Of a stretch of DNA of 52,401 nt, positions 1 to 52,401 are shown in pieces. The stretch is from positions 1-52,401 of the forward strand of contig RECA01000083.1 in the NCBI GenBank assembly GCA_007692435.1. The letters are read 5' to 3'. A program made the position numbers and the translations under genes. This stretch comes from Thioalkalivibrio sp. GTDB lineage: Bacteria > Pseudomonadota > Gammaproteobacteria > Ectothiorhodospirales > Ectothiorhodospiraceae. The notes below the pieces were generated by a model. The model saw only the letters and a list, made by a program, of their open reading frames with translations. It made no database searches and was not told the origin of the DNA. Numbering within the stretch: position 1 is the stretch's first letter; every line of letters begins with the position of its first letter.

Positions 1-1026
1 CTAGCGACGCACGGAGACCTCCTGCTCGACCCGTATCGTGAAGTGCACGGGGTCCACGAGCGTGTAGAGGGGCGAGTCCGCGGGCGGATGGAACTCGAAG
101 CGCCCGTGCGCATCCAGCACCTCGTCCACGACGGTCACGCCCTGTTCGCGCCCGTCTGCCGTGCGGTCCATTGCGCCCGCCTCCACGGCAATGACCAGCA
201 CTCGCGTGCGCACCGTGACGTCGAAGCCCGGCGGGCGGGCCTGCGGCGTCGATTCGATCAGCAGGTATTGCGGATGCCCGACCCATTCATGCGCCAGCGT
301 GTAGGTCCGCGTCATCCCGCCGGCCGGAATCGCATCGATGGTGGTATGCAGCGAGAACTGGCCGTGGCGGTCGAAGCCAGTGCCGCCGCCGGGGGCTCCC
401 AGGGAAGCGAAGCTCGCGTGCACCAGATCCTGCACGTCGCCCGCCCCGGCAACCGCGTCCCCGGCCTGCTCCCAGGGCCCGCGGAAGCGGAAGAGAGGGT
501 CCTGCGCACACCCGGTCCCGCTTGCACCGCCCTCTCCCGCGTCGCCGCTGTCCGAGCCGTGGCCACAGGTATCCCCCTCCCTCGCAGCCGCGTCCGGCGA
601 CGGGCGGGTTACTCCCGGGTCATCGATCACCAGTTCCGTCCCGCCATCCGCCGGCCCCCGGTAGAGGAGCGTGTGCGAGACCTCCGGCGACAGGTTGATC
701 GAGGCCGACTCGTGCTCCCGAAACCGGGCGCGGACGACACAGTCGGACCAGATCCGCCCCGTCGTGTAATCCTTGCCGGACAGCGAGCCACCGCAACCCG
801 ACACGGAATCGATCTCGAAACCGTCATCGGGCAGGATCCGGAAGGAGGCGCGGCCTCCGCTGCTCACCCGCTTGACCCGCGGATCGATGTCGCCGCCGGG
901 TCCCGCGTCGGTGTCGACGACGTAGGTCCTGGTGCTCACGGACAGACTGAAGTCGCACCCCGCGAGCAGCGCCGGCGTCAGGGCGGCGAGCAGGGGCATC
1001 AGGATGCGCAGATACGGATGATTCAT
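1..1026 (-). CDS. putative lipoprotein with a divergent InlB B-repeat-like domain
   Basis: Internal ATG at 1026 gives MNHPYLRILMPLLAALTPALLAGC (lipobox). The following GGDIDPRVKRVSSGGRASFRILPDDGFEIDSVSGCGGSLSGKDYTTGRIWSDCVVRARF resembles bacterial beta-repeat domains. Stop is at the window edge (1-3). Confidence 0.7.
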   Translation of the reverse strand: MNHPYLRILMPLLAALTPALLAGCDFSLSVSTRTYVVDTDAGPGGDIDPRVKRVSSGGRASFRILPDDGFEIDSVSGCGGSLSGKDYTTGRIWSDCVVRARFREHESASINLSPEVSHTLLYRGPADGGTELVIDDPGVTRPSPDAAAREGDTCGHGSDSGDAGEGGASGTGCAQDPLFRFRGPWEQAGDAVAGAGDVQDLVHASFASLGAPGGGTGFDRHGQFSLHTTIDAIPAGGMTRTYTLAHEWVGHPQYLLIESTPQARPPGFDVTVRTRVLVIAVEAGAMDRTADGREQGVTVVDEVLDAHGRFEFHPPADSPLYTLVDPVHFTIRVEQEVSVRR

Positions 1027-1257
1027 GACCGGGGGCCGTGGGCAACTCGGGTTGAACGCGATCCGGACGACACGGCGGCGATGCCTTCGATGGGGCAGCT
1101 GCGCGGCAGTGCCGCCACAGGGTCCGCGTGGATTTACCCTACCACGCCCGCGCCTGCGGAGTCGGCGGGGAACGGCACGGCCGGGAACGAACGAAACCGG
1201 GCGCACAAACGGCACGGTCCGGCATGCGGCGTACAGGCGCCGGATCGTCGGAAGGAG

Positions 1258-1333
1258 TGGTGGCCAGGGACGGAATCGAACCGCCGACACGGGGATTTTC
1301 AATCCCCTGCTCTACCGACTGAGCTACCTGGCC
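1258..1333 (-). tRNA. tRNA-Phe (GAA)
   Basis: Reverse strand GGCCAGGTAGCTCAGTCGGTAGAGCAGGGGATTGAAAATCCCCGTGTCGGCGGTTCGATTCCGTCCCTGGCCACCA: cloverleaf arms, GAA anticodon, encoded CCA. Confidence 0.96.
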
Positions 1334-1414
1334 GGAACTTCGGAGGGAGTCGCCCTTCGGGCGAAGCACGGTATTAAACCGGCACCGTGGCCGGGCGTCA
1401 AGCCGATCGCGCCA

Positions 1415-1517
1415 TGGAGTGCGGGAGCTTGCCCCCGCTTTCACCCGCTTGAGCTTGCTTCCGCGGCAGGAGGCAAGCCTCCTGCAGGGCAAAGCGGCGG
1501 CAAGCCACCGCACTCCA
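1415..1517. repeat. palindromic dispersed-type element (27-bp imperfect arms)
   Basis: TGGAGTGCGGGAGCTTGCCCCCGCTTT ... AAAGCGGCGGCAAGCCACCGCACTCCA (3 mismatches in 27), with inner perfect hairpin CAGGAGGC-AA-GCCTCCTG. Confidence 0.7.
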
Positions 1518-1593
1518 CAGGCTTGCGCTTTCCTCCCTCGGGGGGGGATGGCGCAGGGCCACGACAGTTAGAGTGAAGGCCGGGCAGTTCTCC

Positions 1594-1617
1594 CCTCCCC
1601 CAAGCGGGGGAGGGGGC
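1594..1617 (-). terminator. terminator-like hairpin downstream of yggX
   Basis: CCCCTCCCCC-AAGC-GGGGGAGGGG perfect hairpin; weak U-tract. Confidence 0.4.
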
Positions 1618-1651
1618 TTTCATTGTCAGGGGTGGCGACTGGCCATCACGG

Positions 1652-1930
1652 TTAGCTGGCCTGGTTCGGGTCGACGTAGCCTTCCGGCTTCGTGGCGCCG
1701 CCCTCGAAGAAGAACTTCTCCATCTCTTCCTCGAGGAACTTGCGCGCCTTGGGCTCCATCGGGCTCAGCCGGTACTCGTTGATCAGCATGGTCTGGTGCT
1801 TCAGCCAGGCCTGCCAGGCCTCCTTCGAGACATTGGCAAAGATCTTCTTGCCCAGTTCGCCGGGGTAGGTCGGGTAGGCCAGACCCTCCGCCTCGCGGCC
1901 CAGGTACACGCAGTTTACGGTTCTCGCCAT
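1652..1930 (-). CDS. yggX: probable Fe(2+)-trafficking protein YggX
   Basis: [55 protein letters not shown] is typical YggX. Confidence 0.96.
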
Positions 1931-2976
1931 TGGTCGGAATCCCCGTGCTCGATCAGAAGACGTTCGATGGGGGCCGGCAGGCCGACCCGCGTTGGAAGGC
2001 GCGAGTTATACCAGATCGCCTGTTCACCTTCCATGATCCCGCATGCCGCAGGCGGAAGCGCGAAGCGCAGGAGGCGCAGGTCGAGCCGATAATGGCTGAA
2101 GGCATGGCCGATGCGGTCGACCGGGGGCTCGATCTGCCGTGCACCGGGCCAGCGCGCGAGGATCCAGTCGCGCAGCTCTCCGGCCTTGTCGCGTTCGGGC
2201 AGGCTGTAGAGCCCACCCCAGATGCCGGACGCGGCGCGGCGTTCGAGGTAGACGCCCTCCGGCACCGACAGCAGGGCGGCCCAGCGCGTCCGCACCGGCA
2301 GCGCACGGACCGGCCGCGGGGTGGGCAGATCGGCGACCCGGCCCTCGGCGCGCGCAACGCAGTCCCCCGCGACCGGACACCGATGACACTCGGGGCGGCT
2401 GCGGGCACAGACCGTCGCGCCCAGATCCATGATCGCCTGGGTGTAATCGGCCATGCGCAGGCCGGGTACCCGCTCCTCGGCGACGGCCCACAGCCGCCGC
2501 TGCACCGCCGGGCTCCCCGGCCACCCATCGATGCCCGCGTGGCGCGCAAGCACGCGCCGTACGTTCCCGTCGAGGATCGCCTCCGGCTGTCCGAAGGCCT
2601 GCGCGAGGATGGCTGCGGCGGTGGAACGGCCGATCCCCGGGAGGGCCTCCAGCGCATCCCGTTCCGCGGGCAGTTCTCCGCCGTGGCATTCCAACAGCAG
2701 GCGTGCGGCCCGGTGCAGGTTGCGGGCGCGGGCGTAGTAGCCGAGACCCGACCAGAGGTGCAGGACCTCGTCGACGGGCGCATCCGCCAGCGCGCGGACG
2801 TCCGGGAAACGCGCCATGAAGGCCTGGAAATAGGGGATCACGGTCTCGGCGCGGGTCTGCTGCAGCATGATCTCCGAGACCCATACCCGGTAGGCGCTGC
2901 GCGGATGCTGCCAGGGCAGATCATGCCGGCCGTGGGCATCGAACCAGGCCAGCAGCCGGCGGGCGAAGCTGTTCAC
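1915..2976 (-). CDS. mutY: A/G-specific adenine glycosylase
   Basis: HhH-GPD fold ([34 protein letters not shown]) and Fe-S C-X6-C-X2-C; overlaps yggX. Confidence 0.96.
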
Positions 2977-3569
2977 CGCACCTCCACCGCCATTGCCCGT
3001 GCCTCACCGAGCGCGAGCGCCGCCTCTTCGATGCGGCCGACGCTCTTCTCGAGTTCCGAGCGCACCCAGACGCGCACCAGCGCGGGCCCGAGCAGACGCG
3101 GCAAGGCGAAATCGGGCTCGAGGTAACCATAGAGCTGGAGGCGCGAACGCGCGTTGCCCCCTTCCTGTTCCTCGATCCGCCAGGCCATGTGCCCGCGGCG
3201 CACCCGGCTGAGTTCCGGCACGGTGATGCCCGAAGACCAGTGTCCCGGGATCGCCCGCACGTCGAAGACGTGATCCACTTCCCGGCACACGAACAGCACA
3301 CAGCCCCGCATCCGGGTGGCGATCCGTTCCACACCCTCTTCGACCTCGCCCAGCGACCGGCTCTCCACCACCAGCGGCAGGACGCGATCGAGCCTCGAGT
3401 AGTCGTGCAGGACTGCGTCGACCTGCGGGGGCGGCGCACCCACCACCGCGTCGAGGCGGAACTCCAGCCTCGAACCGTCGAAGCTGACGTCGATGTCGGG
3501 TTCGGCAACCGCTTCCGGCACCAGCACCCACAGGAGCAGCCAGGGCAGGAGCCACCCGCCAGGCGTCAT
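2973..3569 (-). CDS. SRPBCC/START-like protein with signal peptide
   Basis: N-terminal hydrophobic signal; DAVVGAPPPQVDAVLHDYSRLDRVLPLV pattern; stop overlaps mutY start. Confidence 0.6.
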   Translation of the reverse strand: MTPGGWLLPWLLLWVLVPEAVAEPDIDVSFDGSRLEFRLDAVVGAPPPQVDAVLHDYSRLDRVLPLVVESRSLGEVEEGVERIATRMRGCVLFVCREVDHVFDVRAIPGHWSSGITVPELSRVRRGHMAWRIEEQEGGNARSRLQLYGYLEPDFALPRLLGPALVRVWVRSELEKSVGRIEEAALALGEARAMAVEVR

Positions 3570-5800
3570 CGCAGGCGCAGGCTGTCGCCGAAACCGCGCC
3601 GCAGGCGGTCGATCTGGTCATCGAGGCGTCCGGATTCCCCGTTTCCGGGCTCGGGCGCCGCCTCCTGCTGATCGCCTTCCCCGCCGTCCAGGCCGAAGCG
3701 ATCCATCAGCCGCTCCTGCAGCCGTTCGCCCTCCCGCCGCAGGCGCTCGTCGACCCGCTCGCGCACCACGTCCTCGAGGTCGAGCCGGAAACGGGGCTCC
3801 TCGAAGGTTCCGGTGATGCGGATGGGCAGGTTCACGCCGCGCAGATCCTCGAGGCTGCGCCCGCCCTGCCCCTCGATGGTCGCCACCAGCGTCGTGTCGA
3901 GGCGGTAGTCCATCTCGCGTGCCGGAAGATCGGCAGACCCCCGGCCGGCCACGCGCAGCAGCGGTGAGCTGGCGGTCAGGTCGTCGTTGTGCACCACGCC
4001 GTCGCGAATCTGGAAGCTGCCGGCCAGTGCCGTGAAATCGGTCTGGTCGGGCTCGTCGTCGTCCTCCGGGGTCTCGCCCCGGAGCCGGGCCTCGGCATTG
4101 CGGATGATGCGCGCGACGTTGATGCCCCGCACCGCGCCGTCGCTGAAGCGCATCTCCCCGCTGCCGTTCAGGCGCTCCGTCAGCGCGTTCACGCTCGCCC
4201 CGTCGGTGCGAACGTCCAGGCCGAGGCTTCCGGTGCCGACCAGCCTCGACTCCTCCTCCAGCAAGGCCTCCAGCAGCGGGCCGATGGCCACCGATCGCAG
4301 ATCGATCACGGCCGTGTAGCCGGGCGCCTCGCCGCGCGCATCGACGGTGGCGCGGGCCTCCAGCCGGCCCTGGTAGCCGTTGCCGGTCAACGGCTCCACG
4401 CTCCACTCGCCGTCGCGGGCGCGCAGCGTCAGGTCGATGTCCTCGAGCGTCAGCCCGAACAGCTTCAGCCAGTCGAGCCGCAGGTGACCGTCCAGGTCGA
4501 AGGCGCGCATCAGCTCGACCGGCAGGTCGATCGGAATGTCCTCGGCCGGAAGATCCTCCACACCCGGCGCCTCCGGGGTACGGGCCCGTTCGACCTCTGG
4601 CGGAAGATACCGGTCGACGTCCAGGCGATCGCCGGAGAGGTCAAAGCGCACCAGCGGCCGAGCCCCGCTCAGATCCAGCTCGCCGTCACCGCGCAGGCTG
4701 GTGTCGTCCAGGGTGACGAGCACGGAGTTGATCTCCAGGCGGCTGGGACTTCCGGATGCCGAGACATCCAGTTCCATGCTTGTGAAGGCCTCGCGGTCGG
4801 TGGTCTGCGGGGCATCGAGGCCGAGGTTGTCGAACACTACCCGGGGGTTGAAGGTGTTGCTGCGCAGCTCGGCCTGCAGGGTCGGCGTGTCTTCGTCCAG
4901 GCCGCTGACCTCCAGACGACCGGTCAGATGCAGGTCGGAGAGATGGGCGGAGAGGCCCTCGACGCGGGCGACGGCGTCTGCCATGTCGAGCACGAGGTCG
5001 GTCTCGAGCCGGAAACTCACCTCCTGCTCCAGCGCCGGGTGGCGCAGATCCATGTCGGACCGGACCGCGCTCAGCGTGTAGCGCTCTGCCGCCAGGTCCA
5101 GATTCAGCCGCGCATCCAGACGCAGGTCCGCCTCGACCGGCGCCTCGTCCGCTTCCTCGATCCGCACCGACGCATCCAGGTCAAGCGGGGCCTCGATCCC
5201 GGGACGGAAATCCCGCAGCTGCAGGTTGACCGGATCCAGGAGCACGCGCGTATCGGCCTGCCGGTCGTCCCATTCGACCCTCAGGCCAGTCACCTCCAGA
5301 CCCGCGATCTGCAGTTGCTGCAGCGCGGTGCCCGGCGCCCCCTCCGGTCCGGAATTGCCCGGCGCGCTGTCCGGCTCCTCCGTGCCCGCGGCCTCCGCCC
5401 GCTCCAGCAGGTCATCCCAGTTGCTGCGGCCGTCCGTGTCCCGGGCCAGCCGCAGGGTGACCCCGTCGGCCTCGATGCGCTGCACCTCGAGTTCGCGGCG
5501 CAGCAGCGGCATCACGGCCACCGCGAGGTCGATCACCCGCAGTTCGGCGAACGGTTCCTCCCCGAATCCCTCCGCATTCGCCAGGCGTGCATCCTCGAGC
5601 CGCAGACCGAGCGAGGGAAACAGCGTGAGCTCGATGCTGCCGGCCAGGGTCAGCTCGCGACCGGTGGCATCGGCGACCTCTGCCTCGATCCGGTCCTTGT
5701 AGTCATTGGGGTCGAAGGTCACCACCAGATAGACGGCAACGATCACCACGAGCACCAGCAGTACGCCGAGCAGGCCCAGCAAACGCCCGATCCATTTCAT
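3566..5800 (-). CDS. AsmA family protein
   Basis: [79 protein letters not shown] is the AsmA N-terminal signature; start set at internal ATG 5800. Confidence 0.92.
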
Positions 5801-6291
5801 TGCGATTCTCCCGTTGTTTCGGTTTCCGCGGTCCAGCTGCCGCTGCGTCCGCCGTGCTTCTCGAGGAGCCGGACGTCCTCGAGGCGCATCCCGCGGTCCA
5901 CCGCCTTGCACATGTCATAGACCGTCAGCAACGCCACGCTCACCGCGGTGAGCGCCTCCATCTCCACCCCGGTCTGACCCTGCACCTCGCAGGTGGCCCG
6001 GGCGCGCACGTGATCCTCTCCCGTTTCCAGTTCCAGCGCGACGCGCGTGAGTCCGATCGGGTGACAGAGCGGAATGAGGTCTCCGGTCCGCTTGGCCCCC
6101 ATGATGCCGGCGACCCGGGCCACGCCCAGCACGTCCCCCTTGCGGTGGTCGCCGGCACGGATGCGGGCTGCGGTGTCCGGGTGCATGCGGATGCGGCCCT
6201 CGGCCACCGCGACGCGATGGCTGACCGGCTTTGCGCCGACGTCCACCATATGGGCCTTTCCGGAGGCGTCAAAATGTGTGAGATCGTTCAT
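5797..6291 (-). CDS. moaC: cyclic pyranopterin monophosphate synthase MoaC
   Basis: [32 protein letters not shown]...[13 protein letters not shown]...[29 protein letters not shown]. Confidence 0.97.
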
Positions 6292-6338
6292 GACCGTATA
6301 ATGCGCGACAGACTTGATGATGTGTAGGGGCCGACAAG

Positions 6339-6569
6339 GTGACGATCACCGTCCAGTATTTTGCACGCCTGCGCGAGGATGTCGGGCGCGAGCGCGACGA
6401 GGTCGCGGCCATCGGGGAAGTGCAGACCGTGGGCGATCTCTGGCGCCACCTGCACGGCGACCCCCCCGTCCGCCTGATGGTGGCGGTCAACCAGGCCCAC
6501 GCGCGCCTGGACACCCCGGTCACCGACGGCGACGAGGTCGCCTTCTTCCCGCCGGTGACCGGGGGCTAG
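6339..6569 (+). CDS. moaD: molybdopterin synthase small subunit MoaD
   Basis: Ubiquitin-like small protein ending in ...[11 protein letters not shown] (C-terminal GG). Confidence 0.94.
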
Positions 6570-6574
6570 GCTCC

Positions 6575-7012
6575 GTGGCGGTCCGGCTGTTCGACCAGCC
6601 CTTCGATCCCTGGGCCCTGGTGCAGGAGCGGGAACGCCGGCTCCCGCTGGAGAGGCTCGGCGCCTGCAGCGTGTTTGCCGGGCGCATGCGCGACTTCAAC
6701 GAGGACGAGGACGTCCGCGCGCTGTTCCTCGAACACTACCCGGGCATGACCGAACGCGAGCTGGAACGCATCGTCGCGGAGGCGGAGGCCCGCTGGCCCT
6801 CGATCACCTGCGAGGTCGCACACCGCGTGGGCGCGGTCGAGCCATCCGAGACCCTGGTGCTGGTCGCGGTCTGGTCCGCCCACCGCGTCGCCGCGCGCGA
6901 CGCCTGCTCCGAGATCCTCGAACGCCTCAAGCACGAGGCCCCCTTCTGGAAGCGCGAGCGGCTGGCAGACGGCACCGAACGCTGGGTGGAGGAGAACACG
7001 CCCGGTCGCTGA
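6575..7012 (+). CDS. moaE: molybdopterin synthase catalytic subunit MoaE
   Basis: In-frame GTG start at 6575: VAVRLFDQPFDPWALVQ...GACSVFAGRMRDFNEDEDVRALFLEHYPGMTE...HRVG...KHEAPFWKRE. Confidence 0.94.
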   Translation: MAVRLFDQPFDPWALVQERERRLPLERLGACSVFAGRMRDFNEDEDVRALFLEHYPGMTERELERIVAEAEARWPSITCEVAHRVGAVEPSETLVLVAVWSAHRVAARDACSEILERLKHEAPFWKRERLADGTERWVEENTPGR

Positions 7013-7060
7013 GGGGTCCCGGCGCAAAGGTCGCGCGGGCATCGCGAGCCGGCTGCGCCC

Positions 7061-7951
7061 TCAGGGACGCAGGCGCGACCGCGGGCGGAAGCCGGAGGTC
7101 TTCGCCATCTCCTCGTACCACTGGCCCGCCTCCTCCGCGGACGGGACCTCGATCATCAGGCGGAGGTAGAGGTCGCCCGGCGTCTTGCCGGGAAGACCGC
7201 GACCCTTCAGCCGCATCACCCTGCCCGACTGAGTCCCCGGCGGGATCCGGAGACGCACCATGCCCTGGGGGGTCGGCGCATCGATGGCGGACCCGAGCGC
7301 AGCCTCCCAGGGCGTGATCGGCAGGTCCCGGTGCAGGTCCCTGCCCTCCAGGCGGTAGCGCTGGTCGGGACGGACGCGGATCTCCAGCAGCAGGTCGCCG
7401 GGCGTGCCCGAGCCCGCGCCGGGTTCGCCCTGGCCCCGCACACGCAGGCGCGTGCCATTGTGGGCGCCCGGCGGAATCCGGACGCGGCGGGACCCACCGG
7501 AGGCGCCATTCACCGTGACCTCGGTCCCGTGCAGGGCCTGGTCCAGGGTGATCTCCGCAACGCCGGTGCGATCCGCCCCGCGCATCCGGACGCCCGCGCC
7601 GCGGCGGCGCCCTCCCGCACGCCCACCGAAGAGCGAATCGAAGAAGTCCGAGAAGCCGTCGAAGCCCTGGCCACCGCCCCCGGGGGCGCCACGGCCGGCC
7701 CAGCCCGGCGGGGGCCGGAACTCCTGCCCGGCCCGCCAGTTCGCTCCGAGGCGATCATAGGCGCTGCGGCGCTCCGGATTGCCGAGCACCTCGTGTGCCT
7801 CGTTGATTTCCTTGAAGCGGGTCTCGGCGTCGGATTGGGCACTGACGTCGGGGTGATACTTGCGCGCCAGGCGCCGGTAGGCCTTCTTGATGTCGTCCTG
7901 ACTGGCCGAGCGCGACACGCCCAGAATCCTGTAGTAGTCCTTGAATTCCAT
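7061..7951 (-). CDS. DnaJ C-terminal domain (CbpA-like) co-chaperone
   Basis: MEFKDYYRILGVSRSASQDDIKKAYRRLARKYHPDVS J-domain (HPD), G/F region and DnaJ C-terminal domains. Confidence 0.94.
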   Translation of the reverse strand: MEFKDYYRILGVSRSASQDDIKKAYRRLARKYHPDVSAQSDAETRFKEINEAHEVLGNPERRSAYDRLGANWRAGQEFRPPPGWAGRGAPGGGGQGFDGFSDFFDSLFGGRAGGRRRGAGVRMRGADRTGVAEITLDQALHGTEVTVNGASGGSRRVRIPPGAHNGTRLRVRGQGEPGAGSGTPGDLLLEIRVRPDQRYRLEGRDLHRDLPITPWEAALGSAIDAPTPQGMVRLRIPPGTQSGRVMRLKGRGLPGKTPGDLYLRLMIEVPSAEEAGQWYEEMAKTSGFRPRSRLRP

Positions 7952-8025
7952 AGACGGTCCCGTCAGCCTGCTGCGTTCGACCAAACATCACCGCGTATAC
8001 GGCACCCTCAGGGCACCATACGCAC

Positions 8026-8057
8026 GGCGCACCGCCCGGTCATCCGGGCGATGCGCC
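8026..8057 (-). terminator. hairpin downstream of hsp20 (putative terminator)
   Basis: GGCGCACCGCCCGG-TCAT-CCGGGCGATGCGCC, one mismatch; no strong U-run. Confidence 0.4.
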
Positions 8058-8087
8058 GCTCAGAACGGATGCGGTGCCGTGGCCCGC

Positions 8088-8519
8088 TCAGCCCTCGACG
8101 GCGATCCGACGCGGCTGCACCTTCGCCTGCTTCGGAATCCTGACCTCGAGCACGCCGTTCTGGCAACGGGCGGAGATATTGTCGGAGTCCGCGGTATCCG
8201 GCAACGCGAAGCGCCGGAAGAAGCTGCCGCGCACCCGTTCCACCCGCTTGTAGCCTTCCCGCTCCTCCTGGCTCTCGTGCCTGCGCTCGCCACGGATGGT
8301 GAGCACGCCGTTCTCCATGTGCACCTCGATATCCTTCGGGTCCACACCCGGAAGATCGGCGTGCAGCACATAGCCATCGGTCTCCTCGCGGATGTCGACG
8401 GCGGGGCTCCAGTCGGCCGTGATCGCGGGTTCCTCGCGGTCACCGGACTCGTGCAGACGCTCGATCTCGCGGGAAAGCTGGTTGAGCAGGCTCCAGGGTT
8501 CGTAACGCATCAGGGTCAT
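8088..8519 (-). CDS. Hsp20/alpha-crystallin small heat-shock protein
   Basis: SPAVDIREETDGYVLHADLPGVDPKDIEVHMENGVLTIRGERR...RSFFRRFALP-like pattern. Confidence 0.95.
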   Translation of the reverse strand: MTLMRYEPWSLLNQLSREIERLHESGDREEPAITADWSPAVDIREETDGYVLHADLPGVDPKDIEVHMENGVLTIRGERRHESQEEREGYKRVERVRGSFFRRFALPDTADSDNISARCQNGVLEVRIPKQAKVQPRRIAVEG

Positions 8520-8560
8520 GTCGTCACCTCCAGTATCGTGTCTGTTGACCTCTGCCAGAT

Positions 8561-8588
8561 ATCTGGGGATTGCGGAGGTGTTTTCAAG
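8561..8588 (-). promoter_or_regulatory. putative sigma32 (heat-shock) promoter for hsp20
   Basis: Reverse strand CTTGAAA-N13-CCCCAGAT, matching CTTGAAA-N11-16-CCCCATnT, about 40-70 nt upstream of the hsp20 ATG. Confidence 0.75.
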
Positions 8589-8652
8589 CATCCGGCGGGT
8601 GCGTCATCGCGGCCCTGATGGATTCTGGCGGATTCTGGCGGATTCCGGCGGG

Positions 8653-9519
8653 TCACTCGATGTTCTGGATCTGCTCGCGCATCTGCTCGGTCAGGACCTT
8701 CATTTCCAGCACGACGCGGGTGGTCTCCAGGTCGTGCGACTTGGAACCGAGGGTGTTCGCCTCCCGGTTGAACTCCTGCATCAGGAAGTCCAGGCGCCGG
8801 CCCACCGGTTCATCGCGCGTGAAAGTGTCCCGCATCGCGGCGATGTGGCCGTCCAGCCGATCCAGTTCCTCGTCCACATCGAGCCGCTGGGCCAGCAGCG
8901 CAACCTCCTGCTCGAGGCGCTGGTCATCGAGGCTGAGACCCAGTTCGGCGATGCGGCTGCGCAGGCGCTCCCGCTGCCCGTCCACCACCTCGGCACGGCG
9001 CCCCCGCAATTGCCGCACGAGTTCGGCAAAGGTCTCCAGGCGCGTCTCCAGTGCCTGCCGCAGCGTTGCGCCTTCCGCCAGCCGCATCGCGCGCAACTCG
9101 CCGACGGTGGTCTTCAGACCCTCGAGAACCGGCTCGCGCAGGGCCTCGGTATCGATCAGCTCATCGCGCTGCATGATGCCGGGCCAGGTCAGCACGTCCA
9201 GCGCCGATACCCGGGCCCCGTTCACCATCATCTGGTCGATCTTGCGCAGGGTCCTGATCAGGACCGTGGCACGCGCATCGTCGAAGCGGATCTCGTCGAC
9301 CGCCGGATCGGTCTCCAGCCGCAGCACCGCCTCCACCCTGCCCCGCCCAAGCAACTGCTGCAGAAGCGTGCGCGCATCGGTCTCGAGCGCCCTGAGGCTG
9401 TCCGGCATCTGGATCCGCAGATCCAGGTGCCGATGGTTCACGCTCTTGATCTCCCACACCAGGGAATGGCCATCGGCCTCGGTGGCGTAGCGGGCAAATC
9501 CGGTCATGCTGGCTGTCAT
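8653..9519 (-). CDS. yicC: YicC family endoribonuclease-like protein
   Basis: MTASMTGFARYATEADGHSLVWEIKSVNHRHLDLRIQMPDSLRALE N-terminus and EFNREANTLGSKSHD...MKVLTEQMREQIQNIE C-terminus. Confidence 0.96.
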   Translation of the reverse strand: MTASMTGFARYATEADGHSLVWEIKSVNHRHLDLRIQMPDSLRALETDARTLLQQLLGRGRVEAVLRLETDPAVDEIRFDDARATVLIRTLRKIDQMMVNGARVSALDVLTWPGIMQRDELIDTEALREPVLEGLKTTVGELRAMRLAEGATLRQALETRLETFAELVRQLRGRRAEVVDGQRERLRSRIAELGLSLDDQRLEQEVALLAQRLDVDEELDRLDGHIAAMRDTFTRDEPVGRRLDFLMQEFNREANTLGSKSHDLETTRVVLEMKVLTEQMREQIQNIE

Positions 9520-9625
9520 CGGGGTATCCTTGGGCTCTCGTGTGTCGCCTGCGCCCCCATTGTAGACGCGTGCGCTGGCCGGCTCCCGTATACTGCGCCG
9601 CTCATTTCAGCCTCGAGGGCATTCC

Positions 9626-10342
9626 ATGCGACCCAGCGGCCGCCAGCCGGACCAGATGCGCCCGGTGCGCTTCACGCGCCACTTCACCCGCCACGCCGAG
9701 GGTTCCGTCCTCGTGGAATTCGGCGACACCCGGGTGCTCTGCACCGCAACGGTCGAGACGCGCGTCCCGCCTTTCCTCAAGGGCAAGGGGCGCGGCTGGG
9801 TCACCGCGGAGTACGCGATGCTGCCCCGTGCCACCCACGACCGCATGGTGCGCGAATCCGCGCGCGGCAAGCAGGGGGGGCGCACCCTCGAGATCCAGCG
9901 GCTGGTCGGCAGGGCCCTGCGCGCGGTGGTCGATCTCGAGGCCATGGGCGAGCGGCAGATCATCGTCGACTGCGACGTGCTCCAGGCCGACGGCGGGACC
10001 CGGACGGCTGCCATCAGTGGCGGGTATGTCGCGCTCTGCGACGCAGTGACCCGGTGCCTGAAGACCGGCGTGCTGAAGCGGAACCCGCTGCACGGCCAGC
10101 TTGCGGCCGTCTCGGTGGGGATCTTTCAGGGCCTCCCGGTACTCGACCTCGACTACGCCGAGGACTCCCAGGCCGAGACCGACATGAACCTGGTGATGAA
10201 CGAGGCCGGCGGCGTGATCGAGATCCAGGGCACCGCCGAGGGCCACGCCTTCCGCCGCGACGAACTCGACGCGATGCTCGAACTCGGAGAAAAGGGCATC
10301 CGCGAGATCATCCTGCAGCAGCGGGAAGCGCTCGCAGACTGA
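9626..10342 (+). CDS. rph: ribonuclease PH
   Basis: [44 protein letters not shown]...[19 protein letters not shown]...[15 protein letters not shown]. Confidence 0.97.
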
Positions 10343-10408
10343 ACAACCAAGGGAAGCCACCGCCAGCCCTGATGCCCGCGGGCAGGGGCACCCGACGGAT
10401 GAACCCGG

Positions 10409-10524
10409 GCCACGGAAGCACACGGAAGCACACGGACCCAACCGGAAATATACTGAGTGGCAGAAATATACTGAATGGTCAGTCACGTCTCTTTTATCCG
10501 TGTATTTCCGTGTCGGTCCGTGGC
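10409..10524. repeat. inverted-repeat element with internal direct repeat
   Basis: Arms GCCACGGAAGCACACGGAAGCACACGGAC (10409-10437) and ATCCGTGTATTTCCGTGTCGGTCCGTGGC (10496-10524); inside, GAAATATACTGAGTGG / GAAATATACTGAATGG 18 bp apart. Confidence 0.65.
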
Positions 10525-10554
10525 TGAATGTTCACGCCAACGTACGGAACGACC

Positions 10555-11160
10555 ATGAAACGCATCGTGCTCGCCTCCGGCAATGCCGGAAAGATCCGGG
10601 AACTCACCGACCTCCTGCGGCCGATGGGCGCCGAGGTGGTGCCGCAGTCCCTGTGGCAGGTCGAGGAATGCGAGGAGACCGGCCTGACCTTCGTGGAGAA
10701 CGCGATCCTGAAGGCGCGCAACGCGGCCCGGCACACCGGAATGCCGGCGCTCGCCGATGACTCGGGCATCGAGGTCGATTTTCTCCGCGGGCAACCGGGC
10801 ATCTACTCCGCCCGCTATTCCGGGCCCGAGGGCGACGACCGCAAGAACAACGAGAAGCTGCTCGCGGCCATGCAGGGCGTGCCACCGGAGGCGCGCGGCG
10901 CCCGCTTTCGCTGCGTGATGGTCTTCCTGGAGCACGCAGACGACCCGTCGCCGGTCATCACCGAGGGCAGCTGGGAGGGCCGGGTCGCCGAGGCCGTGAC
11001 CGGCACCCGCGGCTTCGGCTACGACCCGGTGTTCTACCTGCCCGGGCACGGCTGCACCTCCGCCGAGCTCCCCGAGGCCGAGAAGAACCGGCTCAGCCAC
11101 CGGGGTCAGGCCGTGCGGGCGATGGTGGAGCGACTGGCCCGGCGGCTGGAGCCGGTCTGA
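10555..11160 (+). CDS. rdgB: RdgB/HAM1 XTP/dITP pyrophosphatase
   Basis: MKRIVLASGNAGKIRELTDLL...EETGLTFVENAILKARNAARHTGMPALADDSGIEVDFLRGQPGIYSARYSG. Confidence 0.96.
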   Translation: MKRIVLASGNAGKIRELTDLLRPMGAEVVPQSLWQVEECEETGLTFVENAILKARNAARHTGMPALADDSGIEVDFLRGQPGIYSARYSGPEGDDRKNNEKLLAAMQGVPPEARGARFRCVMVFLEHADDPSPVITEGSWEGRVAEAVTGTRGFGYDPVFYLPGHGCTSAELPEAEKNRLSHRGQAVRAMVERLARRLEPV

Positions 11161-11164
11161 CGCA

Positions 11165-12361
11165 GTGACGGTGACGGCCATGCGCGCTTCGCAGAGCGGA
11201 CCGGGGGCGGACCGGGTCCCGCCGCTGGCGCTGTACATCCACCTGCCCTGGTGCCTGCGGAAGTGCCCCTACTGCGACTTCAACTCCCACGAGCAGCGCG
11301 GCGAACTGCCGGAACGCAGCTACGTGGCGGCGCTGCTGCAGGATCTGGAGGCCCAGCTGCCCCGGGTCTGGGGCCGCCGGCTGGAGAGCGTATTCATCGG
11401 CGGCGGCACCCCCAGCCTGTTCTCGGCCGAGTCCGTCGACGAGCTGCTGTCGGGGCTGCGCGCGCTGCTGCCCTGGCGGCCGGATCTCGAGGTCACGCTG
11501 GAGGCCAATCCCGGGACCGCGGAGCGGGGCCACTTCCGCGGCTACCGCGAGGCGGGCATCAATCGCCTGTCGCTGGGCATACAGAGCTTCGATCCGGTGC
11601 TGCTCGAGCGGCTCGGCCGGATCCACGACGGTGCCGATGCCCGGGCCGCGATCGAGCAGGCGCAGCGTGCGGGATTCGAACGCATGAACCTGGACCTGAT
11701 GTTCGGCCTGCCGGGGCAGACGGTGCAGCAGGGCCTGGATGACCTGCGCACCGCCCTCGACTTCGCGCCCGGGCACATCTCCTGGTACCAGCTGACGCTG
11801 GAGCCGAACACGCTCTTCGCGGCGCGTCCCCCGAGGCTGCCCCCGGAGGACAGCATCGACGACCTCTTCGAACGCGGGCAGGCCCTGCTGCAGCGCTCGG
11901 GCTATACTCGTTATGAGGTCTCGGCCTACGCGTTGGCGGGGAATGAATGCCGGCACAACCGAAACTACTGGGAGTTCGGGGACTACCTCGGCATCGGGGC
12001 GGGAGCCCATGGCAAGCTCACCGATCCCGCCACCGGCAGCGTGACGCGATGGCTCAAGCCACGGCAGCCGCAGGCCTATCTGCGCGAGCCGCGGGCCGTA
12101 TCCGGCACTCCCGTCACGCCACGCTCGCTCCCCTTCGAGTTCATGCTGAACGCGTTGCGCCTGACCGCGGGCGTGCCCGCATCGCTGTTTGCGGAGCGCA
12201 CCGGGCTCGCGCTGGATACCATCGAGCCGCTGCTGCGCCAGGCCCGGGAACGCGGCCTGCTCGACCCCGATCCGGAGGTGCTGCGGCCCACGGAACAGGG
12301 CCTGCGTTTTCTCAACGACCTGCTGGAAATGTTTCTGGAAGACAATGACCCAGCCAATTGA
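11165..12361 (+). CDS. hemW: HemW-like radical SAM protein
   Basis: LALYIHLPWCLRKCPYCDFNSH (CX3CX2C), GGGTPSLFS, LSLGIQSFD, NRNYWEFGDYLGIGAGAHGK. Confidence 0.95.
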   Translation: MTVTAMRASQSGPGADRVPPLALYIHLPWCLRKCPYCDFNSHEQRGELPERSYVAALLQDLEAQLPRVWGRRLESVFIGGGTPSLFSAESVDELLSGLRALLPWRPDLEVTLEANPGTAERGHFRGYREAGINRLSLGIQSFDPVLLERLGRIHDGADARAAIEQAQRAGFERMNLDLMFGLPGQTVQQGLDDLRTALDFAPGHISWYQLTLEPNTLFAARPPRLPPEDSIDDLFERGQALLQRSGYTRYEVSAYALAGNECRHNRNYWEFGDYLGIGAGAHGKLTDPATGSVTRWLKPRQPQAYLREPRAVSGTPVTPRSLPFEFMLNALRLTAGVPASLFAERTGLALDTIEPLLRQARERGLLDPDPEVLRPTEQGLRFLNDLLEMFLEDNDPAN

Positions 12362-12542
12362 ATTCGTGAGCTACCCATGCCCCTGGTGCGGGGCCCCAGG
12401 CGAGACCAGTGTCGACATGGTCAGCGGGGAACGGGAATGGGTCGAGGACTGCGGCGTCTGCTGTGCGCCGATCGTCTTCCGCCGCGTCGACGCCGGGGAA
12501 GGCGAGGAGCCGGAGATCGCGGTATGGCGGGAGGGCGAATGA
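12345..12542 (+). CDS. CPXCG-motif cysteine-rich small protein
   Basis: MTQPIEFVSYPCPWCGAPGETSVD...WVEDCGVCCAPIVFRR; overlaps hemW 3' end. Confidence 0.85.
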   Translation: MTQPIEFVSYPCPWCGAPGETSVDMVSGEREWVEDCGVCCAPIVFRRVDAGEGEEPEIAVWREGE

Positions 12543-12790
12543 GCCCGGTTCCGACCTACTCGCCGATGGACTGCGCGCAGTATTCCCGGCTGGAGCTCGC
12601 GATCCTGCAAGGGCGTGCATTGCACCTGCGCTGGATCGGGCGGGGCATCACCCACATCGAGGTGGTCCGTCCGGTCGATCTCAGGACCCGGCGGCAGGCC
12701 GAGTACCTGATCCTTGTCGATGCCCTGGGCCGGCGGCGCATCCTGCGCCTCGACCGGATCAACCGGTTCGAGGTGCTGGAAGGCGCCTGA
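12539..12790 (+). CDS. rof: Rof/YaeO-like Rho-binding antiterminator
   Basis: YSPMDCAQYSRLELAILQGRALHLRWIGRGITHIEVVRPVDLRTRRQAEYLILVDALGRRRILRLDRINRFEVLEGA follows the Rof pattern (I-x-CxxYDxLELA ... DL..R..EYL ... LRLD.I). Next to rho. Confidence 0.85.
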   Translation: MSPVPTYSPMDCAQYSRLELAILQGRALHLRWIGRGITHIEVVRPVDLRTRRQAEYLILVDALGRRRILRLDRINRFEVLEGA

Positions 12791-12798
12791 GGTCCGCG

Positions 12799-14058
<1,260 letters not shown>

Positions 14059-14136
14059 CGGGTGCTGTTCAAACGTGATTGGAGGCGGGATCGCCACGCG
14101 ACCGGAACGGTGACCGGGGCATCTGGGGAGGAGGTG

Positions 14137-14162
14137 GGAAGCGCCTGAGAGCGGGCGCTTCC
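14137..14162 (-). other. stable hairpin in rho leader
   Basis: GGAAGCGCC-N8-GGCGCTTCC, 9-bp perfect arms, about 80 nt upstream of rho start. Confidence 0.5.
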
Positions 14163-14279
14163 GGGGACTATAGGCGACGCCGTGACTTCAGGCAAGTGTA
14201 GAAGCCGCGGCGGGTTAGACCGCGGGGGTCACCGCCTGACGGCGGGACGCGCCCGGGGCACGGTCAGGGATGCTCGCGG

Positions 14280-14606
14280 TCAGAGATGCTGGTCGAGGAA
14301 GGCGGTGAGCTGGGACTTGCTCAGGGCACCGACCTTGGTGGCCTCGACGTCCCCGTCCTTGAACAGCATCAGGGTCGGGATTCCCCGGATGCCGTACTTC
14401 GGCGGCGTTGCCGGGTTCTCGTCGATGTTCAGTTTGGCAACCCTCAGTTTGCCGTCGTATTCTTCAGCGATCTCGTCGAGAATCGGGGCGATCATCTTGC
14501 AGGGACCGCACCATTCTGCCCAGTAGTCCACCAGCACCGGCCGGTCGGACTTCAGGACATCGTCCTCGAAACTGGCATCCGAGGTATAATGAATATTTTC
14601 GCTCAC
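14280..14606 (-). CDS. trxA: thioredoxin 1
   Basis: [25 protein letters not shown] (WCGPC), 108 aa. Confidence 0.98.
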
Positions 14607-14725
14607 ACCGGTTCCTCGTCGATTGGCTGCGGGGCGCGGGAAGCGTGCCCTCCGTCACCTGCTACTATCGGTCAATTTCGCGGGTGAATTCAAGTTGACC
14701 GGGCGTTTCCGCCCATGGGAGTCCC

Positions 14726-16036
14726 ATGACCGAGGCCGACAACTCCGGCATACGCTTCGAAGATTTCGACCTTCCCGAGCCGGTGCTGCAGGGTATCCGT
14801 GACGCGGGATTCGAGTTCTGCACCCCGATCCAGGCCCTGACGCTGCCGATCGCGCTCACCGGGCGCGATGTCGCCGGACAGGCGCAGACCGGCACCGGCA
14901 AGACCGCGGCCTTCCTGCTGGCGGCCTTCAACCGTCTGCTGCGCAACCCGCCGGCCGAAGACCGGCGCCCGACCGACGTGCGGATGATGGTCCTGGCACC
15001 GACCCGCGAACTGGCGATCCAGATCCACAAGGATGCACTGCTGCTCGGCCGTCACACCGGCCTGAAGTTCGCGCTGGCCTACGGCGGCACCGGCTACGAA
15101 CAGCAGCGCGAGCAGCTCCAGGCGGGGGCCGACGTGCTGATCGGCACCCCGGGCCGCATCATCGATTATCACAAGCAGCACGTGTTCGGCCTGAAGCGGG
15201 TCGAGGTGGTGGTCCTCGACGAGGCCGACCGCATGTTCGACCTCGGCTTCATCAAGGACATCCGCTTCCTGCTGCGCCGTTGTGCCCCGCCGGCGCAGCG
15301 CCAGTCGATGCTGTTCTCGGCCACCCTGTCCTGGCGGGTGATGGAGCTGGCCTACGAGCACATGGACAACCCGGAAAAGGTCCAGGCAGAGGCCGAGACG
15401 GTCACCGCGGACAACATCCGCCAGGTCATCTACTACCCGGCGAACGACCAGAAGATCCCGCTGCTGATCGGACTCGCGCGCAAGATCCAGCCGGAGCGCG
15501 CGATCGTGTTCGTGAACACCAAGCACTGGGCCGAGCGCGTCTGCGACTGGCTGAATGCGAATGGCATGAAGGCCGCCCTGCTCTCGGGCGATGTGCCGCA
15601 GCAAAAGCGCACGCGGCTGCTGGCCCAGTTTGCCGACGGCCAGTACACCTACCTGGTGGCGACCGACGTGGCGGCGCGTGGCCTGCACATCCCCGACGTG
15701 ACCCATATCTTCAACTTCGATCTGCCGCAGTCGGGCGAGGACTACGTGCACCGTATCGGCCGTACGGGCCGCGTCGGGGCCGAGGGCGACGCGATCAGCT
15801 TCGGCTGCGAGGATTCCGCCTTCTACCTGCCCGACATCGAGACCTACCTCGGGCAGCGCATTCCGACCGACATGCTCTACCCCGAGGACCTGCCCGGGGA
15901 CCTGAAGCGCCCGCCCCCGCGCGCGCGGCGCAAGCCCGGCGATCGCCCCCGAGGGCCGGGGGGCGGAGAACGTCCGTCCGGCGGCGGACGCGGGCGGCGA
16001 CGTCCCCCGCGCAAGCCAGCCCCCAGAGGCACCTGA
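14726..16036 (+). CDS. rhlB: DEAD-box RNA helicase RhlB
   Basis: AQTGTGKTAAFLL, VLDEADRMFDLGFIKDIRFLLRR, SATLSWRVMELAYEHM, basic C-terminus; divergent from trxA-rho. Confidence 0.95.
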   Translation: MTEADNSGIRFEDFDLPEPVLQGIRDAGFEFCTPIQALTLPIALTGRDVAGQAQTGTGKTAAFLLAAFNRLLRNPPAEDRRPTDVRMMVLAPTRELAIQIHKDALLLGRHTGLKFALAYGGTGYEQQREQLQAGADVLIGTPGRIIDYHKQHVFGLKRVEVVVLDEADRMFDLGFIKDIRFLLRRCAPPAQRQSMLFSATLSWRVMELAYEHMDNPEKVQAEAETVTADNIRQVIYYPANDQKIPLLIGLARKIQPERAIVFVNTKHWAERVCDWLNANGMKAALLSGDVPQQKRTRLLAQFADGQYTYLVATDVAARGLHIPDVTHIFNFDLPQSGEDYVHRIGRTGRVGAEGDAISFGCEDSAFYLPDIETYLGQRIPTDMLYPEDLPGDLKRPPPRARRKPGDRPRGPGGGERPSGGGRGRRRPPRKPAPRGT

Positions 16037-16071
16037 GGCCCCGGCAGCGGGGGGCACGCTCCGGCACGCCA

Positions 16072-17304
16072 TTACATCGCCTGGCCCCAGATCGCGTAGA
16101 CGGGGTCCGAGGTCGCGAGGCGGTCGGCATACGGATCTTCCGGAGGCCGCGGCAGGCCGCGCAGGGACCCGGTATTCAGGGCCCCGAAGCCTCCGGCCTC
16201 GAGAAAGAACTCCAGCACCAGCCCCACGCGCTCGAACTCGTGCAATTCCGCCCACAGCGCGATCGCCTTCGGCGGAAACCAGCGGTTCGAGAACGTGATC
16301 ACGAAACGGCCACCGGGTCGCAGGACGCGCCGTACCTCGCGGAAGACCTCGACCGGCCGGACCAGATATTCGACCGAGACGGTACAGATCACCGCGTCGA
16401 AGTGGCCGTCGGACCACGGCAGGCGCGGCTCCACGTTCAGGTCGTGCACCACGCGTTCCCGCAGGTTCGGGTTGGCGTCCAGCTCCTCCGCGTTCATCCC
16501 CAGGCCCGCCACCCGCAACGCGGACGCACCCGGCCCGAGATGAGAGGTCCAGCTGCTCATCAGGTCCAGCACGTCGCCCGTCTCGGGCAGCAGCGCGCTG
16601 TAGAGGCGGGCGATCCGGGCACGCGCGGTATCGTCGATGTGCTGCACCAGCCTCGGCGTCGCGTAAAAGTCGGCATCCGGCCCCGCATCGGCACGGGCGA
16701 AGGGGTCCCCGGCCTGGAAATCCGTCGGCTGGCCGCGCCAGCGCGCCTGCATGCCGGGGCCGTTTGTCACGGCCGCCCGGCCCACGTTCGCCGGCGCCTC
16801 GACGGGCGGCGCGAGATCCAGCAACCGCAGCTCCAGAGCCACCGGGAGACCGGCCAGGGGATGGTTGAAGTCCACCGTGATCTCGCCATCGTCGGCAATC
16901 GCGGTCACCCGGAACGCGGTGGGCGCCTCCGGCGGCAGGCCCGGGGCGCCCTTGAGGAAGAGGCCCGGGTAGAAGCGGCCGACGCGCGGTTCCACCTGAC
17001 TCCGCCCCTGCGTGCGCCGGAAGAAGCCGCCGGGAACCGTCACCATCCGGGCGTTCTGCCAGTCCGGGAGGAGCTCACCGGGTTCGAACGCCCGGGTCAG
17101 CGCCCCCGCACCGTCGCGATCGAACAGGCCGCGCAGGGCCGGCGGGAGCGCCTCGGGGGCCGGGCAGGACACGACCCGGCTGTCCAGGTGGGCGGCCTCC
17201 AGGCTGTGCCAGCGCAGGCCGATCCCGAGCCCGCGTGCGGAACTGTCACCGTGGGACCGGGGACTGTCCCCGGCCAGATCGTCGAACGGGTCGAACGGCT
17301 GCAT
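16072..17304 (-). CDS. SAM-dependent methyltransferase with N-terminal FKBP/SlyD-like segment
   Basis: FRVTAIADDGEITVDFNHPLAGLPVALELRLLDL matches the SlyD/FKBP V-DxNHPLAG signature; C-terminal VLDLMSSWTSHL...FDAVICTVSVEYLVRPVEVFREVRRVLRPGGRFVITFSNR is a class I methyltransferase. Confidence 0.8.
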   Translation of the reverse strand: MQPFDPFDDLAGDSPRSHGDSSARGLGIGLRWHSLEAAHLDSRVVSCPAPEALPPALRGLFDRDGAGALTRAFEPGELLPDWQNARMVTVPGGFFRRTQGRSQVEPRVGRFYPGLFLKGAPGLPPEAPTAFRVTAIADDGEITVDFNHPLAGLPVALELRLLDLAPPVEAPANVGRAAVTNGPGMQARWRGQPTDFQAGDPFARADAGPDADFYATPRLVQHIDDTARARIARLYSALLPETGDVLDLMSSWTSHLGPGASALRVAGLGMNAEELDANPNLRERVVHDLNVEPRLPWSDGHFDAVICTVSVEYLVRPVEVFREVRRVLRPGGRFVITFSNRWFPPKAIALWAELHEFERVGLVLEFFLEAGGFGALNTGSLRGLPRPPEDPYADRLATSDPVYAIWGQAM

Positions 17305-17589
17305 ACCCCTCCTCTCTTCTGAAGAGCGCACCCGCCTGACCCCAGGCGGGGCTTCGATGATCACGGGATTGTTGCATGCACGGCTGGCGAACACACCCGC
17401 CGCGGTCGCAGTTCATCAGTGCTTGCCGGTTGAAATCCCCGGCCCGTTTTGGCGCATCTTGTGCTACGTTACCGCCGCCTGTGCCTTTGAAACCCGCCCG
17501 GTCGAGGACGACCCGGCCACGACAAACGCGGCGGCGATGCCGCCGACACAGCCAATATCAACATCAATATCCGGCAGGAGATAGAGTCC

Positions 17590-18783
17590 ATGATCAAACC
17601 ACACGGTGCGGATACCCTTAAGCCCCTCTTTGTCTACGATACCGAAAAACACCACGCCCTGATGCAGGAGGCCGAGACCCTCCCCTCCGTGCTGATCAGC
17701 TCTGCAGCTGCCGGCAACGCCGTGATGATGGGTGGCGGCTACTTCACGCCCCTCACCGGTTTCATGAACGTCGCCGACGCAATGGGCTGCGCAAAGGAGA
17801 TGCGCACCAGCAAGGGACTCTTCTTCCCGGTCCCGGTGGTCAACCTGCTGGAAAGCGCCGACGCGATCAAGGGCGCCAGCCGGATCGCCCTGCGCGACCC
17901 CAACATGGAGGGCAATCCGGTCCTCGCCATCCAGGACGTGGAGGCGATCGAGGAATTCACCCCCGAACAAATGGAGTTCATGACCCAGCAGGTCTATCGC
18001 ACCACCGACCCCGAGCATCCCGGTGTGGCGGCCTTCAACAGCGTCGGCCGCGTCTGCGTCTCGGGACCGATTCAGGTCCTGCACTTCTCCTACTTTCAGG
18101 ATGACTTCCCCGATACCTTCCGGACCGCCGTCGAGATCCGCAACGAGATCACCGAGCGCGGGTGGAACAAGGTGGTCGCCTTCCAGACCCGCAATCCGAT
18201 GCACCGCGCCCACGAGGAGCTGTGCCGCATGGCGCTGGATCAGCTCGAGGCGGACGGCGTGGTGATCCACATGCTGCTCGGCAAACTCAAGCCCGGCGAC
18301 ATCCCGGCGCCGGTTCGTGACGCCGCGATTCGCAAGATGGCCGAGATCTACTTCCCTCCGAACACCGTGATGATCACCGGCTATGGCTTCGACATGCTGT
18401 ATGCCGGCCCCCGCGAGGCCGTCCTCCACGCGCTGTTCCGCCAGAACATGGGGGCGACCCACTTCATCATCGGCCGCGATCACGCCGGGGTTGGCGACTA
18501 CTACGGGGCCTTTGACGCCCAGACCATCTTCGACACCGAAGTGCCCCCGGACGCGCTGGAGATCGAGATCTTCCGGGCGGACCACACGGCCTACTCGAAG
18601 AAACTGAACCGTGTCGTGATGATGCGGGATGTACCCGACCACACGAAGGAGGACTTCGTGCTGCTCTCCGGCACGAAGGTACGGGAGATGCTGGGCCGCG
18701 GCGAACCGCCCCCGCCCGAGTTTTCCCGCATCGAGGTTGCCGAGATCCTGATGGACTACTACCGGAGCATCAACCCGAAATAA
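17590..18783 (+). CDS. sat: ATP sulfurylase (dissimilatory-type Sat)
   Basis: MIKPHGADTLKPLFV...PVPVVNLLE, FQTRNPMHRAHEELCR, HFIIGRDHAGVGDYYGAFDAQTIFD, VLLSGTKVREMLGRGE. Confidence 0.97.
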   Translation: MIKPHGADTLKPLFVYDTEKHHALMQEAETLPSVLISSAAAGNAVMMGGGYFTPLTGFMNVADAMGCAKEMRTSKGLFFPVPVVNLLESADAIKGASRIALRDPNMEGNPVLAIQDVEAIEEFTPEQMEFMTQQVYRTTDPEHPGVAAFNSVGRVCVSGPIQVLHFSYFQDDFPDTFRTAVEIRNEITERGWNKVVAFQTRNPMHRAHEELCRMALDQLEADGVVIHMLLGKLKPGDIPAPVRDAAIRKMAEIYFPPNTVMITGYGFDMLYAGPREAVLHALFRQNMGATHFIIGRDHAGVGDYYGAFDAQTIFDTEVPPDALEIEIFRADHTAYSKKLNRVVMMRDVPDHTKEDFVLLSGTKVREMLGRGEPPPPEFSRIEVAEILMDYYRSINPK

Positions 18784-18796
18784 CGGGCGTTGAAAA

Positions 18797-18826
18797 TCCC
18801 CCTCTCCCGCTCGCGGGGGAGGGGGA
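18797..18826 (-). terminator. intergenic terminator hairpin (sat / CBS convergent)
   Basis: TCCCCCTCTCCCGC-TC-GCGGGGGAGGGGGA; followed by UUUU on the minus strand. Confidence 0.6.
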
Positions 18827-18834
18827 CCAACAGG

Positions 18835-19440
18835 TCAGTAGGCCTTGGACAACGCGGACTGGATGTCGGCGAAGGTCCGGGCGACATCGAAGGTCTGCAC
18901 CTGCAGACCGAGCTGGCGGCCGATCTGCGTCGCCGAGAACATGCCGCGGATGCGGTGCGCTCCGGTGGCCGGATCCATCTCGCCGACCAGCGCGTGCTGG
19001 CGACCCCAGTTCTTCAGGGTTGCGACGATGTCGCCGACCTCGGCGCGCATCACCCTGGACATCTCCAGCAGGTCGATGGTGTCCACCGGCGCCATCAGGT
19101 CGCGCACCTGCAGGTCGTCGTAGCGCCCGCCGTGCTCGTGGATCATCTGTATCGGCCGCTCCCCCTGGGTGTCGCGGGCGGTAATCAGGCCGATCACGTT
19201 CTCCTGGTCATCGACCACCAGCAGCAGGCGAACCCCCCGCTTGATCATCGCCTGGGTCGCCTCGGTCAGTGTCGCCGTCGGCCCGATGGTCGCGACCGGC
19301 ACCTTGCGGAAATCGGTCATCACGCACAGCGCCGAGGACTTGACGGTGACCAGTGGTGGCGCCTCGGTGGGCTGCTGCAGGCGCGCCCCCGGCAGGGCCT
19401 TGCGCGACGACAGGGGCTTGTGCGTGCTCTCACTCCTCAT
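18835..19440 (-). CDS. CBS-domain protein
   Basis: VTVKSSALCVMTDFRKVPVATIGPTATLTEATQAMIKRGVRLLLVVDDQENVIGLITARD and second CBS with VRDLMAP. Confidence 0.9.
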   Translation of the reverse strand: MRSESTHKPLSSRKALPGARLQQPTEAPPLVTVKSSALCVMTDFRKVPVATIGPTATLTEATQAMIKRGVRLLLVVDDQENVIGLITARDTQGERPIQMIHEHGGRYDDLQVRDLMAPVDTIDLLEMSRVMRAEVGDIVATLKNWGRQHALVGEMDPATGAHRIRGMFSATQIGRQLGLQVQTFDVARTFADIQSALSKAY

Positions 19441-19592
19441 CTCGACTCCTTTTTGTTATCTCCGGCGTACTCCCCAATTTAGGCCCCGATCGCGCGGCCG
19501 TCCAGCACCGGCGGGTGCACGCGTTTCTGGACGGCCCGTCGGCGCGCCGGGCGCCGCGTGTCGACGCCGGGTCTACCGGCCCGCGGCCCACC

Positions 19593-20126
19593 TCAGACCC
19601 CGGTCTGCTCCATCTCGGGCGTCAGCCGGATCTCGAAGCTCATCGTGGCAAGATCGCCCAGCGCCCAGGTGGCCTCGGGAGCGCCCAGGCCAGCCACTGT
19701 ACCGGGATTCACGACCCAGGCAGAGCCGTTCTTCACATGCGGCTGCTGCCGCACCTCGGGCTCGTGACTGTGGCCGCAGCAGACCAGATCGTAGTCGCCG
19801 GTGCACGCCATCGCGTGGGCATAGTGCGGGTAGTGGGTCACGAAGATGCGCCGGCCGCCCAGGGTGATGATCCCGTCGTGCCCGTAGTAGGTCAGCAGTC
19901 CGTTCGACTGGTGCGCAATGCGCGAGATCGCCACCGGGTCCCCGAGGTTGTTGCCGTGTACCGCGTGGATCGGCAGGCCGAGCTTCAGCGAGGCCCTCAG
20001 GGTGTTTCCGCCGATCAGATCGCCGCAGTGGATCACCGCCTCGGCACCCTCGGCGGCGCCCGCCTCGATGGCACGCGCCAGCATCGGGCCGCGGTCGTGG
20101 CTGTCTGAAACGATGCAGACCTTCAT
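19593..20126 (-). CDS. YfcE/MJ0936-family metallophosphoesterase
   Basis: MKVCIVSDSHDRGPMLARAIEAGAAEGAEAVIHCGDLIGG...VHGNNL...VTHYPHYAHAM...CGHSHEPEV...NPGTVAG. Confidence 0.93.
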   Translation of the reverse strand: MKVCIVSDSHDRGPMLARAIEAGAAEGAEAVIHCGDLIGGNTLRASLKLGLPIHAVHGNNLGDPVAISRIAHQSNGLLTYYGHDGIITLGGRRIFVTHYPHYAHAMACTGDYDLVCCGHSHEPEVRQQPHVKNGSAWVVNPGTVAGLGAPEATWALGDLATMSFEIRLTPEMEQTGV

Positions 20127-20260
20127 GCCCCAACCTGCCTGTCGCCATCCGTCGAAACCACGCGGGACGGGCCGGCAGGCGAGCATCCGGCCCCACGCCG
20201 CAGGGCGCGGACGACGTGATGCCGCTCGTCTTCGCTGAACTGGGGGGTGGGCTCGGCCAT
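20123..20260 (-). CDS. candidate 45-aa small ORF overlapping the metallophosphoesterase start (ATGA)
   Basis: MAEPTPQFSEDERHHVVRALRRGAGCSPAGPSRVVSTDGDRQVGA*; AAGGA-like SD about 8 nt upstream; stop/start overlap. Confidence 0.35.
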   Translation of the reverse strand: MAEPTPQFSEDERHHVVRALRRGAGCSPAGPSRVVSTDGDRQVGA

Positions 20261-20377
20261 GTCGGGATTCCTTGGGTACTTATGGATGGATAAAAAATTT
20301 TGCCTTGTCGGACCGGCGCGCTGGCTGCATACTGGCCGGAGTATATCGTAATTTACTTATTAATCAAGGCGGTATTC

Positions 20378-23242
20378 ATGATGACACAGACCCCCACACA
20401 GGAAGTCAAAAATACCACTTGTTACATGTGTGCCTGCCGCTGCGGCATCCGCGTGCATGTCCGTGATGGCGAGGTCCGGTACATCGACGGCAACCCCGAC
20501 CATCCGATCAACAAGGGCGTGATCTGTGCAAAGGGCTCCTCGGGCATCATGAAGCAGTACTCGCCGGCGCGGCTCACCAAACCGCTGCGGCGCAAGCAGG
20601 GTGCCGAACGCGGTGCCGGCGAGTTCGAGCCCATCTCCTGGGACGAGGCCTTCTCCATGCTGGAGGAACGCCTGGCGCACCTGCGCGAGACCGACCCGAA
20701 GAAGTTTGCGCTGTTCACCGGCCGCGACCAGATGCAGGCGCTGACCGGACTGTTCGCGAAGCAGTTCGGCACACCGAACTACGCGGCCCACGGCGGCTTC
20801 TGCTCGGTGAACATGGCCGCGGGGATGATCTACACCATCGGCGGTTCCTTCTGGGAATTCGGCGGCCCCGATCTCGAGCGCTCCAAGCTCTTCGTGATGA
20901 TCGGCACCGCCGAGGACCACCACTCGAACCCGCTGAAGATCGCGATCTCGAAATTCAAGCGCGAGGGCGGCCGCTTCATCTCCATCAACCCGGTGCGCAC
21001 CGGCTACTCCGCGATCGCCGACGAATGGGTGCCGATCCGCCCGGGCACCGACAGCGCCCTGCTGCTGGCGCTGATCCACGAGATCATCACCAAGGGCCTG
21101 TACGACCGCGACTTCCTGGTGCGCTACAGCAACGGCGGCCAGCTGGTGAACGTGGACGAGGCGAACGATGAGTTCGGCATGTTCCTCCGGGACGAGGTCC
21201 CGGCGGCCGATGGTTGCTACGATCCCCAGGACAAGCTCTGGTGGGACCGCCGTACCGACCGCGCAGTGCGCACCCACAGCGTCGATGCCGACCCGTACCT
21301 GCTCGGAGAATTCCGGCTGGAGGACGGCACCCTTGCGAAGCCGGCGTTCCAGCTGCTGAAGGAGCGGGTGGAGGAATACACCCCGGAATGGGCCTCCAGG
21401 ATCACCGGCATCCCGACGGAGACCATCCGCCGCCTGGCGCACGAGATGGGCATCACCGCGCGCGACCAGCGCATCGAGCTGCCGATCGCGTGGACCGACT
21501 CCTGGGGTGTGGAGCACGAGAGCGTGACCGGCAACCCGGTCTCCTTCCACGCGATGCGCGGCCTCGCCGCCCACTCCAACGGCTTCCACAGCATCCGCGC
21601 GCTGGCGATCCTGATGTCGCTGCTCGGCACCATCGACCGACCCGGCGGCTTCCGCCACAAGGCGCCGTTCCCGCGCCCGATTCCGCCCTGCGCGCGCACG
21701 CCGAAGGGTCCCGAGGGGGTGCAGCCCGGCAAGCCGCTGGACGGCATGGTGCTGGGCTGGCCCGCCGACCCGGACGACCTCTTCGTCGACGAGCAGGGCG
21801 GCCCGGTGCGTATCGACAAGGCCTTCTCATGGGAATACCCGCTGGCGGTGCACGGCATGATGCACAACGTGATCACCAACGCGTGGCGCGGCGACCCCTA
21901 CAAGATCGACACCCTGCTGATCTTCATGGCCAACATGGCCTGGAACTCGACCATGAACACGGTCGAGGTCCGGAAGATGCTGAACGACAAGGACGAGAAC
22001 GGCGAATACAAGATCCCGTTCCTGGTCGTGGCCGACGCCTTCCAGTCCGAGATGACGGCCTTCGCGGACCTGGTGCTGCCGGACACCACCTACCTCGAGC
22101 GGCACGACGCGATGTCCATGCTCGACCGCCCGATCTCCGAATTCGACGGACCGGCGGATTCGGTACGGATCCCGGTGGTGCCGCCGAAGGGCGAGTGCAA
22201 GCCCTTCCAGGAGGTGCTGATCGAGCTCGGGTCGCGGCTGAAGCTGCCCGCCTTCACGACGTCCGAGGGCAAGCGCAAGTACCGCGACTACCCGGACTTC
22301 GTCGTGAACTACGAGACCGAGCCGGGTTCCGGCATCGGATTCCTTGCCGGCTGGCGCGGCAAGGGCGGCGAGAAGGCCCTGCGCGGCGAGCCCAACCCCA
22401 ACCAGTGGGAGATGTACGCGAAGAACAACTGCGTGTACCACCACGTGCTGCCCAAGAGCTACCAGTACATGCGCAACTGGAACAAGGGCTACCTCGAGTG
22501 GTCGCAGCGCAACCGCATCACCCGCTACGCGGAACCCATCCTGATCCACCTCTACTCCGAGGTGCTGATGAAGTTCCGTGCCGCGGCGCAGGGCAAGGGA
22601 ACGTCACGGCGCCCGCCCGCGCATCTGGCCGAGCGCGTCGCGACCTATTTCGACCCGCTGCCGTTCCACTACGACCCGCTGGAGTGCCAGGCAACGGACA
22701 AGCAAACCTACCCGCTCGCCGCGATCACGCAGCGACCGATGGCGATGTACCACTCCTGGGACTCCCAGAACGCCTGGCTGCGGCAGATCCACACGCACAA
22801 CGTGCTGTTCGTGAGCCCGATCACCGCCAGGAACGCGGGCATCGAAGACGACGACTGGATCTGGGTCGAGAGCCAGTGGGGCAAGGTGCGGTGCATGGCC
22901 AAGTACTCCGAGGCCGTGGAACCGGGCACCGTCTGGACCTGGAACGCGATCGGCAAGGCGGCCGGCGCCTGGAACCTGTCGCCGAAGTCCAACGAGGCAC
23001 GCAAGGGATTCCTGCTGAACCACCTGATCTCCGAGGAACTGCCGGGTGACACGGGACGCATCTCGAACTCCGACCCGGTGACCGGCCAGGCATCCTGGTA
23101 CGACGTCCGGGTGCGCATCTACAAGGCCGGAGCGGACGAGCCGGAGGTGACGTCGCCGCAGTTCGACACCGTGAAACCCTTCCCGGGCCAGCCGAAGCGG
23201 TCCCGGATCCTGAACTTCTTCGCCGGCACAGGAGGCAAGTAA
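20378..23242 (+). CDS. soeA: SoeA-like molybdopterin oxidoreductase catalytic subunit
   Basis: TTCYMCACRCGIRVHVRDGEVRYIDGNPDHPINKGVICAKGSSGIMKQYSPARLTKPL...; complex iron-sulfur molybdoenzyme layout with soeB and soeC. Start could be 20378 or 20381. Confidence 0.87.
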   Translation: MMTQTPTQEVKNTTCYMCACRCGIRVHVRDGEVRYIDGNPDHPINKGVICAKGSSGIMKQYSPARLTKPLRRKQGAERGAGEFEPISWDEAFSMLEERLAHLRETDPKKFALFTGRDQMQALTGLFAKQFGTPNYAAHGGFCSVNMAAGMIYTIGGSFWEFGGPDLERSKLFVMIGTAEDHHSNPLKIAISKFKREGGRFISINPVRTGYSAIADEWVPIRPGTDSALLLALIHEIITKGLYDRDFLVRYSNGGQLVNVDEANDEFGMFLRDEVPAADGCYDPQDKLWWDRRTDRAVRTHSVDADPYLLGEFRLEDGTLAKPAFQLLKERVEEYTPEWASRITGIPTETIRRLAHEMGITARDQRIELPIAWTDSWGVEHESVTGNPVSFHAMRGLAAHSNGFHSIRALAILMSLLGTIDRPGGFRHKAPFPRPIPPCARTPKGPEGVQPGKPLDGMVLGWPADPDDLFVDEQGGPVRIDKAFSWEYPLAVHGMMHNVITNAWRGDPYKIDTLLIFMANMAWNSTMNTVEVRKMLNDKDENGEYKIPFLVVADAFQSEMTAFADLVLPDTTYLERHDAMSMLDRPISEFDGPADSVRIPVVPPKGECKPFQEVLIELGSRLKLPAFTTSEGKRKYRDYPDFVVNYETEPGSGIGFLAGWRGKGGEKALRGEPNPNQWEMYAKNNCVYHHVLPKSYQYMRNWNKGYLEWSQRNRITRYAEPILIHLYSEVLMKFRAAAQGKGTSRRPPAHLAERVATYFDPLPFHYDPLECQATDKQTYPLAAITQRPMAMYHSWDSQNAWLRQIHTHNVLFVSPITARNAGIEDDDWIWVESQWGKVRCMAKYSEAVEPGTVWTWNAIGKAAGAWNLSPKSNEARKGFLLNHLISEELPGDTGRISNSDPVTGQASWYDVRVRIYKAGADEPEVTSPQFDTVKPFPGQPKRSRILNFFAGTGGK

Positions 23243-23973
23243 TGACTCAGCTCGCCTTGGTCATCGATCTGAACGTCTGCGTCGGCTGCCATGCCTGCGT
23301 AACCAGCTGCAAGGAGTGGAACACCTCCGGCGAGGCCGGTCCGCTGGTCGACCTGCGTCCCTACGACGCGGATCCCACCGGGACCTTCTTCAACCGGGTT
23401 CAGACCTTCGAGGTCGGGGAATACCCGAACACCGAGACCGTGCACTTCCCGAAGTCCTGTCTGCACTGCGAGGAGCCGCCCTGCGTGCCGGTCTGCCCCA
23501 CCGGGGCGTCGTACAAGCGCGAGGAAGACGGCATCGTGCTGGTCGACTACGACAAGTGCATCGGCTGCAAGTACTGCTCGTGGGCATGCCCCTACGGTGT
23601 ACGCGAGGTCGACGCCAAGCGCAGGGTGATGACGAAGTGCACGCTCTGCGTGGACCGGATCTACGACGAGGCGCTCCCCGAGTGGGACCGCAAGCCCGCC
23701 TGTGTGCGCGCCTGCCCGACCAACGCACGCCTGTTCGGGGACGTCCACGATCCCGACTCCGAGGTGTCGACGGCCATCCGCGAAAACGGCGGATACCAGC
23801 TGATGCCGGAGTGGGGCACGAAGCCCGCCAACCACTACCTGCCGCGGCACAAGACACGCATCACCGTGCGCGAGGATGAACTCGAGCGCAGCGACAACCC
23901 GCTCAGGATCGACAGCAAGCTGCCCAAGCCCGACCGCGACGAGCCCTCGCTCGACGACGTCACGAGCTGGTAA
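23242..23973 (+). CDS. soeB: SoeB-like 4Fe-4S ferredoxin subunit
   Basis: VIDLNVCVGCHACVTSCKEWNTSGEAGPL...CLHCEEPPCVPVCPTGAS...DYDKCIGCKYCSWACPYGVRE; multiple CX2CX2CX3C motifs. Confidence 0.9.
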   Translation: MTQLALVIDLNVCVGCHACVTSCKEWNTSGEAGPLVDLRPYDADPTGTFFNRVQTFEVGEYPNTETVHFPKSCLHCEEPPCVPVCPTGASYKREEDGIVLVDYDKCIGCKYCSWACPYGVREVDAKRRVMTKCTLCVDRIYDEALPEWDRKPACVRACPTNARLFGDVHDPDSEVSTAIRENGGYQLMPEWGTKPANHYLPRHKTRITVREDELERSDNPLRIDSKLPKPDRDEPSLDDVTSW

Positions 23974-23990
23974 CGGAGGAAGAATTCGTC

Positions 23991-24974
23991 ATGCATCCCG
24001 CCTTTTCCGTGATCTTCCTCACCACCCTGATCGGCGCCGGTCAGGGCCTGTTCATCGCGCTGTTCCTCGTCGAGTCCCTGGGGCTCCTCGGCATGGCGCC
24101 GATGCAGAACGGGACCTTCTTTGCGTTCGGCATCCTGGCCTCGCTGATCCTGCTGGGCCTCGGCCTGTTCGCGTCCTTCTTCCACCTCGGTCGCCCGGAG
24201 CGCGCCTGGCGCACCGCCACCAAGTGGCGCACCTCGTGGCTCTCGCGCGAGGTCATCGTGCTGCCGGCCTTCATGGGCGTGGTCTTTCTGTACGGCCTCG
24301 CGCACTGGCTGAACTTCAATCCGACGCTGTTCACGCTGCCCGGCGACCATCCGGTGCTGGCGACGGTGGCCCTGGGCGCGGTGGGTACGCTGCTGGCCGT
24401 CGCGCTCTACGTGAGCACCGCGATGATCTACGCGGCCGTGAAGTTCCTGCAGGAGTGGCACTCGCCTCTGACCGTGGTGAACTACACGCTGCTCGGTGCC
24501 GCCTCCGGCTTTACCCTCGCCACCGCCTATGCCGCGTGGTCCGGAGCACAGCTGGTTCCCGTGCTGGCATCGACCGCGATCGTGCTGACCCTGCTCGGAC
24601 TGGGCACGCGGATCGCCTCACTGATCCGCAACGCGAGGATCAAGCCGAAGTCGACGCTGCAGACCGCGATCGGGATCAAGCACCCGCGCATCGTGCAGAA
24701 GTCGCAGGGCTTCATGGGCGGGTCCTTCAACACGCGGGAGTTCTTCCACCACAAGTCGGACGGCTTCGTCCGCACGGTGAAGTGGGTCTTCCTGATCGCG
24801 GCCTTCGGCATCCCGACGGCGCTCCTGGCGCTGAGCCTGGTGATGACGGTCGACCCGACCAACGTGCTGATCGCCGCGGCCCTGATCCAGTACTTCGGAC
24901 TGCTCGCGGAGCGCTGGTTCTTCTTTGCCCAGGCAAACCACCCGCAGAACCTGTACTACCAGTCGGCCTCCTGA
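23991..24974 (+). CDS. soeC: SoeC-like DmsC/NrfD-type membrane anchor
   Basis: MHPAFSVIFLTTLIGAGQGLFIALFLVE...FFHLGRPERAWRTATKWRTSWLSREVIVLPAF; multiple TM helices. Confidence 0.9.
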   Translation: MHPAFSVIFLTTLIGAGQGLFIALFLVESLGLLGMAPMQNGTFFAFGILASLILLGLGLFASFFHLGRPERAWRTATKWRTSWLSREVIVLPAFMGVVFLYGLAHWLNFNPTLFTLPGDHPVLATVALGAVGTLLAVALYVSTAMIYAAVKFLQEWHSPLTVVNYTLLGAASGFTLATAYAAWSGAQLVPVLASTAIVLTLLGLGTRIASLIRNARIKPKSTLQTAIGIKHPRIVQKSQGFMGGSFNTREFFHHKSDGFVRTVKWVFLIAAFGIPTALLALSLVMTVDPTNVLIAAALIQYFGLLAERWFFFAQANHPQNLYYQSAS

Positions 24975-24996
24975 GGGGGTACCCCCGTCGCGCGCG

Positions 24997-25044
24997 GTAG
25001 CGTCAGGCGTGGAAGCGGCTTCCAGCCGCCATGCCCGACGCTAC
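24997..25044. repeat. palindrome at convergent soeC/orphan-gene ends
   Basis: GTAGCGTCAGGC ... GCCCGACGCTAC (11/12 match); inner GGAAGC/GCTTCC and GGCT/AGCC pairing; contains the orphan ORF stop codon. Confidence 0.6.
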
Positions 25045-26207
25045 TCCGCCGGCCAGTAAGCCGTCGCGATGCCTTCGCCCAGGTCGGCCTCGATCAGGCG
25101 CCGGCGCACCTCCAGCAGCTTCTCCACCAGCGCGGGCTCCCGTCTCTCGTAGGCCTCCGCGTCCGGGTGCCGGTTCACCACCACGCCCAGCAGCTCGGTG
25201 ATCGCATTGCCGATGGAGTTCTGGCTGATGGTCACGATCAGCCGGCCCTCGTCGTTTCGGTAGATCAGCTGCTTGAAGGCGGGCTGCCAGCGGATGGCGT
25301 GGGCATACCGGGCGTCGCGCATGCAGTGGTCGCGAACCTTCTTCGCGGTCTTCAGGAAGTCGTTGTTGAACAGCAGCACCTCCTCCACGTGCCGCGGGAA
25401 GTGCACCCCTTCGGGCATCGGCGCATTGCGCGTGGACACCTGTGAGAAGAAGGTCCGGTAGAAATCCAGGAAGCCCTTCAGGATCTCGTCGTACTCCCGC
25501 CAGAAGCGCACCTCGCGCAGCGCCGACACTCCGCCCTGGATCTCCCAGCTGGGGAGCCCCTGGGGGTAGCCCGTCAGTCCCAGCTGCGCATCGCCGTCGG
25601 CGACCGGCTTCAGGATGCGCAGTTCCAGGGCCCGCGTGAAGAACTCGCGGTAGACGTCCCGCATGTAGGCCTGGAAGAGGCTGTGCTGGCCGCCGTCGGT
25701 GAGATTGGGGTTGGCCGGGTCCGCCAGCGGCGCCTTCTTCAGGTCCACCATCGGGAAGACCATGAAGTGGTTGTGCAGCATCCGGATGCTGGGCACGCCC
25801 GGCGCGGTCAGCGGCCAGGTCGCGTCCAGACTGGCCTCGCCGGCCAGGATCAGGGCATCGGCGGGGTCGGGGTATTGCTCGAGCATGTACTCGATGATGA
25901 TGCCGTTCATCCGGTTCCAGACCTGCCGCACGTGGTCGGGCACCTGCGTGCGCCGCACGGGCCTGCCGAGCGGATCCAGGATCACCTTCGAGGTGTTGTA
26001 GATGATGGACGCATCGAACTCGTTGCTGTGCCCGAGCGCCTTGCGGTAGAGCAGCAGGTTCTCCGGGTTGACCAGCAGCCCGTTATTGTTGACGAGGTCC
26101 GCAAGATTCTCGGTGCTGTTGAAGAACTCGTTCGGCTTCATCCCCTCCGGAATGTCCAGCGGTATCGGTCGGAACGGTGTGGTGATTTCGCGTGGGCCGG
26201 ATTCCAT
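25041..26207 (-). CDS. uncharacterised 388-aa soluble protein
   Basis: Long ORF without apparent signal/TM: MESGPREITTPFRPIPLDIPEGMKPNEFFNSTENLADLVNNNGLLVNPENLLLYRKALGHSNEFDASIIYNTSKV...; no family recognised. Confidence 0.85.
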   Translation of the reverse strand: MESGPREITTPFRPIPLDIPEGMKPNEFFNSTENLADLVNNNGLLVNPENLLLYRKALGHSNEFDASIIYNTSKVILDPLGRPVRRTQVPDHVRQVWNRMNGIIIEYMLEQYPDPADALILAGEASLDATWPLTAPGVPSIRMLHNHFMVFPMVDLKKAPLADPANPNLTDGGQHSLFQAYMRDVYREFFTRALELRILKPVADGDAQLGLTGYPQGLPSWEIQGGVSALREVRFWREYDEILKGFLDFYRTFFSQVSTRNAPMPEGVHFPRHVEEVLLFNNDFLKTAKKVRDHCMRDARYAHAIRWQPAFKQLIYRNDEGRLIVTISQNSIGNAITELLGVVVNRHPDAEAYERREPALVEKLLEVRRRLIEADLGEGIATAYWPAE

Positions 26208-26349
26208 GATCGTTCCTGTCTCCTCCGTCTGAGTGTGGGAAGCCGCCTGGCTGCAAGCCTTGTGCGGGTATCTGCAGAAGCTGTACTGTAGCGCCGCGCG
26301 CCCCGCGGCCGATCGGCCCCGGGTAGACAACATACTTTGAAAACACTAA

Positions 26350-27015
<666 letters not shown>

Positions 27016-27030
27016 GTCTCACCCTCACCG

Positions 27031-27063
27031 CCCGCCCCTCCCCGCAAGCGGGAGCGGGGCGGG
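27031..27063. terminator. convergent hairpin between adk and pfk
   Basis: CCCGCCCCTCCCCGC-AA-GCGGGAGCGGGGCGGG. Confidence 0.5.
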
Positions 27064-27087
27064 CCGGGTAGGCAGAGCCCCTCCGGC

Positions 27088-28296
27088 TCAGGGATTCAGC
27101 ACCCTGGGCACCAGGTTCTGGCGCAGCCGGTACGCGTCCGGCATCCCCGAGCCCAGCAATGGCCGCAGGTACAGGCGGAAGGCGTCGGTCACGTCCGTGC
27201 CGGAATCGGCGATGAACTCGTCCGGCATCACCTTGGTCTTGCCGGCGACGGTTTCCAGTGGCACGAGACGGTAGTCCGAGGAGTAGAAACCGGTGCGGTC
27301 GATGACCACCGAACCGTCGCTGTCGCCCCACATCGCGTACTGCACCGCCTTCTCGCCCACTTCCCGCGCCTCGCGCTGATCCACGTCGGACACGCAGCCG
27401 ATGAAGGAGCGCTGCACGTAACCGAAGGTATCGCCGCGCACCCGCTTCACGCCGAGCTTGGTCCGGATCTCATCGCAGAGCATGTCGGCCAGGGCGCCGG
27501 TACCGGACAACTGCACGTTGCCGTGCGCGTCCTGCTCGACGTTCTTGGCCAGCTTCACCGCGATCGGCACGCCCTCCTCGTCATGGATCCCCTCGCTCAC
27601 CGCGATCACGCAACGGCCGTAGCGGTCCATCGTCGCCTTCACGTCGGCGAGGAACTTGTCGACGTTGAAGACGCGCTCGGGAACATAGATCAGGTGCGGC
27701 CCGTCATCCGGGAACTTCTTGCCCAGCGCCGATGCAGCGGTCAGGAAGCCGGCGTGGCGTCCCATCACCACCGCGATGTAGATCCCCGGCAGGGCGGAGT
27801 TGTCGAGGTTGGCGCCGATGAAGGCCTGGGCCACGAAGCGCGCGGCCGACGGAAACCCCGGCGTGTGGTCGTTCACCACCAGGTCGTTGTCGATCGTCTT
27901 CGGGATGTGGATGCAGCGCATCGCGTAGTTGGCCTTGCGCGCCTCATCGCTGACGATGCGCACCGTGTCGGAGGAATCATTGCCGCCGATGTAGAAGAAG
28001 TAGCTGATCTCGTGTGCCTGGAGGACCTTGAAGATCTCCTGGCAGTACTTGAGATCGGGTTTGTCCCGGGTGGACCCGAGCGCCGAAGAAGGCGTATTCG
28101 CCACCATCTCCAGGTTGTGCGTGGTCTCCTGGGTCAGGTCCAGGAGCTCCTCGTCGACGATGCCGCGCACCCCGTGAAACGCGCCGTAGACCAGGTCCAC
28201 GTTGTTGAACTTGCGGGACTCGAGGACCGCACCAACCATCGACTGGTTGATGACCGCCGTTGGCCCCCCACCCTGTGCAATCAGAACTTTAGCCAT
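27088..28296 (-). CDS. 6-phosphofructokinase, probably PPi-dependent
   Basis: MAKVLIAQGGGPTAVINQSMVGAV, FFYIGGNDSSDT, IPKTIDNDLVVNDHTPGFPSAARF (PKTIDND rather than PGTIDND), MGRHAGFL. Confidence 0.9.
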   Translation of the reverse strand: MAKVLIAQGGGPTAVINQSMVGAVLESRKFNNVDLVYGAFHGVRGIVDEELLDLTQETTHNLEMVANTPSSALGSTRDKPDLKYCQEIFKVLQAHEISYFFYIGGNDSSDTVRIVSDEARKANYAMRCIHIPKTIDNDLVVNDHTPGFPSAARFVAQAFIGANLDNSALPGIYIAVVMGRHAGFLTAASALGKKFPDDGPHLIYVPERVFNVDKFLADVKATMDRYGRCVIAVSEGIHDEEGVPIAVKLAKNVEQDAHGNVQLSGTGALADMLCDEIRTKLGVKRVRGDTFGYVQRSFIGCVSDVDQREAREVGEKAVQYAMWGDSDGSVVIDRTGFYSSDYRLVPLETVAGKTKVMPDEFIADSGTDVTDAFRLYLRPLLGSGMPDAYRLRQNLVPRVLNP

Positions 28297-28471
28297 CCTC
28301 TTTCTCCGATTCTATATGGGTCTTGATCTTTTAAAATCTTCGTGCGCCCGGACGCTGGTGCCGGCACGGTTCGCGACTATACGCGATGCGAATCACAGCG
28401 GGTAGGGGCATTATCCGCCGTTCCGGCCCGGGGAAATGGCGCCATCCGCATTTTCGGCTAGTCTATGACGC

Positions 28472-29458
28472 ATGAATGACACCGCCCTCGTCGATCCCTT
28501 CGGCCGCCGCATCGAGTACGTGCGGGTGTCCGTCACCGACCGCTGCGACCTGCGCTGCTTCTACTGCATGCCGCGCGGATTCCGGGACTTCGAGGAGCCG
28601 GAAGACTGGCTGAGCTTCGACGAGATCGAGCGCGTGATGGCGGCCTTCGCCCGGCTGGGCACCCGACGCATCCGCCTGACCGGCGGCGAGCCGCTTGTGC
28701 GCCAGAACCTCCCGGACCTCGCGGCACGGCTCTCGGCGCTGCCCGGCGTGGAGGATATCTCGCTGTCCACCAACGCCACGCGTCTGGCGAAATCCGCCGA
28801 TGCGCTGTTCGCAGGCGGCGTGCGGCGCATCAACGTGAGTCTCGATTCCCTGAAGCCGGAGGTCTTCCGGGACATCACCGCGGGCAAGCTGGAGAAGGTG
28901 CTCGCCGGCCTGATGGCCGCGAAGACGACCGGGTTCCACCCGATCAAGATCAACATGGTGGTGATGGGCGGAGTGAACGAGGACGAGGTCGGGGACATGG
29001 TCGACTTCTGCCTGGAACACGGCTTCACGCTGCGCTTCATCGAGACCATGCCGATGGGCGAGACCGGCCGCGAGGCCGTCAGTCATTTCGTGGATCTCCG
29101 GCGGGTGAAGGAGCGCCTCGCCCAGCGCTTCGATCTGATCCCGGGCATGATGCCGGGCGGCGGCCCGGCCCGCTACGTCCGGGTGGCGGGAACGGACCTG
29201 CACATCGGCTTCATCACGCCGATCTCGCAGCACTTCTGCGAGACCTGCAACCGTGTCCGGCTCTCGGTGGACGGCACGATCTACACCTGTCTCGGCAACG
29301 AGCACAAGCTGGAACTGCGGCCGCGACTGCGGGCCGGCTGCTCGGACAGTGACCTCGAGGCCGCGATCGTCGAGGCCATCGCCCTGAAGCCGGAGCGGCA
29401 CGAGTTCCGGGAGCGGCCGGAGAAGGTCGTGCGCTTCATGTCGATGACCGGCGGCTAG
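28472..29458 (+). CDS. moaA: GTP 3',8-cyclase MoaA
   Basis: DPFGRRIEYVRVSVTDRCDLRCFYCMP (CX3CX2C), RIRLTGGEPLVR, second cluster CETCNRVRLSVDGTIYTCLG. Confidence 0.97.
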   Translation: MNDTALVDPFGRRIEYVRVSVTDRCDLRCFYCMPRGFRDFEEPEDWLSFDEIERVMAAFARLGTRRIRLTGGEPLVRQNLPDLAARLSALPGVEDISLSTNATRLAKSADALFAGGVRRINVSLDSLKPEVFRDITAGKLEKVLAGLMAAKTTGFHPIKINMVVMGGVNEDEVGDMVDFCLEHGFTLRFIETMPMGETGREAVSHFVDLRRVKERLAQRFDLIPGMMPGGGPARYVRVAGTDLHIGFITPISQHFCETCNRVRLSVDGTIYTCLGNEHKLELRPRLRAGCSDSDLEAAIVEAIALKPERHEFRERPEKVVRFMSMTGG

Positions 29459-29495
29459 TGGGTGGCCTGCTGCTGGCGGCCCACGCTCGGCTCAC

Positions 29496-30863
29496 TCAGT
29501 CCACCCAAATCGTCTTCGCATTCACGAACTCGCGGATCCCGAGGGCGGAGAGCTCGCGCCCGTAGCCGGAATCCTTCACGCCGCCGAACGGCAGCCTCGG
29601 GTCGCTCTTCACGATCCCGTTGACGAAGGCGCAACCGCACTCCAGCCGCCGCGCGATGGCCTCGCCGCGCGCCCGGTCCGTAGTCCACACGCTCCCACCA
29701 AGCCCGTAACGCGAGGCATTGGCGAGCGCCACCGCGTCATCGGCATCGGCCGCGCGGGACACGGCCGCGACCGGCCCGAAGGTCTCCTCGTCGAAGGCCG
29801 CCATCCCGGGCCGGACATGGTCCAGGAGCGTCGGGGCGTAGAACGTGCCCGGGCGCTCGAGCCGCTGCCCGCCGGTGACGCAGAGCGCGCCCGCCTCGAT
29901 GCTGCGGTTCACCTGGTCATGAAGATCATCCAGCAGATCCTCGCGCGCCAGTGGACCGAGATCGGTTTCCTCGTCCATCGGGTTGCCCACCCGCATCGCC
30001 TCCAGCTTCGCCTTCAGCCCGGACACGAAGTCCTCGGCGATCGCCTCTTCGACGATGAAGCGCTTCGCGGCGATGCAGGTCTCCCCGTTGTTCTGGAAGC
30101 GGGCCTTGGCCGCCTGCCCGATCACGTGCTCGAGATCGGCATCGGCCAGCACGATGAAGGCGTCCGATCCGCCAAGCTCCAGCACCGTCTTCTTCAGATG
30201 CTGCCCGGCCGCTGCGGATACCGCGCGCCCCGCGCCCTCGGACCCGGTCAGGCTGACGCCGCGCACCCGCGGGTCCTCGATCACCCGCTGTACCGCGCCC
30301 GAGCCGATCGCGAGATTGCGGAACACGCCGCCGGGAAATTCCGCCGCGTCGAAGACTTCCTGCAGCGCGGCCGCGCAGCCCTGCACATTGGAGGCGTGCT
30401 TGAGCAGAATCGTGTTCCCCGCCAGCGTCGCCGGAACCGCCTGGCGCATCGCCTGCCAGTAGGGGAAGTTCCACGGCATCACCAGCAGTACCGCACCGAG
30501 CGGCTGCCAGGCGATCAGCGAGCGCCCGGCGTCGGAGGCCACCATGGTGTCGACCAGGAAGTCCGGGCCGTGCGCGGCATAGTAGTCGCAGAGGACCGCG
30601 CACTTCTCGACCTCCGCACGTGACTCGGCGATGCGCTTGCCCATCTCGGCGGTCGCGAGCCGCGCCAGGGTTTCCGAGCGTTCGCGCAGGGCCGATGCCA
30701 GGCGCCGCAGCGCCCTCGTCCGTTCCGGGAGGGGCAGCGCCGACCACGCGGGAAAGCGCTCCTGCGCCCCTGCGATGGCCGCGTCCACCTCGCCGTCACC
30801 CAGTGCCGTCCGGGTCTCGAGACGTTCCCCGCTGGCCGGATTGATGCTGATCATTTGGGACAT
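29496..30863 (-). CDS. NAD(P)-dependent aldehyde dehydrogenase (succinate-semialdehyde dehydrogenase-like)
   Basis: MSQMISINPASGERLETRTALGD...MPWNFPYWQAMRQ...LELGGSDAFIVL...NNGETCIAAKRFI...PFGGVKDSGYGREL. Confidence 0.93.
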   Translation of the reverse strand: MSQMISINPASGERLETRTALGDGEVDAAIAGAQERFPAWSALPLPERTRALRRLASALRERSETLARLATAEMGKRIAESRAEVEKCAVLCDYYAAHGPDFLVDTMVASDAGRSLIAWQPLGAVLLVMPWNFPYWQAMRQAVPATLAGNTILLKHASNVQGCAAALQEVFDAAEFPGGVFRNLAIGSGAVQRVIEDPRVRGVSLTGSEGAGRAVSAAAGQHLKKTVLELGGSDAFIVLADADLEHVIGQAAKARFQNNGETCIAAKRFIVEEAIAEDFVSGLKAKLEAMRVGNPMDEETDLGPLAREDLLDDLHDQVNRSIEAGALCVTGGQRLERPGTFYAPTLLDHVRPGMAAFDEETFGPVAAVSRAADADDAVALANASRYGLGGSVWTTDRARGEAIARRLECGCAFVNGIVKSDPRLPFGGVKDSGYGRELSALGIREFVNAKTIWVD

Positions 30864-31075
30864 GCGATCCTCCTGATGGCGGTGCGCCGGGCACGGACCA
30901 CGTCCGCCGGCTCCGATGAGTTCCCTTTTCTGCGGACTTGCGCGACTGCCAGGGGTTCCGGCGATGTCGGGACCGTGCACCGTGGAACCGTGCGCGGTGG
31001 CACCCCTGTGGTCCCGGTGCTGCCGCGTTAATATAGGGACGGACCCATCCTCAACCCGACAGGCCGGAGAAAATC

Positions 31076-32017
31076 ATGTCCATCCAGCACGTCTCCCTCC
31101 TTGGCGGCACCGGCTTCGTCGGCCGCCACATCGTTGTGCGGCTCGCGGACAAGGGCATCAAGGTACGCATCCTGACCCGGCATCCCCAGCGGCACCGCGA
31201 CCTCAAGATCACGCCGGAGGTGGACCTGGTCAGCGGGGATACGCACGATCCCGCCGCTCTGAACGACTTCTTCGCCGGCACCGACGCGGTGATCAACCTG
31301 GTTGGCATCCTGAACGAGAGGGGCCGGGACGGATCCGGTTTCCGCAAGGCGCACACCGAGCTGACGGAGAAGGCGCTGGCGGCGGCCGAGTCCCAGGGCG
31401 TGCGGCGCTTCGTGCAGATGAGCGCGCTGAAGGCCGACATGGCCGACCCGCCGAGCCACTACCTGCGCAGCAAGGCCGCCGCGGAAGAGGCCGTCTTTGC
31501 GGCCACCGCCTTCCCGGTCACCGTCTTCCGGCCCTCCGTGATCTTCGGCCCCGGTGACTCCTTCATGAACCGCTTTGCGGCACTGCTGAAGATTTCGCCG
31601 TTCATGCCGCTGGCGCGGTCCGACGCCCGCTTCGCGCCCGTGTTCGTCGGTGACGTCGCGGACCACTTCGTGAACTGCCTGGAAGACCCCGCCACCTTCG
31701 GCAGGGGCTTCGAACTCTGCGGTCCACGCGTGTACACCCTGGCCGAAATCGTGCGCTACGCAGCCCGCGTGAGCGGCCGCCGCCGCCCGATCCTGAGCCT
31801 TCCGGAATGGGCGGGCAGGCTGCAGGCTTCGGTGTTCGAGTTCGTGCCCGGGAAGCCGCTGTCCCGCGACAACCTCGCATCGCTGTCGGTGGACAGCATC
31901 TGCACCGGGGAGACGCTGCCCTGCCCGACGCTGCTGGAGAGTGTCGCGCCGTCCTACCTCGGTCAGGAGGGCCACCAGGCCCGCATGCAGCGTCTGCGCA
32001 GGGGTCAGCGCGCGTAA
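31076..32017 (+). CDS. NAD(P)-binding protein, complex I NDUFA9 subunit family
   Basis: [37 protein letters not shown]...[18 protein letters not shown]. Confidence 0.9.
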
Positions 32018-32030
32018 GCGGGGCGCAGCC

Positions 32031-33278
32031 GTGGAGACCTTCCTCGTCGGCGGCGCGGTGCGTGACCGGCTGCTCGGCCGGCCGGTCTCCGAGCGCGACT
32101 ATGTAGTGGTCGGCGCGACGCCGGAAGTGATGGAGGCCCGCGGCTTCCGCCCGGTGGGACGCGACTTCCCGGTCTTCCTCCATCCGCAGACGCACGAGGA
32201 GTACGCGCTGGCGCGTACCGAGCGCAAGACGGCGCGCGGCTACCGCGGCTTCAGCTTCAATGCCTCGCCCGAGGTCACGCTGCAGGAGGACCTCGCACGG
32301 CGCGACCTGACCATCAACGCGATGGCCCAGGCGGCGGACGGCAGGCTGATCGACCCCTTTGATGGCCGCCGGGACCTGGAGGAGCGGCTGCTCCGCCACG
32401 TGTCCGGCGCCTTTGCCGAGGATCCCGTCCGCCTGCTCCGCGTGGCCCGTCTCGCCGCACAGCTGGCGCCCTGGGGTTTTCGAATCGCGCCCGAGACCGA
32501 CGCGATGCTGCGCGAACTGGTCCGCAACGGCGAGGTCGATGCCCTGGTTCCGGAGCGGATCTGGGCGGAGTGCGAGAAGGCGCTGGCGAGCCCGGCCCCG
32601 GTGCGCTTCTTCCAGACCCTGCGCGACACCGGCGCGCTGAAGGTGCTGTTCCCGGAGATCTCGGCACTCTTCGGCGTGCCGCAGCCACCCCGCTACCACC
32701 CGGAGATCGACGCCGGGGACCACACCTTCATGGTGCTGGAGCAGGCCGCGCGGCTGAGCACCGAGCCCGAGGTCCGGTTTGCCGCGCTGGTGCACGATCT
32801 CGGCAAGGGGGACACCCCGCCGGAGATCCTCCCGGGCCACCGGGGTCATGAGGAGCGCGGGGTGGTCCGGATCCGGGCACTCGCGGAACGCCTGCGGGTC
32901 CCCAACCGCTACCGCGATCTCGCGATCCGGGTCGCACGCCACCACGGCCTCGTGCACCGTGTCTTCGAGCTGCGGCCAAAGACGGTGGTCAAGCTCCTGG
33001 AGGCGATCGACGTGCTGCGCCGACCGGAGGGCCTGGAGCCGTTCCTGCAGGCGGTGGAGGCCGACTACCGGGGGCGGGGAGGCGACTTTCCCGATCAGGC
33101 CTACCCGCAGGCGGATGCAGTGCGCCGGGCCGCCGAGGCGGTCACCGGCGTGTCACCGCAACCGCTGCTCGATGCCGGTCTGCACGGCGCGGCACTGGGC
33201 GAGGCGTTGCGGCGCGAGCGGATCCGCGCGGTGGCCACCCTCGATCTCCAGGCCCCGCAGGGCGAGGCCGGTCCCTGA
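32031..33278 (+). CDS. cca: multifunctional CCA tRNA nucleotidyltransferase
   Basis: GTG start: [39 protein letters not shown]...[25 protein letters not shown] domain VHDLGKG. Confidence 0.96.
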
Positions 33279-33393
33279 ACCACACGGCCGACGCCACCGG
33301 CCCCCGGGGCCCTGTCCGGGGACATTCACTTGCCTCCTCGCCAAGCTGGCCGTAACCTTCGGGGGTTAACACCCAGAAGCCGAGGACGACTGC

Positions 33394-34050
33394 ATGGATT
33401 ACAGCCTGGCGCGCAACAATATGGTGGAGCAGCAGGTGCGCCCCTGGGATGTGCTGGACATGCGCGTGCTGGACGTGATGGAGACCCTGCCGCGGGAGCG
33501 CTTCGTGCCCAGTGGGCGGGAGGGTCTCGCCTACGCCGACACCGAGATCCCGCTCGGGCATGGCGAGTTCATGCTGCCCCCGAAGGTGGTGGGACGCCTG
33601 CTGCAGGCGCTTGCGCCAAGCCGGAGCGACCGGGTGCTGGAGATCGGCACCGGTTCCGGCTATGTCACCGCCTGCCTGGCACGGCTGGCGGCGCAGGTGG
33701 ACAGCGTCGAGCGCGTGGACGACTTCCGCCTCGCGGCGCGCGCGCGACTCGACGGCCAGGGCATCGGAAACGCACAGCTCCGCACGGCCACGGTGACCCG
33801 CGACTGGACGCCACCGGGCAATCGCTATGACGCGATCAGCGTGAACGGCGCGATGGCCGAGTACAGCCCCTTTCTGCAGTCGCACCTGAGTCTCGGCGGG
33901 CGCCTGTTCGTGGTGGTGGGTACCCCGCCGGCAATGGAGGCGCTGCTGGTGATCCGTGTCGCCGAGGAGAGCTACCGGACGGAGAAGCTCTTCGAGACCA
34001 GCCTCAAGCCGCTGCTCGGCTTCGAGCGCAAGCCCGCATTCGTTTTCTGA
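33394..34050 (+). CDS. protein-L-isoaspartate O-methyltransferase-like protein
   Basis: MVEQQVRPWDVLDMRVLDVMETLPRERFVP...LEIGTGSGYVTACLARLAAQVDSVER. Confidence 0.9.
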   Translation: MDYSLARNNMVEQQVRPWDVLDMRVLDVMETLPRERFVPSGREGLAYADTEIPLGHGEFMLPPKVVGRLLQALAPSRSDRVLEIGTGSGYVTACLARLAAQVDSVERVDDFRLAARARLDGQGIGNAQLRTATVTRDWTPPGNRYDAISVNGAMAEYSPFLQSHLSLGGRLFVVVGTPPAMEALLVIRVAEESYRTEKLFETSLKPLLGFERKPAFVF

Positions 34051-34156
34051 GCGGCCCCGAGTGGACCATGCGGACCGCCGGTCCCGGGACGCCGCACCCC
34101 ATTCGCGGGTCCGCTCTGCTAGCATTGGAAAGTCTGAATTCCCCGGAATCGATGCC

Positions 34157-35482
34157 ATGAAGATGCTTCGCGCACTCAGCGCCGTCACTCTCGCCTGCGC
34201 CCTCTGGGCAGTCCCCGCCCAGTCCGAAGACCTGCTGCAGGTCTTTGAGCGCGCCCAGCAGCAGGATGCCGAGCTCCGCGCCGCCGAGGCGGAATACCGG
34301 GCGATCCTGGAGGCGCGCCCGCTGGCGCGCTCCGCCATCCTGCCGCAGCTTTCGGGAGACGCGGAACTCGGGGCCTTCTACTCGGATCCCGACGGACGGC
34401 CCAGCGTCGACGGCAGCCGTCGCGAGATCGGCCTGAGCCTGAACCAGAGCGTCTTTGACCGGCGCAACACCATCGGTCTGCGCCAGGCGGATCTGCGGAT
34501 CGATCAGGCGGCAGCCGACCTCGACGCCGCCCGGCAGGACCTGATCCTGCGTGTGGCCGAGGCCTACTTCGGCGTGCTGGTCGCGCAGGAGACCCTGGAA
34601 TTCCGGCGCGCCGAGCGCGAGGCCATCAGTCGCCAGCTGGATCAGACCCAGCGCCGCTTCGAGGTCGGCCTGATCGCGATCACGGACGTGAAGGAGGCAC
34701 AGGCGCAGTTCGACATCGCCGCCGCCGAGGAGATCGCCGCGGAAAACGCGCTGAACCTGTCGCAGGAACAGCTGGCGGTGATCACCAACCGGTATTACGA
34801 CCGGCTCGCGGCACTCGGCGAGGTCCTGGACATGGTCAGCCCGGACCCGGACGACCCGCAGGACTGGGTGGATGCCGCGCTGCAGGCGAACCAGGAACTC
34901 CGGGCCCGGCGCCTGGCGACCGAGACCGCGCGTGAACAGATCGGCCGCCAGCGCGCCGAGGGGCTGCCCACCCTGGGCCTTGCGGCATCGGTCAGTGACA
35001 CCGGCTTTTCCGGTACGGGCGGGGGCGGGGGCGACCGCGACCGCTTCGTCGACAGCACGGACGCCAACATCGGCCTGCGCCTGGACATCCCGCTGTACAC
35101 CGGCGGGCGCGTCAGCGCACTGACCCGCGAGGCCCGTGAGGAATTCGAGGCCGCCCAGGAGGCGCTGGTGCTCACCGAACGCCGGACGGTCGAGAACACC
35201 CGCAGCAGCTACCTGTCGGTGGTGGCGAACGCCTCGCGGGCCCGCGCGCTGGCGCAGGCGCTGGAATCGACCCAGGCGGCCTTCGAGTCTGCCCAGGCGG
35301 GCTTCGAGGTGGGCACGCGGACGCAGGTGGACGTGCTGCTCGCGCTGCGCGAGGTCTTCCGGGCCGAGCGCGACTATTCCGAGGCCCGTTACGGCTACCT
35401 GCTCGACACCCTGCGACTGCAGCGCGCGATCGGCAGCCTCACCGTCTCGGACCTGCAACACATCAACCAGTTTCTGGAGTGA
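34157..35482 (+). CDS. TolC family outer membrane efflux protein
   Basis: Signal peptide MKMLRALSAVTLACALWAVPAQS; DLLQVFERAQQQDAELRAAEAEYRA; duplicated helical architecture. Confidence 0.93.
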   Translation: MKMLRALSAVTLACALWAVPAQSEDLLQVFERAQQQDAELRAAEAEYRAILEARPLARSAILPQLSGDAELGAFYSDPDGRPSVDGSRREIGLSLNQSVFDRRNTIGLRQADLRIDQAAADLDAARQDLILRVAEAYFGVLVAQETLEFRRAEREAISRQLDQTQRRFEVGLIAITDVKEAQAQFDIAAAEEIAAENALNLSQEQLAVITNRYYDRLAALGEVLDMVSPDPDDPQDWVDAALQANQELRARRLATETAREQIGRQRAEGLPTLGLAASVSDTGFSGTGGGGGDRDRFVDSTDANIGLRLDIPLYTGGRVSALTREAREEFEAAQEALVLTERRTVENTRSSYLSVVANASRARALAQALESTQAAFESAQAGFEVGTRTQVDVLLALREVFRAERDYSEARYGYLLDTLRLQRAIGSLTVSDLQHINQFLE

Positions 35483-35486
35483 GGCA

Positions 35487-36062
35487 GTGAATCCGGGGGC
35501 TGCTGGTACCGACCCTGCGCGGCTGTGCGACCGCAGGCACTCCCGCCTGCTGCTGATCGACCTGCAGGAGCGGCTGCTCGCCGCGATGCCGCAAGAGGAA
35601 CGCGACGCCGTCGAGCGCAACGCCGGCCGGCTGGTCGAGGCCGCGCGGCTGCTGGAGGTGCCGGTGGAGGCCACGCTGCAGTACCCGCGCGGTCTCGGGC
35701 CGGTGACCGCGCCGCTGGAATCACTGCTCGACGCCTCCGATGGTCGCACCGAAAAGACCGCGTTCTCCTGCTGCGCTGCGGAGGACCTGGCCGGCCGGAT
35801 CACCGGCTCGGACGTGATCGTCTGCGGCACCGAGGCCCACGTCTGCGTGCTGCAGACGACGCTGGAGCTGCTCGCGGCCGGCGAGGCGGTGTTCGTGGTC
35901 GCGGACGCGGTCTGCAGCCGGGACCCGCGGCTCAAGGCCAACGGCATCGAACGCATGCGGGCCGCCGGCGCGGTGATCACCAACCACGAATCGGTACTGT
36001 TCGAATGGCTGCGCGATGCTGCGGATCCGCAGTTCCGTGCCGTCAGCCGCCTGATCCGCTGA
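35487..36062 (+). CDS. isochorismatase-family hydrolase
   Basis: GTG start; SRLLLIDLQERLLAAM...EKTAFSCCAAEDL...DVIVCGTEAHVCVLQTTLELLAAGEAVFVVADAVCSR. Confidence 0.9.
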   Translation: MNPGAAGTDPARLCDRRHSRLLLIDLQERLLAAMPQEERDAVERNAGRLVEAARLLEVPVEATLQYPRGLGPVTAPLESLLDASDGRTEKTAFSCCAAEDLAGRITGSDVIVCGTEAHVCVLQTTLELLAAGEAVFVVADAVCSRDPRLKANGIERMRAAGAVITNHESVLFEWLRDAADPQFRAVSRLIR

Positions 36063-36075
36063 GGCGGAGCCCCGG

Positions 36076-36927
36076 ATGCGCCTGACGCCCGCAGAATACA
36101 GCGCCCTGCCCAACCGGCGCATCACCCTGCTCGGCATGTCCGGCGTCGGCAAGACGCACCTGTCCAACATGCTGCGCCGGGAGGACTGGTTCCACTACTC
36201 CGGCGACTACCGCATCGGCACGCGCTACCTCAGCGAGCCGATACTCGACAACATCAAGGCGCAGGCGATGCAGGTCCCGTTCCTGCGCGCGCTGCTGCGT
36301 GCCGACTCGATCCAGATCATCAACAACATCACCGTCGACAACCTGCACCCGGTGTCGAGCTTCCTCGGCAAGCTCGGCAACCCCGAGCTCGGCGGCCTCT
36401 CGCTGACCGAATTCAAGCGCCGCCAGGCCCTGCATCACGAGGCGGAGGTGCAGGCGATGCTCGATGTACCCAATTTCATCCGCAAGGCCGAGTTCCTGTT
36501 CGGTTACCCCCACTTCATCAACGACGCCGGCGGGTCGGTCAGCGAGCTGGCCTCGCCTGAGGTGATAGAGACCCTGGCCCGGCACACGCTGATCATCTAC
36601 ATCCGGGCCACCGAGCAGAACCAGCGCGCACTCATCGCGCGCGCCGAGAAGGACCCCAAGCCGCTCTATTACCGCGAGGACTTCCTGGACGAGCAGCTGC
36701 AGCGCTACATGCTGGAACACGACTTCGAGTACGTGGCCCAGATCGACCCCGACGACTTCGTGCGCTGGGTATTCCCGCGCCTGTTCCGCGCCCGGCTGCC
36801 CCGTTACGAGGCCATCGCCCGCGATTACGGCTACACCATCCTCAGCAGCGACCTCGTGGAGGTCCGGGATTCGGCGGATTTCGACGAGCTGATCCTGTCC
36901 ACTCTCGCAAGGCAGGAGCCGGGCTGA
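36076..36927 (+). CDS. uncharacterised P-loop NTPase/kinase-like protein
   Basis: ITLLGMSGVGKTHLSNML (Walker A GxxGxGKT/S); start/stop overlap with metA. Confidence 0.8.
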   Translation: MRLTPAEYSALPNRRITLLGMSGVGKTHLSNMLRREDWFHYSGDYRIGTRYLSEPILDNIKAQAMQVPFLRALLRADSIQIINNITVDNLHPVSSFLGKLGNPELGGLSLTEFKRRQALHHEAEVQAMLDVPNFIRKAEFLFGYPHFINDAGGSVSELASPEVIETLARHTLIIYIRATEQNQRALIARAEKDPKPLYYREDFLDEQLQRYMLEHDFEYVAQIDPDDFVRWVFPRLFRARLPRYEAIARDYGYTILSSDLVEVRDSADFDELILSTLARQEPG

Positions 36928-37997
36928 TGCCACTGGTCGCCCACACCGAACTGCCCACCTTCGGCCGGCTGCGCCAGGAGGGCGGCACCGTCCTGCCGAG
37001 CGATTACGCGCTGCACCAGGACATCCGCGCCCTGCACATCGGCCTGCTGAACATGATGCCGGATGCGGCGCTGGCAGCGACCGAACGCCAGTTCTTCCGC
37101 CTGGTCGGAGAGAGCAACCAGATCGCGCAGTTCTACATGCACCCCTTCACCCTGCCCCAGCTGCCGCGCGGGCCGGGCGGGCAAAGCCACGTCGAGCGGT
37201 TCTACGAGGACTTCGAGGACATCAAGGAGGAGGGTCTGGACGCGCTGATCATCACCGGCGCCAACGTGTCCCACCCCGATCTGGCGATGGAGCCGTTCTG
37301 GGAGCCGCTGGCCGAGGTCGTGGACTGGGCGTGGCACAACGTGACCTCCACGCTGTGCTCCTGCCTGGCCACCCACGCGGTGATGCAGGCCCGCTACGGC
37401 GAGCGCAGGCGGCACCGCGGCAGCAAGCTGTGGGGCGTGTTCGACCACCGGGTGGTGGACCGCGGGCATCCGCTGGTCGCGGGCGTGAACACGCGCTTCA
37501 ACGTGCCGCACTCGCGTTTCAACGACGTCTCGCGCGAACAGTTCGAACGGCATGGCCTCAGGGTGCTCGTGGAGAGCCCGCGCGCCGGGGCGCACCTCGC
37601 GGTGTCGGCGGACGGCTTCCGTGTGGTCTTCTTCCAGGGCCACCCGGAGTACGACAGCATCAGCCTGCTGAAGGAGTACAAGCGCGAGGTGCGGCGCTTC
37701 GTCAATGGCGAGCGCGAGGAATTCCCGCCGCCGCCCGAGAACTACCTGTCACTGCAGGCCGCGGCGATCCTCGAGGAGCACCGCGAGCGCGTGCAGCAGG
37801 CCCTCGAGCGCCGGGCACCCGCCCCGGAGCTGCCCGAGGCCCTGCTGGTGGAGCAGCTCGACAACACCTGGCACGACAGCGCGCTGGCCGTGGTGAACAA
37901 CTGGATCGGCAACGTCTACCAGCTCACCGGCGCAAGGCGGCGGACACCCTTCCGTGAAGGTATCGATCCGGAGGATCCCCTGGACTGGAACCGCTGA
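36927..37997 (+). CDS. metA: homoserine O-succinyltransferase (MetA-type)
   Basis: LHIGLLNMMPDAALAATERQFFRLVGES...LDALIITGANVSHPDL...TLCSCLATHAVMQ...FNVPHSRFNDV...FFQGHPEYD. Confidence 0.93.
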   Translation: MPLVAHTELPTFGRLRQEGGTVLPSDYALHQDIRALHIGLLNMMPDAALAATERQFFRLVGESNQIAQFYMHPFTLPQLPRGPGGQSHVERFYEDFEDIKEEGLDALIITGANVSHPDLAMEPFWEPLAEVVDWAWHNVTSTLCSCLATHAVMQARYGERRRHRGSKLWGVFDHRVVDRGHPLVAGVNTRFNVPHSRFNDVSREQFERHGLRVLVESPRAGAHLAVSADGFRVVFFQGHPEYDSISLLKEYKREVRRFVNGEREEFPPPPENYLSLQAAAILEEHRERVQQALERRAPAPELPEALLVEQLDNTWHDSALAVVNNWIGNVYQLTGARRRTPFREGIDPEDPLDWNR

Positions 37998-38049
37998 CCG
38001 GCCCGCGCCGCAACCGGTTCGCCGCACCCGTCTCCCGACACCACCCGAC

Positions 38050-39375
38050 ATGAACACGCCCCCAGCCCAAATCGCTCCGAAACCGCTTGTCGGCCTGTAC
38101 GAGACCATCACGGGCGACGAGGACGCGCGCGTCTGCAAGGACATCCCGGAGTCTGCCTGCAATGCGCAGCCGGTCAACTTCTTCCTGCACCTGGTCTCGA
38201 ACACCCTGAGCAAGATCGGTGACGAACTGGCGTCCGCGCGGCTGGTGCTGGCCTGGCTGCTCGGGGCTCTCGGGGCCCCCGCGGCCTTCGCCGGCTTCCT
38301 GGTGCCGATCCGGGAATCCGGCTCGCTGATGCCGCAGCTGTTCGTCGCGGCCGCAATCCGGCGCCAGCCGGTGCGCAAGTGGTTCTGGGTGGCCGGCAGC
38401 GTTGGCCAGGGAGTCGCGGTGCTGCTGATGGCCGTGGTCGCGATGACGCTGGAAGGCGTGGCCGCCGGCTGGGCGATCCTGGGACTGCTCGCGTTCTTCG
38501 CGCTTTCGCGCGGCGTGAATTCGGTGGCCTCGAAGGATGTGCTCGGCAAGACCATCGCGAAGACCCGGCGGGGCACCGTGATGGGCTACGCCGCGTCCGC
38601 AGCGGGCTTCGCGACGCTGGCGCTGGGCCTGTACCTCGTGCTCGCCGACCTGCAGGATGCGGGCATCGGCGTCTTCGTTGCGCTGCTCGCCGCAGCGGCA
38701 GGCATCTGGTGGCTCTCGGCGCTGGTCTTCGCCGGCCTGCGCGAGCAGCCCGGCGCCACGGAGGGCGGCGGCAACGCGGTCGCCGAGGCCCTGCGCTCGA
38801 TCAGTCTGCTATGGCAGGACCGCAACTTCGGACACTTCGTGCTGACCCGGGCCCTGCTGATGAGCACCGCCCTCGCCCTGCCCTTCTACGTGCTGCTGGC
38901 CGAGTCGGCGACCTCGGGCAGCTTCGTGACCCTCGGCCTGATGATCCTCGCGACCGGGCTGGCCTCCGCGCTGAGCGCCCCGATCTGGGGCCGTGCCTCC
39001 GATCGCTCCTCGCGCGGCGTGCTGATCGCCTCCGGCCTGATCGCCGGTGCGCTCGGCGTGGGCCTGGCCCTGCTCAGCTGGGCGAACCAGGCACAGGCCC
39101 TCGGCGGGTGGGTCTACGCGGGCCTGTTCTTCGTGCTCGGGGTGAGCCACGCCGGGGTGCGCCTCGGGCGCAAGACCTACCTGGTGGACATGGCCACCGC
39201 GGAGACCCGCGCCGCCTTCACGGCGGTGAGCAATACCGTGATCGGGGTCCTGCTGCTGGTCGGCGGGCTGTTCGGACTGGCCGCACAGCTGGCCGGCACC
39301 GAATTCGCGATCCTCCTGCTGGCGCTGTTCAGCCTTGCCGGGGCCCTCAGCGCCTGGCGCATGCCCGAGGCCTGA
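38050..39375 (+). CDS. MFS-type membrane transporter
   Basis: About 12 hydrophobic segments; WGRASDRSSRGVLIASGL loop. Confidence 0.8.
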   Translation: MNTPPAQIAPKPLVGLYETITGDEDARVCKDIPESACNAQPVNFFLHLVSNTLSKIGDELASARLVLAWLLGALGAPAAFAGFLVPIRESGSLMPQLFVAAAIRRQPVRKWFWVAGSVGQGVAVLLMAVVAMTLEGVAAGWAILGLLAFFALSRGVNSVASKDVLGKTIAKTRRGTVMGYAASAAGFATLALGLYLVLADLQDAGIGVFVALLAAAAGIWWLSALVFAGLREQPGATEGGGNAVAEALRSISLLWQDRNFGHFVLTRALLMSTALALPFYVLLAESATSGSFVTLGLMILATGLASALSAPIWGRASDRSSRGVLIASGLIAGALGVGLALLSWANQAQALGGWVYAGLFFVLGVSHAGVRLGRKTYLVDMATAETRAAFTAVSNTVIGVLLLVGGLFGLAAQLAGTEFAILLLALFSLAGALSAWRMPEA

Positions 39376-39378
39376 CCG

Positions 39379-41316
39379 ATGGCACTGCTGACCCTGAAGA
39401 GCATCCGTCTCGCCTTCGGCATGGCGGAACTGCTGGACGGCGTGGACCTGAGCCTCGAGCCCGGCGAGCGGGTCTGCATCGCCGGGCGCAACGGCGAGGG
39501 CAAGTCGACGCTGCTGAAGATCCTTGCCGGCCGGGTCCAGCCGGACTCCGGGGAGATCACCCGGCGCGACGGGCTGGTCACCGCCTTCCTGAGCCAGGAG
39601 CTGCCCGAGGACGTGCACGGGAGCATCTTCGACGTGGTCGCGGAGGGCCTGGGCGAGTCCGGCCTGCTGCTGGAGCGCTTCCATCACCTGAGTCTCGCGG
39701 CCTCCGCGGGCGATCCGGAGGCCCTGGTGGCGATGGGCAGGGTGCAGGCCGAGCTGGACGCGATCGACGGCTGGTCGTTGCAGAACCGGGTCGAGGCCAC
39801 GCTGTCCCGCTTCGAGCTGCCCGCGGATCAGCCCTTCGCGGAACTCTCCGGCGGACTGCGCCGGCGGGTGTGGCTGGCCCGCGAACTGGTGCGGGAACCC
39901 GATCTGCTGCTGCTGGACGAACCCACGAACCACCTCGACATCGCCGCGATCGGCTGGCTGGAGAACCTGCTCGCGGGCGCGTCGATGACCGTGGTCTTCA
40001 TCACCCACGACCGCAGCTTCATGGAACGGCTCGCGACCCGCATCCTGGAACTGGACCGGGGCCGGCTGCACGAGCACCCGCCGAGCCTGGATGCCTTCCG
40101 GCAGCGCCAGGCGGAGCGCCTGGAGACCGAGGCGCGGCAGCACGCGGAGTTCGACCGCAAGCTGGCCCGCGAGGAGACCTGGATCCGGCAGGGAATCAAG
40201 GCGCGGCGCACCCGCAACGAGGGCCGCGTGCGGGCCCTGGAGCAGCTGCGCCGTCAGCGCGCGGCGCGCCGCGAGCGCCAGGGCCAGGTCAGGCTCGCGC
40301 TGAGCCCCGAGCAGCGTTCCGGAAAGCGCGTGATCGAGGCCGAGCAGGCGAGCTTCGGCTATCCGGGCAGGACCGTGGTCCGCGCACTGGATCTCCTGCT
40401 GCAGCGGGGCGACCGCCTCGGCATCATCGGCCCGAACGGTGCGGGCAAGACCACCCTGCTGCGCGGGCTGATCGGCGAACTGCCGCCGCTGTCCGGCAAG
40501 GTGACGCAGGGCACCCAGCTGGAGATCGCCTATTTCGACCAGACCCGGGCGCAGCTGGACGAGCGCGCAACCGTCCAGGACGCGGTGGGCGAGGGCCGCG
40601 ACCGGGTCACGGTGAACGGCAACACGCGCCACGTGCTGAGCTACCTCGAGGACTTCCTGTTCCCGCCGGCGCGCTCGCGTCAGCCGGTGTCGGCGCTGTC
40701 GGGCGGCGAACGCAACCGGCTGCTGCTCGCGAAGCTCTTCCTGCGCCCGGCAAACCTGCTGATCCTCGACGAGCCCACCAACGACCTCGACGTGGAGACG
40801 CTGGAACTGCTCGAGACGCTGCTGATCGAGTACACCGGCACGATAATCGTCGTCAGCCACGATCGCGCCTTCCTGGACAACGTGGTGACCAGCTCGCTGG
40901 TGCTGGACGGCCGGGGCGGCGCAGAGGAGTTCGTTGGCGGGTGGTCCGATCTGCCCGAACGCGTCACCGCGCCGCTGCTCCAGACGGGCATCGACGCGAT
41001 GGAGCAGCCCGCCACTGGGCCGTCGCCAGAGAAGGCCGCCGCGTCCCCGCCGCCGAAGCCCGCACCCGCCGTGCCCGCCCCGCCGGCGGGCCGCAAGCTG
41101 TCCTACAGGGATGCGCGCGAGCTCGAACTGCTGCCCGGGCGCATCGAGGCCCTGGAGGCGCGGCGCGAGGCACTCGCGGCCGAGTTGTCGGATCCCGATC
41201 TCTTCCACGGGCCGACGGACCGCCTCAGTGAACTGCAGCAGGAACTGGAGGCGACGGAGGCAGGGCTGGCCGAGGCCTACCGCCGCTGGGAGTTCCTGGA
41301 GTCCGCCTCCGAGTGA
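39379..41316 (+). CDS. uup: ABC-F family ATPase (Uup-like)
   Basis: Two ATPase domains: AGRNGEGKSTLLKIL, LSGGLRRRVWLARELVREPDLLLLDEPTNHLDI; IGPNGAGKTTLLRGL, LSGGERNRLLLAKLF...LDEPTNDLDVETLELLE; C-terminal coiled coil. Confidence 0.94.
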   Translation: MALLTLKSIRLAFGMAELLDGVDLSLEPGERVCIAGRNGEGKSTLLKILAGRVQPDSGEITRRDGLVTAFLSQELPEDVHGSIFDVVAEGLGESGLLLERFHHLSLAASAGDPEALVAMGRVQAELDAIDGWSLQNRVEATLSRFELPADQPFAELSGGLRRRVWLARELVREPDLLLLDEPTNHLDIAAIGWLENLLAGASMTVVFITHDRSFMERLATRILELDRGRLHEHPPSLDAFRQRQAERLETEARQHAEFDRKLAREETWIRQGIKARRTRNEGRVRALEQLRRQRAARRERQGQVRLALSPEQRSGKRVIEAEQASFGYPGRTVVRALDLLLQRGDRLGIIGPNGAGKTTLLRGLIGELPPLSGKVTQGTQLEIAYFDQTRAQLDERATVQDAVGEGRDRVTVNGNTRHVLSYLEDFLFPPARSRQPVSALSGGERNRLLLAKLFLRPANLLILDEPTNDLDVETLELLETLLIEYTGTIIVVSHDRAFLDNVVTSSLVLDGRGGAEEFVGGWSDLPERVTAPLLQTGIDAMEQPATGPSPEKAAASPPPKPAPAVPAPPAGRKLSYRDARELELLPGRIEALEARREALAAELSDPDLFHGPTDRLSELQQELEATEAGLAEAYRRWEFLESASE

Positions 41317-41338
41317 GCCTTCAGGCCGGCGCGCCGGT

Positions 41339-43396
41339 TCAGCCGGAATCGCCCAGTGCCACACACAGCGCCCGCCGCAGCGCCCGGATCACGCCGGCGC
41401 GCCCGGACTCGCCGGCGCGTGCACACAGCCGCGGCCAGTCCTCCGATTCCGTGACCGCAGCCTGCAGCAGCACACGGTCTCCCGGTGACAACGCGTTCAG
41501 GGCGTCCGGCCGGCAATGCAGCCAGCGTCGCAACGCGGGCAGCGCTGGCTCGAAGGGGCGCTGGCTGCAGGCGAATGCCCGGACCTCCTCGTGGTCCGCC
41601 GCCGGGTCGGGCGCCGCCGGCGGCGGTAGCGAGCGCAGTACGGACCCGGCGACGTCCGGCTCCAGGGTCCGCAGCGGTCCGGCCCGCCAGACCGGCCAGT
41701 CACGCGCGACCGTGGCGCGCACCAGCGCGATCTCCGTGCGCGCGTCCGGCTGCAGCGGCCTCAGGACCACGGCCGAGTGCAGGCCGCTGATCCCCTCGCG
41801 GCGAAAGCCCACCCGCAGCGGCGGGTAACCGGCGGCTTCCCAGAAGGCGAGGAGCTCGGCGTCCGCACCGAAGCTGGCGCCAAGCAGTGCGAAACCGCGG
41901 CGCCGGCCATGGCGCTCGGCGGCACGCAGCATCCGGCGCCCGATGCCCCTGCGTTGCAGCCGCGGATGCACCGCGATCCGCACGATCCGCAGGGCCGTTC
42001 GGCCTGCAGCCCGGAACCCCCCGTGGGCCGCCAGCACCGCAGGCAGAAAGCGCCCCGCCGGCCGCCGCTCGCCGGCCCACACCGAGCGGGCCAGGCCCGG
42101 CTCCAGCCCCGGCTCCGCCAGGAGCAGCACCACGCCGACAAGGACCTGACCGGACCCGCGCAGGAGACCGATCGACAGGGCGGGGTCGTCGAGCCACCGC
42201 CTGAGGTCGGACGGACGCGTGCGGTAGTGGGCATCGGACAGCAGACCGACAACCGCCGCGAGCCCGGTCTCGTCGCGCGCGAGCCGTTCCCCGCAGACCC
42301 AGTGCACCCGTCGTCCGGCAACCACGTCGGCGCCCCCGGCCCCGTCCGCCAGGGCCGGCACCTCCGCATCGAGCAGGAAGAGCCGGTTGATCCAGTCCTC
42401 GAGCGGGTCGCCGGCGGCCCAGCGCACGGGTTCCCGCAGTCGCAGCTCCTGCAGCGGGTGCCCGCGGCGGCGCAGCGCCCTCAGAAAGCGCAGCCGAAAG
42501 CCGCGTCCGCTGCCCTCGAAACCGGCAGTGGTCGTCGAGAAGACGGTTCGGGACGCGCGCCCGGCCAGCGCCATCAGCACGTGGACCGGGAGCGCCGCCG
42601 CCTCGTCCACGATCAGCACACCCGGCCGGATGGCCCCCGTCAGCAGCGGGTCGGGTGCGGTGTAGACGCCGGCTTGCGGAGCCCGTGCATCGGTTTCGGA
42701 GCCAGGATCCAGCACGCGCAGCAGGGGCTCGATGGATGCGGGGCTGTACGCGGTGACCCGAACCTCCGTTACGCCTTCCGCGCGCCAGCGGCGGACCAGT
42801 GCGCCGAGCAGCGTGGATTTGCCGCGCCCGCGCGGTGCGGTGAGCACGAAGGTCAGCGGTCCCGGGTGCGCCGGCAACGCCAGCATCGTGCTGAACACGC
42901 GCCTCTGGCCGGCACTCAGCCGGAGCCGCCCCTCGGGCCGCACGGCCTGAGGCGCGGGCAGCGCGGATCCGGGGTCCGCGCGGCGCACGGCCGGCTCCAT
43001 CAGGAAGCGCCGAAACCGCTCGGCGAACGGACCGGAACCGGCCCGCGCCACGAGCAGCAGCAGGACGCCGCCGCCGCGCACAAGGCCCGCGGCGATCGCG
43101 AGGGCATCCGGGTGGAGGTCGGCGCCAGCCTCGAAGACCAGGGCGTCGTACTCCCGGCCGAGCCAGTGCGCCGCCTGTGCCGGGCGGATCGCCGGCACGC
43201 CCGGCGGTACGTCATCACCCAGCCAGGCGACACTGGACCCCTCCGCCAGCCCCGTTATCCAGCCGGATACCCGTTCACGTGTCTCGGCACTGTCGGGCAC
43301 TGCGAGGAGTTGCCGGGTGCAGGCGGACTTTGGAGGGATCGGGGGCATGACCATCGATGGTACCGCCTCGCGCCGAAGGCCACCGGTCATGGACAC
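41339..43396 (-). CDS. tmcA: tRNA(Met) cytidine acetyltransferase TmcA
   Basis: RGRGKSTLLGALVRRW, VLIVDEAAALPVHVL, FSTTTAGFEGSGRGFRLRF, GNAT domain HPRLQRRGIGRRML. Start may be about 43354. Confidence 0.93.
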   Translation of the reverse strand: MSMTGGLRREAVPSMVMPPIPPKSACTRQLLAVPDSAETRERVSGWITGLAEGSSVAWLGDDVPPGVPAIRPAQAAHWLGREYDALVFEAGADLHPDALAIAAGLVRGGGVLLLLVARAGSGPFAERFRRFLMEPAVRRADPGSALPAPQAVRPEGRLRLSAGQRRVFSTMLALPAHPGPLTFVLTAPRGRGKSTLLGALVRRWRAEGVTEVRVTAYSPASIEPLLRVLDPGSETDARAPQAGVYTAPDPLLTGAIRPGVLIVDEAAALPVHVLMALAGRASRTVFSTTTAGFEGSGRGFRLRFLRALRRRGHPLQELRLREPVRWAAGDPLEDWINRLFLLDAEVPALADGAGGADVVAGRRVHWVCGERLARDETGLAAVVGLLSDAHYRTRPSDLRRWLDDPALSIGLLRGSGQVLVGVVLLLAEPGLEPGLARSVWAGERRPAGRFLPAVLAAHGGFRAAGRTALRIVRIAVHPRLQRRGIGRRMLRAAERHGRRRGFALLGASFGADAELLAFWEAAGYPPLRVGFRREGISGLHSAVVLRPLQPDARTEIALVRATVARDWPVWRAGPLRTLEPDVAGSVLRSLPPPAAPDPAADHEEVRAFACSQRPFEPALPALRRWLHCRPDALNALSPGDRVLLQAAVTESEDWPRLCARAGESGRAGVIRALRRALCVALGDSG

Positions 43397-43513
43397 CGGG
43401 GTTGCCTCCGCGCATGTCGGTCACTGCGCGAACAGCTCCGGGGAGCGCCCTGCAACACGCGGTCTTCCCCTTCATCTCCTTGTAATGTATGGCTGCGTGA
43501 AACAAAAGGATCA

Positions 43514-43543
43514 TTGGCTTTCTTGCGACACGAGGCGTATAGT
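43514..43543 (+). promoter_or_regulatory. putative sigma70 promoter for csp gene
   Basis: TTGGCT-N18-TATAGT, predicting a leader of about 110 nt. Confidence 0.4.
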
Positions 43544-43660
43544 CGGGCGCGTGAGAGGCTCAGCAGTGGCCTGTCCGGGTGTATGCTGGTCAAACAGTCA
43601 CCCCGGTGATCCGCCAACATCGGGTCGCTCACTTTTGCTTATGTCTATGTAACGAGGTTG

Positions 43661-43870
43661 ATGGTTGTGAATACTGGTGTAGTGAAGTGGTTCAATGAGA
43701 GCAAGGGGTTCGGGTTCATCACTCCCGATGATGGCGGCAAGGATGTGTTCGTGCACTTCTCCGCGATCGACGGAAGTGGTTTCAAGACCTTGGCTGAAGG
43801 TCAGAAGGTCTCTTTCGAGATTCAGCAGACCCCGAAGGGGCTCGCCGCCGGTGCGGTGAAGCCCATCTAA
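43661..43870 (+). CDS. cold-shock domain protein (CspA family)
   Basis: [69 protein letters not shown]. Confidence 0.97.
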
Positions 43871-43908
43871 CGGTGCTCTGCCCGCGTCGGGGCCCCCCGC
43901 GTGGATCC

Positions 43909-43934
43909 GCCGCCCTCCGGGGCGGCTTTTTTTT
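43909..43934 (+). terminator. intrinsic terminator of csp gene
   Basis: GCCGCCC-TCCG-GGGCGGC-TTTTTTTT. Confidence 0.93.
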
Positions 43935-43984
43935 GCGTGAACCTCACGGCCAACCTTCCCGCCCGACCACAAGAAGCGCAGAAG

Positions 43985-44100
43985 CGTAGGGCGGAAGAGG
44001 CCGAAGGCCGTCATCCGCCATCCGGCGCCGTGGGTTGCCGCAGGCTCCAGGACATTGCGGCCGCCGCGTGGCGGATGACGCTGCGCTCTTCCGCCCTACG
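43985..44100. repeat. palindromic dispersed-type element with two nested perfect arm pairs
   Basis: CGTAGGGCGGAAGAG (43985-43999) / CTCTTCCGCCCTACG (44086-44100); inner GTCATCCGCCA (44010-44020) / TGGCGGATGAC (44069-44079). Confidence 0.85.
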
Positions 44101-44130
44101 GGCCGCCGAGGCGGACGGTGTGTTCTTCCA

Positions 44131-44169
44131 AACGAAAAGGCCGTGCCCCGGATCTCCCGGGGCACGGCC
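44131..44169 (-). terminator. intrinsic terminator of glnA
   Basis: Minus strand GGCCGTGCCCCGG-N5-CCGGGGCACGGCC-TTTTCGTT; 13-bp perfect stem. Confidence 0.9.
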
Positions 44170-44195
44170 GATGACACCCTGCTGCCAACGAAGGC

Positions 44196-45605
44196 TTACA
44201 GGCTGTAGTACATGTCGAACTCGACCGGATGCGTGGTCATGCGCAGCTGGGTCACATCGTCCATCTTCAGGCTGATGTAGGCGTCGATCATTTCGTCGGT
44301 GAAGACGCCGCCCGCGGTCAGGAAGGCACGATCCTTGTCGAGCTCGGCCAGCGCCTGGTCGAGCGCATTACAGACCTGCGGGATGTTCTTCTCTTCCTCG
44401 GGCGGAAGGTCGTAGAGGTTCTTGTCCATCGCGTCGCCCGGGTGGATCTTGTTCTGGATCCCGTCGATGCCGGCCATCAGCATCGCGGCGAAGGCCAGGT
44501 AGGGGTTCGCGGTGGAATCCGGGAACCGCACCTCGATCCGGCGCGCCTTCGGGCTCATCACGAAGGGGATGCGGATGGAGGCGGAGCGGTTGCGCGCCGA
44601 GTACGCGAGCATCACCGGCGCCTCGAAGCCCGGAACGAGCCGCTTGTAGCTGTTGGTGGAGGCGTTGGTGAAGGCATTCAGCGCCCGGGCATGCTTGATG
44701 ATGCCACCGATGTAGTACAGGGCGGTCTCGGACAGGCCGCCGTAGAGATCGCCGCTGAAGAGGTTGCTGCCATCCTTCGAGATCGACATGTGCACGTGCA
44801 TGCCGGAGCCGTTGTCCCCGACGATGGGCTTGGGCATGAAGGTCGCGGTCTTGCCGTGTGCGTGGGCCACGTTCTGGACCACGTACTTCAGGATCTGGAC
44901 CTCGTCCGCCTTGCGCGTCAGGGTCGCGGCACCGACGCCGATCTCGCACTGGCCGGCGGTCGCCACCTCGTGGTGATGCACCTCGGTGTGCAGGCCCATC
45001 TCGCTGAGGACCTCGCACATGCTGGAGCGGATGTCATGCAGGCTGTCCACCGGCGGGACGGGGAAGTAGCCGCCCTTCACGGTCGGGCGGTGCCCGATGT
45101 TGCCGTCCTCGTAGACCCGCTCGGAGTTCCAGGAGGCCTCCTGGGAATCCACACGGCAGTAGGAGCCGGACAGCGACGAACCCCACTTCACGTCGTCCAG
45201 CACGAAGAACTCGTTCTCCGGGCCAAAGAGGGCGCTGTCGGCGATGCCGGTCGACGCCATGTAGGCCTCGGCGCGCTGGGCGAGGGAGCGCGGGCAGCGG
45301 TCGTAGCCCTGCATCGTCGCCGGCTCGACCACGTCGCAGCGCAGGTTCAGCGTGAGATCCTCGAAGAAGGGATCCAGTACCGCGGACTCGGCATCCGGCA
45401 TCAGGATCATGTCCGATTCGTTGATCCCCTTCCAGCCGGAGATCGAGGAACCGTCGAACATCTTCCCGTCCTCGAAGGTGCCTTCGCTGATCTCGTGGGC
45501 CGGGACAGTGACGTGCTGTTCCTTGCCCTTGCTGTCGGTGAAACGGAAATCGATGAACTGGACTTCCTTTTCCTTGATGGTTTTCAGCACGTCGGCTGCG
45601 GACAT
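44196..45605 (-). CDS. glnA: type I glutamine synthetase
   Basis: [38 protein letters not shown]...GSGMHVHMS...[16 protein letters not shown]; 469 aa. Confidence 0.98.
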
Positions 45606-45710
45606 GTAGACTCTCCTTTTAGTTGATTTGAACTGGGTTCACAGGGATCCATGCGCGCCGTCTCTCCGGAGTCCGGTCGAGCCGGCGCGCGTCATTACGC
45701 GGAGGTCACA

Positions 45711-45726
45711 AGCAGGGTTTGTGCCA
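45711..45726 (-). promoter_or_regulatory. putative sigma54 -24/-12 promoter of glnA
   Basis: Minus strand TGGCACAAACCCTGCT: GG-N10-GC spacing as in sigma54 promoters. Confidence 0.82.
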
Positions 45727-45799
45727 GCGTCATCGGGACACCGGATTGCCCCTTCCGCAGACCCCCTGATCGCTTTTGCCCTCATATCGCGCGCAGATT

Positions 45800-45814
45800 G
45801 CACTATTTCGGTGC
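45800..45814 (-). promoter_or_regulatory. putative NtrC (GlnG) enhancer site, proximal
   Basis: GCAC-TATTTCG-GTGC dyad; contains the CDF stop codon (45803-45805). Confidence 0.78.
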
Positions 45815-47026
45815 GGATTGCGATACCGTCTGCGCATTTCTGGTGCGCGCCCGAAACACGATCAGCACCTCCCCCAGTTGACCCTCGAGGCCCGGGTTCG
45901 CGCGCACCCGCTCGGCCAGCTCCACCGCGCGCTCGTTGAGAGCGGTACCGCTGGCGCTGTCCTCGAGACGCAGGGTGATGGTGACGTGCACCCGCCCCCC
46001 GAGATAGTGCAGGCCCACCTGCTCGACCAGCGCGAGCTCCGGCAACCCCTCCCATGCCTGGCGTATGTGCGCCGTGATCACGGGCCGCAGCGGCAGCCCG
46101 ACGCTGCGCACCTGGTCCTCGTCGTTCTCCGGATCCACGTGCACGGTCACGTCCCGCAGCGTGCCCATGCGGTCCCGGATCGCACGGTAGACCTCGTCGG
46201 CGATCTGGTGCCCCTCCGACACGGAGATCCTTGGCGCCACCTGGATGTGCACGTCCGCCGCAGCCTCGTTCCCCAGCTTGCGGGTCCGCAGCATGTGTGC
46301 GTCCTTGACCCCCGGCACGCCATTGATGGCCTGCTGGATCACGTCGACCTTCTCCGGCTCCAGCGCGGTGTCGATCAGCTCAGCGGCACTCCTGAACATC
46401 AGCTGCCACGCCATGTGCAGGATGAACAGGGCCACCACCAGTGCCGCCAGGGCATCCAGCCACGGCCAGCCGAGCACGGCACCGCCAATGCCGACGAAGA
46501 CGACCACCGACGAGATCGCGTCGGTGCGATGGTGCCAGGCATTCGCCTGCAGCATCGGCGACTGGATGCGCCGCGCCGCACGAACGGTGTACTGGTAGAG
46601 CCCCTCCTTGCCCACCAGCGTGAGCGCCGCGAAGATCAGCGCGGCCGGAGCGGGGCCGGTCAGCGTCTCCCAGGCCAGCAGCCGCTGCCCGGCAGTCCAG
46701 GCGATGCCCACCGCCGCGAAGGCCAGCAGCAGGCCGACCACGATGGTGGCGAGGGTCTCGATGCGGCCATGGCCGTAGGGATGGTCCCGGTCGGGCGACG
46801 CCGAGGCCTTGCCCGCGGCGAACAGCACCACGCTGTCGCTGATCAGGTCCGACAGGGTGTGGACACCGTCGGCGATCAGCGCCTGGGACTGGAACAGCCA
46901 GCCCGTGACGATCTGCGTCGTCGCCAGCAGCGAGTTCACCACGGCGGCGAGCAGGGTCGCCGCACGCGTGGCGCGGTAGCGCTCCTCGCGTGACGGCAGG
47001 GGTTCGCTTGTGGAGACCGTGCTCAC
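45803..47026 (-). CDS. cation diffusion facilitator family transporter with extended C-terminus
   Basis: TGWLFQSQALIADGVHTLSDLISDSVVLFA, DHPYGHGRIETLATIVVG, NAWHHRTDAISSVVV, C-terminal DVHIQVAPRISVSEGHQIADEV. Confidence 0.94.
   Translation of the reverse strand: MSTVSTSEPLPSREERYRATRAATLLAAVVNSLLATTQIVTGWLFQSQALIADGVHTLSDLISDSVVLFAAGKASASPDRDHPYGHGRIETLATIVVGLLLAFAAVGIAWTAGQRLLAWETLTGPAPAALIFAALTLVGKEGLYQYTVRAARRIQSPMLQANAWHHRTDAISSVVVFVGIGGAVLGWPWLDALAALVVALFILHMAWQLMFRSAAELIDTALEPEKVDVIQQAINGVPGVKDAHMLRTRKLGNEAAADVHIQVAPRISVSEGHQIADEVYRAIRDRMGTLRDVTVHVDPENDEDQVRSVGLPLRPVITAHIRQAWEGLPELALVEQVGLHYLGGRVHVTITLRLEDSASGTALNERAVELAERVRANPGLEGQLGEVLIVFRARTRNAQTVSQSAPK
45832..45846 (-). promoter_or_regulatory. 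putative NtrC (GlnG) enhancer site, distal
   Basis: GCGC-ATTTCTG-GTGC, centred 32 bp from the proximal site. Confidence 0.68.
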
Positions 47027-47100
47027 GGGTTATCCTCAGAAATAGGAATGCGTCGCATTATCTTTTTAACGTCCCGGGCACGGGCCGGCTGGAGTCGCGC

Positions 47101-47382
47101 ATGCTCGTTCTCGACGTCGACCACGATTCGCCCCCCGTTTCGCTGCGCATTGTAGACCCGGCCTCCGGCTGCGTGGTGGCGGAGTGGCATGGCTCCGCCT
47201 GCCGGCGCGTCCTTGCCGCAACGGATCTCACGCCCGACGGGCTGCGCGCGACCCCTCCCGGCGACGCGCAGCGCCCGGCGATCCGCCGCCTGTTGCTGGA
47301 GGCATTGGTAACCGACTTCATCACCGGTTTGCAGCCAACCCCACAATCCGCGCAGATCCTGCCGTTCCGCGCAGCGCGATGA
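47101..47382 (+). CDS. small hypothetical protein (93 aa)
   Basis: MLVLDVDHDSPPVSLRIVDPASGCVVAEWHGSACRRVLAATDLTPDGLRATPPGDAQRPAIRRLLLEALVTDFITG; divergent from the CDF gene. Confidence 0.55.
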   Translation: MLVLDVDHDSPPVSLRIVDPASGCVVAEWHGSACRRVLAATDLTPDGLRATPPGDAQRPAIRRLLLEALVTDFITGLQPTPQSAQILPFRAAR

Positions 47383-47490
47383 GGCCACGGGTCCGCCCTG
47401 AAGTTCGGGGCAGGCCCGCGCGCACGAGAGTGGCCGCACACCTGCCCTGCCCGGTATACTCCCGGGTTTTCCCTGCAATTCAGGCACATC

Positions 47491-48405
47491 ATGCAGCAGT
47501 CCCGGGTAAGCTTTCAGGATCTCATCAGGCAGTTGCAGGAGTACTGGGCGCGTCAGGGCTGCGTACTGCTCCAGCCCTACGACATGGAAATGGGGGCCGG
47601 CACCTTTCATCCCGCGACCTTCCTGCGTTCGATCGGTCCGGAACCGTGGCGCAGCGCCTACGTGCAGCCATCGCGACGGCCGACCGACGGGCGCTACGGA
47701 GACAATCCGAACCGGCTGCAGCACTATTACCAGTTCCAGGTGCTGCTGAAACCCTCGCCGCCGGACATCCAGGATCTGTACCTCGGCTCGCTGCAGGCAC
47801 TGGGCTTCGACCCGACCGTGCACGACATCCGGTTCGTCGAGGACGACTGGGAGTCCCCGACCCTGGGCGCGTGGGGGCTGGGCTGGGAGGTCTGGCTGAA
47901 CGGCATGGAGGTGACCCAGTTCACCTATTTCCAGCAGGTGGGCGGAATCGACTGCCGGCCCGTGTCCGGTGAGATCACCTACGGCCTGGAACGGCTGGCG
48001 ATGTACCTGCAGGGGGTGGAGAGCGTCTTCGACCTGGTCTGGACCGAGGCCCCCGACGGCACCGTGGTCACCTATGGCGACGTGTATCACCAGAACGAGG
48101 TCGAGCAGTCCACCTACAACTTCGAGGAGGCCGATCGCGACGCGCTGTTCGCGGCCTTCGACCAGCACGCCTCCGAGAGCGAACGCCTGATCGGGCTCGG
48201 GCTGCCCCTGCCCGCGTACGAACAGGTGCTGCGCGCCTCGCACAGCTTCAACCTGCTCGATGCCCGCGGCGCGATCTCCGTGACCGAGCGGCAGCGCTAC
48301 ATCCTGCGCGTGCGCGAACTGGCCCGGGCGGTGGCGGCGGCCTACTACGAGAGCCGCGAAAGGCTGGGCTTCCCGATGCTCGCAGATGCCGGACGGGCTG
48401 CCTGA
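47491..48405 (+). CDS. glyQ: glycyl-tRNA synthetase alpha subunit
   Basis: [47 protein letters not shown]. Confidence 0.98.
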
Positions 48406-48471
48406 GCCGCCGGTCCGGTCCACCCACCCCCACTCCGGGCCCCGCACCGGCGGCGCCTTCTGGAAACCGTA

Positions 48472-50553
48472 ATGGAAGACCTGCACCCGCTCCTGATCGA
48501 ACTCGGCATGGAGGAACTGCCCCCGAGGGCGCTTCCGGCGCTGCGCGACGCGCTGCAGGCCGAGTGCCTGCGCCGCCTTGGCGATGCCGGCATCCAGCCC
48601 GGCGACGTGACCGCCTTCGCGACGCCGCGACGGCTCGCACTGCTGCTGGACGGGATCCCCTCCCGGCAGCCTGACCAGGTCCAGGAGCGCAGGGGACCGG
48701 CGGTCACCGCGGCCTTCGACACCGCCGGCGCGCCCACCCGCGCCGCGGAGGGCTTCGCAAGGTCCTGCGGCGTCGCGGTCGAGGATCTCCAGCGGGAGAA
48801 CACCGACAAGGGCGAGTACCTCGTCCATCGCGAGACCCGTGCCGGCGCGACGCTGGAGCAGTTGCTGCCCGGGATCCTCGCCGCGAGCCTCGCCGCCCTG
48901 CCCACCCCGAAGCGAATGCGCTGGGGTTCGGGCGAGGCCGAGTTCGTGCGTCCGGTGCACTGGCTGGTGGCGCTGCACGGGGAGCGGGTCGTCGATATCG
49001 AGGTGCTGGGACTGCACGCCGGACGGGAGACGCGTGGGCACCGGTTCCACTGCCCGCAGCCGCTGGAGCTGCTGCACGCCGGGGACTACGCGCGGCGGCT
49101 CGAGCAGGACGGCATGGTGATGCCCTCCTTCGAGGCGCGGCGCGAGTCCATTGCCCGTCAGATTGCAGCCGAGGCCGGGGCGGCAGGGGGACGAGCGCTG
49201 ATCGAACCCGACCTGCTGGACGAGGTGACCGCGCTGGTCGAATGGCCCGTCGCGCTGACCGGCAGCTTCGATGCACGCTTCCTGGACGTTCCCCAGGAGG
49301 CGCTGATCTCGACCATGCAGGACAACCAGAAATACTTTCCGCTGGTCGACGACTCCGGACGCATGCTGCCCCGCTTCATCGTGATCAGCAACATCCGCTC
49401 GCGCTACCCGGAGGCGGTGCGCAACGGCAACGAGCGCGTGTTGCGCCCGCGCTTCGCCGATGCCGAGTTCTTCTGGGAGCAGGATCGCCGCGACACCCTG
49501 GCCAGCCGGGAGTCCTGGCTCGCCACCGTCGTGTTCGAGCGCCGCCTGGGCACGCTGGCCGACAAGTCGGCGCGGCTCGCGCTGCTGATGGAGTCCCTGT
49601 CGGCGCCGCTGGGGCTCGATCCCGCAGTGGCCCGGCGCGCCGCGCAGCTGGCCAAGTGCGACCTCGGCACCCGCATGGTCTTCGAGTTTCCCGAACTGCA
49701 GGGCACGATGGGCCGCTACTACGCGCTGCACGACGGCGAGCCGGAGGCGCTGGCCGCGGCGCTGGAGCAGCACTACTGGCCCCGGCATGCGGGCGCGGCA
49801 CTGCCCGAGGGCCCGCTTGCGCAGGGCCTTGCGCTGGCGGACCGGCTCGACACGCTGGTCGGGATCTTCGCGATCGGCAAGGAACCCTCCGGCACCAAGG
49901 ACCCGTTCGCACTGCGCCGGGCGGCCCTCGGGCTGCTGCGCATCCTGGTGGAGCGGGAGCTGCCGCTGGCCATCACCCCGCTGCTCGAGAGCGCGGCCGC
50001 GGGCGTCGCGGCCCGGGTGCCCGACGCGGCCGCCGCGGTGCCAAGGGTGCGCGCCTACATCCTCGACCGGCTGCGCGGCTACCTGCTGGAGCAGGGCATG
50101 GCCCCGGAGGTCTTCGAGGCCGTCGCGGCGGCCGGCCCCGACGTGCCGCTGGACTTCGTGCAGCGTGCCCGCGCGGTCCAGCGGTTCCGGGAGCGGCCGG
50201 AGGCGGAATCCCTGGCCGCGGCGAACAAGCGCATCCGGAACCTGCTGCGCAAGGCGGAGGAGCCGGTGGGTGACCGCGTCGACGAGGACATGCTGCAGTC
50301 ACCGGCGGAGCAACTGCTGCTGGAGACGCTGCAGGCCCTGGAGCCGCGCGTCGCCGCCGCGGTGGAGAACGCGGACTACGTCGGCGCGATGGAGGATCTT
50401 GCCAGCCTGCGTGCGCCCGTGGATGCCTTCTTCAACGACGTGATGGTGATGGTCGACGATCCGGCCCTGCGCGCGAACCGGCTGGCGCTGCTGCGCCGCA
50501 TGGCCGGTCGCTTCGACTCGGTCGCCGACATTTCACGCCTGGCGACGGGCTAG
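48472..50553 (+). CDS. glyS: glycyl-tRNA synthetase beta subunit
   Basis: HPLLIELGMEELPPRALPALRDALQ...PKRMRWGSGEAEFVRPVHWLVALHG...DPFALRRAALGLLRIL; follows glyQ. Confidence 0.98.
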   Translation: MEDLHPLLIELGMEELPPRALPALRDALQAECLRRLGDAGIQPGDVTAFATPRRLALLLDGIPSRQPDQVQERRGPAVTAAFDTAGAPTRAAEGFARSCGVAVEDLQRENTDKGEYLVHRETRAGATLEQLLPGILAASLAALPTPKRMRWGSGEAEFVRPVHWLVALHGERVVDIEVLGLHAGRETRGHRFHCPQPLELLHAGDYARRLEQDGMVMPSFEARRESIARQIAAEAGAAGGRALIEPDLLDEVTALVEWPVALTGSFDARFLDVPQEALISTMQDNQKYFPLVDDSGRMLPRFIVISNIRSRYPEAVRNGNERVLRPRFADAEFFWEQDRRDTLASRESWLATVVFERRLGTLADKSARLALLMESLSAPLGLDPAVARRAAQLAKCDLGTRMVFEFPELQGTMGRYYALHDGEPEALAAALEQHYWPRHAGAALPEGPLAQGLALADRLDTLVGIFAIGKEPSGTKDPFALRRAALGLLRILVERELPLAITPLLESAAAGVAARVPDAAAAVPRVRAYILDRLRGYLLEQGMAPEVFEAVAAAGPDVPLDFVQRARAVQRFRERPEAESLAAANKRIRNLLRKAEEPVGDRVDEDMLQSPAEQLLLETLQALEPRVAAAVENADYVGAMEDLASLRAPVDAFFNDVMVMVDDPALRANRLALLRRMAGRFDSVADISRLATG

Positions 50554-50559
50554 CGGGCC

Positions 50560-51294
50560 ATGCTGCTCAGACTGCGTGCGCTGGCATTCTGGCTGGGCTT
50601 CGCGGGCTCCGCGGTCTTCTTCGGGCTGCTCGCGCCCCTGGTGCTGCCGTTCGGCTGGCACGGCCGCTACCGCGTGCTGTCGCAGTGGACCCGGTTCAGC
50701 GTCTGGTGGCTGGGCGTGACCTGTGGCCTGCGCCACCGCGTGCAGGGGGCCGGGCACCTGCAGCAGCCGCAGGCAGCAATCGTGATGTGCAAGCACCAGT
50801 CCGCGTGGGAGACCATTGCGCTGCAGCAGATCCTGCCGCCGCAGGTCTGGGTGCTGAAGCGGGAACTGATGTGGATTCCCTTCTTCGGCTGGGCGATCGG
50901 CATGGTCGATCCGGTGCCCGTGGACCGCAAGGCGGGCCGGCGTGCGCTCGAGAAGCTGGTGGAGGCCGGCATGGACCGGCTGGGCCGTGGCCTGTGGGTG
51001 GTCGTGTTCCCCGAGGGCACGCGCGTCCCCCCCGGCGAGCGCGGCCGCTACCGCATCGGGGGCGCGGTGCTGGCCGCGCGCAGCGGGTACCCGGTGATCC
51101 CGGTCGCGCACAACAGCGGGAGCTTCTGGCCGCGGAACCGCCTGGTGAAACACCCGGGGGTGATCGATGTCGTGGTTGGGACACCGATCCAGACACGCGG
51201 CCGCAAGCCCGAGGAGATCCTGGCCGAGGCGGAGCACTGGATCGAGACCGAGGTGGCGCGGCTGGAGGGTCGCGCTCCGCCGGCTCTGCCCTAG
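50560..51294 (+). CDS. 1-acyl-sn-glycerol-3-phosphate acyltransferase (PlsC-like)
   Basis: VMCKHQSAWETIALQ (acyltransferase motif; K-H-Q-S variant of NHxxxxD-type), FPEGTRVPPGERGRY, PVIPVAHNSG. Confidence 0.9.
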   Translation: MLLRLRALAFWLGFAGSAVFFGLLAPLVLPFGWHGRYRVLSQWTRFSVWWLGVTCGLRHRVQGAGHLQQPQAAIVMCKHQSAWETIALQQILPPQVWVLKRELMWIPFFGWAIGMVDPVPVDRKAGRRALEKLVEAGMDRLGRGLWVVVFPEGTRVPPGERGRYRIGGAVLAARSGYPVIPVAHNSGSFWPRNRLVKHPGVIDVVVGTPIQTRGRKPEEILAEAEHWIETEVARLEGRAPPALP

Positions 51295-51309
51295 TGGGGC
51301 TACGGGACG

Positions 51310-51419
51310 GAGGGCCGGGCGGTGTTCCCGGTCCGGACACGCTCTAGTCGTCCATGAGCGCTCGAAGGCGGCCATCCATGGCCGCCTACGGTCCGGACCG
51401 GGAACACCGCCCGGCCCTC
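51310..51419. repeat. 29-bp perfect inverted repeat with nested hairpin
   Basis: GAGGGCCGGGCGGTGTTCCCGGTCCGGAC (51310-51338) / GTCCGGACCGGGAACACCGCCCGGCCCTC (51391-51419); inner AGGCGGCCAT-CC-ATGGCCGCCT (51366-51387). Confidence 0.93.
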
Positions 51420-51442
51420 TTCAGCGCTGCGCCCCAGTGTGC

Positions 51443-52189
51443 CTACCCGGGGCCTTCGTCAATGATTTCGCGCAGCACCCAGCCGGCGGCGGTCAGTCCG
51501 AAGAGCGCGGGGAGGTAGGAGATGGTGCCGTTCACCGACCGGGCCCGGCCGGAACCCGGACCACCGAGTGGACGGTGCTCGGTGCCCTTGCGCGGCACCT
51601 CGAGGGAGTGCACCACAGGATAGTCCAGGCTGGCACCGAGGCGTCGCAACTGCTTGCGCAGCGCACGGGCGAGCGGGCAGACACGGGTCTCGGCGAGCAG
51701 GCCGACCCGGATCAACGTGGGATCGATGCGCCCCCCTGCCCCGACGCTGGAGATCACGCCCTGGCCACGCGCCTGGCAGGCCGCCACCAGTGCGGCCTTG
51801 CAGGCGATGGAGTCGATGCAGTCCAGCACGTAGTCGGCGTCCGCGGGGACCAGCTCGGCGATGTTGTCCGGCCGCAGGAATTCGGTCACGGTCTGCACGG
51901 CAATCGCCGGGTCGATATCGGCGATGCGCCGTTCCATCACACCCGTCTTCGGCTGGCCCACCGTGGAGCGCAGTGCCACCAGCTGCCGGTTCAGGTTGGA
52001 CGGCGCGACCTCGTCATGGTCGAGCAGGGTGATCCGTCCGACCCCCGCCCGCGCAATCGCCTCCGCGGCATAACTGCCCACCCCGCCCAGTCCGGCGATC
52101 AGCACGTGCCGGCCACGCAGCGCCGCCAACGCCTCCGCACCCAGCAGCAGCCCGGTCCGCTCGAAAAAGGGGTCAGTCGCCAGCGACAT
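51443..52189 (-). CDS. tcdA: tRNA threonylcarbamoyladenosine dehydratase (TcdA/CsdL)
   Basis: FERTGLLLGAEALAALRGRHVLIAGLGGVGSYAAEAIARAGVGRITLLDHDEVAPSNLNRQL...DYVLDCIDSIACKAAL. Confidence 0.95.
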   Translation of the reverse strand: MSLATDPFFERTGLLLGAEALAALRGRHVLIAGLGGVGSYAAEAIARAGVGRITLLDHDEVAPSNLNRQLVALRSTVGQPKTGVMERRIADIDPAIAVQTVTEFLRPDNIAELVPADADYVLDCIDSIACKAALVAACQARGQGVISSVGAGGRIDPTLIRVGLLAETRVCPLARALRKQLRRLGASLDYPVVHSLEVPRKGTEHRPLGGPGSGRARSVNGTISYLPALFGLTAAGWVLREIIDEGPG

Positions 52190-52222
52190 CAGATCGATTC
52201 AACCTGGAAGTCCTCTTGATCA

Positions 52223-52401
52223 GCACCGTAGGAGGCCAGCCCCCTGGGCGACATTCCCCGGCGCCGGATCGCCGAGAGGGCTCGCCTCCTACAGGGGGCC
52301 GGGGCGAGCACCGTAGGAGGCCAGCCCCCTGGGCGACATTCCCCGACGCCGGATCGGCGAGAGGGCTCGCCTCCTACAGGGGGCCGGGGCGAGCACCGTA
52401 G
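52223..52401. repeat. tandem 85-bp palindromic (REP/BIME-like) repeats, truncated at window edge
   Basis: GCACCGTAGGAGGCCAGCCCCCTGGGCGACATTCCCCG...GCCGAGAGGGCTCGCCTCCTACAGGGGGCCGGGGCGA starts at 52223, 52308 and (partial) 52393; GTAGGAGGC/GCCTCCTAC arms. Confidence 0.9.

Follow-up and report, generated by a model that had tools for sequence, protein, structure and literature searches.

The glnA gene for type I glutamine synthetase in Thioalkalivibrio sp. is very probably controlled by an NtrC-responsive promoter whose enhancer overlaps the end of the gene upstream, encoding a cation diffusion facilitator (CDF) transporter. The overlap would have followed the loss of the CDF stop codon, such that much of the tail of the transporter is translated enhancer DNA. 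The promoter itself is ordinary; the unusual part is the recurrent overlap of enhancer and coding sequence. Table 1 presents an overview of the features in the window, which is the whole 52,401-nucleotide stretch of contig RECA01000083.1 that was analysed.

Table 1. Features at and around the CDF-glnA junction of the window, in window coordinates.
Feature	Position	Strand	Details
CDF (cation diffusion facilitator) transporter gene, 407 aa	45803-47026	-	TIGR01297 E 2.9e-74; PF01545, PF16916
CDF C-terminal extension A393-K407 (ARTRNAQTVSQSAPK, then stop)	45803-45850	-	Spans the distal dyad and runs into the proximal one
Distal NtrC-type dyad GCACCAGAAATGCGC	45846-45832	-	7/8 core bases, centre -139; within the CDF 3' coding end
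Proximal NtrC-type dyad GCACCGAAATAGTGC	45814-45800	-	8/8 core bases, centre -107; holds the CDF stop TAG
Possible weak third dyad GCGCGATATGAGGGC	45778-45792	-	6/8, centre -85; speculative
Sigma54 (-24/-12) promoter element TGGCACAAACCCTGCT	45726-45711	-	GG 45725-45724, GC 45713-45712; read from sequence
Predicted glnA transcription start	45700	-	Inferred from sigma54 spacing, GG at -25/-24; 95-nt leader
glnA ribosome-binding site AGGAG	45613-45617	-	Read from sequence
glnA, type I glutamine synthetase, 469 aa	44196-45605	-	PRK09469 and TIGR00653 above curated cut-offs
Intrinsic terminator 3' of glnA	44139-44169	-	14-pair stem, T-rich tail

Promoter layout and proposed mechanism

An initial annotation of this DNA had likened the control region of glnA to the enteric glnAp2 layout, and that likeness is borne out by the positions of the elements, by an E. 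coli control, by the presence of both rpoN and NtrC in the genome and by conservation. The sigma54-type GG-N10-GC element that it placed upstream of glnA is there, and 10 of the 11 scored bases of TGGCACAAACCCTGCT agree with TGGCAC-N5-TTGCW. The transcription start and the dyad centres were predicted by a script from the sigma54 spacing, with the GG set at -25/-24. E. coli MG1655 served as the positive control for this script, which returned dyads there at -108 and -140, a spacing of 32 bp and a glnA leader of 73 nt, in keeping with the NtrC sites near -108 and -140 that the initial annotation gave for E. coli. For the window, the layout proposed at first stands, but its start at 45701 and its centres at -106 and -138 were each off by one base. 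Likewise, the two dyads are where they had been placed and are 32 bp apart, but the distal one does not end in a perfect GTGC; on the minus strand it reads GCAC-N7-GCGC, with one core mismatch. Both dyads do lie at the 3' end of the CDF gene with its TAG (45805-45803) inside the proximal one, as can be read directly.

The cation efflux and ZT_dimer domains are both found in the CDF protein. Downstream of glnA, nested inverted repeats occupy positions 43985-44100, with arms CGTAGGGCGGAAGAG/CTCTTCCGCCCTACG and CGTCATCCGCC.../...GGCGGATGACG, and resemble a repeated intergenic palindromic element. Beyond the glnA terminator, at about 43660-43870 on the minus strand, there is a short gene that by eye is cold-shock protein-like.

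At glnAp2 of E. coli, nitrogen limitation leads to phosphorylation of NtrC, which then occupies two high-affinity enhancer sites and activates the sigma54 polymerase (PMC3870243). By analogy, NtrC probably binds and activates at glnA of the window. Under nitrogen limitation, the enhancer, made up of the two 15-bp dyads some 107 and 139 bp upstream, would be bound by phosphorylated NtrC. The bound protein would then assemble into a higher-order oligomer and loop to sigma54 RNA polymerase poised at TGGCACAAACCCTGCT, where it would drive open-complex formation and thereby raise the level of glutamine synthetase, as E. coli NtrC does. In Gammaproteobacteria with a CDF gene directly upstream of glnA, the putative distal NtrC site typically starts just past the CDF stop. 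At the base of the genus or earlier, this stop appears to have been changed to a sense codon, so that the CDF reading frame extends across the distal site and, in the species of the window, ends at the TAG inside the proximal site. The site would have been retained because glnA needs it, and much of the C-terminal extension would be translated enhancer DNA.

The overlap could also be functional in itself. Transcription of the CDF gene might sweep NtrC off the enhancer or provide basal read-through into glnA, and in either case metal stress would be coupled to glutamine synthetase; this would account for the CDF-glnA gene order and for a stop codon that touches the site being kept class-wide. 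Simple scans of the CDF-glnA junction found neither a terminator nor a sigma70-like promoter. The lack of a junction terminator leaves room for CDF read-through into glnA, although as evidence it is weak, and we regard a functional overlap of this kind as unlikely.

The CDF stop codon and tail in the genus and beyond

Conservation was followed in 21 CDF-glnA junctions of the genus, taken from relatives picked by protein similarity and not as a balanced sample; since the genomes are related, the counts are not independent. The dyads and the sigma54 element are kept in some form in every one of these junctions, the latter always as GG-N10-GC (21/21). Exact (8/8) dyads near the CDF stop have the N7 spacer in 20 of the 21 members and any other spacer in none. 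Two dyads 32 bp apart are present in eight members including the window, at about -139/-107 (-151/-119 in two of the eight), and three dyads, at about -150, -120 and -98, in the other 13. The occurrence of three-dyad and two-dyad spacings in one genus suggests that the enhancer has been rebuilt within it. The one-base core departure (GCGC) of the distal dyad recurs in the relative L010, and the right half is weak in some others.

When the interval from -160 to -90 of the predicted start is viewed in the sister subclade (L017-L029), three dyads spaced by 30 and 22 bp are seen, not two at 32 bp.

The distal dyad begins at the same point of the CDF frame in the two-dyad and three-dyad groups, four bases past the Arg codon of a conserved F/Y-R. 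The position of the CDF stop varies: it may fall inside the distal dyad (tails RPCTH, RPCTE and RPCT), shortly past it or, as in the window, in the proximal dyad.

Same-strand CDF-glnA gene order is found in many families of Gammaproteobacteria, and the junction is old. A set of 106 distinct junctions was assembled from outside the genus and searched for dyads with at least 7 of 8 core bases, from -45 to +60 relative to the CDF stop. Such a dyad is present in 94 and exact in 68, compared with at most 3 of 106 with exact dyads for any other spacer length (3 to 11). In the commonest register (22 of the 106), the dyad starts at +4, counted from the first base of the stop (stop-N-GCAC), and in 43 junctions it starts at +3 to +8. 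The initial annotation had considered the overlap of enhancer and CDF gene unusual. The enhancer does overlap the end of the CDF gene, but this is not a one-off: 14 of the 21 genus members, and 15 of the 106 junctions outside, have a stop that falls entirely within a dyad. The overlap in the window appears to be derived from an arrangement seen across the class, with dyad and CDF stop side by side.

How the derived form came about can be followed in the reading frame. At the position where most relatives have the CDF stop, the window has GCG (45850-45848). The usual arrangement is F/Y-R-stop-N-GCAC or close to it, and that of the genus is F/Y-R-(CCN, GGN or GCG)-N-GCAC in the same phase; indeed, the reading phase of all 21 members is the one expected from the +4 arrangement after loss of the stop. 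The simplest account, in which we infer the direction of change, is that the CDF stop became a sense codon without an insertion or deletion, no later than the base of the genus, and that the frame then met other stops within the dyads or in the interval that separates them. A longer CDF C-terminus is also present in L148, the nearest relative outside the genus, with its stop 11 bases before the dyad; therefore, the loss of the stop may be older than the genus or may have happened twice, and its dating is uncertain. In a GlnA tree the members of the genus group as a single clade (support 99), and about 16 changes are required to explain the overlap state. As a quick FastTree of partial GlnA, the tree cannot tell gain from loss, and the number of changes implies that the overlap arose or was lost repeatedly.

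A stop codon inside a dyad may be just the next one available, since 30 of 100 exact dyads in non-coding DNA hold a stop in some frame. For this reason, the stop within the dyad was set aside as a sign of selection for the stop itself.

The initial annotation had described the tail as under dual constraint. The DNA side of this claim holds. The distal GCAC half-site is invariant in all 21 genus members, third codon position included, and the third positions of the ten codons before it all vary among the same sequences. Within the subclade of the window, the Arg codon in this half-site is CGC in 8 of 8 cases, compared with 43% of Arg codons in these genes, though the sequences are related and are not eight independent draws. 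The protein side is not supported by the data. The tail is missing from most of the related CDF proteins aligned, with short extensions in a few; it is predicted to be disordered (pLDDT below 50 for residues 397-407 in a model with a mean of 85.5); and it varies in the genus except where the half-sites fix residues.

It could nonetheless be argued that the tail has a function of its own and that the protein sequence preserves the dyad, not the reverse, the more so as the tail is nearly uniform in one subclade (RPCTH or RPCTE). This is improbable. When orthologous CDF-glnA junctions were compared, as had been proposed at the outset, the dyads were conserved while the sequence and length of the tail differed between subclades, with the half-site bases constant. 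The dyad is also retained in relatives where it is non-coding, and the predicted disorder of the tail speaks against a role as protein. The data fit a DNA site that dictates the CDF tail sequence, and the structure model and alignments suggest that the tail lacks a protein function.

Relation to known systems

The closest counterpart is glnAp2 of E. coli, which shares with the window the sigma54 element and two NtrC dyads 32 bp apart, with a one-base offset (-107/-139 in the window versus -108/-140). In E. coli, however, bipA lies divergently upstream with its start at -300, such that the enhancer falls between genes, and glnL comes after glnA; in the window, the upstream gene is that for CDF, on the same strand and overlapping the enhancer, and ntrBC is on another contig. 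No clear equivalents of the E. coli governor sites 3 and 4 are seen in the window. A scan for such sites between enhancer and promoter returned one 6/8 dyad (-85) in the window and one 7/8 dyad (-86) in L010.

The principle of the overlap is not new, as intragenic sigma54 elements that serve downstream genes are known in E. coli, for example a site in rlmD serving relA (PMC4591121). Both cases place a regulatory element of the downstream gene within upstream coding sequence. They differ in that the E. coli sigma54 element is itself intragenic, whereas in the window it is the enhancer that lies at the very end of the coding sequence, including or adjoining the stop. Other Gammaproteobacteria share the CDF-glnA gene order, the NtrC dyads and the sigma54 element with the window; in most of them the CDF stop comes just before the distal dyad, whereas in the genus of the window the coding sequence extends into or through it. 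In the open-licence literature searched, there was no report of one junction at which an enhancer site is recurrently joined to a stop codon, which is weak evidence of absence, no paper on binding sites overlapping upstream stop codons, and nothing on point for Thioalkalivibrio glnA/NtrC or CDF-glnA junctions.

The junction is a compact case of a bacterial enhancer and a coding sequence sharing bases, with more than 100 homologous junctions in which the two are separate, abutting or overlapping. With such a set one can test directly how stop codons come to lie in regulatory DNA, and whether a binding site that is not free to change can give rise, as a side effect, to a new protein tail. It also carries a warning for annotation: where a C-terminal tail is conserved, the constraint may be on the DNA alone.

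Regulators and genome-wide specificity

The genome encodes rpoN (sigma54) and a single NtrC above the curated cut-off, on a contig other than that of glnA and adjoined by ntrB. The C-terminal domain of this NtrC matches the solved NtrC DNA-binding domain 1ntc at 4.5e-18. With sigma54, NtrC, NtrB and the dyads present, all parts for an NtrC-activated glnA promoter are available. Two exact dyads 30 bp apart are also found upstream of ntrB, about 300 bases away (L241 747-761 and 777-791), which suggests that ntrBC may itself be under NtrC control.

Since the genome holds at least 13 sigma54-activator domains, another enhancer-binding protein might use the dyads in place of NtrC. This is very improbable: only one protein exceeds the NtrC cut-off, the ntrBC operon carries the same dyads, and the controlled gene is glnA.

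The dyads are inverted repeats at the 3' end of a gene and might for that reason be taken to act in the CDF transcript, as RNA hairpins or as its terminator, and not as DNA bound by a protein. This reading is very improbable and was rejected, as the segment 45860-45780 folds no better than shuffles (z -0.06), no terminator-like site was found around the junction, the four-pair stems have seven-base loops without T runs, and the spacing and position of the dyads track the sigma54 site and not the CDF stop, which moves among relatives.

Chance matches in a GC-rich gene end are just as hard to credit, even though the distal dyad is imperfect and a single dyad means little. By pattern search, the 2.71 Mb genome contains 105 exact GCAC-N7-GTGC dyads, roughly double the number for the reversed control. 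Since single dyads are this common, the weight rests on their combination with the sigma54 element and on its conservation. An exact dyad followed 50-80 bases on by TGGCAY-N6-TGC occurs once in the genome, at glnA, and not at all in the reversed control. The same pattern has a match in 23 of 30 genus genomes, compared with one match in total for its reverse. With this genome-unique combination, and with conservation in the genus and a spacer-specific signal at homologous junctions across the class, chance was rejected for the two dyads taken together.

A second conserved dyad-plus-sigma54 site was noticed in several members of the genus (G040:C1:203746, G005:C1:455057, G001:C2:433715, G022:C9:44519 and others), with a common GCAACAGGTGTTG stretch between its two elements.
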